From Gautieria morchelliformis (lineage: Eukaryota; Basidiomycota; Agaricomycetes; Gomphales; Gomphaceae), in contig WHVA01000335.1 in assembly GCA_015179125.1 (NCBI GenBank), positions 62,001-126,000 on the forward strand: DNA of 64,000 bases, read 5' to 3'. Made by a program: the position numbers and the translations under genes. Of this stretch, positions 1-64,000 are shown in pieces; position 1 is the stretch's first letter; every line of letters begins with the position of its first letter. Below the pieces are notes generated by a model, which saw nothing but the letters and a program-made list of their open reading frames with translations, ran no database searches and was not told the DNA's origin.

Positions 1-291
1 CCTAGTCTTAACGGCAGACACTGAGCCGATTGAGATTTTGCTCCACCTACCCCTTCTCTGCGAAGACAAGGTGCGTGCTGTTCCTGGAGCAGTCGATACC
101 GATACCGGATTAACACCACTTTTGATGTGCAGAACGTTCCGTATGTATTCGTGCCATCGAAGATTGCTTTGGGAAGGGCCTGCGGCGTTTCGCGACCCGT
201 GATTGCCGCTAGTGTGACGACCAACGAGGCTAAGGAGCTGAAGAGCCAGATCGAGACTATTAAGGACGCCATTGAAAAACTCATGTACTGA
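1..291 (+). CDS. SNU13: Snu13 / 15.5K (L7Ae family) snRNP protein, 3' part
   Basis: This is the C-terminal part of the L7Ae-family RNA-binding protein that binds the kink-turn of U4 snRNA in the spliceosome and of box C/D snoRNAs in the nucleolus. Two exons are visible, 1-70 (frame begins at base 2) and 133-291, separated by a 62 bp intron that starts GTGCGT and ends GTGCAG. The spliced product reads [19 protein letters not shown], then [25 protein letters not shown] and a C-terminal LMY before TGA. These segments match the conserved second half of Snu13 ([26 protein letters not shown]). The N-terminal half lies outside the window. Both exons are intact, so the gene is probably functional. 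It converges on the minus-strand RING gene. Confidence 0.93.
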
Positions 292-858
292 GATTTGACG
301 ACACAAAGCCATATGTGAACGAGCCCACCGTCTAGGGCAGTCAGTTGGCCATCCACTAAATATGATTATATTCGATTAATTGCTTGGTGCTTCTCTAGTG
401 ACAGTGGACGCGAGCTAACGGTCGTTGCCTAGCTGTTCTGGATGAGGCTTCGTTAAAGGACTATCAGGGTGTCGCGAATAGGTGATTTGGGAGCTATTAC
501 CTGTCCGTTGACCCGTCATTGTAGTTGGGGGGGACAAACCCGACCAGCCTAGGCTATCATGATATCAATGGCTGCCACAGGGCAAAGCAAAGTAAAATCT
601 GATCAGCAGTGACGCAAAGTATCGATTTCGGCAACTGCATATGACAGACCTGCTGATCTCGCCTATGAAGGTCACTGGCAAGACGGTCAGGTGCAAGGGT
701 GGCTGGTTAGATTTTCGCGGTGTAAGTTCATCAGGACCTTAACAGTTTTAAGATGTCATCATGAAGCTGCAAGAGAGGGTTGCATTGGATGGACGTCAGG
801 TGGACGATACAGTAGTAATACATTGATTCGTATGATCATCGTAAACGCGTCATAAAAG
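292..858. other. Convergent intergenic region, no gene recognised
   Basis: This lies between the 3' ends of SNU13 (+) and the RING gene (-). I see no coding pattern. It presumably holds both 3' UTRs and terminators. Confidence 0.5.
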
Positions 859-1548
859 TCATGAAACTGGATGACTTGCAGATGGCGACCTAGCAAAAAA
901 GCCACCTGGTAACAGCACACTCAAGAGTAAGGCCAACCCAATAACACGCAACACGATCCCGAGATAGTATGCGAGGTGGTAGGAAATGCGTGTGCGGGAG
1001 AGATTAGGGGGAGAGGGGATGTGGCGCCACGGTTGGGGTTTGACTATGGTAGGAGATTCGAAGGCGTTCGATGGGGAGGGAGAGCGGGAGATTTGTGTTG
1101 GCGTTAGCGAGGGTGATGAATTGGAAGATGAGAGGGAGGACTGTTCCCGCGAGAAAATGGGGACGATGTCTTCGGTGGGTGTGCAAAGATCGTTGCAGAC
1201 TGGACACGACGGACGCTTCGATAGCCACTTCATTTGAATCCAAACAGTCAGTATGATAACGACCCATGTGTATGTAAATACGTACACCGCTGAGGTGTGA
1301 TCGGCAGTACAGATGCCCACAACGGGTTACGCATGGGTCCTCCGCTGTCTCCCGACTGCACGCGACATAGAGTGAGTATATTTCGAGAAGACAACTCGTC
1401 GAGTGGCTCACCATATTCCACAATTCCATCCCAACTCGATCTCATCGTTCACCTCATCGAGTTGATGCCGTTCAAACTGTGCAAAATGACGCCGGACGGC
1501 GCTCGATTTGCCAATGACTGTGGCGTCCATTCTTCTCCCTGGTGACAT
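859..1548 (-). CDS. RING-type E3 ubiquitin ligase, tail-anchored (RNF5/RNF185-like)
   Basis: Three exons fit GT-AG rules: 1548-1412, 1355-1286 and 1227-859, giving about 191 residues (human RNF5 has 180). The first intron splits a Cys codon and rebuilds CGIC. The following text is RETAEDPCVTRCGHLYC, then RSHLSG, WLSKRPSCPVC and PTEDIVPIFSRE, a RING-HC finger with the RNF5-type tail. A Ser/Pro-rich linker follows. A hydrophobic helix near the C-terminus (YYLGIVLRVIGLALLLSVLL) would anchor the protein in the ER membrane, where this family acts in ER-associated degradation. One oddity: the sixth zinc ligand, normally Cys, reads His (CGHLYCRSH). The start could be ATG at 1548 or at 1530. The family is clear; the exact splice at the second intron is my inference. 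Confidence 0.8.
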
Positions 1549-2151
1549 CGGCCATGATGTATGACCCCCTTGTCGCTCGGGCCAGTCTAGGCCGTCTGTG
1601 GCATGGCTGGCTTGACTACTATCGCCTCGAACCCCTTGGGGGCTGCCATCGGCTGCGGTTACGCTAAGGGCCATCGTCAAGACTGAGTTTTGGGCAGCTC
1701 CTTGTCTGTTGGCAGATGAGGAGCACGCAGATGAGGAGCACATGGGGGTTATTCTTTTGTTGAGCAAGCATTGGCTCGGGTGACCCAACTGGGTTGGAAT
1801 CACGTGCCGGACACGCACGCCCTGTCATGCGGCACCGTGGCCCGATCAGTGGGTGATTATCGACAAATCCTATGCTACATTCGAGGGTTTCTTTGTGGCA
1901 AGCTGTGGGGTAGGCCGTCACGACTCTTGATGGCCACTTAGTGGGTGCATCCGCAGGCAAGTTCCATACTTGTGTCCTTCACTTCGGTGGGCCACTTTAG
2001 AACGCGGTCCGAGTGGAGGGGTGAGGGCGTGTATCCTGACAGACTTTCCCGTGGCATCTACAACAGGCATACTACAGAGCTCGTGCCAGGGATCGAATAT
2101 GCCCGCACGTGACCTGACCCCCCCCCCCAATTAGGGGCTTACTCCGGAGGT
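1549..2151. other. Intergenic, nothing recognised
   Basis: This is upstream of the RING gene. Open frames here are short and show no family signal. It probably includes the RING gene promoter. Confidence 0.4.
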
Positions 2152-2420
2152 ATGCTGGAGAACGTGATGCGAAGGGAGGGGATAGTAAGCAGACATGGCA
2201 GCCGCAGCATCACCGGCGCCTCGACGTTGTCTTCTTCAAGCACAACAGGCTCATGCACGGGTTCACCTTTGGGCAGTCAGAGAAACAGGGGCCCCCAACA
2301 AGAAGTGACTCGTCGTTCCGCTGGGACTACCGCATACGCACCCTCGACAATGGAGGTGGTGTCGCATGTGTCCCTTCATGTTTATTTATCTGCCGCTTTA
2401 TTATTATTATTTCTTTGGCA
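2152..2420 (+). other. Possible coding exon, unidentified
   Basis: One frame through this stretch (not the frame of the long ORF) reads like real protein: LDVVFFKHNRLMHGFTFG, then SSFRWDYRIRTLDNGGGV. It has balanced composition and no low complexity. Downstream sequence turns pyrimidine-rich like a 3' UTR. No start or complete intron chain could be fixed and I do not recognise the family, so it may be the last exon of a small gene. Confidence 0.25.
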
Positions 2421-2848
2421 TCACTTTCTTCTCCGTATGTTCTCTTCTTTTTCTGCTTGTCTCCCTTTATTTCTGTCCATTTTGATTCATTATGGTTGTT
2501 GTTATAAAATCTCCTACGTTTTCTCGCTTTTTCTGCCCTGGTTGGTATTTATGTTGGTGCGCACATATACGTTCCTCCTGACTCAGAACGTTCCGCTGCC
2601 TGTGGTCTCATTCAGCGTGCCGAGACGGTACACTATGAGGAAGATGCATGCTGTATATATGGTGTATATTCAGTCGCATGTATCCCCTTCCTCATTGTCA
2701 TCTTCTTTGGCCTGCCCATTCCACACCCTTCCCGCCTCTCGCTGTCTACTCCCGCTTCACATAACCCTAGAACCTAGCCCCAGCCTCTCCACCTTCAACG
2801 TCTCATCCAGCAATGCTATATTAACAATGTCACAAATGAATCACTCAT

Positions 2849-3279
2849 TTACGCAAACACAGAAGCCCTCCCTCTACCACCATCAAAGTACGTCCAACCA
2901 TGGGTGCAACAGCAGTGCAAGAGCACCTTATTTTTTTTCGCTGGACCTGTGACGTCAGAAGTCCAAGAAAATTTCTTCCCTGAATCGGTTACCCACTCTA
3001 CGCTCTTGTGAATGACTTCGGGGCCATTGAAGAGCTCAGAAAAAGCTAGAACCCGGAAATTGACACATTTAATCGACACCAACAGCCCGTTCGTCACCTG
3101 GGCCTCCACTGCCTGATGTTCCGTGACCCTGTCCGCCGCCCAGTACCGCCTCGATAGAGCTGAGAGGGATGCTTCGAGGTCCTGTGAACCTGCTTTGCAA
3201 CTACTGTTCCTGATTCTTTTGATCCTATTGCCTCTGATTTTACGCACCTCGCGTCCGTCTTAGCTTGTTGCGAAGACAT
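2849..3279 (-). other. Possible small gene, unidentified
   Basis: On the minus strand an ATG at 3279 opens MSSQQAKTD. A second frame continues with ALSRRYWAADRVTEHQAVEA and FRVLAFSELFNGPEVIHKSV. The text is non-repetitive and protein-like. An intron must join the two frames, but no single GT-AG choice gave a consistent phase. No known domain is visible. Confidence 0.25.
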
Positions 3280-4009
3280 TATCCCATGCTCGGAGGCGCT
3301 GTTCTTGGGTTACGCGTCAGCGGATTCTTTCAAAAAGTAAGCGTTTGGAAGTGAAAGAGGGTGCCCAATTGAATTATTTTCAGTGCAAGTGACAAAGGCG
3401 CGGGGGTCAAGTGGACGGGTTAGGGAAAAGAAGTTGGGAAGACGACAAACTTGGAAAGGAGTAAGATGATGGAAGGAGAGCGAGCGACGACACGGTGTCA
3501 GGGAGGACAGCTAAAGGAAAACTCACACAGAAGACCATCCACCAGCTCCTTAACCCCAATTCTCTGATTTCATGAATTCGACCCCACAGTTTCATCAAGA
3601 TCCATTGGATCGGTTTTGGCTTCCGTGGGCTTCCGTGGACTGTTCAAATTACGCATCCAATTGCCAATCAGAACATCTTCTGAATATAGCGACTGGTCAC
3701 AAGTTTGATGGCTGGCAATCAGTTAGCCCCATGTGGCCTCGAAGTTGAGGGAGGTTGAGTCACCCGTTGTAATGTTGAATCAGACGGGCTGAGTCACTTA
3801 GTACTTGACCGTTCCTGTAAGTAATAAGTATGACCACCTTCATATCTTTGTGACCGTTAGAATTAGACAGGTTCGAAATATACGAAGAAGCCGAACCAAC
3901 AAGAGTCGGATTGTTTGACAACGGCGTCTCACTGAGATATATATATGTAAGTTTTTACTAAATTTCTGAGCCTAAGGCCTGGGGCCGTTGTGACATACCT
4001 GTTGGCCAC
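3280..4009. other. Intergenic, nothing recognised
   Basis: No convincing gene. It holds the upstream region of the carboxypeptidase gene, including an AT-rich patch (ATATATATATG near 3938) about 70 bases before the ATG. Confidence 0.4.
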
Positions 4010-6105
4010 ATGTTAGAGATGTCTACTCGTTTTTCACATTCGAAGCGACATGCTCCAACGACATCTCATGAGGCAAGTCGGACGCTCAAAGCTGTGCTCT
4101 TGCGAGAGGGCCTCGTTCTCGGCACCATCCTCGTCATCTCGGCCGCAATTGCTACGGTTTTGTTCTACAAGTCGCCCAGCTCATCTGGAATAACTGCTTA
4201 TCATGCAGTATTTTATACGAATATTGCATCGCCAGCATTTCCTTGCGCGACTCACGATGGTCGTGCTACATCCCATGCAGGTTTTATCGGTTTGGAAGGC
4301 GATACTTCCGAGGCGCCAAAGCGCTCTTTCTTCTGGTAGGCCAGTACTTTACATGCTTGAATGCTAAAACGCTGGCATATTAGGTACTTTGAGGCGGAAA
4401 ATGCACCTGACAACGCACCCTTGATGTGAATACATATTTATCGTTACAACGTATTGGCCCATTTTTTTACTTGTTCTCAGATTGACGACGGGTGGTGGTC
4501 CTGGCACGAGTGGGTTAATGAACCCAGTTACTGGTCAATCCCCTTGTGGAATATCACCGGAAGGGCCGCGCTTCAACCCTAACAGATGGTCGGAACATTT
4601 TAATTTGCTCGCCTTGGATCATGTAAGCCTTCGCCTCTCTTCGGAAAATATTTGGACCCAGTTCTCCAACTCCAAAAGCCCATCGGCGTAGGCTATTCAT
4701 ATGGAACGAAAGTAAATAACAGTCGCAGTGCCGCTTTGGATGTCTACGATTTCTTGCAAAAATTCTTTCAGCTATATCCAGAGCTGCAGAAGTAGTTGTT
4801 CTTCGTTTTATGGGCTTTTGTTGAGGTTATCTTATTTCTCTCGTTTCAGAAACAAATTCGTGATTTCAGGCGGTTCTTATGGAGGAGTTTATGCTCCAAA
4901 CATAGCGTCCGTTATCCACGAGGAAAACAAAGCCATCGAAAAGGGGAACGGGAAACCTGGCGCCGTACACATAAATCTGGAGTCAATAATGCTCAGTAAT
5001 CCCATATCGGTGCGAAATCCTAGCCAACGGTTTCGAAAGACCTAGTAAAGTTAACCCGACCACGCTAAAGGACCCCCTGTCATATTTCCGCTGGCTTCTA
5101 CATTATCGATGCGTTCTTCACCAGGTATACAATTCGACAACGTGTCATGAGCTGTATAAGATTCTGCCAGTATGCCTGGAGAGCACCCAGCTCGCTTTCG
5201 AGATCCCTACCGTCGAGAACCGTGTCGCTGCTGAAGAGGTTTGCTGGAAGCTCAATACGGCCGATGCCCATGACACGGTTCTGGAAGATATACGTCGAAA
5301 AGTGGGTGCCTATGCCTACCACCCTGACAATGACTAACAGAATTGTTGTTAGTGTCATCAGGAAGAGGAGGATTCACTAATTTGTCACCCACAATTCGCA
5401 TGGATGAATGATTTCTTCACAGATGTTGCCACTAAACGCGCACTAGGGGTGCCGGAACATGTCAACTTTACCTCATTGAGCCTTGATGTCAATAAGGAGT
5501 TTCGTGCCGCCGGTGACCTGTAAGATACCAATATGGTGCGATCGTGGGTATTATTGATCCCTATGTTGGGTAGCGTTCAACAGCATCAACTCTTATTTGA
5601 GCCTTTGCTTCGGGACGGGATCAGGCTTCTTCGTAAGTGTGATACGGCTTCTGAGATGGATTATAATTGGCTGCTCTGACGGGACATTCGACGGTTTCGT
5701 TTAAGATTATATCGGTGCACAAGATGCAAATTGCGCTTGGCCCGGTGTGCTCTCTACAGTGAGTCTTCCATAACCTCACTCGCCTGAGTCTGGACAGTAA
5801 ATAACCATCCCATGACAGTTGAGGCTCCTCAAGAATCCGTTCCAGCAGGCCTTTATCGAAGCAAAGGACCTTCCTTGGCCCTCCGCGACAGTAGCGAATA
5901 CGACAGTCCGTTCAGTCGGAAAGGGTGCTGGTAATTTCACCTATATCCTTATACCCGAGGCAGGTCACATGGTACGTAGGCATTCATTTAATATTCATCT
6001 TTCATACATTCTTATACAATCCTCTGCTAGGTCGTTCACGATCAGCCTGCGCTGGTCAAATCCATCGTTGAGCACTGGGTCCAGAATCAGCCTTTCTTAC
6101 TGTAA
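4010..6105 (+). CDS. Serine carboxypeptidase, peptidase family S10
   Basis: Eleven exons join with consistent phase into about 506 residues: 4010-4335, 4384-4425, 4481-4622, 4679-4791, 4850-5009, 5071-5301, 5353-5519, 5574-5632, 5706-5758, 5819-5971 and 6031-6105. All introns are GT-AG, and several stop codons fall only inside introns. The N-terminus has a membrane segment (LVLGTILVISAAIATVLFY), so the enzyme is a signal-anchored or secretory-pathway protein. S10 landmarks are the TTGGGPGTSGL oxyanion region, PIGVGYSYG, the nucleophile motif GGSYGGVYAP, the Asp region YIGAQDANCAW and the His motif PEAGHMVVHDQP. The catalytic Ser, Asp and His are all kept, although the usual Asp before the catalytic one is replaced (GAQD). 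The enzyme would release C-terminal amino acids from peptides in the vacuole or outside the cell. Confidence 0.9.
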
Positions 6106-7242
6106 CTTAGCAGCTGTCCAACTTCGAGAGGTGAATAGCAGAACGTCTTGAATAGCCCTTTCAGTGATACCTACATTATCAACCTGGAAGGCCTTCCGTA
6201 CTGTGCTAATTGGTGCTCCAGGAAAACTGATGCCAGATGCTGCTGATGCGTTTCTCACATATGTGTGCACATATGCAAAGACGTACTGCCGATTTGCTAA
6301 ACCTTCAAGAAACTATGCCGGAGTCTTCAAAGGCAACCAAGAGATGAGCGATGACGGTTCATGTCTGGCAGTCAGGATTCGTAAACCATGCCATGGGTTG
6401 AACAATCAAATGACACGAAATAATTCGAATAGCGGGAGAGCAGCTGTGTACTGCAAACACGTCGCAGATCCCTTCAATAGCTTCTGGGGGCACCCCCACA
6501 TCATCGTCACAGCTGAGACACCGAATGCATCATGTCACGAGTACCATGTCGTTGTGGTGCCTCACGTCTCAGCCCATTAGTCTTCACCCTTGGCCGACCT
6601 CTTCCACTACGTGCAGGACGCCGAATCAGGAGCTTTCCCGTGTTTCCATATCCAGAAATACTGCCCCGATCGATGAGATGATGCCTCTACTGAGACTACA
6701 CACCCTTTGCTTCCTTGTGCTCATCTTTTCCATCTTCGTATATGTCATACTGACAGGGATGGCGATGCGGAATGATGTCAATCTGTCATCGTCATATGAT
6801 GTGAGCTTCTCGCGGGTTGTTTTCCTTGGCACTCTTCTGGCGCTCACTCTGACTTGCCAAGGGAGGACCACTTCCATGCCGTTCGACGTCAAATTGCTTG
6901 GAAGGATCTCTAAAACCCTTCCGAATCACTTCCAGCCCATGCCGGATGTAATAAACAATCTGACGAGAATATTCAGACGGCCAACTATATAGTTTCTGAT
7001 ACTTCTACGTTATATTACTAACTTTTCTTCTTTTGCATGTGATGTTCGTGGATCTGTCAGACTTGTCAGCCCGAATTGTGCATTGCTTCTCTACTGATAT
7101 AAGATGTTGTGAACATCTGTTGACCTGGCAGTACGCATAGCCAGAACCTTATATACACCTTCCGTGGTCTGGTAATCCAACCCGGCCTTCATCGCTCCAC
7201 AAAACTTAGTCTCTCGTCTGCATCCCATCTTTTCTTTGTACC
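6106..7242. other. Intergenic, only short open frames
   Basis: Open frames of 88-155 codons occur, but none shows a domain, splice pattern or natural composition that I can defend. It contains the 3' end of the carboxypeptidase transcript and the promoter of the DUF6533 gene. Confidence 0.4.
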
Positions 7243-8970
7243 ATGGCTCAAGCAGAGCTTTCAGCTGTTATTCAGGAGCTATCAGACAAGTACGTACTTA
7301 CTACATTAAGTGAGATACAGAAGAACTTACCAGAACTAGCTTTGTGGTCAACTGTGTCAGCTTCGCAGCGCTTGGTATGCGTACATGTCCCGTCTAATTC
7401 CATGATTTCCATACCTTGTTCCACAGCACTGCTCATCTTCGACACTCTTCTCACACTACCATTTGAGATCAGGGAGATTTGGTGCAAGGCCGTCAAAATG
7501 GGCACCATTCTCTATTTATTCGCTCGTTACCTGTCCATGGTTTTGTTTCTTGCTGTTATATATGTCCGCCTATTTAACATATCCCTTATGGTAGGTTAGG
7601 TCTGTGGTTCTCATGTGTAACGGCCCTACTGATTTGAACGGGTATCTAGTATGACTTTCATCCCATATGAAGAAGCACCCGAGAGACTCATATGTGTGAA
7701 GGGACTGTAATATTATAACTCGCCTAGCTGGGACTTTACAAGTTCTTTGTCTGATTGGAGTACAGGGTGAGTGATTATACCTATATATTTATCAGGTCAA
7801 AGGATAATCAAAATTACTTATGTAGGCCTTCTGCTAGCTCGCACTTATGCTATCTCCTTTCAGGCTCGAAGAGTTTTGGGAATCCTTGGGCTGCTTATTC
7901 TTGGTGCTGTTATCACTGAAGTGGTATGTCCCTGTGCAGACTTTGTATAAATAGCCCAAATTCATTTTGCTGGATATAGTACAAGTCTATTTTGTTTCGC
8001 TGCAATATCCCTGGTCCACTTGCAACATGGAATTTGTCAGTACTGATTAGACTTCAGGCCTACATTTATACTAACAATTCATCAGATGTGAGATCTTAGG
8101 ACCTGCATCCTGATCCATCTCTGAATGCCTTTGACAGGGGATATCTTCCAAATTGTTACTGTAATCCTTTATGACACTGGCGTTGTGATAGTAACCATTC
8201 TGAGCTCAATTCAAACATTGAGGCTTTGGAAAGGTGAAATCTGGAATAAGAAATCTCTCCTTAGTCTCGTGATTTACCAAGGTGAGGGACCAACATATTG
8301 CTTATATGTGTGGATATACCACTAATCTACAGGTAAGGCTTCATCAGATATGGGTATGGGATATCATTCCTGTGATATTTCATATATCTGATTCATATTC
8401 AGATTTGTGCTTACAATCACTTTCGCTACTTCTATCACAGGAAAGGTATAGTTCCTTATAAACCTGTTGAGCTTCAGAGTTTACATGGTGTTCTCTCACA
8501 CTTCAGACATTAAGGGTATGTAAGGTAGTGATCATGATAATGAAATGGCTAATATCAGCTCCTTCACGGTATAAAGCCAAGCCTGGATGGCTTCTTAAAC
8601 CCTCTTCAGAACAGGTATATTCTCACCAGTTTAAGAAGAAGGACATGATTTGTACTAACAGTGCACATACAGCTTGTCAATAATTGTTGTCTGTCGCTTC
8701 CACCTAACTCTCAAAGAGAGACACAGTCAACTTAACAGCCACTCGGTACCCACTCTTTCATTGACCAGTTTCAAAGCAGCCAGACAAAGTGTTCATGATG
8801 CCATAGTGGCTGAATTTGGGAACCCATGCTTGAGACGGGATTTTAATGTTGAGACCTTGGAGGATGATGTAGCTCATCGGGAAAGCCAGCAGTCACCTGA
8901 TGAGGCTGGGTCAGCTGGGATAGAGTTGGATGAGTTTCCAGGGGCGACTGGATGCCCTAGAGATATATAA
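7243..8970 (+). CDS. DUF6533-type seven-helix membrane protein
   Basis: This is a multi-exon gene with the signature of the basidiomycete DUF6533 family. The first exons are 7243-7289, 7334-7374 and from 7427. They splice to MAQAELSAVIQELSDK, then TSFVVNCVSFAALALLIFD, TLLTLPFEIREIW and TILYLFARYLSMVLFLA, the classical DUF6533 opening. Later exons give more membrane segments (LLARTYAISFQ, RRVLGILGLLILGAVITEVV, TVILYDTGVVIVTILSSI). A hydrophilic C-terminal exon ends at 8970 (CRFHLTLKERHSQ onward, rich in Glu, Asp and Ser). Middle exon borders are uncertain. The family is abundant in mushrooms, is predicted to sit in a membrane, and has no known biochemical role. No inactivating lesion is evident. 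Confidence 0.75.
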
Positions 8971-9479
8971 ATACCAGGGCCTGTTGTGTCCAGTGAGTGA
9001 TTTGATTTGCCTTCAGGCACTGATTAATTGCTTGGTAGGATCAGGAAGAACAGCAGAGGCTTAATGCACAGTATGCAAGGTAATGCATCATAGCTGCAAC
9101 TCCAATACAAACCTCTCAGCAGTGAAGATGTACTGACTTACATTAACCATCCCATTCTCACCTTTCCAATCCACTACAGCACTCTGAAATCAGTCGCTGT
9201 AGAAGTTGTGGTTATCTACTCACTTTGGTCAACCCATACCATCAAAAAATTGGAGATATATATATCCTGTGAAGCTTTTGACTGTGTTTGTAATTCATGA
9301 TCACTTTACTTTGTGAAAATATTGTTCATCCTTTGCTGCTGGAAGTCAGTGAACTGTGCACAGATTCAAGAATTGCATCTTGATGAACATGTAGGATGGG
9401 CTCAGGAAACACATGTGCATGTCTGGGATACTGATCTGATGTGAAGTAGATGTTCGGTTATGCTAGTTCATAAATGCTA
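8971..9479. other. AT-rich intergenic region
   Basis: No gene is recognised. The composition resembles the decayed retroelement that follows. Confidence 0.4.
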
Positions 9480-10000
9480 TGAAACACCATGGGGCATACC
9501 ATACCATCATCACATTCTTATATGTCGGGCTATCAGGGCTCAGCATGCATCAATCTCAACTAACACTCCAAGATGTGAATGCATGTGAATATAGCATGGA
9601 TAATATTGGTCTACATGCTATTCATCGCAGGCAGCAGGCTGTCCTTTGGTCCAATGGATGTGTTGCACATGAAACTTATCAAGGCTGGGAATCCTATCCC
9701 TGATTCCATGTACCTCAATTTCTTTATCAACTCGCTGCTGGAAGAGTATGATACCTCATGAGCTCAGTTAATTATGAGCTTGACACAGTAGAGGAAGTGG
9801 TCAGTAATTTGCGACAAGTTGAAATGAAAAGAGGACTACATACTGCTATTGCAGAAGGATCTGCCTTTGCTGTGGCTACAGAGACAGAACACAAGCATGA
9901 GCATGAGCTCCTGCACAGGAGAGGTAGCGGGGAGACTGACAAGAAGGACAGTGAGACTGAATGTGAGACCTGTGGATGTACCTTGACCATGCGGACATGA
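9480..10000 (+). pseudogene. Relic of a Ty1/copia gag (UBN2-like)
   Basis: Two overlapping frames together resemble the copia gag core: GNPIPDSMYLNFFINSLLEE, then after a stop and frame change VNYELDTVEEVVSNLRQVEM. The order (a short helix ending in SLxxEYD, then a segment ending LRxxExxR) is that of the UBN2/gag polyprotein domain. A Cys-containing tail (ECETCGCTL) follows. At least one stop and one frameshift separate the pieces and no pol or LTR is seen nearby, so this is a fragment of a dead element. The call rests on pattern similarity only. Confidence 0.45.
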
Positions 10001-11215
10001 CAACCATGTTTTGGAACCCTTCAAGACTTTGGTGTGATGGCTAACACCTCTAGAGGTCTATCAGAACATGTCATTTACATGACTAGTAGAATACCAATTC
10101 AATGCAGCAGCACAACTCTGGAAATAATTTAATATTTGTATCTTGGTTGCAATCCATGTAATAACTAGTCCAAGTTATTACAACTAGAAGGCAATGCATT
10201 TCTTAGCTGCACTGAATCATAAACTAAAAGAGTGTGTAGGTTCAAGGACACTATCAGGGTCCAAGAGTATTCCTTTTAATAAAGAGGGAATAGGCTCCGC
10301 AGGAGAGTTTGTAAGTGGATTGGGTTGACCAACATCAATGCACTGCAATAACGAGAGAGTAATGTGAAGTGGCTTTCATGCACAACTTGACTTGACTTGT
10401 GAAAGTCACTGGACAGGAAAATCAACTGAACAGCTCGAGTTTGTGCCACTGAAGCCTCAGAAAAATAAGGAAAAATAATAGATAAATAGAGGCATGTTTG
10501 AATGTTGATTCCCCTAGTTTATCCAACAGCATATAAGAACAATTGGTTATTCAAAGGTGGTTTTACATGTTTCAAGGCCTTTCAGAACAGAATTGGGCTG
10601 GTTGAACAGCCTTCCTTGGCTGGTTGAGCACCACTCACCGGCACCAATGCATCTGCCACAGCCCAATGCAATCCGCCACACCCCTCTCCGCCACCGCTGT
10701 GCCAACACTCATTAGTTCCGGCATCACTGCAAGCAAGGGACTGCGGGGCATGCAATGGACACCAGGTTTTGTTTTCCTCACAATATTTTATTATCATGCA
10801 TGTATTGTTATGCCAGTGTTGCAATGTTATTTCTTCAATGATAAGCAACTAATTAGCAGATAATTATGTATTATGGCACTAAGCTCTGAGTAATCGCCTC
10901 CGGTTTTTGAGGCGGGCTTGGTCTAACATTAGTGAGATGTTAGCTCACATCCGGCGGGGGCAGCTTGTGTGAACATCAGGCCATACAATTGTATAATATT
11001 TATGAGTCAATACTTAACAAGACCTAACTATTGGGCAACCGTCACCAATTCGTGGAGGTTTGTCCGTCCAATATCTAGAAACAGCCTTGTCAGGATATCG
11101 GTGACAACCTCGGAAGACTTCATGGGAAACGTTGGCCAAACATTTTTCACACCTGGCGGTGTATGATAGCAGGAGATGCAATATCCATGTTTCAATGAGT
11201 GTTTGCCTGGGAAAT
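10001..11215. other. Intergenic, no gene recognised
   Basis: AT-rich and without supported coding sequence. It includes a small GC hairpin around 10895-10915 (CGCCTC...GAGGCG) with no clear function. The 3' end of the NACHT-WD40 gene borders it. Confidence 0.4.
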
Positions 11216-14200
11216 TCATGTGGCCCCTCTGCATTGTGTCCATGAAGTCCCATGCTCAAACCGGTTGAGATCAAGTTTTGTGAGTCCCTTTCCAATGATA
11301 GCAGTATTCCCGGGCCGCCACAAACCTGACTGAGACCAGGGTGGTACCCAGAATAAAAGTTCTGAGGGCGAGTTGAGTAACCAGCCATTTTCGAGCCGTG
11401 AGTCATGTCGAAACCCAGGCCCTGTAGCAAAGGACATTAGCAGATTTCGTCATGTTCCAACAGATCAAGATAACAGCTACTGACTAGCCTGACCTGCGAA
11501 TGGTGCCGAAATGAACTCCCCGGTGTCTGCATTCCACACACGGATAGTGTTGTCAAGAGACCCGGAGACAATGCGCTTGCTGTCCTGCGAGAACACCACC
11601 GACGTGACCAATTCGGTGTGGCCTTCGAATGGTGCTGAAATGGCCTCCCCGGTGTCTGCATTCCACACACGGATCGTCTTGTCACGAGACCCGGAGACGA
11701 TGCGCTTGCCGTCCTGCGAGAACGCCACCGACGTGACCCACTCGGTGTGGCCTTCGAATGGTGCTGAAATGAGCTCCCCGGTGTCTGCATTCCACACACA
11801 GATCATGTTGTCATGAGACCCGGAGACGATACGCTTGCCGTCCTGCGAGAACGCCACCGACATGACCGGGTTGGTGTGGCCTTCGAACGGTGCTGAAACG
11901 AGCTCCCCGGTGTCTGCATTCCAAACACGGATGGTGTTGTCATAAGACCCGGAGACGATGCGCTTGCCGTCCTGAGAGAACGCCACCGACGTGACGTTGC
12001 CTGTGTGGCCTGCGAATGGTGCTGAAATGAGGTCCCCGGTGTCTGCATTCCACACACGGACTGTCTTGTCAACAGACCCGGAGACAATGCGCTTACCGTC
12101 GTGCGAGAATGCCACCGACGTGACGCCATCGGTGTGGCCTTCCAGAACGGATTGAATTGGTAGCCACGTCGTCGCTTTCCCAGTCTCGATCCTGAGTAGT
12201 CGTGGAAATCGTGGGAGGTAGGTCTCAGATAGTTTCGACCTTTCAGGTGCAAACGGGAGTGCTGACAAATAGAGATGTGGAGCACTCTGAGAGATTACAT
12301 TCCCAAATGCAGCTAGAAAATTGCAGGTATCCGTTACAAATGCTGCAGTATCATTATCCTAAAGTTCGTTATAGTCATGTCAGTCGTCTATCAAAGCCAT
12401 AGCACTTGGGCGTGGCGCTTACCTGACTCCACCCAACTATTGGTGAGAGGGCTGCCGATACGACGGATATCTTCTTGAGCAAACTCAAAACTTCCAGCCA
12501 GTAGAGTAGTGTAGTCTCCAAAAACTCCTTGACTTTTGTACCTATATCAGGCATAAAAGTCGTGACAGAAACATGGTCCGCCCAGAAACGGCAAGAGTAG
12601 GACAGTTGGGATGATATGTACTTCTCGATCCGTGCCGGCAAGTCGACAACATCGTTGTTGCACAGGTGGGAAGTTTCAAGATGACAAATGTTGAAACAAA
12701 GTTCATCCCTCATCACGCGCAAGCATGAGAGTGCAAGGCCATCATGGTGTAAAGATGTGTCAATGTAGTATTGTCCACTCCGGTTGCGATCTGTCAATAA
12801 GTCACGAAAAGACGTGTGCAGCAGAGTGATTGGGTCAGATTCTTGAGAAGGAAGGCTCAGCAGAGCACCCATAGGTCCAACTATATCATGAACCTCGGTA
12901 CCCGAGTCGTCTTCCTTGCACAATTTCTGCAGGGCAGACATCGAGAGCGGTTCTCTGGCGGCAAGCATGCAGCCCATCACCAGGTGAAAGCGATGCCTGA
13001 AATCGTCATCATCCGTCAAGTCATCGTCATCCCCGAAGATCTGCTTGAGAATGCCGAGGTATAGCTGATCCAACCCGCGGAGGTTCTTGACCAAAAGTTT
13101 CTGCAGTTGCTGAACAGGATCCCGACCATACTTCCCATCTCCTTTGACAAATCGACAAGCAGTCGACGCCCATTGAAAGTGACCTTCAGATTTCTCGACT
13201 AATCGTCGACACCAGCCATCGTTGGGCCATTTGCGCTCGAGGGCCGTAATGTTACCCAGTTGATCTTTCACAAAGCGAGCAACAGCATCGGCGGGGTTCG
13301 GGTCAATATCCTTTACGGACCTGGAAAGCACGTGCTTCTTCCCAAGAAGGGCGGCCTGGATGTCTTGTTCGGCACGGGAGGTGATAAGAACGCGGAAGTT
13401 AGGCGGCAGTTCTGCAGCTTCGTTGCCAAGGACAGACAAGAGACCCTGGCGAGATTCCCGGTCTCCGCTCTCATCCAACGCATCAATGACGATCACCGTT
13501 GGTCCGACGGTCATTAGCCCATGGGCAGCGTCTAGAATGAACTTCTGGAACTGCTGATGAGGTATGCGTGTGGTCCGAAGGGCTCTCTGCTCTCCTACAA
13601 CTTTCACCAACGATGCTTTGCGTTGTGGGTCTATATCAGCCAGATCACGAGCAATAGTGCTGAAGATATTGTCGGGGGTGCGTTCTGCCTGATGAGCGCG
13701 GTCAAAACAGTACGACGATCCGAGACGTTTGAGCCTGTCAAATCGTCGAGCAACCTCGTGAGCAATTGCAGACTTGCCGGCACCTGCAACATCGTTCAAG
13801 AAAAATATCCGGGGGGTGTCGTCGCTATCGTGGTTGGCCCAATCGCAGATCTCCTCAATAACTTTCTCACGAGTACCCGGCAAACAGCCTTTTTTAGGAT
13901 CGCATCCAGCTGACCCTGCATAGGGCATGTCATTAAGCTGAACTTCCACGGCTGGTTGCAAGGTGTATTAGCCTGGGGAAAGGCCCCAAATCAGAAAACT
14001 CGCCGATTTCATCGACAACATTCAGAACACGTAGCACAGTGATTTCAGTATGAATAACGGCATGCTGTTGTAACTCCAACTTGAGTTTGCTGAAAGATTC
14101 CTGGTATTGTTTGACCTTGCTGTCGACATCCGACACTAGATTTTTCGCGGTTCTTTTCCCTGAATGATGGTCAACAAAGGCTATCGCCACCTGACAGAGT

Positions 14201-15350
14201 GGGAACCAACATACAAAAGTCCTTGTTTTTGGCATAGTCGCGGATAAAGTAACTACACTGTATCGTGCCAGTTGTCAAAGACATGATAATTCGCCTTTGC
14301 GAATCAATTATCTTCAACGCCTCTGCCGAGTGGACGAACGCATAGGTGTCTCCAATGAGTTCCGCCAGCTCATTGATGCTATTGTCCCGGTCCCTCTGAG
14401 CAATGATCGTCTGGGCCAGACGTCAGATATATCAACTCAGCTGGTGCATGGGATAGATCTACCTTTTGCACACTAGACAGGATAGACCACGCCATTTTCG
14501 CGTAAGGATGGACCTAGAATGAAGCAAAGTGTGTACATGAGATGACCTGGGAGGCCGCCGGCATTTGAAGCATACCTCGGAGATCCCATCCACGATCTCG
14601 GTAAACAGCTTGATCTTGTCCAGGAGTGGATCCCAAGCCGCCATTGTCGGAATGACAGTATTATTGGTGGTGGAAATGATGCCGTCGACGACATTCCCTG
14701 CATCAATAACTCGGGACGGCGCGGGGGACATATTATCGACCGCTTTCACTTCGCTGACTGCTTCATTCAACTGGCCCTCCGGCGCCTCGACGGACGTCCC
14801 GAAAGACGTGACGGTGAACTCTAGGACAGTCTGAACATCATGCATGTTCCCTGCCTCATCGCATTTACGCAGTTTGCGACGAACGGGCGCTGTGTTCGAT
14901 GATTACGTGTGCATTCGGCCGTTGAGCGAAAAGGACTGACCTCCAGTTGCTGCTTCTGCCAGAAGCAACTCGATCCTCTCTTTGGCATCGCCAATGTACT
15001 CATCACTCCCAATTGTATGATGCCTGTAGACTTCGATTCCTAATACAGAACCCTTATGCAAGTCGTTGCTGGGCATGGATTTAAGATCGGGTGAGGATAA
15101 TAAAAATGGAATTAAACGAACAAGTAAAACGAGTCATTCCACGAGGCAGCACTGCCTCTCGCGGATACGGCAGTCTTCTTGACATCCTCATCGACAAAGA
15201 GTTTCACGTAGTATTTGCCAGCACGTTTGCCGAACAGTCCAATACTGGGATGGTGATTGGATTTCAAGTCTGTGGTCGACCGTCAAGAGTCAGTCTACGA
15301 TGGACAGCGCAAACAAAAGAGTCCTCCCTGCAACTTTGACCCCGCGTATT
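11216..15350 (-). CDS. NACHT-WD40 STAND protein (NLR-like)
   Basis: A large multi-exon gene. The N-terminal region holds a C2-like segment (GKYYVKLFVDEDVKKTAVSA, SWNDSF, near 15230-15130) followed by helical exons (RIELLLAEAATG; FVHSAEALKIIDSQRRIIMS). The NACHT exon (13961-12375) carries Walker A NDVAGAGKSAIAHEV, Walker B PTVIVIDALDESG and FRVLITSR. The WD40 exon (12268-11477) has five 43-residue repeats of the type VTSVAFSQDGKRIVSGS/IRVWNADTGE. An intron then joins the last exon (about 11437-11216), whose ending ELLFWVPPW, GLWRPGNTAIIG and TKLDLNRF is typical of mushroom NACHT-WD40 proteins. Such ATPases act as signalling switches in fungal non-self recognition; the ligand here is unknown. 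Five blades are fewer than a full seven-blade propeller. The exact start is uncertain (an ATG at 15439 is possible). Confidence 0.85.
11511..12150 (-). repeat. 129 bp tandem repeat encoding WD40 blades
   Basis: Copies start every 129 bases exactly. The anchor GTGTCTGCATTCCA recurs at about 11523, 11652, 11781, 11910 and 12039. Each unit encodes 43 residues. Copies are nearly identical except at a few codons, as in WD40 arrays with high internal conservation. Confidence 0.9.
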
Positions 15351-15969
15351 GCTGCAGGAATACTTCGGGGGGAAGAGTCAAGGATGGGCATACTAGAGAA
15401 GTTATCGTGGACTTACGGCACTGCGCCCCCATTGTTCATCGTTCGCAGTGCTACGAAAAAGGCGCCCCATGGCACAGCCATATTTCAGACTGTCAGACAT
15501 GTCACCGCTGCATTCCGGAAAGACGGAAGAAACGCAAGGACGTCTTGTCACGCTCACCTCTGTCACATGATGCATTGACGCCGTCAGCGCCAATCTTATC
15601 TAACACCCCATTACATAAGCATTTGGGCACCGTCGACAATGGCTTACACGACGCAAGCCTGATCATATAATATAAATCTTTTTGATAGAATCTTTTCCCA
15701 TTCCATTGGGCTATCACTTGTTGCAGAGAATTTGTTGAAATTCTGCAAACTGACAGTAGAGTAAGCTTGACAATGTGCAGGTGATAGAAAAATTAAATTA
15801 AAATTTCTATATTGGTTTTGAGTGTTTTGCAGCACTTTACATTTTCTCAGAGGACGCAATTTTGCGCGTCACGTGATGACACGTGACCTCGGCTAATCCC
15901 GCTGAAATTGTTTTCCTGAGCCACACAACGCTATTCCTGCTCGCTGCCAGTCTCAAAATCGATCCTATA
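15351..15969. other. Upstream region of the NACHT-WD40 gene
   Basis: It may hold a short first exon of the NACHT-WD40 gene (a GTAAGT donor is present on the minus strand at about 15415). The part from 15660 to 15850 is AT-rich and featureless. Confidence 0.35.
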
Positions 15970-16383
15970 ATGACTCGCAGGTCAGCCGCGGTGAAAAAAA
16001 GAATCCAGAACCTGCAAAAACTGCCGAAGTCAACAAAGACCACCATTGAGGAGGTGCCGGATGAAGACTCAAGCTCAGACTTTATTACAGACCTGGAAGA
16101 AGACTCTGATGATGGGTGGGAGGAAGGTGACAATGAGATAATTGGGAGGTTTCAGATCCTTGAGAATGAAGGGCTTGCAGAGTGGGATGAAGACGACCTG
16201 GAGGATGACGATGAGGAAGCCGCCACAGAGATCAAAAACGACGCAGCGCTCTCACCGGCGATACCATGGTCATCGGATTCTTCCAAATTCTATACTACAG
16301 GAGCTGAAAGAGGCAGGAAGAGAGTGAATAAGTTAACTGGCTTGCCCTCTAATCCCCACCACTGCTGGGTCTGCACTAATTAA
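15970..16383 (+). pseudogene. Acidic ORF, probable fragment of a DNA-transposon protein
   Basis: The ORF starts MTRRSAAVKKRIQNL and is then strongly acidic (SSSDFITDLEEDSDDGWEE, DEDDLEDDDEEAA). It continues with SSKFYTTGAERGRKRVNKL and stops soon after. An acidic N-terminal half followed by a 'KFYT..+.R.+R' basic stretch is the layout I know from N-termini of agaricomycete DDE endonuclease (Tc1/pogo-like) proteins, but the catalytic part is absent. Similar direct motifs (ATTTTGCGC then TCACGTGA) occur just outside each side, near 15858 and 16409. I treat it as a truncated mobile-element ORF; function is unproven. Confidence 0.35.
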
Positions 16384-16809
16384 AAATAAAAATTTCCGAC
16401 CTGCCGGATTTTGCGCTCACGTGACATAGACGCCCGTATTACATAAGGGTGTCGGTTTTGGGTGTCCTCTACCTTACTAGAGGCCGGCGGGATTCGGCAG
16501 CGAGAGGGAAGAGCGAAGGACGGTTGTGTATCTAAATGGACCACACTAGACTAAAGCCCCTTGACTAATCGTCGATCCCGACGCTAAATCCGGACATTCC
16601 ACACTCTCTGCACCCGAGCGTCGGTCGTCCTAACGCGCTGCGCGATCCTCACTCCCCGCGTCCGGGGGTCTGGCGGCGAATGCGCGTGCCCGGCAGGAAC
16701 TCGTACTTACAGCGACATTGGCTACAGTATTTACATTGAGTACGTGTTCGGCTTCGTCACCCCTCCGTGTCAGACACTAATAGTATTATACAGTAGTTGG
16801 ATTCACGAG
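16384..16809. other. GC-rich intergenic, nothing recognised
   Basis: The sequence is GC-rich between 16480 and 16690 with no open frame that can be defended. Confidence 0.35.
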
Positions 16810-17110
16810 GTATGCCCTTGCCACAGATGAAGCCTCAGCATGTTCTCATCACCGACTGGAGTCTGATGGATAAAACGTTTTTCGCAGACCTGAACAGGAT
16901 GAAAGTAAGTTACGGGCTTAGGGAGAGATACGTCGCTGAGTCTTATTTTCTGGTTTCATAGTGGATCATTCTTGTTCCTTATATCTGCGCTGCTGTTTGT
17001 GATACAATCACTTACGTACGTAGTACGCGGCAGATGAGGCTGAGTCGATGCAGAATTATTTTTTTTCTTTTTGTGACGCTGTTGTCTGCTGTCTTGAAGA
17101 CAACTCAGAC
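16810..17110 (+). other. Possible two-exon small gene, unidentified
   Basis: From the ATG at 16810 the frame reads MKPQHVLITDWSLMDKTFF and ADLNRMK up to a GTAAGT donor near 16902. An acceptor at GTACGTAG (near 17023) would join YAADEAESMQNYFFSFCDAV, which ends after FPHSI. The phase is consistent and the text is protein-like. No family is recognised and no promoter or UTR is evident, so a decayed gene remains possible. Confidence 0.25.
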
Positions 17111-17239
17111 AAGTTCCCGCATAGTATTTGAATTGTTGATCACTATCCAGGCCCCAGCTGGCAGGCCTCGTCACGGGGTAACAATATTCTCGGCACTCTC
17201 TGCTGTAACGTATTGGTCGAGTTTCGCTGGGGGAGGCAC

Positions 17240-18485
17240 AATCCCCTGTTCAACCTGTTTGACATAGCATGTTTAACCCTCGAACGGATTCCCCTTGAGA
17301 TGTCAGTGACGTGATGGACACGCGCGGTAGTAGTCCATCATACAGTACGCATGGTCAGCGCCGCGCACTATGTTGTCTCTGTTTGTTTCAGGAGAAACGT
17401 AATGTACCTAGGCCGGCCCGCCCGTCGATGGTAGCATGTTTCATAGTGAACTGACATGATGCAGCGCAAAAGGATTTGGGTGCCTTCATATAGCATGTAC
17501 TTCGCAGTACTTGCCAATAGGCGGGATCGACAATACAATATAGGTGTGAAATGCCAGATATAATCTTCAGGAACTATAGATGGTACGGGTGAGCGCAATG
17601 TATGAGCCGGTGAACAAGTTGAATGCCAATGCATCACTAGTACTGCCACTGCCAAGTTCTCTTAGGTTGACAAGCTCAGCAAAGCTATATATTTATGCAT
17701 GTAGTAGCAGCCAAATCCTTCTGAAAGCAACAAAATTATGTAGACGAGGCAAACTGACCGGTTTTCTTCATGGCTTCTCCTAAGTTCCATACCCCGAAGC
17801 TGGTCAGGTCCCCCGATCAGTGCATCTTGAACGCGGAGCGCAGGGGAAGTGATGGCGTTAGCTTAAGCGAGATCGTGATCGAGGAACAGCCTCCGGCTGT
17901 GGCCACCAGCTTACATAACAATGGTAGCCAGTAGTTTCAAGGTACTGTGTACAGAACAGAGAATTACAACAATTCAGCGAAATGAGCTATCAAAGGACCT
18001 GTTCTAAGATGTCTGCCATGCAAGTCACCTGACTCGTGAGTTTTTCATATCCACAGGCTGTCGAGATATTCACGTATGTGAGCCACTCAGCCACAAGCAG
18101 GACTCATGCATACTTTGGAACGCATCTTTTGAATAATATGCCGACCTATATGCCACTCGATCTATCATTACTGTAACGCCCAGTGCACAGGGATTCGACG
18201 GAATTGTCTGATGTCATAGATGTGATTGAATGGCGGATTCTTCTAAGTCTGGTTGCGACCGTACTTCCATTGGCAGGGCGCCATCGCGTTTGCAGTGTCA
18301 GGCCCAGGCTACAAGACTCGGTATACTTACGCTCACCAATGCCAACCTTCGCATTTTTTAAACTTGATGATTCTCATATCAAGATCCTCCTATTCACCAT
18401 AGCCTTCTCTCCAGTACAAAAGCAGCTGCAGACCTTGACCAAAGGATCAGCATACCTAGGCAGCTCGTACATCACTTGCTTTATA
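17240..18485. other. Intergenic, nothing recognised
   Basis: Short frames only. The last few hundred bases should hold the promoter of the DyP gene. Confidence 0.4.
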
Positions 18486-20406
18486 ATGCGGTTTACGCCT
18501 ATTCTCTCTATATCACTTTTTGCGGGGCTCGCTGTCCACTTGCCAGTGGCCAATGCAGAGTCCCCAGGTCATCAGTTACTCAAGCCGCGCAGAACGTCTC
18601 CTCTCCTCAGTAGTATGTATCAGAGGTCTTTAAATACCCCCCTGTCCTATTAACATCTTAACATCCAGCGCCGGCTGCACAACCTAATCTCCCCTCCCCT
18701 CCTCAAGCGTCCCAGGCAGCAGCAGCAGCATCTCTCGACCTAAATAATATCCAGGGCGATATTCTGTGAGCACACGGTATATATACAATCATTCCTTCAC
18801 TTACTCTCTTGTTCCTCTAGTATTGGCATGAAGAAGAAAACAGAGCTCTTCTACTTTTTCCATATCAACAATGTGAAATCGTTCAAGCGAAGCCTCAAGA
18901 TTCTGGCACCCTTGATCACGACGACCACCCAATTACTTGATGTTAAAAAACAGCCAGATGCTCTTGTCAATGTTGCATTTTCCCAGACTGGTCTCACCGC
19001 TCTGGCTGTCAACGATACGCTGGGTGACCCGGTCTTCGCGGGTGGTCAATTTGCCGACGCAGGCAACCTCGGCGATCCGGGGACTGTTAATTGGGTGCAA
19101 GCGTTCAAGGGTACAAACATCCACGGTCTATTCATCCTTGCCTCCGACTCAAGCGTCCTTATCAATATTGAGTTGGTTGCCATCAAGGTGCTTTTCGGCT
19201 CTTCAATCACGCTGCAGCACAGCTTGCAAGGGCAAATTCGCCCAGGAAATCAGGAAGGTCACGAGCGTAAGCCCTCCTATTTAATACCGTATATGAGCTA
19301 TTGCTGACATCTGCAACAGACTTCGGTTTTATGGACGGCATTAGCCAGCCAGCAATCACTGGCTTTACCGCGAACCCTACGCCAGGTCAAACTGTGATAG
19401 ATCCAGGAAATATTATTGTAGGAGAGACCGGTGATTTGGTCCAGGGCCGTCCGGCATGGGCCAAGGGCGGTTCATTCCTCGCTTTCCGCCAGCTGAAGCA
19501 GCTTGTTCCCGAATTTGAGAAATTTTTGACCGACAATCCCATCATAGAACCTGGTCTCACACGTCAGCAAGGGTCCGATCTCATGGGGGCACGTATGGTG
19601 GGCCGCTGGAAGAGCGTATGTCGTCCAATCTATCGTTGTTCATCAGAGCAATTCGTAACCTTCTTTTCTTTCTTCTGTCAGGGTGCTCCGGTCGATCTTG
19701 CCCCGTTGTTCGATGATCCCGTTCTCGCAAAGGATCCTCTACGCAACAACGACTTTTCGTTTGTTCACCCTGGGGAAGATAACAAAGCGAACCAAACACG
19801 GTGCCCATTCTCCGCGCATATTAGGAAGACTGCGCCCCGTGGCGATTTCTCGCCTGTCAATCTTAACCACCACATCATGAGATCTGGCATACCGTTCGGT
19901 CCGGAAGGTGAACATAATTCCACATAATTGAGCGGTCGATTTCCAACTCAACTGGTTCATGTAGTATCTTCTAAGGAAGCTGCGACAAACACCACACGCA
20001 CTGAACGTGGCCTTGCATTTGGTAAGTACATTGGGCTCTGCTTTGTTTGACCTTGCTAAAAACAAGATGCTTAGTCGCATACCAGTCCAATATTGGACTT
20101 GGCTTCCAGTTCCTCCAACAGACTTGGGCCAATAACGTTGGGTCAGTGTTTGACTTGAGGCTCTGCTTGTCGTTTACTTACCTTGTGCGCACTCCCAGTT
20201 TCTTCTTTGACAAGACCTCGGAGAAGACGCCTGGATTTGACCCAATTATTGGAGCAAACAAAGGCCAACCCCGCTTTGTGCATGGTCTGGATCCCACTAA
20301 TGCGACCAGATCCATCACTCTCGTAACGGACTTTGTTGAGTCTCGTGGTGGCGAGTACTTCTTCTCTCCACCGATCTCTGCGCTCCGTTCTATTCTTTCC
20401 ACCTAA
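18486..20406 (+). CDS. Dye-decolorizing (DyP-type) heme peroxidase, secreted
   Basis: Eight exons join in phase: 18486-18612, 18669-18765, 18821-19266, 19320-19615, 19682-19907, 19965-20021, 20075-20141 and 20199-20406. The product is about 507 residues, the usual length of basidiomycete DyPs. It opens with a signal peptide (MRFTPILSISLFAGLAVHLP, then VANA). The mature part shows the DyP opening LNNIQGDIL..GMKKKTE and the diagnostic GxxDG motif in HFGFMDGISQP, whose Asp is the distal acid. The proximal heme ligand His sits in CPFSAHIRKTAPR. The C-terminus reads FVHGLDPTNATRS, FVESRGGEYFFSPP. No stop or frameshift occurs. The enzyme would oxidise dyes and lignin-like phenolics outside the cell with hydrogen peroxide. 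Its immediate downstream neighbour is repeat DNA. Confidence 0.93.
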
Positions 20407-21020
20407 TTGTGTGCTTCGCGCCGCACCACGCTCTCTGCTGCCAGTGATGGCTCGTTAAGGTACTGTACTATATATGTGTTAATTTAATGTTGGCAAAGCC
20501 CTCCCTCCATGACTTCTGGTCATGAGCAATGTTGGTTCGGGTTCTCAAAACTTTAAGATATGTTAGATCTGACTAGTAGCCACCGTGGGGGTGTCGATGT
20601 CAGCATTGGCGTTTGAACACGTGATAACTATCGATGTCTCCGGCAGTGCTGCCCTCCAACAAAACTTAGCTGGATAGTAGTTACAGCAGTGGCCCCGGAG
20701 TACAGCACTTCACCTTTTTCTCCATAACCTTAATAGTCTGCCGGCGCCCAGCGGATGACATTACTGGAATCAGCGTCCTACTCCCTTGGAATGGCATGTT
20801 GATACTGGGAAGTTGGAAGCTTTCTGGATGCACAAGATGATGGTGTTGTCGTGAGGAAGATTTCAGCTAGTGTTGCCGGCAGCTCCGCTCAGTTCGGCTT
20901 AAGCCGGCAGCCGAGCTCCTTATTAACCGACCCGCGCCAGCTCTTTGGTTGTGGTTGAGCGTTATTTAGCTTGGCTGCCAGCCGGTGTCCAAACCGGCTA
21001 AGCCGGCAGCCGTCAGAAAG
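20407..21020. other. Repeat-like intergenic DNA
   Basis: No gene. From about 20880 to 21010 short GC palindromes of the form AAGCCGGCAGCCG recur (near 20900 and 20990), suggesting a decayed inverted-repeat element. Confidence 0.35.
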
Positions 21021-21021
21021 G

Positions 21022-21075
21022 CCCGGCCGCTCGCACCTGGTCTATGGACACGTCTATGGACGCATCCATGGACCC
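21022..21075 (+). repeat. Dispersed ~53 bp repeat, copy 1
   Basis: It begins CCCGGCC, then TCGCAC, ATGGACACGTCTATGGACG and TCCATGGACC. The same order with few differences is found at 43125-43177. It ends in a partial palindrome. Confidence 0.7.
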
Positions 21076-21410
21076 ACAAACCATAAATCCTACAGTCACG
21101 TGACTCCAGCGCCCACTGAACTACTGAACCACACGCACCCATGAACCACCAGAACGCGTCCATATTCGCCATATATAAACAAATGAGTATCCAGCAGCCG
21201 AACAAAAATCATTATCATATGCTCCCATCTCACCGCGCGAATATACTGTTTCTGCCGCATGTCCATATCCATATCACTAGGCTACCAGCCGGATCAAAAA
21301 ATCTCTCTTCCCTTCTCTCTTGACCCGAGATGTCGTTGGGCCATTGACGTGGATCGGCTGCAAGGCGGCAAATCTTCATTGTGGGGTGCTGTAGGGAGCT
21401 GGAACAAATC

Positions 21411-21545
21411 AGCAGGATGATGTGTGGACAAGGGACACAGAGGACAGCTGGGGTATACTTGCGGAATCTAGTACCCCCGAGCAGGATGATATATGGAACA
21501 AGGGCGCAGTGGACGGCTGGGGCACACTGGAGGAAGCTAGTTTAC
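21411..21545 (+). repeat. 69 bp tandem duplication in an open frame
   Basis: Two units of 69 bases (23 codons) start at 21411 and 21480. They read, in one open frame, QQDDVWTRDTEDSWGILAES and EQDDIWNKGAVDGWGTLEEA. The frame stops shortly afterwards near 21568. This looks like the repeat-bearing C-terminus of a lost coding sequence. No family is recognised. Confidence 0.5.
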
Positions 21546-21670
21546 AGCTACTAGTATTACACTTTTAATCTTGTTACTTCAACCTAATAAATCCCTTTCA
21601 TTTGTAAAAGATGCCATCTTCTTAGAATCATCCCATGGCAGCTGCGAGTACACCTGTGGTTGCTCGGCAT

Positions 21671-21735
21671 GTCGGCATGACGCACGACTTAGCCAAAAGG
21701 TGCGAGCTTTTGGCTAAGTCGTGCGTCATGCCGAC
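21671..21735. repeat. Perfect 29 bp inverted repeat (hairpin)
   Basis: The arms 21671-21699 and 21707-21735 are exact reverse complements around a 7-base loop (GTGCGAG). The left arm starts GTCGGCATGACGCACGACTT. The flanks continue as an imperfect inverted repeat (TGCT.. and ..AGCA). No ORF crosses it. Confidence 0.9.
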
Positions 21736-21778
21736 ACGGCAAGCACGATGATTTACTGTTAGCTTATCATCATCGCAC

Positions 21779-22092
21779 CTAACCACCCATGTGGGCCCAT
21801 ACTCTGGCATGTGCACGCGCGGAATTTAATATTTGTGCAGAATGACACCCATACATCCCTGCTGAGATCTTACTAATTTAAACTGTCTCCTGGACATCTT
21901 TGGAAGAATTTCGTCAGAAATTCTTCCCAAGTCGTTCAGGAGGTGACGATTTAAATTGGTAAGACCTCAGAATGGTTTCTCACTTCATGCTGACATGTAT
22001 GAGTGTCAATTCGCACAAATATTAAATTCCGCGCGCGCGCGCACCAGAGTATGGGCCCACATGGGAGGATATGGGTGGTTATGTACTATTAG
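21779..22092. repeat. Large palindrome made of two facing element termini
   Basis: The left arm (about 21779-21853) and right arm (21998-22092) are inverted copies sharing ACCACCCAT, GTGGGCCCATACTCTGG and GCGCGGAATTTAATATTTGT. The left arm ends GACACCCATA and the right arm starts TATGAGTGTC. The ~144 bp between them (21854-21997) is itself an imperfect palindrome (TCTTACTAATTTAAA versus TTTAAATTGGTAAGA). A third copy of the arm lies at 47284-47377. Confidence 0.8.
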
Positions 22093-22534
22093 TCCGCAAA
22101 TGGTACCAGCAATGAGTTGGCGCCCATAGCATTTCCTAGTTTAGGCAGGAGTGCTTCAATATTTCTGTTGATACTCTACATGCAATTGAGCCCTCAGGTA
22201 AGGAACCAAGACAGGGAGGATGACCCAACCTTAGGCAAGGTACTGGCGGAAGCTCGATGTCAATCGAGAGCCGCGAGACAAATACCGGAAACTTTGCCTG
22301 GAACGATGTCTGGAATGCGAGCGTCTCAAGTCTGAGAAATGTCGATGCCACACTCGGCGTCACGGCCACGGGCCTTGCTGCTGCGCGCGAGAGTAACGGG
22401 GGGAGCGCAAATAGCAAGGCAAAGCAACGAGTGACTTATTTAGATAAATAAGATGCGCAAATTAGGCTGAGGGTAAATTATCCAAGAAAAAAAAAAAGGA
22501 ACTAAAAAGATTGTGTGCTTCAAAGTTTATTATA
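22093..22534. other. Terminal non-coding region of element X, left copy
   Basis: Between the inverted-repeat arm and the accessory gene. One frame reads SRETNTGNFAWNDVW and VSSLRNVDATLGVTATGLAA, which is protein-like but short and unsupported. Confidence 0.35.
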
Positions 22535-24069
22535 CTATATCAGGTCAGCCCAAGGATTATCCGCTGTTGTTTTAATTGGACTGTTAAATCCACCAAGCTT
22601 AGGATTCTTCATCGTTGCCTTGAAAGCATTGAATTGTGCTTTGACTTTGGGGGTAGAGAGTCGCTTAGGGAGTGCTGAGTCCAGAGCTGTTATTTCTTGC
22701 GGGGTGGGAAGAACTAATGTTGATGGTGACCCTTGCTCACTATCGGAGCTAATGACATATATGTTATCTGGTCCTAATCATACAAGTCAATGCATGCTCC
22801 AGCTGTGGATTAAAAGAGCATACCTGATTTGATTTCTTGAGCATTTTCGATGTCAGAGGACCATTGGAAGTCATCATTGTCATTCGGAATTGGAGTGGCA
22901 GTGTAGGATTTAGAAGTGCGTTGCTTCTTTGAGCGCATATAATGCCTGTGCCCAAGTTCGGGTTCGTCCTCAAGCTCTGCATCTGCTATGGGTATCATTA
23001 ATGAAGTCTGCTGCCATCTTTTAAGGTAGTAATGGATATACTTACAAGCTGAGCGCTTTGATGTTGATGCACCCTTTCCTTCCAGTTCGTGTATGATGTC
23101 GCTCAACCGTTTTCGGGACACAGGCCATGATTATCAGACAACACTGTGGACAAGTTCAGATGTTCAAGGCTTACCAAGGTATAGCTTACTGTCTTGCCAG
23201 CCTTTACTCTTACCGCCTTTTGCGTCTACAAAGTCATATCTGTCGGAAACTTCACGATGCAGGGAGAGGCGCGAGCGGCTTGCTTTCAGCAGGCGCCAGG
23301 TAACTTCACCTCCATCCTTTGCAACTTCATCCATATACTCAAAGGCAATAGGTAGCATCTCCCGCACCCATTCATCAAGCTTCCGATGGGACCATTGGTT
23401 TGAGAATTCCAATTCGCCAGGACTACCAAATATAGCAAAACCAGCCTTGCTTAGCTGATCGATACGTTGTAAGTTCAGCTCTGCTGTTTCATTCAGTTTC
23501 CCCATATCCTATGATCTCAAGGTAAGTCTTATAATTAATCAAGAAAACCTTTTTCTCACATCCATTCCTTCGGGCATCACTGTCAGCTGTCGCACACTTA
23601 TTGATATCTCTCCACCATTGCTATGTTTCTGTTTTCGGCCCTTACCCCCTTTCCGACACTGCGTATATCTTGATTAGTGGACATCAAATAAATATTTCAA
23701 AGTAAGTCATACCTTACTACTACTGCCCTCATTGTCACTGACTGCCGTCTTCTTGAAGCCAGCAATTGCTTCCCAACATGTATCATCCTCGCTTGCACGA
23801 CCCTTCCCCTTCATGTCCGATTTCACGGCACCACCCACAGCAGCGGCCTGCACTGTGAATGTTGAAAGTAAGTCTTCAAAGGATTGGTTACCTGTCGATG
23901 ACTGAGCAGGTGATGCAGTATGATCTGGTATTCAATGCCACACGATTGTGTGCAAGCAGCCGGTGCAACTGCTTGCCTCATTAACCCCAATATTTGCCTT
24001 TGGAACAAAGTGTGGACATGAGCAAAGGGTACCATCCTCTGCTCCAGAGTGTTTGCACTTTTGGGCCAT
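22535..24069 (-). pseudogene. Element X accessory protein with Cys cluster, left copy
   Basis: It lies directly downstream of the integrase on the same strand. From the ATG at 24069 the protein begins MAQKCKHSGAEDGTLCSCPH, then SSCTGCLHTIVWH, giving a CxC...CxxCxH pattern shared with the right copy. An in-frame TGA follows at 23932-23934. Later exons give a conserved middle block (FAIFGSPGELEFSNQWSHRK, SLHREVSDRYDFV, KSKGWQDSKLY) that aligns with the right copy. A linker contains KKQRTSKSY, and the C-terminus ends NPWADLI before TAG at 22535. I know no family for it. Its pairing with the integrase in both copies suggests a DNA-binding or transposition cofactor. It may be inactive here because of the TGA. 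Confidence 0.6.
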
Positions 24070-25809
24070 GGACTGGAAGTAGAATAGTGAAAGCAAGAAA
24101 GGGTGTGAAGTGCTCGGTTTGTGATGGCATATAAATTTTCACGCGTAGCCATGCATGTCTCGTTCACTCGCATCTTAATATAATGTAGTTTTGAAAGAAA
24201 ACACTATGGGATCTGAAATTTACAACAATGGGATGAGACGTTGTGAAGCATAGTCTATCACACATAATAACTTTTCGATGAACGAGCATATTCTTGATGA
24301 TCTGAAAGGTACAGTACGTATTGGAGTTGAGTACAAGGTAAATTATGCCTACTATATGTCTTCTAGTTGATATAGTAGTGTTTGCATAATATGAAGCCCT
24401 TGCGACCATACCACAGCATGAGAGTACCAAATAGACTCTGGTAGCTCTACAACCAGTTCTTGAGCCCGACGTCCCACGCGGATAGTCTCGTATTCCTGAT
24501 AGCCATCCTCCCACTCAGCTGCTATCACTCCGTACCCATCAGGGATTAATCCCATCCCACGAGCTTGATCGAGTGCTGCAAAAAATATCGCCTCATGAAG
24601 TGGATTGCTGAAAGGTGGCTGGCTTCGAGGGACACGTATGGCAGGATGATTAATATTGGCTTGAACGTCTATTGCCAACTGGTCTTGTAGTGTGTCATGA
24701 TTCTCATCCTCATCGCCAACTTCTGAGTCCGAAACACTGCTATCTGTGTAGGTGTCAGCAGCCGGAAGTGACTGTGAGTCATCATCCATGTCTGAATCTT
24801 CTTCGTCCGGTGGATGACCAGCCCCTGTCAGACCTGCATGATGGACAATGGAGCCATGTGTTGAATAATACCTCTGAAGTGTGTCTGGATGGATGTGGTC
24901 GTACTCGGAGGCCATCGTGCCATGTTTGGCATTACTAAGAAACCGCATATCCTACAGAAAATGTCAGTTATTAATTACTATTGAAGAACTTAACACTTGC
25001 AAGCGGGCTTCTGTTATTGGTACTAGACATTGGGTGATTGTTCCAATAATCTTTGAACGCATCCCAGTCAGTGTTTATGAGATCAAGGAAAAGCTCCTGT
25101 AAGAGCCATAGATGATGAGGGTTGAGGCGATCCAGATGATGGTAATTTTTCAAGGCGAGCAAAAAATGCTCGCCAACGGCGGCTGAACTGAGTTGCAACT
25201 TCGACCCATATTCGCTCAATACGAGTGTTATGAGTTGACCTAAACAAGAAATGAACACTGATAGGTAAATATGTGCAAAATAACTTACGACCCCCACATA
25301 AAGGAGCCATGTGATGGTCCACGGTGCATTATCATCCAAATGGCAAGCTTGATATTTTCACCGCCACGATCTCCACAGACATGCGATGGACAGCCATACT
25401 CAGTTACTGCATTCAAAAACAAGTCCAAGATGGTAGTAGCACGATTATTGGTGCTGGCACGCAGTGCAACCACCTGTTCTTAGTGTGAGTATGAAATATT
25501 TATGTTGCAAAACTACATACTGTGTGATCATGTCCGTCCACGCCTCCATGAATAACAATTCCATACTGGATCAGTTTGTGCAAGCCATCAAAGTGCCAAA
25601 CGGTATTTGACATGGTGGAAACGTATTTGCGGCATAGGAGCGTATGTTAGGGATCGTCCACAAAGTAGCTACCTATTTATGAACATTTACTAGGTAGTTA
25701 ATTAGTTTCAAATGTCCTCAAGGAAGGTTGTATTAATATTTCTATGCTACACTCACATTGGGTCCACAAGATACAACAATCTCTTGATAGTTTAGCTAAG
25801 AATCCCCCA

Positions 25810-26010
25810 CGGTCACATGACTATCACATGACCTCAAAACAGCTCAAAGTCACCTGATCATCCACAGTCACCTGACAATCACCTGACCTCAAAGTCACCT
25901 GATTATCTACAGTCACCTGACAATCACATGACACAGTCACATGACCTCAATCCAGCATGAAGTCACATGACTTTCCTTCGTCACATGATAATCACATGAG
26001 CGTGGGAGTT
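25810..26010. repeat. Cluster of TCACATGA/TCACCTGA motifs in the LTR
   Basis: At least a dozen short degenerate repeats of the form (G/A)TCAC(A/C)TGA(C/T) occur in 200 bases, with spacing of about 10-20. The placement upstream of the TATA box suggests an enhancer-like part of U3 or simple repeat expansion. Confidence 0.6.
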
Positions 26011-26200
26011 TCTTACATACTCTTAGCTTTACTGTCACAGAGCTGTGACTTTAACCCAATATAGCAATAGAACCTTCCACAGCCTTCCAATAGTTTCCAA
26101 ACCTTTCCTGAAGCTTCTCTAAGCTTCCACAAGGTTCTTCACAGTAGTAGAAGCCTCTACAAGGTTCCTGGCAGTAGTTACATAAGCTAGATAGATGCAG

Positions 26201-26208
26201 TATAAATA
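26201..26208 (+). promoter_or_regulatory. TATA box of the solo LTR
   Basis: TATAAATA followed by GCCTGCAG, about 190 bases after the motif cluster. The position is suitable for the LTR promoter, which implies the LTR is in plus orientation. Confidence 0.5.
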
Positions 26209-27841
26209 GCCTGCAGTTTTAGCAGTGAAGCAATCAATTATCTTTCACCCAAACCACTCATACCTTGAGTAACTGAAGTGTGACTTCAACACAGCCTTGT
26301 ACCGAAGTACTGGCTCACTGACTTGGCTACAGTCTAAGATTGCAGCAACTCTGATTGGCTCTGAGAAGTACAAGAGTGCTCTATTTTAATTGCAGCAGGC
26401 TCTGACTAATCGCGCTGCGAACAGCAACATTACTAAGAGTAACTGATTAGTAATCCTGTACCATTAGATGCCACTCTGAGCAGTGATCTAATAGACTTGG
26501 TTATTAGTTATTCAATTCACACAATAGATTATTAACTTAACTCTGAGTTAAGTGGGTTAATAGCCTTTTGAGTAATTGATCTTTCTTGATCAATCAACGC
26601 ACTGCAGATATTAACCTAACTCAGGGTAAGTGAGTTAATATCATACGTTTGTTGAGTTGGAAAACCAGAAAAGCCACAAGAATAGTGACATACTTGAACT
26701 GAGGAAGAGTTCAAGCGCAGAACTATCTTTTCACGTCTTGGGGATTATTGTTGTCTTTAGTTCACTCGACCTGCGGTCCTAAGACTCTAGGTAGCTTTCC
26801 CCCTTAAAGTATCTGGACCCTTGGACGCCTATAAACATTCTTTGACCTCACAAAGTATTGCACAATCTGAGAACTACATGTGTTCAGTTAAATCTCTATT
26901 GCTACACTTCCTGTACCAATACTGATTCTGATTGTTCACCGGAGTATAATTTCTTAATTGGGTTCTCCGTTAAAATAGTTTCGAAGCTTGCGTGTGCTTG
27001 TAAAGTCAAATCTCTGATTGAACTTTAGAATTGTGTTTAACACCACAGTTTTACGTTTAGTTCAACGGGTTCCAAAACAGCGTATCATGTTGGCGGAGTG
27101 CCTGTCCGAGGCCGTCAACTCGTTGCAGTGATTTTCGGACACGCTCCTTCTGTATCCGTACACCATGGCGACCTAGGAATCCCATTGTATATCGAAGTCC
27201 AGAGTTTGGACGAAGCTGCTTGTGGAGTTTAAGTAGGAGATCAAGCTCTATATCATTGAGAGTAGAGACGCGTTGGCTGAGTCCCATTTCTTGCAGCTTG
27301 TACCTCAAAGTGTTCCGGTGTATTCCTAAGAGCTGTGAGAGAAGTTGTAGACTAAGGCGGCGATTCCCAGATACCGCATCCTGCATCCACTCCATGTTCA
27401 GTCGCTTTGTTGGCAGGCCAACCCGTCCGGTATGGATAGTGGTGACAAGTTCCATCCTAGATACGGTCTTTGGCTCACTAAACAGGTGTGAATAAAGAAT
27501 GATGACCCAAATCAGAAAATAAGAAAGACGTACTTGTCCTCTGCTCCTTTTTGAGCGATTGCCAGCTCCACCAGTAAATGACATAGACATTGTGCACATG
27601 TCTTAAGCCATGGTGCTGGTAGCTGAGTAGGTCCCAAGTTCCTCAAGAGGTGGAAAATACGTCCTTGTATGAAATCTAAGTGGTATTTGATACGCAGCGA
27701 GTCACCATCCTCATGGTGGAGCACATGTAAAGCTTGCAAATATGACCTAGAAATAACCTGATGAGCTCTGTTGATGTTGTGTCCCCACCTGCTTGGTGGA
27801 CCTGGACCTGGCAAATCTGGGAATGTGGGTAGGAGGACCAT

Positions 27842-27937
27842 GTGTGCGACAGGTATCGGAGTTTATTTTGACTTCCTTTACTCGTCACCATTGCTTCTCA
27901 AAGTTCTACCTGCAGTTTTCTACTAATACCATAGATA
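27842..27937. promoter_or_regulatory. Shared divergent promoter region, integrase and BTB genes
   Basis: Only 96 bases separate the two start codons; the right copy has about 53 (53125-53177). Conservation of the divergent layout with so little space implies a bidirectional promoter. Confidence 0.45.
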
Positions 27938-28914
27938 ATGACTGTCATTACTCGCCATAGTGAGTTTTACCTAGAAGATGGTTCAATCACATTACAGGTA
28001 TGAGATTCTAGTTAGATTACAAGCTAAAACTAAATACCGGTCCAGATTGAAAATGTCCTCTACAAACTCCATATGTCACTCCTTCGCAAATTTTCAGTTG
28101 TCTTCAAAGACATGTTTTCCATGCTGGCAAGCTCTTCACAGCCCCACCATGAGGGAATGAGCGATGAAAGCCCCATTATACTGGGTCTGCCATTTACAGT
28201 AAAAAAAATGGACTATTTATTGTCGTGGTTTATGTGTCGGTAAGCCAGCATTAAATCAAATTTATTAATGGTTAAACTAAAACACCCTAGCTATAGTTCA
28301 GATCCTCCCCCCTTAGAGGGGCTTGTTTCGATCCTTGAGCTCGGAACGTTTCTACAGATAGATGTCGCCAGGACCTTTGCAATCCAGGCCCTCTCAAACA
28401 CTTCCCTGAACCTTTCTCCTGCTTGGCGGCTCTCTCTTGCACTTAGATTCTGAATCAGTAACTGGATCGGATCAGCTTATAAAGAGCTCGTTGTGACACC
28501 AGCTCATCGACTCAGCCTGGAGGATGTGTCATTGTTAGGTCTCGCGATCATGCGTATTATCCACTCTACACAGTCAGAAATCCGCCATCTTCGCCTCGGC
28601 TCGCATATAACCCACTGAAGATGGAAAAACACGATGCATCGTGCAAGAGACCCGCTCTCGGCTGCCAGGCTAGCTGGGAAGCTGCCTGGTGGGATGGGTT
28701 TGCACGCCATTATTTGCATCCAGATCACCCGTGCACACCGCTCGAAGCACCCGCAAAGTTCGAGTCCACAAATATTGTGGGTGTCACAACAGCCTGCAGG
28801 CTTCAGGCCGTGGAACTTATCAGAGACCACGGAGTTTTTGACAGGGAATATGGTATATTGGAGGAGGGACTGAAGTTGCTTAAGAAGTTTGAGGGAACAG
28901 TTGTTGGTGTTTAA
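27938..28914 (+). pseudogene. BTB-domain protein of element X, left copy
   Basis: ATG at 27938 (MTVITRHSEFYLEDGSITLQ), an intron, then IENVLYKLHMSLLRKFSVVF, KDMFSM, ESPIILGLPFTVKKMDYLL. This is the BTB/POZ core as found in mushroom BTB proteins. After another intron come the helical C-terminal segments LVSILELGTFLQIDVARTFA and ISNWIGSAYKEL, and a tail with CQASWEAAWWDGFARHYLHP. The lesions are an in-frame TGA at 28451-28453 and a frame change near 28605, before YNPLK. BTB domains mediate dimerisation and often Cullin3 binding. The gene shares its upstream region with the divergent integrase gene, so co-expression is likely. Confidence 0.65.
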
Positions 28915-29024
28915 ATTTTTTGATTTTATGCCGGTCTTTACTGCTCACTATCAGATTACAATACTCATTTAATTAATGGTATTAATTTTTTTGATTACAA
29001 AATAAATAATTCGACAATGTTGCG

Positions 29025-29065
29025 CACGCGGGGAAAACGACTTTTTTTGCAGAATGACACCCATA
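29025..29065. repeat. BTB-side terminal repeat of element X, left copy
   Basis: Read inward on the minus strand it starts TATGGGTGTCATTCTGCA, then AAAAAAGTC and CCCCGCGTGCGC. It shares GTCA, TGCA, AAAAGTC and the CCCC block with the TIR of the right copy. The outer flank is GGGATG. Confidence 0.65.
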
Positions 29066-30023
29066 GGGATGAGGATAACGAGACCACTATTTCAGCCTCA
29101 AGCCCATCAGGACGGATCAGGGCATCATCGTGTGCGTGTACCTGCAATAGCGAAATTGTAAGAGTCAATTCAATGTCCGACGATTTGCGAATTTCAGCCC
29201 CTTCTTCCTACCACCACATCCCCTAACAACGAACAACTGTTAACATCAATGATCACTGCTCTAGAACTCGGTGAATGTGTTCTTGGTTTGATAATCGAGT
29301 GTGCAACCGGGCGAATGCAGAGTAAGTCACCTTTTTGTGTCCTCATCATTGGCACTCAATACCCACGCATATAACTGACTACAATGAGGGAGGCTGTCAT
29401 GGTGGATTACTGTTGTGAGTTGGGTTGTTCTATGTTATTTTGTTTGTCTCCGCACACACATCTACCCACCTGTTTCCCTCGCCCCTGCTGAGTGTGCCAG
29501 GTGCGGGTCACCGTGGTGGGGAGAGGGTGTGGGACAGCGAGGATTTTCAGGCTGCTGTTTCCTTTTTTGTCATGTTGTTTTGGATGGAGTGGGAGGCTGC
29601 GCATTTCTGCCTTGGTCTCTCATGGCTCGCTTCGAGGTTGTGTGCCTACTGCCACGTTGTGGGTTGTCACTTTGTTTTTTCTTTTGGTGGGAGGGAAGAA
29701 CTTGCCGGGTGTTTTGGGGTTCAGATTTGGATTTGGATTGGTGCGCTTCATAATGTGACCTGTCTTGTGTTCTTTTCTCCAATCCATGCCCTGTTGTTGC
29801 CATGTAGTTATCCCACTTGGGTACTCCCAACACTCCAGCCAAACTAACACCTCTCTCCCATCCCACAGGTCACAGCTTACCTCGTCCCCATCGTGAGTGT
29901 GCACGTCTGCTACCTTGGGTGGATTGACACACTGGTGAGGGACAATATGAATTTGTGTCTCGTTATACTTTGAGTTGACTTTGAGATTCAACTTCTTTTT
30001 TCTTTGGGAGGAAGGGAGGGAGG
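29066..30023. other. Non-coding spacer between element X and the gypsy LTR
   Basis: The stretch 29410-29760 is rich in G and T and gives long but meaningless frames. No gene is recognised. Confidence 0.4.
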
Positions 30024-30512
30024 TGTAAGGGCAACCCTGGCTAGTTGTGGAGATCACACTACCACACAACTGACAAGGGGGAATCCAAAGTATGTATAAA
30101 TGAACAGAGTATACAAGAGAGGGGATTCTCACCTGGCAAGGGGGAATCCAAAGAGAAAAGTCTAAGGACCCTCAATGTCAGCGAGCCCGTATTATACTAC
30201 GCTGCGCAGCCAGGGACAACACTTGGCACCCGCCATCAACCCTGCATCCTCCTGACCTCCCTGACCCTTGATCGACCCTTGATGCCACCTATCACGCGAG
30301 CCGCTTGATTTCCGACACTGTTCTGAGAGTGGAAGTCGGAAATTGGAGTGGAACTGGCAAGCGAACAGAACTGGTGGGAGTTCTCCCAGAAGCAGAATCC
30401 TTTCCGAAAGCGGAGGCGGAGATGGAATTGGAACTGGAAGCGGAATCGGAAATGGAGTCGGAACTGGGTGTGGTGTCGGAACTGGAAATGGAGAACAGGG
30501 TGTTCCCTGACA
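30024..30512 (-). repeat. 3' LTR of the gypsy element
   Basis: 489 bp, homologous to 35795-36288. The end of the pol ORF runs into it. Confidence 0.9.
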
Positions 30513-33500
30513 TCACCCCCCCTCTAGCGTGCTGCATCCTCGAAGCACGGGACATGAGGGACTGAAATGCCAGTGAGCGGATTTGGCGAGGGGCACCAGG
30601 GTGTGTCCTATAGAGCTCGCGGAGTTTGTCCGGAGCGGATACATCTTGCTCCGGGACCCATGAATTCTCCTCATACCCATACCCTTCCCATTTTACAAGG
30701 AATTGGAGTCGTCCTCGCACAAACCGGCTGTCCAGGATCCGTTCCACCACATAGTGCTCTTCCCCATCTACGATTTCCGGCGGAGGTGGCGGACGAGCCT
30801 TCCAACCTGGAATTGGGTCCTCAAGCATAGGGAGTAACTTCACCACGTTGAAGACGGGGTGGAGGCGGGACATGGACATTGGAAGTCGGAGGCGGTATGC
30901 ATTCCGTCCAACCCTCCGCGTCACTGTGAAGGGCCCAAGGTAGCGGTGGGCAAGCTTCTGAGAAGGGCGTGTGGTGCGGATGTCACTTGCATCTAGGTAC
31001 ACCTTGTCTCCAACTTCGTACTCTGGCACAGGAACTCGGCGTTGGTTGTAGTACCTTGCCATGTCATCCTTGGCCTTCGCAAGGGCGGACTTGGCTTCCG
31101 AAAGGGTGGAGTCCATGCGGTCCCGGAACTCATTGACCGTCTCGAGTCGGGAGTCAGCCTGGCGTGGCTCGAAGCCCATCCGCAGGTGTCGTCCGGAGTC
31201 AAGCATGAAGGGAGTCTGTTGTGTGGCGGAATGTACATGGTTGTTGTATTGGAATTCCGCCAGTGGAAGTAACTCATCCCAGTCATCCTGCCTCTCGTTG
31301 ACAAAGAGGCAGAGATATTGCTCCAACTCCTGATTGACCCGTTCTGTCTGTCCGTCACCCTGCGGATGGTATGCTGTGGTGGTAGCCAGCTTTATGCCGA
31401 GCAGGCGGTAGAGCTCCCAAGTCAGTTCCGCGACAAACTGCGGACCTCGGTCGGAAACAACTTGTTTCGGGAGCCCATGCAACTTCCAGACATGTGCAAG
31501 GAACAGGCGGGCCGCTCCGAGGGCTGTGATCGTCGTATGCGTCGTAATGAAGTGGGACACCTTGCTTACCGAATCCACGACGTTCATGATCGCATAGTAG
31601 CCATGAGACTCTGGGAGTTCAACGATGAAGTCGACACTGATGGTGTCCCAGCGGGATTCGGGAATCGGGAGCGGAACAAGTTCTCCGACGGGCGGATGTC
31701 GTTGTGCTTTGGTTCGGAGACAAAGGTCACATGTCTTCACGTACTGTCCAATGTAGCGGGACATCTGGGGCCACCAGTAATTCCGAGCCACTAACCCAGC
31801 GTCTTCCACCTGCCAGCATGCCCAGCAACCCGTGTGTCATGGTGCTGGGACACGATGCGGTGGCGGAGGTCCGCCCCACCTGGAACGTAGACCTTGCCCC
31901 TGAAGTGGAGCAGTCCATCACGTTCCGACCATTCTGCTGCCCGTACAGACCGTGAGTTCCCTTTCCGAAGTTCCTCCACTGCCTTCACCACCGACTCCTC
32001 CTTCTCTCCATTCCGGTACTGCCTCCGGATATCCCGGAGCATTTCCGCTTCCACCCCAACTGCAGTCACTCCCTCTAGGGCATGGATTGCAAAGAGACTT
32101 GGGCGGAGCAGTGTCATATCCGCGTTGTCCCCACTTCCGCTTCCATGATCCGCGCGGCGGGATAGGGCATCGGGCTTGCCCATGGTGCGGCCGGGCCAGT
32201 GGTGGAGCATGAAGTCGAACCGGGACAGGTGTAGGGACCACCGTGCTTGTCGTCGGTTCAACTTCTTAGACGTGCGGAAATACTTGAAGTTCTTGTGGTC
32301 TGTCCAGATCTCAAATGGGCATAGAGCACCCTCGAGGAAGTGTCGCCACTCCTCCAGCGCTCGGATGATTGCCAGCATCTCCTTGTCATGGATCTCATAG
32401 TTCCGCTCGACCGGACTAAGGCTCTTAGAGAAGAAGGCAATCGGATGCCACCCCCCACCATCTTCCGGTGACTGTTGTGACAAGACCGCTCCGGTAGCTG
32501 TGTCGGAAGAATCCGCCTCGACTCGGTAAGGGCGAGAGCGTCGGGAAAGATCAGGACCGGGGCAGAAGTGATCAGCTCTTTGAGTTTGTCGAAGGAGGCC
32601 TGTTCCAGCTCTCCCCACTGCCATCCAACCTCCTTCTTGGTGAGGTCGAAGAGGGCATGGGCGTGGCAGGAGAAGTCCTTGATGAACCGCCGGTAGAAAT
32701 TGACAAACCCAATGAAGGACTGGACCTCCTTCTTGTTCCGCGGCACGGGCCAATCCGACACACCGGAAACTTTGACTGGGTCCATTTCCACCTTTCCTTC
32801 CGACACAATCACCCCAAGATACTCTATCCGCGTCCGCTCAAATTCGCACTTTTCTGGCTTGAGACACAGGTTGTACTCTCGGAGCCGTTCCAGCACTCTC
32901 CGCACGACTTCCCGATGTTCGACATTGTTTTTGTGAAGATGAGAATGTCATCGAGGTAGACGCAGACAACCCCTTCTGCTATCATGTCACGGAAAATGTC
33001 ATTCATCATCGTCTGGAATGTGGCGGGACTGTTGGTGAGGCCGAAGAACATGACCTGTGGCTCAAAGAGTCCCCGGTTGGTGCGGAATGCGGCCTTCCAC
33101 TCGTCTCCCTCTCGGATCTGAACATTATTGAAGCCCCAGCGGACATCCAGCTTAGTGAAGTACCTTGCCCCGCGGAGTTGTGTGATTAGTTCGGAAATGA
33201 GTGGAATGGGGTACCAGTTCTTGATCGTGATCGCATTCAAGGCCCGGTAATCCTGCACAAGTCTGAGCGAGCCATCCTTCTTCTTGATGAAGAACACCGG
33301 AGATGCCATGGGTGACTTGGAGGGGCGGATCCTCCCTGTACAGAGGTTTTCTGCAAGGAATGCATCGAGCTCTACCTGCTCCTTGGGTGACAGCGGGTAG
33401 ACTTTGCAGTTGGTGGGCTTTGACCCAGGCTCCAACTTGATGGCATGGTCCCACAGCTTCTGTGGAGGCAGGGCATCAAACAACTCCTCGGCAAAGACGT

Positions 33501-34435
33501 CCTCAAACTCCCGCAGGTACTCCGGAATCTCCACCTCCACTTTATCATCCTTCTGGAGGCTTCTGAGAGGTGTTGTGAAATATTTCCAGTGGCGCAGACA
33601 TGTTCTGCTTGCGGCGGAAGGTTTACGTACAGCAAGCGCTCCCCTTCCGCCAGAGTGTCTTCCGGGCTGAATCGGATGCCGTCGGAGTCGGAATCGGAAT
33701 CGGAATCGGAATTGGGAGTGGGATCCGGTTCAAATTCCGCTTCCGAGTCTTCTTCTGCAAGCAGTGGATGGGGGCCAGAACGACATGTCTGTATGAGCCG
33801 TTCGGTCTTCCGCTGCTCCTGGCGTTCCTTTCGCACTTCCGACAGCACATGTGACACTTGGCTGGACATCAACTCATCAGTACCTTCCGAGTCTGCCAAT
33901 TGATCTCCAGGTTGTGCTCCTGAAGCCAGGTGAACCCGAGGATGATGTCTTGCTTCCCCAGGCTGGTGACTGCAAAGGAAGTGCGTTCTGAGTGCCCATT
34001 GTAGCGGAGAATTGTGTCTACTATCTCCGTGATGGATCCTGCCTCATTGGGGCTTCCATCCACATTGAACACCGGGATTGCATGTTGCAACTTCCGCATG
34101 GTCAGTCGGTTCCGTTCCACATAGTCCCGGTCTATAAACTGACCAGTGGCCCCGCAATCGACAAGGGCGGGTCCGGATTTGACTTCCGCCGTATCCGTCA
34201 TCTGGATCTCCACCTTAATGACTAGTGACTTGGGGCCAGGGGTGGCAGCGACAACATAGCGCTTCGGAAGGCGTTTCTCCCAAGGGCGGATGCGGGATGG
34301 ACGGGGTGTCGGATTTGGTTTTTGTGCGACTTTATCCGGTGGGTCTGTACGAAGTGAGGGGAGTGGGGGCTTTTCATTCTCTACTTCAAGACAGGCAAAC
34401 CGGTTATGTACAGGCAGCAGGGGCACACATCTCAC
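30292..34435 (-). pseudogene. Gypsy pol (protease, RT, RNase H, integrase, chromodomain), frameshifted
   Basis: The protease part (34435-33869) has ALVDCGATGQFID. It stops at a TGA in KVLMS*CPAKC where the same frame continues for 80 more codons. RT (33540-32824) has LRLVQDYRALN and YLDDILIF. The next frame (32905 on) has IGFVNFYRRFI, and RNase H follows (FEIWTDHKNFKYF). The integrase (31809-30292) has DLCLRTKAQRHPP, the triad VDFIVELP/SDRGPQF/QTERVNQELE, and a chromodomain (YVVERILDSR, LVKWEGYGYEENSW). The last ~70 codons are encoded inside the 3' LTR. Four frame changes make it non-functional. Confidence 0.92.
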
Positions 34436-35607
34436 CTGCTGCGTGTCACAAAATCCGACGCATCTTCCGCTTCCGATGCACCATGTTCCGCATTTTCGGA
34501 AATTCCTTCCGCAGTGGGCACTCCGCTTATGTCTGCGAGTGCGAGGAACTCTGGAAGGAGCTCAAGTTTCTCCTCTGTGGTCATAAGCCAGATATCAAAG
34601 GCTTGGGGGCACTCGCGAGCATAGTGGCCTGGTTGTCGACATCGGAAGCAGGTGATAGTTCCGTGGCCTTTTCCGCGCATGCGGTCGACATCCATCGGGG
34701 CAGGGCCACTCTTCGAGGGAGGAGGGCTATGGTTCCTAATAGGAGCAGGCGGTGCAAGCGTCGGAAATATTTTCCTTGTGGGAATGAATGCGCTTCCGGG
34801 TTTTGGCACAGGTGGAGTAGGACGAGTGGAACTGCGTGTCATGTTCCGGCTCGTCTCCACGAAGGCCTCATTTGCTTCCCTGTTCCGGGACACCCTCTGC
34901 GCAGCTTGGTACCACCCTTCCGGGTCATCAAAATCCGGAGCTCCATCCCCAAGCAGCGCGACTTGGTTCTGGAGTGTTGGATCAAGTCCTCGTCGGAATT
35001 TGATGACGATCGTCTTGTCGTTGTCATACTCTGCAAGGTCGATGAGCTCCTGGAAGTGATCGATGTAGTCATCGACCGGATCCTTGGCCTGGTACCAGCT
35101 GGTCCCCTCGAGCTTCGTAAGGGCTGTGAGCTGCTCATTTTTCGGGCAGAACTGGTCGGAAAATGTTTTCTCGAAGGCGTCCCAGTCCCGGAAGTAGTTC
35201 CCCTTGCCCTTTGCTTCATGTCGGATCACCTTGTTTGCAAAATGGGCTGCGCTGTCCGTCTTGAAAAAGGACAATGCCCAGTGAATCCGAGCCTGGTCGT
35301 TCGGAAAGAGGTCTCCGACAATTGCGAAGTAGATCCTGCATGTGTTGAAGAATGCGCGTCCCTTCTCCCAATCTCCGTCAAAGTCCGCCGGAGTTGCAGG
35401 TTTGACCTTTGCTAACTTCGCGAAGACCCTCTCTTCCGCTACTTCCGCTTTTCCGAAATCCGGATCGTCCAGCATTTCATTTCCACCACTTTGTGGAATA
35501 TCTAACTTAGCCAAAATCGCTTGTAAGGCTGTTTCAATCGCGTCGGTCTTCATCCGGTTCTGCGTCAGTTCCTCCTCCATATTCCAAAGACGATCGTCCG
35601 GATCCAT
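34432..35607 (-). CDS. Gypsy gag polyprotein
   Basis: The frame is open from upstream of 35607. The most likely start is MDPDDRLWNMEEEL at 35607. The retrotransposon gag core includes KGRAFFNTCRIYF, WALSFFKTDSAAHFAN and FRDWDAFEKTFSDQFCPKNE. A CCHC zinc knuckle, CFRCRQPGHYARECP, sits near the C-terminus. It would form virus-like particles and bind the element RNA. No internal stop is seen, so gag is better preserved than pol. Its end overlaps the protease frame, as is common when pol is made by frameshifting. Confidence 0.9.
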   Translation of the reverse strand: MDPDDRLWNMEEELTQNRMKTDAIETALQAILAKLDIPQSGGNEMLDDPDFGKAEVAEERVFAKLAKVKPATPADFDGDWEKGRAFFNTCRIYFAIVGDLFPNDQARIHWALSFFKTDSAAHFANKVIRHEAKGKGNYFRDWDAFEKTFSDQFCPKNEQLTALTKLEGTSWYQAKDPVDDYIDHFQELIDLAEYDNDKTIVIKFRRGLDPTLQNQVALLGDGAPDFDDPEGWYQAAQRVSRNREANEAFVETSRNMTRSSTRPTPPVPKPGSAFIPTRKIFPTLAPPAPIRNHSPPPSKSGPAPMDVDRMRGKGHGTITCFRCRQPGHYARECPQAFDIWLMTTEEKLELLPEFLALADISGVPTAEGISENAEHGASEAEDASDFVTRSR

Positions 35608-35794
35608 GTCGGAAGGAGAAATATGGGATGGGATTTCCAGGGTTGGGAGCTTGACGTAAGAAGAGGGGCTGTCGTACGCTGTGTGTGCGGAAGAGGTCGC
35701 GATCTCCGAGTCGCTGTCTCCAATTCCGAACGCACCTATGGCGAATGCAACACGCAGTACGACTGCCGGTCCTCTAGGGGAGAGACCTTTCTGC

Positions 35795-36288
35795 TGTAAG
35801 GGCAACCCTGGCTGGTTGTGGAGATCACACTACCACACAACTGACTGACAAGGGGAAATCCAAAGTATGTATAAATGAACAGAGTATACAAGAGAGGGGA
35901 TTCTCACCTGACAAGGGGAAATCCAAAGAGAAAAGTCTAAGGACCCCCAATGTCAGCGAGCCCGTATTATACTACGCTGCGCAGCCAGGGACAACACTTG
36001 GCACCCGCCATCAGCCCTGCATCTCCCTGACCACCCTGACCCTCGATCGACCCTTGATGCCACCTATTACGCGAGTCGCTTGATTTCCGACACTGTTCCG
36101 AGAGTGGAAGTCGGAAATTGGAGTGGAACTGGCGAGGCAAACAGAACTGGTGGAAGTTCTCCCAGAAGCGGAATCATTTCCGAAAGCGGAGGCGGAGATG
36201 GAATCGGAACCGGAACCGGAGTTGGAAATGGAGTCGGAACTGGGTGTGGTGTCGGAACTGGAAATGGAAAACAGGGTGTCCCCTGACA
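35795..36288 (-). repeat. 5' LTR of the gypsy element
   Basis: 494 bp. It contains CGGAA-rich hexamer tracts near its upstream end. A 4-base difference (ACTGACTGAC versus ACTGAC) and several substitutions separate it from the other LTR. Confidence 0.9.
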
Positions 36289-36936
36289 TCGAGGGATATG
36301 GCGGAATGGTAGGTGAAATTGAATAGGGACGATGTACATGGCTGGAGGGTGGTGGAGAGAATATATCGTGCGTCCTGATCGTGAGATGGAATCGGCTTGG
36401 TCCACCCTGGTACTCGGCTTGTCAATTGCGCTCGTGCCTCGACTCGACTCGTATGTACATGTGTGGGGTTTGGATATAGACTCGGCTCGGACTCGTTGGT
36501 GGGCTCGGCACTGTGGATAGCGAATCCATTGAAACCTAGTGGGTTTACCCATGGGGTTTCTGTTTTCAGTGGGTACATCATTGAAACAGCCCCCATTGAA
36601 ACAAACCAATGAAATTATTCAAGTGGTTGGACCAGTAGAATTTTCAGTGGCTTTGTCACTTAGTTTCTGTGCCATAGGAACTACATATTCAATGTAATTA
36701 TCATGAGAATTTCAGTGCTCGAAGGCCTGGATTGCCGTTGTTTGCACACTTAAAATTTTTCAAGATAGCTCATGGAGCACTCAGTGAAATCCAGTGAATT
36801 AATATATATATTTCTGGGCAAATATACTGAAGTTTCCATATATGTATCAATGAATTTCCATGCTTGAGGTGCCGGAATGCTACTGCGGCCCCAAGTGACA
36901 ACTGCTTTTGAGATACAGCAGTTGTTTTCTACCCTA
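36289..36936. other. Repeat-like spacer with CATTGAAAC motifs
   Basis: From 36530 to 36610 the motif CATTGAAAC recurs directly several times among CAGTGG motifs. This may be the degenerate end of the neighbouring hAT element, but no matching inverted copy was found beyond 40252. Confidence 0.35.
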
Positions 36937-39900
36937 CACATCAAATCCAGATGACAAGCTATCATCGCTGTCCTGTTTGCTACTAGTTTCCGCCACTGGG
37001 TTCTGAAGCCTCTGATTTTTCACGTGGCTGCTGAGTGTCTGCGCCCTTCCGTCCTCGCAGTCATTTTCTAACTCTAGATCCTTTTCATCACACTTCCAGC
37101 CAGCGGTGAAGTCCAGTCGTGCTTTCCTAAGCAAGAATTTCAGCATCTGAAGCTTTTCCATAAGGTCTGGGCTGATTCGGTTTCTGCGATGTGTATCTGT
37201 CTCATCACTGGAGGAGAAGGCTCTCTCCGATGGCACGGAGGATGCCTGCGCTGGGAGGTAATCGAGTGACAGGAGAAAGAGGGTGGGGTAGTGGTCTTCG
37301 TGATGCTGATAATAGTGTTAGTATGCTTGTAGCACAGAATACTAAGTGCTTACATCCCACCAACTGACAAGGTCAAGGGAATAGATATCAGGCCATTTTG
37401 GTGCGTGGCAATATGAGTTGAACTGCTCATCGACCGAGGGTGTGTGCTGGGGCCGACCAGTGGTATGATGCGGAGCGCCTTTGCCAAACAAAATATTAAA
37501 TGCATTCTTGGATGGTGAATGGTGCTTCGGTGCACTATGCGACGGTTGGGCATCAAGGTGATTCTCACGATACTGTCTAAGCTAATAATATAGTACAGTT
37601 AATGAGTAGTTCGTGATTCCAAATAGTCAATTTTGTTACCTCTTCCTTTATCATGGGTTTGGCATATACTACATGGTGTTCTGGCCAATTTTCTTCAAGC
37701 CATCGGAAACGAAGGGCTGGATGAAGAACTGAGGCAGGTTAGCCGTACAACATTACACAAAAACAAGAACGAGAGATTACCTATGCAAATGATCGAAGAC
37801 TTTGAAAAGTGAGTGTCGTTGTACTGACTGCATAGCTTGTCAATGCCGGCTTGAAGCATTGGTCTCAGATGTGATTTTTCAGGTTGCTCACACATACGTG
37901 ACCAAGCACTCAGAAGGGAATCGAATGCTGGGACAACGCAGGCAAGCAGGGGTCGACTCCGAGCACATTACAGACTGTAGTGCATGTGCAGGCTGATATC
38001 ATGAAATCATTGAATACTGTTGTTTCAACAGAGAATAGTGTACATACCTCCAGTATCTCCTTGATGCTTTCCAGTACTTTCCACTCACGTGGCGTAAGTC
38101 TACTCTTGAAAAGCTTGTTGATGATGCCAGGGTTAAGATATACTTGGATCAGCTTGAGAGTGTACATGAGTATTTGCTAGTAAATTAATTAGTCACTTAC
38201 GGCTTGAAGGAATAAAAACCATTCCAACATAATGTACGTTGAACCCCAGTGAAGTGGACTGTCACGGAGTAGAGCTAAGACTGGAAGACTATACTTACGC
38301 CCATCTTTGTCCTCCCACTGAGACCGTCAATTACCGTATTCAATGACCTCTTTAAATTCTTCACAATGTAACTGCGATGCCCTCACATTGTTGATAATAT
38401 TGCACGCAATTGCCACGGGGTCTCGCTGAAGTGCGTCTGCCATGGTTTGTGTATCGGGATTCTCAGGTTCCCTCTCAAGGGACTCAAACTCGTTAGTAGT
38501 GTTCTGTAGCGCAACTTCATTAGTACACCCATGAAGCATCGCTGTAACTGAAGTATGAAGTCGGTGGGGGAAACACCTAAGCTGGCAATCAGGATGTAAG
38601 TAAAATAACTAGATAAAATTACATACACAATGTGCCGCTCTTCGCTCTCAAAGTCAATAAATCGGTTCCTCAGGATAACCTCGAAGTCTTGTACCATTGC
38701 TGCCATATTTGAGGCACCATCCGTTGTAATAAACCCAATCTAGTGTGATAATAGATGGTCACTGGCTTTAGCCATCTCCATCAAAACATACCTTGTCAGT
38801 GATTCCTGCACGATCAGTAACAAAAACGAGTCCCTTCGCGAGATCCTGACCGAAGTGGCGGCCTGGCATTGGTAAAAATCCTACGAGTGCTGTATACATC
38901 TCCAGCAGTCCTTGTATAGTTTTTGAAGTAGGACATATCAACCATCGTAGGTAATGAGCGGTTACTGCAATATACGCACGCATAGACTTATCGTCCCACC
39001 CATCCGTTGTAAGTGAAATTTTCCCAGCTGCATACTAAGCCCATATGAGAATATGGATATCAGTAATATGTGGGGGAACACCTGTAATTCTTCCTTGAGT
39101 TCTTCAAATTGAGTCTCCCATGCCCGCACTATTAACGACCGGATCGTTGTACGATGCGGGATATCTTTGTCAGAAAGGGTTTCCCGAAGCAGAAGCAACA
39201 TATGTCGAAATTCAGGGCATTCGACGTCATAAATGGCCTTATATGACAATTAAGACATAACCATTTTGTTTGAATGGTTCTTACCTGATCATCAGCAACA
39301 ATCCAATTTACAAGGGCAGTCTTGAACCAAGCCATAGTAAAGAGTGGACGTGGTGTAGTTACGGGTTCCGATTCATGGTAGTTACTCGTCAGAGATTTGA
39401 TCTTGATTGCCCATCCGTTTTGCTTACATACTTCGATGTACTCGTGTATATGGTATTCTTCAATGTGGTCCCGAAGAACACCTGTTTTTGTCTTTAGAGA
39501 ATATTCAAATGGGTTTCTGATAATGAAATATATCATCAGTCTCATGCCAACTACATTATGCATTCACATACTTGCAATTAGCACAAGTAGTTCCGGTTGC
39601 ACCCCTCTTGAAGAAGTGCCACACATCGTTGGCTGTTCGGGAATGTGGTGGTCGGAGACATGCGCGAGGACGTCCGAATGGAGATTGTGAAATAGCAGCT
39701 GTATGTGGACGTTGGGGTGTTGCGGCCGGTTGTGGTGTTGCAGGATCATAGATAGATGCCGTGTCTTCCCTAGGAGAAGGTGGCTGATTTTCCGGCAATG
39801 CTGTTAGATCATGTGATACTATTAAATACATGTTACTATTACTATAGCCAGAGAGACAGAAGAAATGCACCTTCAGCGATATGACCAGGCTCATCTTCGA

Positions 39901-40252
39901 AAAAAGCCCCAATATCATGAGCCTCTCACTCGTCTTCATTGTGGGCCAAACGATCTTGACGTCGTTTCTCACGAGCCTTCTTAGCACATGCCTTCGAGGC
40001 TGCCGTTGGTGGGCCTGGTTCCATATTTCCAACATCTGCAGCAGGAGTGGCCAGAATTTTCTTTGCTCTGGAGAGACGAACCCTAGTACCCTGCCTAGTT
40101 CGGGGTTGATGCATCTCACCATCTTCGTCCTCTTCAACAATACGTTGAATAGCATCTTGATATGCTGTATTTTTACGGACATGGGGCCCCATGGCTGGAG
40201 GTTGGGGTTCCTGAGGCTTCGGTGACTGATCAGCAGCCTTCTTGCGTGGCAT
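36937..40252 (-). CDS. hAT-family transposase with BED finger
   Basis: Start at 40252 (MPRKKAADQSPKPQEP). Exons follow with a basic/acidic N-terminus, then a BED zinc finger (DVWHFFKRGATGTTCANCKY, then LRDHIEEYHIHEY). The catalytic region has the first Asp in SLTTDGWDDKSMRAYIAVTA and the second in GFITTDGASNMAAMV, then helical exons. The C-terminal hAT dimerisation region reads YLPAQASSVPSERAFSSSDE, DLMEKLQMLKFLLR. The stop is at 36937. Roughly eight introns are implied. I found no certain stop inside exons but could not verify every splice. It would excise and insert a hAT element that leaves 8 bp duplications; its TIRs were not identified. Confidence 0.8.
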
Positions 40253-40799
40253 TGGAGGGAAATCTTTTTAGACTATTAGACTTACAAGTCTTGTAGTAGT
40301 TATACCACGGTGTACTTGGAGGGATTGTCGCCAGAATCTTATGGAACCCCATAGAAGCGGATCGTAAAAGCCTGCATGAGATAGCCTTAGTACAAATCTA
40401 CATTAGCGCTAATAGACTCACCGAAGCCGTCGGACTCCATGGTATACCGCTGCTGCTGAATGCGTCTACCTGGTCAGCGGCCCATGAGGTGCACAAAGAA
40501 ACATGAAACAACCTTACATAATTATCCCTATTTAGGCTGTTCCTCAGCGCCCGTAAATCCTGACTTGCATATGCTTTACTAGCCAATCTAAAGGACAAGA
40601 ATTAGATAACACTGATTGCAATACCAGAGTTATGGGGGACAGATGATCACAAGAATTTCTGGCTACGTAGCACACATTAACTGTTTCGAGATGAGGAAAT
40701 ATTTACGCAGCTGCAAAACAATTGAGGAGAGTTAGATCTACCTCACACTCTTGTCCTTTGTGACGCTTGACCCATTCGGTTACCTAACCCTTGAGCAAA
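40253..40799. other. Spacer between hAT gene and eIF3c pseudogene
   Basis: A minus-strand segment near 40598-40470 reads ASKAYASQDLRALRNSLNRD, which looks like real protein but could not be assigned. The rest shows nothing. Confidence 0.3.
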
Positions 40800-42976
40800 T
40801 CTTGCACCTCAACCTCCTCGAGTGCCTCCTGGATTAAATATGCATAAGCGAACTGCAGACGTATGAAGGGACAATGGCAGACACGTACCTCTTGAAGCTG
40901 TCCCACCCCATCGTTCCCCACTCCGTTGCCTCTCTCCAGCCTGGTCGCCAGTTCTCTTCTCTTGTTTGGTGCCGTCCGTGCAGTCTGCCCACGCGCTCCC
41001 ACCGCGCAATTTGAGATACAGTCCCTTCTCGTTCTGCGCGATCATTGTACCAAGCTTGTCTGCCAATGATTGGGCAAGCTGCTGCGCACGCGAGGCCCAA
41101 TTGGACAACGGTGCGATTATACAGAATCTGTGTTGCACATCGGCGGCGTGGACCGACTCCTGGAGATGTGACATCAGCAACATATCACGTGCCACATAGA
41201 ACTCGTTGGCGAGTGCATGGTGGTAAATGTGACAGAGCATTGCTCATGTACGGAGAAAAGAGTTATCCGACTTGTACAAAGACACACTTAGGGAGTGAAT
41301 CAGTGAGGAACTCGACCCTTGAGTGGCCAGTGTCGTTGATGGCACTAGTTTGGATTGGGTAGCAGTCTGCTCAAGCGCTTGGATCACGGCATCAGGCTAG
41401 GTTTTGGTCAGTAGATATCCAAAAATACAACAAAGATACATCATAATATCACCTTGAGTAAATGTGTTCAAGGTGGCGCATGATGACTCAGGCCAGGGGA
41501 TCAAGTTGATTTGTCGTCTCATAGAAAGCTTGCGCTTGACATATGCTCTCGTACAGCCCTTTCTCGTCCTTGAGTCGATCCACATATTCTGTGCGGTGCG
41601 GATCGATATTTTGCAAGCTTTTGGTAAACTCATCGTCGAGGCGATCCACAAATGATATGATGCTTCCGTGGATACGAACCACACCATCTTTCTCATCCGC
41701 CGGTGAACGTTCCACAAACTCGTCGTAATCCTCTGTAATCTCTTGTACAGAATATGAAGGGTCACCCATGACGATAGCAATCAATTGGTCGACCTCACGC
41801 TGCGAAGCAAGCCACAGACTGATGGGCAAATGCGTCGATACAGATGAGTTGTAATCGAATCGAGATGATATAAGTGCAAGCAGGACACGAATACGTTGAT
41901 ATGAGGTATTGGCAACCTCGAGAAACCTCTCCAGGATATTGTTCTGTACTGCTCGATCCGTGTTCTGACAGTCAAGTTGATCAGTCTTATGCCACAATGA
42001 AGCCTTAAACCCAATACAACTTTTTTACCACGGCTCTCTTGTACCGTCTGGAGATTTTTGAAGACACTGTCAGGGGTAAAACCTAAAGCCTTGCCACCTT
42101 TGCCGACACTGGTGAAGTCGCCACCTTCATCCCCCTCCTCTTCGACGTCAACCTTCACAGCTTTCTTCTGCTTGAGCTACTGCGGGTTCAGCGACAGCCG
42201 CAGCATATTCACGCTCGAACCCTTCTGGATCCTGAGCATTATATCGGGTCAACTTGGGATTGTTAAACAAATAAATGATTCAGGTGCACCGCCTGGAAAT
42301 GTTTGATATCTGCCTCCTATTCTTTGTCAATCTTCTTCACCTTTTGCTTCGTTCCATTGAACGCTCGGGAATTGCTAAGGTTCATTTTTTTCGTAGCCTC
42401 TTTCTCCTTTGCCATAGCACTATTAAGCGAATCCTCGAGACCCGAAAGTGTATGGATATAGAAATCAGGTATTTGTTCGGCAACGTTGGTCTGTCTTTGA
42501 GCAAGGCGGACAAGTTTGTCAAATTCTGTTTAAAAGTCAGAATCTGCAAGAGGACCTTGAAGCGACGCACCATTCGAAATAGCCACCCAGTGATTGATTT
42601 TTAAGGCATTATCTATTGCCTTGCCCGTGCCTTCCATTTCTTCCAACCGCTTATCCTTTGCGCTTTTGACGATCCTTTTTACATCGTCTTCGTCCTCGCT
42701 GTCGTCTTCTTGATCAGGTCTGGACCGGGATACCTTTTTCTGCGGCTGGGCCTGGTCTCCATCGCTGTCACTTTCATCATCATCAGCGCTTTCTGATTCC
42801 GAGCTGGAATCATCTGAACCAGCAGTTCATAGGAAATGAGACATGCCCCTGGCTGGTGCAGCCGCAGGTTTAGCAGAGGGCGCGGGAGCCTCGTCATCAC
42901 CACTTGACAGAAGCTCTTCTTCCGACTCTTCAGGGTCAGAGTCCAAATCACCTTCTTGTTTGAAGAAGCGCGACAT
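40800..42976 (-). pseudogene. NIP1: eIF3 subunit c (NIP1) pseudogene
   Basis: Read on the minus strand this follows eIF3c from its start: MSRFFKQEGDLDSDPEESEE, the acidic N-terminus, [94 protein letters not shown] and [34 protein letters not shown]. Decay is plain: an in-frame TGA after MSHFL, a TAG in KKIDKE*EADIK, a frame change after HAADVQ, and loss of most of the PCI domain. The intact host gene, a translation initiation factor needed for 43S complex assembly, must be elsewhere. This copy sits among mobile elements inside the 21998-47377 interval. Confidence 0.85.
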
Positions 42977-43124
42977 CGTTGTGTGGCGAGAGTCAAGAAA
43001 TTTTGAGTTAGTGTTGATTCCACGGCGAGATCATCACGCAATGGTGTAGCTTAAGATGGGACTTTCATGGAATGTATTATGTAACTCCGTTACCGAGCTT
43101 CTTAGTCAACGGCTGCGAGAGCAA

Positions 43125-43177
43125 CCCGGCCATTCGCACGGCGTCCATGGACACGTCTATGGACGTGTCCATGGACC
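43125..43177 (+). repeat. Dispersed ~53 bp repeat, copy 2, with perfect palindrome
   Basis: Homologous to 21022-21075. It contains the exact inverted repeat 43143-43157 / 43162-43176 (GTCCATGGACACGTC, loop TATG). Confidence 0.75.
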
Positions 43178-44289
43178 TGGTAACCTTAATTCATTAGTAA
43201 GATGCGTGTACATGTGGGTGGTGACAATATTAATTGCCTCATATAGGTGACTCGGGAACACGACCGCGTCGTTCCATAACGTCGCATTCGCTGTGCGTTG
43301 GATATATGTCGGCCCTGAGCCCTGAGCCCACCACAACAAGCCGCCTTTAGCCCACGTTCTGGCAAACTTTGATCTCACGGTGACCGTATCAAAGGCTTCC
43401 CTGTACGACACATTGCACCGACTCAGATCCCAGTATTATTCTCACATACAACACATTCCCTCGCGCATCCTTTGCCCCTTGGCTCATGATGGTATTCCTG
43501 GTGCCAAGTTTTGATCTCATGGTCTCAGTCCAGGAGCGAAGGTTTCCAGACCAGTGGACTAGGTTTACAATTCCGTTACGCGAAGTCAAGTGAGCATCTA
43601 GTACTCAAGGGATGGCGGAAACTTTCCAGAGTAGTCGACGGAGCAGGGTTTTGGTGACAGCAGCTCCATAATACTAGGAGAGGCGGAACTGTTAAGACAT
43701 TCCAGAGTGGGCGCGTTGCATCATGGGGGTTTAGTGGAGAGCTGGTGAGCGAGGGAAAGAATAGGCCGAATGAATGATGGAGAGGACGAATGTCCAGAGA
43801 CCCATCTGCCCTCAATTTTTGGACCACCATCTTGCTTCGCGAGATTTTTTTTTATCCTATCATTGAAAAAAACTAAGTCCATTGGTTCTCTGGAAGTATG
43901 GATTATATTGATCGCAACAGATTATCAACTGCAGCATCAGCTAGCGCAAGTAAAACGATCAGAAGGTATTAAGTATGGATGGATTTATCCATTATGCCAG
44001 CAGGAGCGGAGCTGATGGTGATGGTTACTTGGACGGTGAGTCGAGTGGTGACTACACTCACAGATATATTGTTAGGTAACTGCGGTCGTCGAAAGTAAAC
44101 GGAGTCTGGGGATGCGACGACGATCATGTACATTTCTCGCCACACTAGCATCTTGTCAGTTTGATTTAGTCCTGTTTTGCAACGTCTTGGGGATCAGGTG
44201 AATAAAAATCATTGGTTTTGGTTTTTGAAGTCACGTCGGGGTCATCGTCATGAGATAAGGGTTTATTGGCTCTGCCATGACAAAACAGA
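43178..44289. other. No supported gene
   Basis: Minus-strand frames around 43160-43590 contain two related phrases, TVRSKFARTWAKG and TMRSKLGTRN, suggesting a decayed local duplication. Nothing else is recognised. Confidence 0.3.
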
Positions 44290-44700
44290 TCACCCTGTCC
44301 TTGAAGTGATGGGAGATATCTCACCTGACAGAGTAGTATCCATGTGGTACCTGGCCTTGCCAGGGGGATGTTGTCTGCCTCCGTCCTTGCTTGACCTGGT
44401 GGAGGGTTCGCCCTTGCCCTTCACATTCTGTTCCCTGTTTTGATCAATTTGCGCCTGAACCTTGCGGTTAGCAGCCTGTCTAGCGCGATCGGCTGCAACG
44501 GAAGTGTTAAATGCCTCTTCATCGGCCTTCACGTGCTATATGCATACCTGATAAGTACCATTAACTTCCACGCTTGATGACAGGATACTAACCTCACGCC
44601 GCTCCTTTATCATTTTGAAGCCGTCTCTTTTCCATTCGCTCAGCTAGGTCCTCCAGTGTCATTTTAGCCTAGCAAGATTGGCATGTCCATAAGCGAGAAG
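44290..44700 (-). other. Unidentified coding relic, coiled-coil-like
   Basis: Two minus-strand pieces, MTLEDLAERMEKRRLQNDKG and then after a likely intron KADEEAFNTSVAADRARQAA, NRKVQAQIDQNREQN, KGKG. They are charged, helical and Gln-rich. No start or family was found. They could be part of a decayed mobile-element protein. Confidence 0.3.
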
Positions 44701-44764
44701 TTGATATTATAGATGCCGGGTACCTACTCTGACAGGAGGTGTTACTGGTACATGTGGTGTCCCT

Positions 44765-46290
44765 TTGTCCTTCTTCGATTTATCACCCTTTTGCGTTGCG
44801 CCAGCTTCCTCCTCTAATCTGACCTCTTTATCCTTCTTCGGTGCCACATCATTTTGCGTTCTACCCCTCAATCCGTTTCAAGACCCGGTCCCCACTATCC
44901 AAGAAGGTTCGGCATTGATGGAGATCAATCCCCTAGTAGCTTCCATGAATGGTGAGGTGCATCTAGGGTGTAATAAGTCTAATGCAAGCTCCAGAGCCTC
45001 CGTCAAGCCACATGTAGACCCATTCGTGGATCCTCATGAAGGCGAAGCACACACGGGAGATGTAAAAGCTGAAGATACCACAAGCCTTCTGAGCGATATT
45101 CCCTCTGTGGGATCGGGTGGTAGATATTCATCACAGAGCTCCCTCCCCCAAACCTTTGCCATGATGGTGATAGCACGTAGTGGGGATACATCTCCCGGCT
45201 ATTACGACCAAGGCGAGAGTGTGTCTGTCGAATCGCATGAGGCACCATCGTCTCGATCAACGCAGTCGACTTCTCTCACCGGCACCGGTGTTACTTCATC
45301 CTCCACAGACTATAGCTCCATAAGCTCCCCCACATCGCCGAGAACCACATCCATTATCGGCGCAACCATTACACCCAACATTCCAATGTGCCGCTCAGAC
45401 TCATGGTGGTCACGGTTCAGTCGCACATCCTTTCTTGACCGTCACTCGAGTAGTGATGTGTCGAATCGGAACGGGGTTAATGGTGGACTGGCGGATTTCC
45501 GGGATCCTAATCCTGCCCCTCAGTTAGGGCAGTTGGGAGCTATTCAAGAAAGCACATACCCGAGCCGACAGTCGAGTCTCGACAGAGGATTCGAATCATC
45601 CCGATGCTTCTCCCAAAGGGGATGGTCCAAGCAAAGCAGACCCACGAAAGTCAGGTTCTGCGGACGCAGCATCAACAAAATCATCGATAAAGATGGCCAA
45701 TTTGGTGCTGATCGAGGGGATAGACGGGAGAATGGAGGTAGTGCAACATGCGCTGTCACTCACATCACGGGCAACCTCTTCACCGGCTGCCACATTCGAC
45801 GGCCACGACGACTCACACAAATGGGGTCCCAGCAGTTCTGACCATATACATCGACGGTCATGGCTGACCGCCTCTGATGCTGAGACGGAATCACCCGTCG
45901 CCGAGTCACCCATGGAACCAATATACCCCGTGGATAGGTGGATAGGTTGCCCACTGATACACGCCCTGACGTATCCTCCTACGTGCAGCCACCATCCGAT
46001 GCATCAAGCTCGAGCACAGGCACTGGTGAGCAACAGGGACACCGCCCGCGTCGAACACTCATGGGTGCTGTTGCGGCCCGCGTGTCACCATACGACCAAT
46101 GCTTGTCGCAAGACTCCCTCACACAAACACCACCCTTTAATATCAAACCCAGTCTAAAGACCAAGCGCAGCCGGCGGGGCTGCGTAGGGTACGGGCTCGT
46201 CCCGAAAGCGCCTCTATTGTGCGCAAGCTACTGTAACACAGACGCCACCACCACCCTGCATGGTAGTTCCATCGCAGGAACTTGCTGAGC
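44765..46290 (+). pseudogene. Ser/Thr/Pro-rich protein tail, frameshifted
   Basis: A 358-codon frame reads DPFVDPHEGEAHTGD, DSWWSRFSRTSFLDRHSSSD and LADFRDPNPAPQLGQLGAIQ. At about 45590 the natural text moves to another frame (SNHPDASPKGDGPSKADPR, MANLVLIEGIDGRMEVVQHA) and near 45930 to a third (QGHRPRRTLMGAVAARVSP). The Ser-rich, disordered composition with WWSRF and DFRDPNP motifs resembles cytoplasmic tails of fungal membrane proteins, but no membrane segment is present. Two frame changes indicate a pseudogene. The family assignment is unsure. Confidence 0.4.
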
Positions 46291-47283
46291 CAGTAGTCCA
46301 ACCTGGGCCGTAGGGCATCCATCTCCCCCTCCTGTTGTGCCCAGCTTGCTGCCATCCGCCCTGGTCTAGAAAGCTAAGCTCTGCCAACATTGACGACTCC
46401 GAGGTGTCAGTGAGTGTAGACATCTCTCCCAGCAGTCTGCCGTGGAAATGGCAGAGAAATAATGAGATGCATGAACAGAGATACTGTATCTCCCTAGCAT
46501 GCAGCATTGAAACTGACATTATTCCGTGTTTAAAAAGGTACATCTTTACACAGGGCGAATTCCGCCCCGGCCCGCTGGCTTAGTCATCGCACCGACAGTC
46601 TTGTCACACGTGGCCTTCGCTCTACCCTTCGCTTCCTCTTCTATCTCTCACTTCAACCAGGGTGCGCTTCACCCTCTGCTGATGCTGATCCGCGTTCCGC
46701 TGAACGTTGTCTCACTAGCAGGCCTGGGTCCTGCTTCGGCATAGTTGAGCCCGTATCATAGGGTTCTTAGCGGGGGGCTCACCCAGACCTTTATCTGTTT
46801 TCACTCTTGTGTGCCTTTCCTCGCTCGCTTGCATTGCACCATTACCTTCACACAGGTACTTAATCGCCGCTCGCATGCTTCGCGCACACTGACCTTCCAC
46901 AGCTTACCGTGTTCCCACATTCTCTGTCCTTTTCGTCTCCCCTTCCCCCCTCTCTCTCCGTTCGCATCCTTGTGCGGCACAAATGTTTTTTCCCCCTGGG
47001 GTTTTTTAACGCCTCGTGTCGTCGTCAGGTGTCTCCTCGCTTACTTGTCTTTTACCACGTCTGCTCCTTTTTGCTTTACTTGTATTCTACACACCTCCTC
47101 GATAAAGTTTTTTCGCGCGGCGGCCTAGCTGGCGCCGACCTCCCTTTACCACGCTGCTCTAAACCCTTCACACCGCTCAAGGAATTCGATGATATCTCAC
47201 TTGGTACAAACTGGCCGAGAATCCTTCCTGGCGCTAAATTCTATTTTGAGATGGACACTGTCATGCCGACTCGTTGCCGGTGC
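46291..47283. other. No supported gene
   Basis: Pyrimidine-rich from 46800 to 47120. Frames there are low complexity (Phe, Leu, Ser) and look non-coding. Confidence 0.4.
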
Positions 47284-47377
47284 TAATAGTACATAACCAC
47301 CCATACCCACCGATGTGGGCCCATACTCTGGTGCGTGCGCGCGCGGAATGTAATATTTGTGCGAATTGACACTCATA
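47284..47377. repeat. ~95 bp terminal repeat matching 21998-22092 in inverse orientation
   Basis: Its reverse complement starts TATGAGTGTCAATTCGCACA and stays nearly identical to 21998-22092, ending ..GGGTGGTTATGTACTATTAG. It is followed by GACATG (47378-47383), the same hexamer that precedes 21998. Confidence 0.85.
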
Positions 47378-47383
47378 GACATG

Positions 47384-47739
47384 TCCTGCAGGAGTATCTA
47401 CCCTTGTTTGAGTTCGCATTCGAGAAAGTTCGCTTCCCAAGCCGCGAAGACAAAAAGCACCTCGCACACATCTCCGGGATGTCTTTTCGCCAAGTCAGCG
47501 TTTGGGTGCGTCTCTCCACAATAATCTCCCTTACTCGCTATAATCCTTGCGAACAGTTCCAGAACCACGCTGCCGACAAGCCTCCCGCGCCAAATCAAAC
47601 CACGCCACAAGACTTTCAAGGAGAGGAGGAACGTCTCGGCGACTCTGCACGAGAGGCACTGTCGAAGCCACACCCACTCGCGAAGAAGCTTAATCCCGAC
47701 CCTATGAACACCACGGTACATCCGAACTGCGTATCCTGA
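47384..47739 (+). pseudogene. Homeodomain protein fragment
   Basis: The frame reads EYLPLFEFAFEKVRFPSRED, KKHLAHISGMSFRQVSVW. An intron (47506-47556, GTGCGT...ACAG) then joins FQNHAADKPPAPNQ, so the splice rebuilds the helix-3 signature VSVWFQNH. The layout PSREDK..LA..SGMS.RQVSVWFQN is that of fungal homeodomain proteins. Sequence upstream is replaced at 47383 by the repeat end, so the N-terminus is missing and the fragment is probably dead. Basic residues usually following WFQN are not seen, and the tail after helix 3 is short. Confidence 0.65.
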
Positions 47740-48030
47740 TGCAAGGTCCTCCAGGACACTCGGCTGTGCCAGAGGTCATTGTCTTGGATGATGACACGCC
47801 ACCTGAGCCCAGTACGCGCGCTGTATCACCGGGAGTTACAGACTACAGACTTTGGGTGCGAGTTTCAGGTGACGAGTTGGCGCCCCCCCAACCCCCTTGC
47901 TGCCGCCTTCCTGATGCGTATCGGGATAGACGAGTGCCGGGTGGGATGGCGGAAGAGCACACTTCGGCGCCACACCGCATGGATGCAGACGTACAGAGGC
48001 CTCCGTCTGCCTCGTTGCAGAGGACTGTGC
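47740..48030. other. No supported gene
   Basis: A plus frame (GHSAVPEVIVLDDDTPPEPS) may be the tail of the homeodomain protein after a frame change. This is unproven. Confidence 0.3.
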
Positions 48031-48628
48031 GTAAGATAGCGGCCATCCAAACTCAGCTACCCTTAAGCGCCCATTCTGGCCGCCTCGGTAGGCTGCCTAC
48101 TACTTTGTGCACTTGGACAAATAAATAAATCAGTAACCATAGAATCATTTCTAGCATACATACAAAGAACTTGGTGGTTTTACTTAACTAAAATACATGA
48201 CCATTGTCACACAGAAGAGAAAAACCTTTTTATTCTCAAAACCGTCTTTAAACTTCATTTTAGACCCATAGAACGGGTTGACCATTTCTGACCTAACAGA
48301 TATTGGCCGCCTGGAAGTTCCCGGCGGAGTTTATAAAGTTGCATGGGGGTCCTTGTGGGTGTTTTACATAATATATTTACATAATTTGCACAGCACCGGT
48401 ACCCGGCAGTCTAAGTTTCAACCCAACCATGGGTCCCTGGCGGTCTCTACCCAGCACTGTACCCAACCCAGGCTTATCCCAGTGTGAAAGCATGGGTCTA
48501 AACCCCTAGTTACACTTAAATACCTAAACCCCAAATCTGAACTACCGATTTTGGCCGCTTATGTAATAGGGTTAACTAGGGTTAACGAGCGCTTAAGGGT
48601 AGTTCAGTTTGGATGGCCGCTACCTTAC
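48031..48628. mobile_element. 598 bp inverted-repeat (MITE-like) element
   Basis: Terminal inverted repeats of 40 bp (48031-48070 and 48589-48628) match at about 37 positions. Each starts GTAAG.TAGCGGCCATCCAA inward and ends CCCTTAAGCGC. No coding sequence lies inside. No target duplication was recognised in the flanks. It is probably non-autonomous. Confidence 0.75.
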
Positions 48629-48957
48629 ACGACATGGCAGAAAGGATGGCCCCTCAATGCTGATTTTTCAATGGGGGTTCTTATATACTTTAGCGGCCAC
48701 CCACATGATGCAAAAGCGCGGCACGCCCACGCCGGGTGCTACGGGGCCGGCCGGCGTACTTCCAGGCCTTGCACGACCCATGGTCACGCCAGCCGAGTAC
48801 CAAGAGCACGCGTTGGCGGGGTCGGAGTGCTTGCGCGCGTGGTGGTTTGTGGCAACGTTCCAACATCCGATTTTTCATGCTGTTGCACCACCCTGCGCCC
48901 TCCTGTCACGCGCAGGACTGAGTTCGAAGGGAAAATTGATTAGATTACTATCTACTC

Positions 48958-48963
48958 GGTGAG
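48958..48963. repeat. Target duplication GGTGAG, left
   Basis: Identical to 57443-57448. Confidence 0.8.
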
Positions 48964-49000
48964 TATGACGGTCAGTTTGCACAAAAAGTCTTGACCCCAC
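48964..49000. repeat. Left TIR of element X, right copy
   Basis: 37 bp, starts TATGACGGTCAGTTTGCAC. Confidence 0.9.
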
Positions 49001-49222
49001 GCGCGATTCAAGGTATTTCACTGCTCGCGTGGTACTAGAGTGTATTTGTTGGTGATAATTATTAGTCCCGGCGTATTCGGACTCAGATAAAAATTATTAA
49101 GTGAGCGTGGAAATATTTTAAGTCAGAACGCGTCCACTACTCACGTCCACTCGCGTCCACCACTCATATCCATCGTGTCCACAGCTCCACTGCTCCAGTA
49201 CAACCTCTGCTTGATATCCCTC

Positions 49223-50265
49223 ATGCTTCCAGTCCCTACATCATCGTTTTATGGACCCAGGACCGAATCCCCGACCCTGTCGACACCACCGGCTGTGATC
49301 GACCCGGTCCTGCTCGCCGCCGATATTCGCGTCCCTGCTCCACCCAACATACATGGGTCGGCAACCTCCTTGGGTGAAACTGGGGCAGGCCAACCTATCA
49401 AAACGCGTAAGTCACGCGAAGAGTTCACATCACGGGACCTCAAACATCTTCTGGGTGCCATGATCGACATCAACCCGTTTATGGCACCCCGTTCTAAAAT
49501 TGGCGATCGATGGAAGGAAGTGACTGAAATCGTGCAGGCAAAGGGGTTCTGCCAGAACTGGGAGCCTGAGACATTGAAGAACAAGGTTTCATCTCTGTTG
49601 GGATGGGTCGAGGTATGTGATCGTTTCCTGTCTCATTCACCACATTCTGATGATTATATTTACAGGGGGGGGGGAGAAGAAAAAGGCTCGGTCACCTCTT
49701 GGCAAGGAGCTTGACAGTGATCCGGCCGGTTTCGCTGCACTCTCAGGGAAGCTAGACACGATCCAACACCTCAAAATACAGGCGAAGGATATGCGTGAGG
49801 ACCAGAAGGCCCATGCCAAAGAAGTGAGTCTTTTTTTTATTAATATTTTTAGATACTAAGTATCTACAGGCCCAGAATCGGCTTCGGGCAGCTGGAGAGA
49901 TCTTCCGTGCCTCCATGATGCACGGCCACAAGCCCATGGCCATGAAGCGCACACGTCCCTCCACTCCCTCGTCCGATGGGGAGAGCACGAAAGAGAACTC
50001 GCCGGTGGACAGCCCGCTGGAATCTGGCGGGGAAATGTCAAAGAGGATGCGACTCACAAGTGTAAGTCGTGTCCATTCACGTCGTGATATGGCAAAGGTC
50101 GCTTGGCTCATGGAGAAGAACGACGCACGTGAGGATCGCAAGGAGCAGAAGATGGAGGAGTTTCATGCAAGCCTTCTTGAGAGGCATGACAGGGCCATCG
50201 ATATCCAAGAGTGGACGTCAACAGCGCTCTTGGATATCTTGAGGCAGGGTCTGCTCAATAACTAG
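49223..50265 (+). CDS. Harbinger Myb/SANT-like DNA-binding protein
   Basis: ATG at 49223 in three exons (49223-49612, about 49666-49823, 49870-50265). The first exon holds a trihelix/SANT-like domain: FTSRDLKHLLGAMIDINPF, KIGDRWKEVTEIVQAKG and ETLKNKVSSLLGWVE. The second is charged (GEKKKARSPLGKELDSDPAG). The third begins AQNRLRAAGEIFRASMMHG and continues as a Ser/Pro- and Lys-rich, helical tail with KRTRPSTPSSDGES. In this superfamily such a protein binds the nuclease and carries it to the DNA ends. No stop interrupts the exons, so it may be functional. Confidence 0.8.
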
Positions 50266-50575
50266 TACTTAATTACTAGTACTTAATTTCTTGTTATACC
50301 TCCAGTTTCAAAGTAATTTCAGAGTAATTTCTTGTTAAACCTCCAGTTTCAAAGTAATTTCAGAAATTACTTTGAACTAGTTTCACAAATAATTTGTTAA
50401 ACACAAAATTTCATAGTCATTTCAAAGTAATTTCACAAATTAGTTCAAAGTGATTTCTGAAATTACTTTGAAAGTAATTTCAGAAATCACTTTGAACTAA
50501 TTTCACAAATAATTTGTTAAACACAAAATTTCATAGTCATTTCAAAGTGATTTCACATGAGGCACAAGCACAGCT
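50266..50575. repeat. Repeats between the convergent Harbinger genes
   Basis: AT-rich units such as CAAAGTAATTTCA occur many times directly and inverted. A ~65 bp block (GAACTA.TTTCACAAATAATT onward) is repeated at about 50374 and 50494, 120 bases apart. It may act as a two-way transcription stop. Confidence 0.7.
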
Positions 50576-50581
50576 ACAACA

Positions 50582-51823
50582 TCAAGAGTGAAAATAATCA
50601 TCGATGGAGGGTGGAGGACATGAATAATGCTGGGAGGTCTGATTCGGCTCAATGCATGCACATGCATTGGTGAGTAACACGGCCACCCGATACATGAGCC
50701 TGCACGCATTCCCAAGGATCTTGTGCTTCCAAAAACACTGTAGGTACGGCCAGTCTTGTAAAACCAGCCCGAAGCCGTGCTCAACCGAGATACGCACACC
50801 ACCCATGGCGGCGTTCCATTGCCGCTGTTGAGGGGTCAGGGCATCAGTCCCCGCATAAGGGCTCACGATGTACGGGCTTACACCGTAAGCCGAATCTCCA
50901 TACAGCTGAAAAAAACGGTGAGATAGCGGATCACCCTCATTTGACCCTGGCTGGATTGCCTTCCTCTCGATGTGCCCCAGGAGTCCGCTTGCATTCAAGA
51001 CACCGCTGTCATTTTGTGGTGCTCTGTATGGGCCATCGAGGTGAGCGAACAGTCCGTCTGGGGTCACGACCCCCTGAAATTTCATCCCATGAAATTTCTT
51101 GTATCCAGTATAGGCCAACTCTTCCTGCCTCACTGGGCGGCAGGTCTGGCGTATCGTGCAGTTGATAAACCCGAAGACCGACTGGGTTGGAGCCCCAAAA
51201 TCGTGGAGAGCGCGTGCATATATCTGCAGTCTCTCAGGGCTGAGAAGACCCTCGCAATCCCACCCAAGCAAGTGGCCCCAGCGCACATTGATGAACATCG
51301 CAGTTTCGTTCATGATCTGTGAGATCGCTGGCTGCGTGCGGGCATACTTTGTGGCCAGGGACCATTGGTCCTCAGGGCTGCGGAGACATGCACAAAGGAG
51401 GGCGAATGACTCGAGAGGGGGGGATCGGTAGCCCCCACTGGTAATCAAGGGGTCTGGGAGCTCTAAGAGTGAGCTGAGGTGCTGCAGCTCCTCTACTGTG
51501 AATCTGAAAAGCCTGTAAGTTTCCATAACTGAATGACACCAAAGGGCTTACCGAAAACGCCACAAGCTTTCTGCCTCACTGATGCAGCATAGATACTCAA
51601 CTGTGACGCGTTCACCCCCTATACTAGGTTGTGGCCTCACTCTCTGCATGAGTACGGCCTGTGCAGCCAGTCCGTTCATGCTGGAACCGGTGGCTTCCTG
51701 AGAGATCGTGGGGAGGTGCGGTCGGGTGTTGAGGAGATAAGGTATAAGAGTGGACGCCAGGACACGTTTCTTTGACGGGTCGACTGGCATGGCAGGCAGG
51801 AGCGTACGTTTTTTAACACGCAT
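50582..51823 (-). CDS. Harbinger DDE nuclease (HARBI1-like)
   Basis: Exon 1 runs from the ATG at 51823 (MRVKKRTLLPAMPVDPSKKR) and exon 2 ends at the TGA at 50582. The intron between them keeps the frame (ESLWRFR-LFRFTVEELQHL). The DDE_4-type core has VFGFINCTIRQTCRP, ELAYTGYKKFHGMKFQGVV, PDGLFAHLDGPYRAPQND, QLYGDSAYGVSPYIV and GVRISVEHGFGLV. The second Asp (GDSAYG) and the Glu (VEHGFG) are kept. The position of the first catalytic Asp reads Asn (FINCT where FIDGT is usual), so this copy may be catalytically dead although its frame is intact. Confidence 0.85.
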
Positions 51824-51949
51824 TGGTCACGTGTTCGGTTTAATTAGCTGTCCCTATTTGGTATTTTTATCTTTACAGGCGCTTATATTATAGGTTGCTA
51901 ATATTTTATTAGTGATTTGATAATTATTAGCTAACAAATACACTCTACT

Positions 51950-52133
51950 GAATAATATCCAAGTTGCGCGCGCGTGGGGTTCGGGTTGCACGCACACAAC
52001 AGCAAATTTACTTTTGTACATGATACCTCAATATATCTCGCGCGCAATATTGTTTCAGTACTAGTTCATTGAATTATCAAGACATTGGTGGTGCTAGGAT
52101 TTATCAAGAAACAACGGCTCATCACAGTCAAGT
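51950..52133. other. BTB-side terminal region of element X, right copy
   Basis: Non-coding, with GCGCGCGCGTGGGG near 51966. It joins 49036 when the Harbinger insert is removed. Confidence 0.6.
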
Positions 52134-53124
52134 TCAGTTGACTCTAACCACAGTTCCCTTGAGAGCCTTAACCTTCTTAAGGGTTGCCGCCTTTATATCA
52201 TCCTCCATCTCGAACACACGTTGCTCCTTAAGGGTTTCAATCCCTCGCAGCCGACATTCCATCGTAACACCTGTGACAGCAGTCTTTTCCAGTTTGAGAA
52301 GAGTGTCTTGCGGTGAGCTCAGGAAATCCGGATGGAGATAATGGCGAGCTAATCCATCCCACCAGGCAGTCTCCCAGTTACACTGGCAGGTGGGTGACTG
52401 CTTCACGCAGGCAACGTCATGATGTCGTAGTTTCAGTGGGTTGTAGGCCACAAGGAGTCAGTGATGACGAATAGCAGCCTGCGTCGTCATAATAAGCATC
52501 ATGATGTGTTGTCCGAGTAGCATCGAATCCTCGGTAGTAAAGGTTTGGGGCGGTGTATCCATTAGATCTTTGAATGCCGGCTCAATCCAGTCAGAAATCC
52601 TGTAACTAATGGCTAAAGATAGCCGATGCGAAGCTGTCAGACCGCTGTCCTTTAATGCTTGGATCGCAAAGTGCCGTGCAGTGTCCCATTGGAGGAACAA
52701 AGCCAGCTCTAATATGTCAGTCAGCGCTGACACATCAAGAACTGTCAAATCAACACTACATTTGTTAGTTAGACACAGTATTCAAGAATAGAAATTGACT
52801 AGAATGCTCACCGATGAAACCATATGAGGAGATTGTCTAATTTCCTCACGGTAAATGGAGCTCCAATCTTTATTGGCCGCTCATCACTGTCCCCTTCCCA
52901 GACTGACTCATCACTGCCGCTAGCAGCAGCTGGCATTGTGAACATATCTCTTAGTACGATAGAGTGAGGTTCAAGAAGGGACATATGGAGTTTATAAAGT
53001 GTATTATCAACCTAGAAGGATAGTGGTTAGCTGGATGGAATATATAACTATAAATGCATACCAGAAAATTGGTGGAGCCGTCACACCAGTAGAACCTTTC
53101 ATGGTGAGTTGGACCCAGGTGCAT
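52134..53124 (-). pseudogene. BTB-domain protein of element X, right copy
   Basis: Exon 1 (53124-53062) encodes MHLGPTHHERFYWCDGSTNF. Exon 2 (53011-52812) encodes VDNTLYKLHMSLLEPHSIVL, RDMFTMP and ERPIKIGAPFTVRKLDNLLI. After an intron with a CTAACTAAC branch site comes the helical part LTVLDVSALTDILELALFLQ, SLAISYRISDWIEPAFKDLM. A TGA at 52458-52460 interrupts the frame, which then continues in phase (LLVAYNPLKLRHHDVACV, ETAWWDGLARHYLHPDF) to 52134. The fold is BTB/POZ followed by a BACK-like helical region, close to host mushroom BTB proteins. It is transcribed away from the integrase, with about 53 bases between start codons. One TGA is the only lesion seen. Confidence 0.7.
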
Positions 53125-53177
53125 TGGTGGCGGAGTGAAAAATGCAATTGAAAGTCCGATGACTCAGAGCGTAACTA

Positions 53178-55187
53178 TGTCCATCGAGCTGCCAGCGACA
53201 TTCCCAGCTCTCCATGGCCCTGGGCCGCCAAACAATGATGTGGATCAGGCCTATAGACTTATCTCAGATGCTTATAATAGTTCTCTGCAGCTGCTTCACC
53301 AGGATGACCTCGATCCGTTACGTGTCCACTTCCATCTTGATCGCCTCCAGAACTGAATAATCCCATTATACCGTGCCCTACCTGTGGAGACCCTCCCACA
53401 AGATTGGGTTAGAGGTGGTGCACATGCTTTGGGGAAGCTCTTGGTGACCCTGCGTGTGACAATAGCAGATGCAGAAGATTGGTAAGGTCCTTTCAATCGA
53501 ACGATGCTATACTCTGACCTCGTTGTTTCTAGGGAAACCTTACATAGGTCCAAACCAACCTTGATCACTACAACACCTACACCAGTTGGACGACCAACAA
53601 AAGTAATTAATGGCAACTGGCTTCAACAAGCCGTCTTGGCCACTCGAAATCTCAGTCAAAAAAAAGTTGCTTCGATCTTGGGAATACATAGAAATACGCT
53701 CCGTTACAAGCTTCGGAACATGGGTATACATAAGCGATTTTCAGACCTCGACGACAATGATCTGGATCGTATCCTCAAGTTGTACAAACATCTTCGACCC
53801 AATTCAGGGCTTCGGTACGCAACAGGCTTTCTGCGATGTCATAACTTCAAAGTTCAGCGGGATCGTGTGTGTGAGGCATTGAAGCGTATCGATGGTTTAG
53901 GTCGTGCACTCAGGCGTCGAGATGCCATATTACGCCGTAAATATGTCTCTCATCGTTCTGGTTCTGTTGTGCACATTGACGGCCACCACAAATTGATTCT
54001 GTGGGGAATCATCATCCATGGGATGATTGATGGACATGACCACGTTGTAAGTGCCCATATTTTATAGAAATAACGCTCTTATCACACTTATGCAGGTGAC
54101 TGGTCTGCGAGCGAGCACAAACAACTGTGCTGCAACCGTCCTCGAGCTATTTTTGGACAGTATTCGCAAATTTGGCTGTCCCTCCCGGGTTCGTGACGAT
54201 CGAGGAGGCGAAAACCTCGATGTAGTCGTTTGGATGATCATGCATAGGGGGGCTAGACGGGGCTCCTTTTTATGGGGGTCGTAAGTGCATTTATACATTC
54301 ATTGCCTTGCATTTGTTTAATAAGTCCTTCAGATAAACACACAATACTCGGATTGAGCGCCTGTGGGTCGAAGTTGCAAAGCAATTCGTTCGGCAATGGC
54401 AAGGATTCTTCACACGCTTAGAAAGAATGCATCGACTCAACCGCGCTAACCCCCACCACCTTTGGCTTTTACAACATCTATTCTTAGATCTCATCAACGG
54501 GGATTGTGATTCATTCGCACAGGACTGGAACTTGCATCCACTATCAGAGCACAGCAATCAGAGTCCCTTGGTACGTATCTTCACATTTGTATGCACTCGA
54601 TGTATACTGAAGATATGCAGGATCTGCGATTCATTAATGAATCGCTTTACGGGGCAGCAGTCAAGGAGTTCGAAGATATTGATCCCGATATTCTGCAACA
54701 GTACTACAGCATACTTGGTAACCCAACTCACCAAAGATCCCGACAGACCGGTGCTGGATATCCATCTGATGAAGAAGACTTGGGCTCAGATGCCACTATT
54801 GGGTCTGACACTGGATCTGTGTCTGACATTGAAGATTCGGAAGAGAACATCCTACAGCAAACTATCTCCTCCCACATTCACGCTAACATCAATCATAAAG
54901 CGGTTAAATGCCCTCGAAGTCGCTGCCCCTTTGCCGATCCAGCACATGTTACGCTTTTGGATGCGGTGCTACGTGACCTGCAAGCAAGCGGCCTGATCCC
55001 TGTTGGGTATGGCCTCAGGACATCGGAATGGGTTGGTGAGGAATACCCAGCATCGGAGTGGGTTAGGTTTGGGCGAAACAAGGGGGTAATGGTAGATTTA
55101 CCATCAGCGATTTGGATGCCCCGAGCTATCACTTGGGTTCATGGTCTATATGCCATGCAGACAGTTCTATACCATTTTTCTAACTAG
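53178..55187 (+). pseudogene. Element X integrase-like transposase, right copy
   Basis: Start MSIELPATFPALHGPGPP at 53178, or an in-frame ATG 43 bases upstream. The N-terminal part is homologous to the left copy but carries a TGA at 53354-53356 (RLQN*IIPLYR, where the left copy has no stop). Then come the HTH (ASILGIHRNTLRYKLRNMGI), HLRPNSGLRYATGFL, and the core: first Asp in VVHIDGHHKLILWG, second in RDDRGGEN, Glu in HNTRIERLWVEVAKQF. The C-terminal extension is acidic (YPSDEEDLGSDATI), has PRSRCPFADPAHVTLLDAVL, and ends AMQTVLYHFSN. Several short introns interrupt the gene. The core resembles the animal/fungal 'integrase core domain' class (rve-like). Apart from the TGA it reads intact. Confidence 0.8.
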
Positions 55188-55358
55188 TAGAGATCGAAAG
55201 ATATGAATACATCATTCAGTTTCACACCTTGAGCCTGCCGAGTCCCGCCCAAGCGGATGTGATTGTATAAAATTACAGTTCTATGTGATAAAATTTTCTT
55301 AAATACCACTTTTCAGTCTACACAGGCACCACCCCTCCCCCCCACATCATACTCTCCT

Positions 55359-56958
55359 ATGGCTCCTGTTTTATCCAGATGCTCACGGGTGGAGATCACT
55401 GACGAAGCCGAAATCAAATGTCGCTGCCTAATGTTCGTCCTCAAAGCAGCTCCGGATGAGGATGAAATAAACACATGCGACGAGTGTACTCACAGTATCT
55501 CGTGGCACATCAACATCACGCCTCCTTCGTCGCCACCTCCTAGCGGGTTAACAGCAGCTAAGATGGACGCTATTCTATCAACGTACCTTAATGGCACCCA
55601 GCCTTCAGGGAACAACAGTGCCAGTGGCAGCAGTAGTGGCAGTGGCAGCAGTAGCAGCAGTGGCAGTGCCGCTATTGGGAGCGTCACCAACAAGCGATTC
55701 CAAGCTAAAAGCTCGGAAGGAGAAGCTAGAAAGGAGGCCCTCTCTGGTTTGAAGAAAACAGTTCTGAATCTGCAGTCAGATGAGGATTTCAGTCCGAAAG
55801 TAAGCTCACATATATATCAGATTCCCTATGAATAACGCTATCAACTGCAGGGGAAAGCTGCAGCGACGACTAAAGGGAAACGGAAGAAGCTTCTGGCAGT
55901 TGCCGGAGCTACCAGTACAGATGACAGGTTTACCAGCATCCGGATGATCATCTTCCTGCCTTACGGACTTAATGTAAGTTTCATTGCCTTCTCACTCACC
56001 TTTTTTCCTCACTTTCATTCCAGGAAGATGGTAGCTTGATAAGTACAGATGAGCCGACAGCACAACAGATTGATGAACTTGCAAAGCTCGGGTATGCTGC
56101 AATCAGAAGCCGGTACAAGTTCGGTGATAGCTGGGATGTCGATCGGATTGATCAGTGGTTGCGTGAAACATTACCGCTTCCATTTGAATGACTGGATATT
56201 GCTGCTGCGGACCTACCTGACCACAAGCACCAGTGGCGACTCCTCAAGACTCGCCGGTCGCACCTAGAGCTCCACCGTGAGATGCCCGACGGATACGACG
56301 TTAAAAGTGTGAAAGGGTGTAAGAGCAAAGGCTGGCAGGATACCAAACTGTTCTTTGGTAAGTCTAATATCCATTAAACCAGTTTATTAAGATTATTAAC
56401 TACAACTAATTAGTGACTCGCATCCCCATTCCTGAAATTATCGAGGCAATGGAAGATATCACCGTGCAAGCTCAAAAAGGAAAGGGCAAGGCTGTACGCA
56501 AACGGAGGGCAGGTAAGCTCACTTGCATGTCCACCTAAGCTGATTACTGACCATTCATTCTTAAGCCGATGCTGACAGCGATGACGATGTTTGTGTGGAG
56601 TCGAGCACTCGTTCAAAGAAGCAGAAAGTCACTCGAAAGAATCGTAAGTCATACGCACACTGGTTCTAACATACGAAATCCAGCGAACTTACAAATCACA
56701 GGTTTGAGCAATTCTGATGATGACTATGTGATGCCTGGCCCCTCTGGAAAAGGTAAGAAAAGGACTCGACACAACCACGACAATGATGATACAGCCTCAA
56801 TCGATACTGCTACTCTTGAGGAATCGTTCGACCGCTTTGAAGCCGTTTTTAAACCCGCACCCAAGTCCGGAAAGATTCATGATTACTCCACCCCTCCCGC
56901 CACTACTCCTTGCTTTTGGAACCTGAACCAGGGAGAAGATCAGTCAGATCTGCATTGA
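55359..56958 (+). CDS. Element X accessory protein with Cys cluster, right copy
   Basis: ATG at 55359, about 170 bases after the integrase stop and on the same strand. It starts MAPVLSRCSRVEITDEAEIK, then CRCLMFVLKAAPDEDE and NTCDECTHSISWH, a CxC...CxxCxH pattern aligned with the left copy. A Ser/Gly-rich linker follows (GSSSGSGSSSSSGSA), then basic blocks (GKRKKLLAV). The conserved block is AKLGYAAIRSRYKFGDSWDV, RSHLELHREMPDGYDV, KSKGWQDTKLFF. Nuclear-type basic stretches (KAVRKRRA, KGKKRTRH) and the C-terminal FDRFEAVFKPAPKSGKIHDY complete it. Six or seven short exons are implied and no stop was found within them. The family is unknown. Its role as a DNA-binding cofactor is inferred from position only. 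Confidence 0.65.
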
Positions 56959-57405
56959 CCATCACCTTCAAGCACCAATAATTCAACTGTTCCGCTCATT
57001 AATGATATTCTTTTAATAGCTTCATACCCTCCTAGTCCACTCTCCTGATCACACTCCTTTTTTAATAGCTTCAATACCCTCCTTTGTCTGCTCTCCACAT
57101 TATTATACTCTCTTTCCAACTAATAATAAATACATTTTAATTAAAAAAATATCCTCTCTCGATCAATAAGTGTTAGTAGCTTAGTCAACTAGGTGATGTG
57201 CATGCGCGACACTGACAATTCCGCTTGCGCAGGTTATGTTTTTTATAATGTGCTAGTGTAAAACTACATATTTTAGCAGGTGCGCGCCTTATTATTCGCG
57301 CGCACCTCTGTTTTTTTGGGTGCGGCATGTACCTTGCGGCGCGCGATATGTACCCTGCGGTGTGCGGTATGTGCCCTACGGCGCGCGATTTTCACTCTCC
57401 AGCAC

Positions 57406-57442
57406 GTGGGGTCAAGACTTTTTGTGCAAACCGACCGTCATA
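57406..57442. repeat. Right TIR of element X, right copy
   Basis: Inverse of 48964-49000 with a single difference. Confidence 0.9.
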
Positions 57443-57448
57443 GGTGAG
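57443..57448. repeat. Target duplication GGTGAG, right
   Basis: Identical to 48958-48963. Confidence 0.8.
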
Positions 57449-58060
57449 TACCTAGCACTACACACCTGAGTTTGAAGGGAAAATTGATAGGGTTTCCCTT
57501 CGAACTCAGACTACTATATTGGTCGACTGCGTCACGTGATCTCGCACGAGCAACACCTCCCTGCACATCACTAAAAGCGCGTGCTGGTGGCGTGACATTG
57601 TCACGCCTGGCATGTCTGCCGAGACACGCGCCTCCGTGGTTCACCCTGACCAAGGATCACCGTCGCGCTGCCACCCTGGCCTCAGGTGCCCACCAGTCGC
57701 CAGGGTGCCCTAATTTCACCAGTCCATGGCTAGGCCGCTCACGATCACGCTGCCAGGCTGGCCTCAGCTGCCCGCCAGCCGCCAGGGTGCCATGCCTTCC
57801 CCAGTCCATCTCTACGCCGCTCGCCATCGCTCACCATACTAGAGCCGGGGAGTATCACTACTCGCCGGCTCTAGTTTGGCAAGCAAGTGCAGTGGTATTT
57901 AGGACTAGGAGTACTGCTCATAACTTGAAGGCGAAACCCACTCGCCGCTGTTGAAGTTTGATCTGGAGTTCGATCACGGCGCCGAGCGGGTTCAAGACTT
58001 GGCAATCGGACTTCAAGTTTGTCACGGTGAGTCCGTATCCTTGACGTTCACCAACCCGAC
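57449..58060. other. Non-coding repeat-like DNA right of element X
   Basis: It includes a hairpin at 57466-57508 (CTGAGTTTGAAGGGAAA and its near-perfect inverse). Further on there are CGCCAGGGTGCC direct repeats at about 57698 and 57780. No gene was seen. Confidence 0.4.
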
Positions 58061-58620
58061 ATGCCTCTTGACTGCATCTGCGGCAGGGAGTTCACGCGGG
58101 ACAACGCGTTGACCAGGCACTTGTCAACGTGCTCCGTGCACCTCAGGGCTAACAGGGATGCCTCACGCATTGTCCACCGTTCCAACAAGTGAAAAGGCCC
58201 GGAGTCCGAGGTCACTGGCGGTGTCGATGACCAACGGTATGCCAAACGCCCACCCGGGGCGCGCCATGGCACTACTAGTGCGTCCCGGGAAGGTCCTGTT
58301 CGGCCACAACCAGGACCTTCCCGGGATGTTGGGATTGACTACCATATCGATACGGAGGACTATGGGCCGCATCTCGACGCGTATTCGGCAAGTATCTGGT
58401 CCTGCACTCTCTTACTTGCAACTGGGGGCTTACACGTGACTAGGCCTCCAACGATTGGACTGCTACCCTCGAGAATGCCCCTGAACCTCTCGGGAAGGGT
58501 CATCGTCGGCGAAGGCCTTCTCAGAAGGTGCGGGACATGTTGCCTGAAGGCCCTGCCACTTTGCCGGCAACCACACAAGAGCACATGTGGGACGCCGTCT
58601 TGCATGCTGCCCTTTTGCTT
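58061..58620 (+). pseudogene. N-terminal fragment of a Plavaka-like (CACTA) transposon ORF
   Basis: From the ATG at 58061 a zinc finger of the form CxC..x12..HxxxC is encoded (LDCICGREFTRDNALTRHLS, TC) before a TGA. Other frames continue with DTEDYGPHLDAYSA and DWTATLENAPEPLGKG, QKVRDMLPEGPATLP. A single finger at the very N-terminus followed by a Pro-rich segment with 'R.MLPE.PA' is typical of Plavaka ORFs in mushrooms. Several frame changes mean it is dead. The call rests on motif layout only. Confidence 0.45.
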
Positions 58621-59990
58621 ATTCTTTCTTCTCCGCGCCGCGCCTGCTTTGCTTCTTCTTCTCCACGCTGCGCCATGGCTGACCACCCCACTTTGCATTG
58701 CAATTGCATTTTAGACACATCATGCTCCGCGCGGCCCTCCTCTCGCCGCACTCGAAGCTGCTCCCCCGCAGCGTCATGGCGCCCTCCCCAGAGCCGGAGA
58801 CCATCTCCAACCCACATGATTGGCGGCGGCAGAGTGGCCGACGTACTGGCCATATTAACCTTTCGAGCATTAAGTGCACTGCCACTGGGAGGATGGCGGG
58901 GAAACGACTGCCGTGGAGAAGGCGTCGATGACCGGGAAGATGTACCAAACTTCTTGGCAGACGGTCGACCACGTGTACGGGACGAAGGCGACACCTCGTA
59001 TGTCAACACGTGCACGGGGCTCGCTGGCTTCAGTGATCGCCTGCGCCTGCGCAGTTCAGCGTGCAATCAGGAGCGGCAGCATCGTTAAGTGTGGCAAGCC
59101 GTTTGTGGCGTGTCTGGGGTATTATGCCGAAAATGTACATTATGATTACTATTATTTATGTAGCCACTATTAAGCTTGACGTTGAATGTCCTCCGCGCGG
59201 TCGGCATATAGACTCGGACTAATATAACGTATGGACGCGTTGTGGATCCATCACACGTAATCCACTGCGTCCAAGGTCACGTGCTCCCAACTACTTATGT
59301 TCGACGGCCACTCTTCGCCATGCCCAAGGCTTTTGTTCCCCACTTCCACCTCCCATGCCGCCCAGGTCTGGCAGCACTTGCTCGCAGCCCCACTCTGACT
59401 CCAGTCAACGACACACTGGGCCCCATGGGGTCGGGTACCTCTAGACCCGCTGGTCTGACACCGATGTCCCGAAGAACCCATGATGACCATGACCAAGATA
59501 AGGGAGAACCTGCCCTGCCTCGTGCTGGAGACAAGCGAGGTTGTTCCTCGACCAAGGTGGACACTAAGCGACCATGAGTCTTCTTATTGCGATAACTCTC
59601 CCACCTCCTCTGTAATGCCCTTGCAGCAAGCAAGTAGTAGACCCACTGTCCACTGCGGCACGTCATTTCAGGCGTGTGCATGACATGTGGGCACGATTCG
59701 GGCGTATCTTACAACAAGGCATATCATACAATCCCGACGACACCCCCGTGTGTACAGTGAGAGTCAATCCCTCATCATGAACTCCAGGTTTTCCTACTCA
59801 CCATGTGCTATCTAGAGAGAACTTCTACATCAACTTATACTTAGCCTAGAAAAGCTGCATCCTGGTGTCCATGAAGTGGTCCGCCAACGCGGCCTGGAAA
59901 CCCTCACCGACTTCGTACTGACTATCCACCTAGCAGACACAGACCGCTGACGTGTGTAGCTTGAGGGAAACGCAGTGATGCCCATGGAGA
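58621..59990. other. No supported gene
   Basis: Overlapping frames on both strands, none with recognisable domains. It is probably interior or flanking sequence of the decayed Plavaka-like element. Confidence 0.35.
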
Positions 59991-60330
59991 GGAATGAAAC
60001 ACATGAAGGACTACGCTCAGTATCTCAAGCCGGCATCTGATGCTTTCGCTCCCCCTTTAAGTCTCACCGACAAGGTCACCCGCGGTTTCAAGCATCCTCA
60101 ACTGGCACGCCTCGTGTGCCCTGTCGGCTGCTGGACGAGTTTGACAATGACGCCAGGTTTCATCCTCATCTACTCTGTATCGATGACTCCTGATCGCCAC
60201 CATCCATTGCAGCTTTCGCCAAAAACTCATAGACGGCAAGCGCATTCCCCACCCACATGACTGGCCCTTGCTTCTCTTCATGAGGAAACCTTCGACATAG
60301 AAGATCTTATTACTAGTTTCTTGCGCAATG
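59991..60330 (+). pseudogene. Internal fragment of a Plavaka-like transposon ORF
   Basis: One frame gives TRGFKHPQLARLVCPV; others continue AAFAKNLIDGKRIPHPHDWP-like text with stops between. The phrase G(Y/F)+HPQLARLLCP is a landmark of the central part of Plavaka ORFs. Stops and frame changes show decay. Confidence 0.4.
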
Positions 60331-60505
60331 AGATGCTGGTACGAGTAAGTCTCTAATTTCAGTCTCTGGGCTCCGAGAAACTCATGCCCCATGACATTGA
60401 ACCATTGTAGGGTTGGAGACTTATCTTTCAAGGACCCAGTGCAGTAGACGGGAAGGCGTCACACAAAGCAACCAAACGTGGCAATGCCCATATCAACGGC
60501 ATGAC

Positions 60506-60947
60506 TGTAAGGACCCGGCCTTTGGCCGGCTACTTACCGGTAGAACCTTCTTCCGAGCCCGAGCCTTGTGATATTCATGCCCGAGTACATATGATACTTA
60601 TCCGTGCCCGAGCCCGATCCTGAGCTTGAACTCATATCCGACCTCGATCCCATGCCCGTATCCCCTTAGTTACTGATTCCGCTCCATCACGCATCATTCG
60701 TATATTACCTCGCCCTGACCTCGGTCTCCTGACCCCGCCCTGACCTCCACTAATCTGTTCGCCCCTGACTTGCACCTCGTCCGTATATAACCCCCTTGTA
60801 TGCATTCCTACTCCTTAGTCGGAAAATCAACTATCGTGTCCCTTCGATCCCTAGCTAGTTTCTACGCCTCGCCTCTTAAGCTAGAACCTCGCCTCTTATT
60901 CGTTTACCTCCGAAGTTGGGACTCGTGCGTAGGGTCGGCGCAGCACA
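60506..60947 (+). repeat. Probable 5' LTR of a second Ty3/gypsy element
   Basis: It starts TGTAAGGACCCGGCC and probably ends GGCGCAGCACA, just before the gag leader. A TATATAA box sits at 60784. The pair LTR is outside the window, so both borders are estimates. Confidence 0.5.
60784..60790 (+). promoter_or_regulatory. TATA box in the LTR
   Basis: TATATAA preceded by CTCGTCCG, about 280 bases into the LTR, as expected at the U3/R border. Confidence 0.5.
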
Positions 60948-61110
60948 TAAGCTGAAGCCAAGTCCCTCTCCGACCTCCCCATCCAAACCTCGCCCTGTAA
61001 CCTCGGACCTTGACTCGGGTTTCGTCCCCGACCTCGGTCAACCTTACGACGGATCGTATCGTAACAGTATTTTCAGACTGCTTACACCCTACGTATCCCT
61101 TTTTTCACGA

Positions 61111-62340
61111 TGTCCATGATAACTCGTTCTCGCACCCTTCGGGTATCTCAGAACAGCGACGTTTCTCGGAAGCCCCCGATGACTCACCCCCGTCCCCGGG
61201 ATACCCCTAGCAGACCCCGCCGAGCCTAGTAACAAAGGCAAAGGTAGGGCTAACCTCGGTGACCCTTCAGGTGATCCAGGTGATGGCTCTAGAAGTTCTG
61301 ACAACGATCGGGACCTCCCCAACCTTCCGCCCGAGGACCTCGGTGACCTCGAGGACAACGAGCTTATGCGTCGAGTGTTCATCAAACTCGCGAAACCTCG
61401 CGAATCCGAAGCACGAGCCAAGGTCAAGGAACCGGATAGTTATGACGGTACTGACCAAGCCAAGCTTCGCACTTTCTTCCTTCAATGTGTACTCAACTTC
61501 AGAGATCGCCCCACCGCGTTCAAGACTGGGGCCTCAAAGGTGCAGTATGCTATTTCTTACCTGTCCGGCTCGGCTCTGCAATATTTCGAGCCGGCGATCC
61601 TCGGCGAAGTCCAACCCGAGCCAGATTGGCTCGAGGACTGGGACAGCTTCCAGGCCGAGCTCGAGCTTAACTTCGGCCCATACGACAACGCGGCCCAAGC
61701 CGAGATTGACCTCGAGAAGATCGTTATGAAAGAGCACCACAAGGCCGCGCGATTCTTTATCGATTTCGCCCGAGCTTCGACTCGGACTCAGTGGAACGAC
61801 GCGGCCCTCCGACACTTTGCCTACAAGGGCTTGGCCAAACGGATCAAGGACGACTTACTTCACTTCCCTCGATTCCGCAGCCTCGCCGAGCTTAGGAACT
61901 TCGCGCTGGAATGCGATAGCCGTTACTGGGAGCGAAAGGAATACGACGCCATGATCAATGGTCGTAGCTCCCAGCCTGCACGCACCACTAATCAGTCCAG
62001 TAGCAATGCCACTAACAACCACCAGTCTTCCAGTGGTTCCAATAACAATAAGAACCGCAACAAGACTAACAACAGCGGCAAGGGTTCCAACAACAACAAC
62101 TCTTCGAACAACAAGAGCCAGCCCGACATTTCGAGCAAACTCGGGAAGGATGGCAAACTGCTTCCCGAGGAGCGCCAACGCCGGGTCGACCAAGGACTTT
62201 GTCTGCTTTGCGGCACCAAAGGTCACGTCGTCAAGGACTGCCCGAAGAACAAGTCTACCAATAGTAGCGGTTCTAAAGGTCGGGCAACGAAGACCCCTAA
62301 CGAGGGGACTTCAGCCTCCATTACGGAGGTGAAAAAATAG
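61111..62340 (+). CDS. Gypsy gag polyprotein (second element)
   Basis: Leader MSMITRSRTLRVSQNSDVSR at 61111, then a frame change in a C-rich stretch near 61200, after which the frame is open to TAG at 62340. The gag core has SYDGTDQAKLRTFFLQCVLN, GSALQYFEPAILGE and DWDSFQAELELNFGPYDNAA. An Asn/Ser-rich linker follows, then a CCHC knuckle CLLCGTKGHVVKDCP. The frame change near the start could be real decay or mean that the start is further in (MRRVFIKLAKP at 61366). Confidence 0.85.
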
Positions 62341-62390
62341 GTAGCAACCTCGGAACCACACGATCCGAGGATTGCGGTAACCTCACCCGT

Positions 62391-64000
62391 GTGCTCAGAC
62401 TCAGTGCCGCTTCTCATTCATTGTCCAAAGATTCCCTTAATGTAGATCTAACCTCGCCTTCGCTGCCCAACGTCGTTTTTGTTGCATTAGTTGACTGCGG
62501 GTCCTCAGACTGTTTTATTGAATCCAGATTTGTCCAGAAGTACTCCATGCCTGCTTATCCTGTCTCTCCTATACCCTTGAAACTATTTGACGGTAGTACT
62601 AACACTACCATTACCCAAGCTCTAGACCTCTGCATTTGCTTTCCGACCGGCGAACAACAATGGGTTACCTTCTACGTAACCTCGCTCGACTCAAGTTGCT
62701 CGATGGTACTTGGCCACAACTGGCTCACCCGCTACAATCCGTCGATTGACTGGGTATTGGGCAGTATTACTTTCAAGACCATCGACCTAACAACGACTCC
62801 AGCGACCCCGGCGACGTCAGCCCGCTCAGCTTCGGCTACGACTTCGACCTCGCCTACGGCATCTTCGCCCCCGCCTCCGACCTCGCTTCCGAAGTTGCAA
62901 GCACCCCTCGTTCCCTAATCAATGCACCCGCTTTCATGCGCGCATCTAGATTGGAAGGGTCCGAAGTGTTTCAGCTCAATTTGGCTTCGCCTGAGCTCCT
63001 CGCCAGAGGGGCAACATCGGGAGGAAGCTCTTCCGAGCTTCCTGAGAACGTTAAGAAACATGTTCCCGAAGTATATCACGAATTTGCAGATGTGTTCAGC
63101 AAAGCACGCGCTGACACTCTAGCTCCCCACCGACCTCACGATATCAAAATCAACCTCGAAGAAGGGACCTCGCCACCAATCGGTCCCATCTACTCTCTCT
63201 CAGCTTCCGAACTCAAAGCACTTCGCGAGTTCATCGACGAGCATTTAAACATCGGTTTCATCCGACCTTCACGCTCGCCTCATGGTGCACCGGTATTGTT
63301 CGTTCGCAAAAAAGATGGCTCACTTCGGTTGTGTGTCGACTTCCGAGGTTTGAACAAAATCTCAAAAAAAGATCGGTATCCATTGCCATTGATTGCTGAC
63401 TTACTTGATGCTCCAAAGAATGCTCGCATCTATACGAAAATTGACCTTCGTCACGCTTACCACCTCGTACGGGTGGCCGAGGGTGACGAATGGAAAACCG
63501 CCTTCAGGACTCGCTATGGGTCTTTTGAATGGTTGGTTATGCCATTTGGTCTCACTAATGGCCCTGCTGCCTTCCAGAGATTCATGAACGAGGTGTTCGC
63601 CGACCTTTTGGACGTTTGTGTGGTGGTATACTTGGATGACATTCTAATCTACTCCAGTGACCCCTCCAAACATGTTGAACATGTCAAGGAAGTCTTGCGA
63701 CGACTACGACTCAACAACCTCTTCGCCAAAGAAGACAAATGCGAGTTCCATCGCGACTCGGTTGAATTCCTCGGCTACATACTCTCTCCCGAGGGCCTCA
63801 CTATGGCGGATGACAAGGTAAAGGTCATTCAAGACTGGCCTGAACCTCGCAAAGTTCGCGACATCCAATCCTTCCTCGGCTTCGCCAACTTCTACCGACG
63901 TTTCATTCACAACTACTCCGACATCACCATTCCTCTCACCCGACTTACCCGCAAGGGTACCCCTTGGAATTTTTCCGAGGATTGTCGACGGGCTTTCAAC
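62391..64000 (+). CDS. Gypsy pol: protease and reverse transcriptase (partial)
   Basis: The protease frame (62391-62918) has [20 protein letters not shown] and [17 protein letters not shown]. At about 62790 the sensible text moves to another frame ([20 protein letters not shown]) that stays open for 401 codons to the window end. RT motifs there are [66 protein letters not shown] and [17 protein letters not shown] looks intact. The shift between protease and RT frames may be a single mutation. RNase H and integrase are beyond the window. Confidence 0.88.

Follow-up and report, generated by a model that had tools for sequence, protein, structure and literature searches.

The window analysed here, a 64,000-nucleotide stretch of Gautieria morchelliformis DNA, lies within contig C377 of a genome of 122 Mb in 1113 contigs. 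It contains a DNA transposon at positions 48964-57442, delimited by an inverted-repeat search and by empty sites. The left terminal inverted repeat (TIR), TATGACGGTC..., occupies 48964-49004 on the forward strand and has the same end in other copies; the right TIR, at 57402-57442 on the reverse strand, was located by the inverted-repeat search. The two arms are 41 nt long and complementary at 39 of 41 positions (95%). An earlier note on this DNA had recognised the repeats but measured them at 37 bp. Both ends terminate in TATGA, and sister families carry TATGG at one or both ends. The element is flanked on both sides by the 6-bp duplication GGTGAG (48958-48963 and 57443-57448), as the note had described, and the hexamer is present as a single copy at the empty sites L050 and L051.

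The three genes reported before are present. A BTB-like gene of about three exons is located on the reverse strand (52134-53124), divergent from a forward-strand gene for a DDE integrase-like transposase (53159-55187). The transposase gene has five exons with approximate borders at 53159-53482, 53534-54048, 54096-54281, 54337-54570 and 54621-55187, encoding a helix-turn-helix followed by the D-D-E residues. Its start is placed at the first Met codon of the open frame (53159), with an alternative at 53177. Depending on this choice, only about 34 or 52 bases separate the first Met codons of the BTB-like and transposase genes, so the divergent pair may share a promoter. The third gene, G3 (55359-56958, forward strand), has several exons and encodes a Cys-cluster protein.

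Two features of this copy were absent from the earlier note. The first is a nested element of 2910 bp at 49037-51946, foreign to the host transposon, which has 14-bp ends, AGAGTGTATTTGTT, and the 3-bp duplication ACT on its left (49034-49036) and right (51947-51949). It contains an ORF at 50582-51526 on the reverse strand, which gives the strand of the insert and matches Pfam DDE_Tnp_4 at 5.3e-21. Transposase type, short TIR and 3-bp duplication are those of PIF/Harbinger. With this insert removed, the host element measures about 5.57 kb. Many genome matches to the left-end query of the window start only at the nested Harbinger. The second feature is an in-frame stop in each of the three genes, at 52458-52460 in the BTB-like gene, 53354-53356 in the transposase gene and 56189-56191 in G3; the window copy is therefore probably inactive. 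Among transposase matches genome-wide, some of them from near-identical copies, 69 of 77 in-frame stops are TGA. Such an excess would be expected if methylated CpG decays, but the CpG ratios (0.63-0.80 for the elements, 0.80 for the window) show no clear extra decay and gave this no clear support.

Both domains that the note assigned to the transposase are confirmed. The helix-turn-helix matches Pfam HTH_8 at 8.5e-06, and the integrase-like core matches rva_4 at 1.6e-51, with a weak match to rve (0.011); the catalytic residues named in the note fit a D-56-D-33-E arrangement. Among P0001-P0120, 35 proteins contain all three motifs; 25 of them have a 56/34 spacing, and the other 10 differ. An H2C2 pattern preceding the core is missing from the window protein and from those proteins of P0001-P0120 that have the DGHHKL motif. 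Of 7991 candidates scored, 153 are transposase homologues at an E-value of 0.001, and among the 120 matches listed the named ones are nearly all from Agaricomycetes. The mushroom homologues are now mostly annotated as hypothetical or 'integrase catalytic/core domain' proteins. The transposase profile matched no solved structure at an E-value of 0.01, and a literature search with the Pfam name rva_4 returned unrelated words only.

The same ends recur in other copies. Regions of 10 kb around related transposases were scanned, with no shuffled control, for TA..TA ends with 6-bp duplications, the only pattern sought. In 10 of the 20 fetched regions the scan found TIR-bounded copies with exact duplications (GCTACC, ATCTAA, CGCATG, TGGCCA, CAGCCA, TCCGGG, GTAAAT, TGTCCC, TTCCAT and CTGCCG), which agrees with the ends and duplication read in the window. 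None that counts was found in the other 10 regions, several of which have one end only or ends with unlike flanks. Two further matches of the scan, at L032, were dropped, as they belong to an internal inverted duplication. On contig C139, an ATTTTG pair flanks a copy that is split by a nested member.

Empty sites, in which the joined flanks carry a single copy of the hexamer, were sought elsewhere in the same genome. The sample comprised 11 insertions with exact duplications; L033, which lies in a satellite, was left out, and shortened queries were used for L045 and L046. Seven of the 10 insertions queried have an empty site, the window insertion among them. The two empty sites of the window align gap-free over 154/160 and 154/162 bases. 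Gap-free matches were also obtained for L042 (200/200), L041 (198/200), L047 (194/200), L038 (183/198) and L045 (183/187), and L048 matched at 179/201 with 5 gap columns. These are insertions with a 6-bp duplication. Since the empty sites of the window are gap-free, both its ends and the length of its duplication are fixed independently of any pattern. The three others yielded no empty site that counts: L036 had no match among those listed, L044 had a single match, at only 69%, and the match of L046 extended only 13 bases beyond the junction. One of the searches scored just the best 40 of 250 candidates, so a miss in that search means little.

The earlier note had matched the element to no named superfamily and saw in it a resemblance to Ginger transposons. 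The resemblance holds for the integrase-type transposase within TIRs and goes no further. Ginger1 and Ginger2 are described with TGTNR ends, 4-bp duplications (CCGG or CCGT for Ginger1; 5 bp for TDD under Ginger2) and an H2C2 finger (PMC2836005). The element ends in TATG, its duplication is exactly 6 bp at the empty sites, not 4, and the H2C2 pattern is absent before the core, so that a Ginger1 or Ginger2 identity has next to no probability. For IS481EU, the reported duplications measure about 4, 15 or 25 bp (PMC10045372), and the 6 bp seen at empty sites rules this superfamily out. A retrotransposon is likewise ruled out by the ends, the duplication length and the gene content.

That no superfamily would match is contradicted by published descriptions of IS3EU and GingerRoot. 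IS3EU has TA..TA ends, usually 6-bp duplications and no HHCC motif, and GingerRoot has 6-bp duplications, mostly TA..TA ends and again no HHCC motif (PMC10045372). All of these marks are found here: TA..TA termini, a 6-bp duplication and a DDE core without an upstream HHCC. The IS3EU elements of rust fungi have 6-bp duplications, TIRs over 30 bp with TAYGG..CCRTA ends, and genes for an alpha-kinase and a TET protein (PMC12730594). The 41-bp TIRs agree with these in length; the termini are TATGA in the window as against TAYGG..CCRTA. IS3EU also appears in the repeat lists of mushrooms (PMC8955403, PMC12411881). The ends, duplication, TIR length and DDE core, set against the published descriptions, make a branch of the IS3EU superfamily the most likely placement of the element, an assignment made by description rather than by a protein tree.

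The gene set, rather than the superfamily, looks new. The BTB and Cys-cluster partner genes are absent from the description of IS3EU and GingerRoot in PMC10045372. The rust elements are likewise multi-gene, with a partner gene read against the transposase, but their partners are TET/JBP and alpha-kinase proteins, and the main text of PMC12730594 does not contain the word 'BTB'. No Pfam match to alpha-kinase or TET was obtained for the element proteins scanned. Styx of Zymoseptoria, whose transposase its authors link to IS3EU, resembles the element in its 36-bp TIR, its 6-bp duplication and its four ORFs including putative DNA-binding proteins; its partners differ (GATA, CCHC and DUF3577 domains), and the likeness is one of description only (PMC10853768). 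In the open-licence papers searched, as far as titles and the starts of abstracts go, no BTB partner of such an element is described, nor is the combination with a Cys-cluster protein, which leaves standing the suggestion of the note that the set is new. This gene set, together with a transposase whose closest Pfam family is rva_4, with rve at only 0.011 and no solved structure at an E-value of 0.01, could also indicate a new superfamily, distinct from IS3EU, Ginger and IS481EU although related to all three. We consider this improbable: TA..TA ends, 6-bp duplications and a missing HHCC are already stated for IS3EU and GingerRoot (PMC10045372) and TIRs over 30 bp for rust IS3EU (PMC12730594), and extra genes are also carried by published fungal IS3EU elements, the alpha-kinase and TET genes of rusts (PMC12730594) and the four ORFs of Styx (PMC10853768) being examples.

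The BTB-like partner likely encodes a BTB protein, judging from a structure model and from the profiles of its relatives. In the structure comparison, which gave low Z-scores and barely tested the N-terminal quarter, 12 of the first 16 rows belong to six BTB proteins (KLHL11, SPOP, KCTD7, KBTBD2, KBTBD4 and NPR1). Pfam BTB matches three of 23 relatives, the best at 7e-4. An unrelated helical protein would account for the 20 of 23 relatives that give no such match, for the low Z-scores and for the lack of any Foldseek match to the model under an E-value of 0.001; in light of the Pfam matches and the six BTB proteins that head the comparison, we regard it as unlikely. The window protein itself has no Pfam BTB match, the L044 protein scores 0.092, and the matches of the BTB-like profile to solved chains, at E-values of 0.12 and worse, include no BTB protein. 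This partner was found only in Gomphales and among unassigned metagenome proteins.

The G3 protein begins with the pattern C-x-C-x16-C-x2-C-x-H-x4-H, followed by a conserved core and a charged tail, and is predicted to bind zinc. Its structure model has a pLDDT of 33 and was left out of the analysis. Four public gene models from Agaricomycetes outside Gomphales have G3 fused behind the transposase: Galerina (P0068, 2.6e-7), Favolaschia (P0051, 5.8e-6) and, after one iteration including these two, Psilocybe (P0083, 2.6e-5) and Tetrapyrgos (P0025, 4.4e-5). Since G3 follows the same transposase in these species too, it is probably the older partner of the two.

The three genes form a constant set. 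Their order and orientation are identical in each of the 12 TIR-bounded elements that were compared, all of which have duplications except L039. These elements make up three families, with two, eight and two members, the eight being close copies. Relative to the window, about half of the residues or more are different in the two other families, and G3 is the most diverged of the genes, with about 30-50% identity in matched pieces. Genome-wide, a divergent BTB match is found within 2.5 kb upstream (distances 733-2170) at 44 of 64 merged transposase loci; of the rest, one has a same-strand BTB only and 19 have none. Conversely, 44 of 63 BTB loci have such a linked transposase. A same-strand G3 lies within 4.5 kb downstream at 38 of the 64 loci and an opposite-strand one at two, and 37 of 50 G3 loci, found with queries from two families, have a transposase.

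The transposase and the BTB-like protein also diverge together. Across 43 linked pairs, their identities to the window correlate with a rho of 0.86. In trees of 20 of 21 loci (the BTB piece of L031 was too short, and the locus was left out), the six long-branch splits of the BTB tree include all five of the transposase tree; the supports of these five in the transposase tree range from 0.64 to 1.00, with one at 0.64. In an unrooted, moderately supported tree, BTB proteins of Ramaria are placed among those of the Gautieria families, so the pairing probably predates the split of Gautieria and Ramaria.

Ratios of dN/dS below 1 between families are signs of purifying selection. Compared with L034, the window gives 0.09 for BTB, 0.15, 0.03 and 0.33 for transposase pieces and 0.14 for G3 exon 1, and compared with L035, 0.14 for BTB and 0.08 and 0.12 for the transposase; these values are rough, since dS exceeds 1 in four of the five L034 values and in the L035 values and is beyond measure for other pieces. 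The rows for 'G3_core', in which the reading frame was wrong, and for the L041 BTB, which came from a neighbouring copy, were left out. Within the window's own family, close copies give ratios between 0.17 and 4.31, which is what decaying copies should show.

A second member is found within the window, with a BTB gene at 27938-28911 (forward strand), a transposase at about 27464-24358 and G3 at 24060-22544 (both reverse strand), and an element end at 29065. It is part of a larger unit at 21998-47377, the ends of which are alike over 75 of 80 bases with GACATG on both sides. This unit also contains a hAT piece, parts of an eIF3c gene and a Gypsy-like element with gag and Ty3 capsid domains. When its flanks are joined, the sequence matches other places in one stretch across the junction, for example over 188 bases at 87%. 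The unit may have moved as a single 25-kb piece, or later insertions may have enlarged it.

We hold it as highly probable that the region 48964-57442 is a Harbinger-split copy of a multi-copy transposon with 41-bp ends and 6-bp duplications, most likely a branch of IS3EU, whose transposase is accompanied by two constant partners, one likely a BTB protein and the other predicted to bind zinc. In the mechanism we propose, multimers of the transposase would bind the TIRs via the N-terminal helix-turn-helix, cut the element out and join it to the target with a 6-bp stagger, in a putative cut-and-paste reaction, and repair of the stagger would leave the 6-bp duplication. The partners most likely help the transposase. 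G3 may be a cofactor that binds DNA or bridges the ends, while the BTB protein, probably acquired in the Gomphales lineage, may oligomerise or serve as an adaptor.

Alternatively, the two partners could be passengers, host genes captured without a role in transposition. Gene capture is known in fungal transposons (PMC12730594), and the BTB partner, found only in Gomphales and among unassigned metagenome proteins, would suit a captured gene. This is the less probable reading, though one that deserves some weight; it sits poorly with two genes kept in the same order in three families despite differences at about half of the residues, with the agreement between the transposase and BTB trees and with the low dN/dS between families. 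Going beyond a helper role for the partners, it is conceivable, but speculative, that Agaricomycete IS3EU elements are multi-protein machines in which the transposase needs the Cys-cluster partner, and that in Gomphales the element has acquired its own BTB-BACK adaptor, which recruits or hijacks the host Cullin-3 ubiquitin machinery, timing transpososome disassembly or removing a silencing factor.

DNA transposon superfamilies are mostly defined by the transposase alone, and here two further genes are kept through several families. G3 could serve as a marker for annotating IS3EU elements in mushrooms, and a BTB-like protein carried by a transposon would be a partner of a new kind. The agreeing trees and the signs of purifying selection make a need for partner proteins in transposition directly testable. 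Such transposons may depend on partner proteins that they have kept for a long time.

The window holds a 25.4-kb unit (21998-47377) bounded by IS3EU-like ends in which 75 of 80 bases are alike. It is flanked by a 6-bp duplication, GACATG, and empty sites matching its insertion are present elsewhere in the genome. The unit contains a three-gene set together with a Gypsy-like element, a piece of a hAT transposon and pieces of an eIF3c gene. At 47290-47736 it appears to split one gene of a repeated, homeodomain-like family; regions similar to this one are found at many places across many contigs, and the gene gives a Homeodomain match of 8.8e-4, which falls below that model's own cut-off.

The three-gene set in this unit, at 22544-29065, is a second and diverged copy of the BTB, transposase and Cys-cluster (G3) genes, on the strand opposite to the main element. 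CATCCC stands after an unpaired end at 21853, and the end at 29065 is followed by its reverse complement, GGGATG. The pattern resembles what inversion of one end would leave. In the region around a related transposase on another contig (C148:188280-198270), parts of an element form an inverted duplication that extends over about 5 kb, with G3 matches on both strands.

The family of the PIF/Harbinger element nested in the main element (49037-51946) has numerous partial matches across the genome, and strong AT-rich palindromes lie within this nested element at 50306-50554.

Among transposase matches across the genome, TGA accounts for 69 of the 77 in-frame stops. That nearly all stops are of this type hints at decay of CGA codons through CpG methylation, an idea for which the CpG ratios offered no clear support.

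In public gene models from other mushrooms (P0068, Galerina; P0051, Favolaschia; P0083, Psilocybe; P0025, Tetrapyrgos), the transposase is fused with a downstream Cys-cluster/G3-like protein. These fusions probably reflect gene borders missed in annotation.
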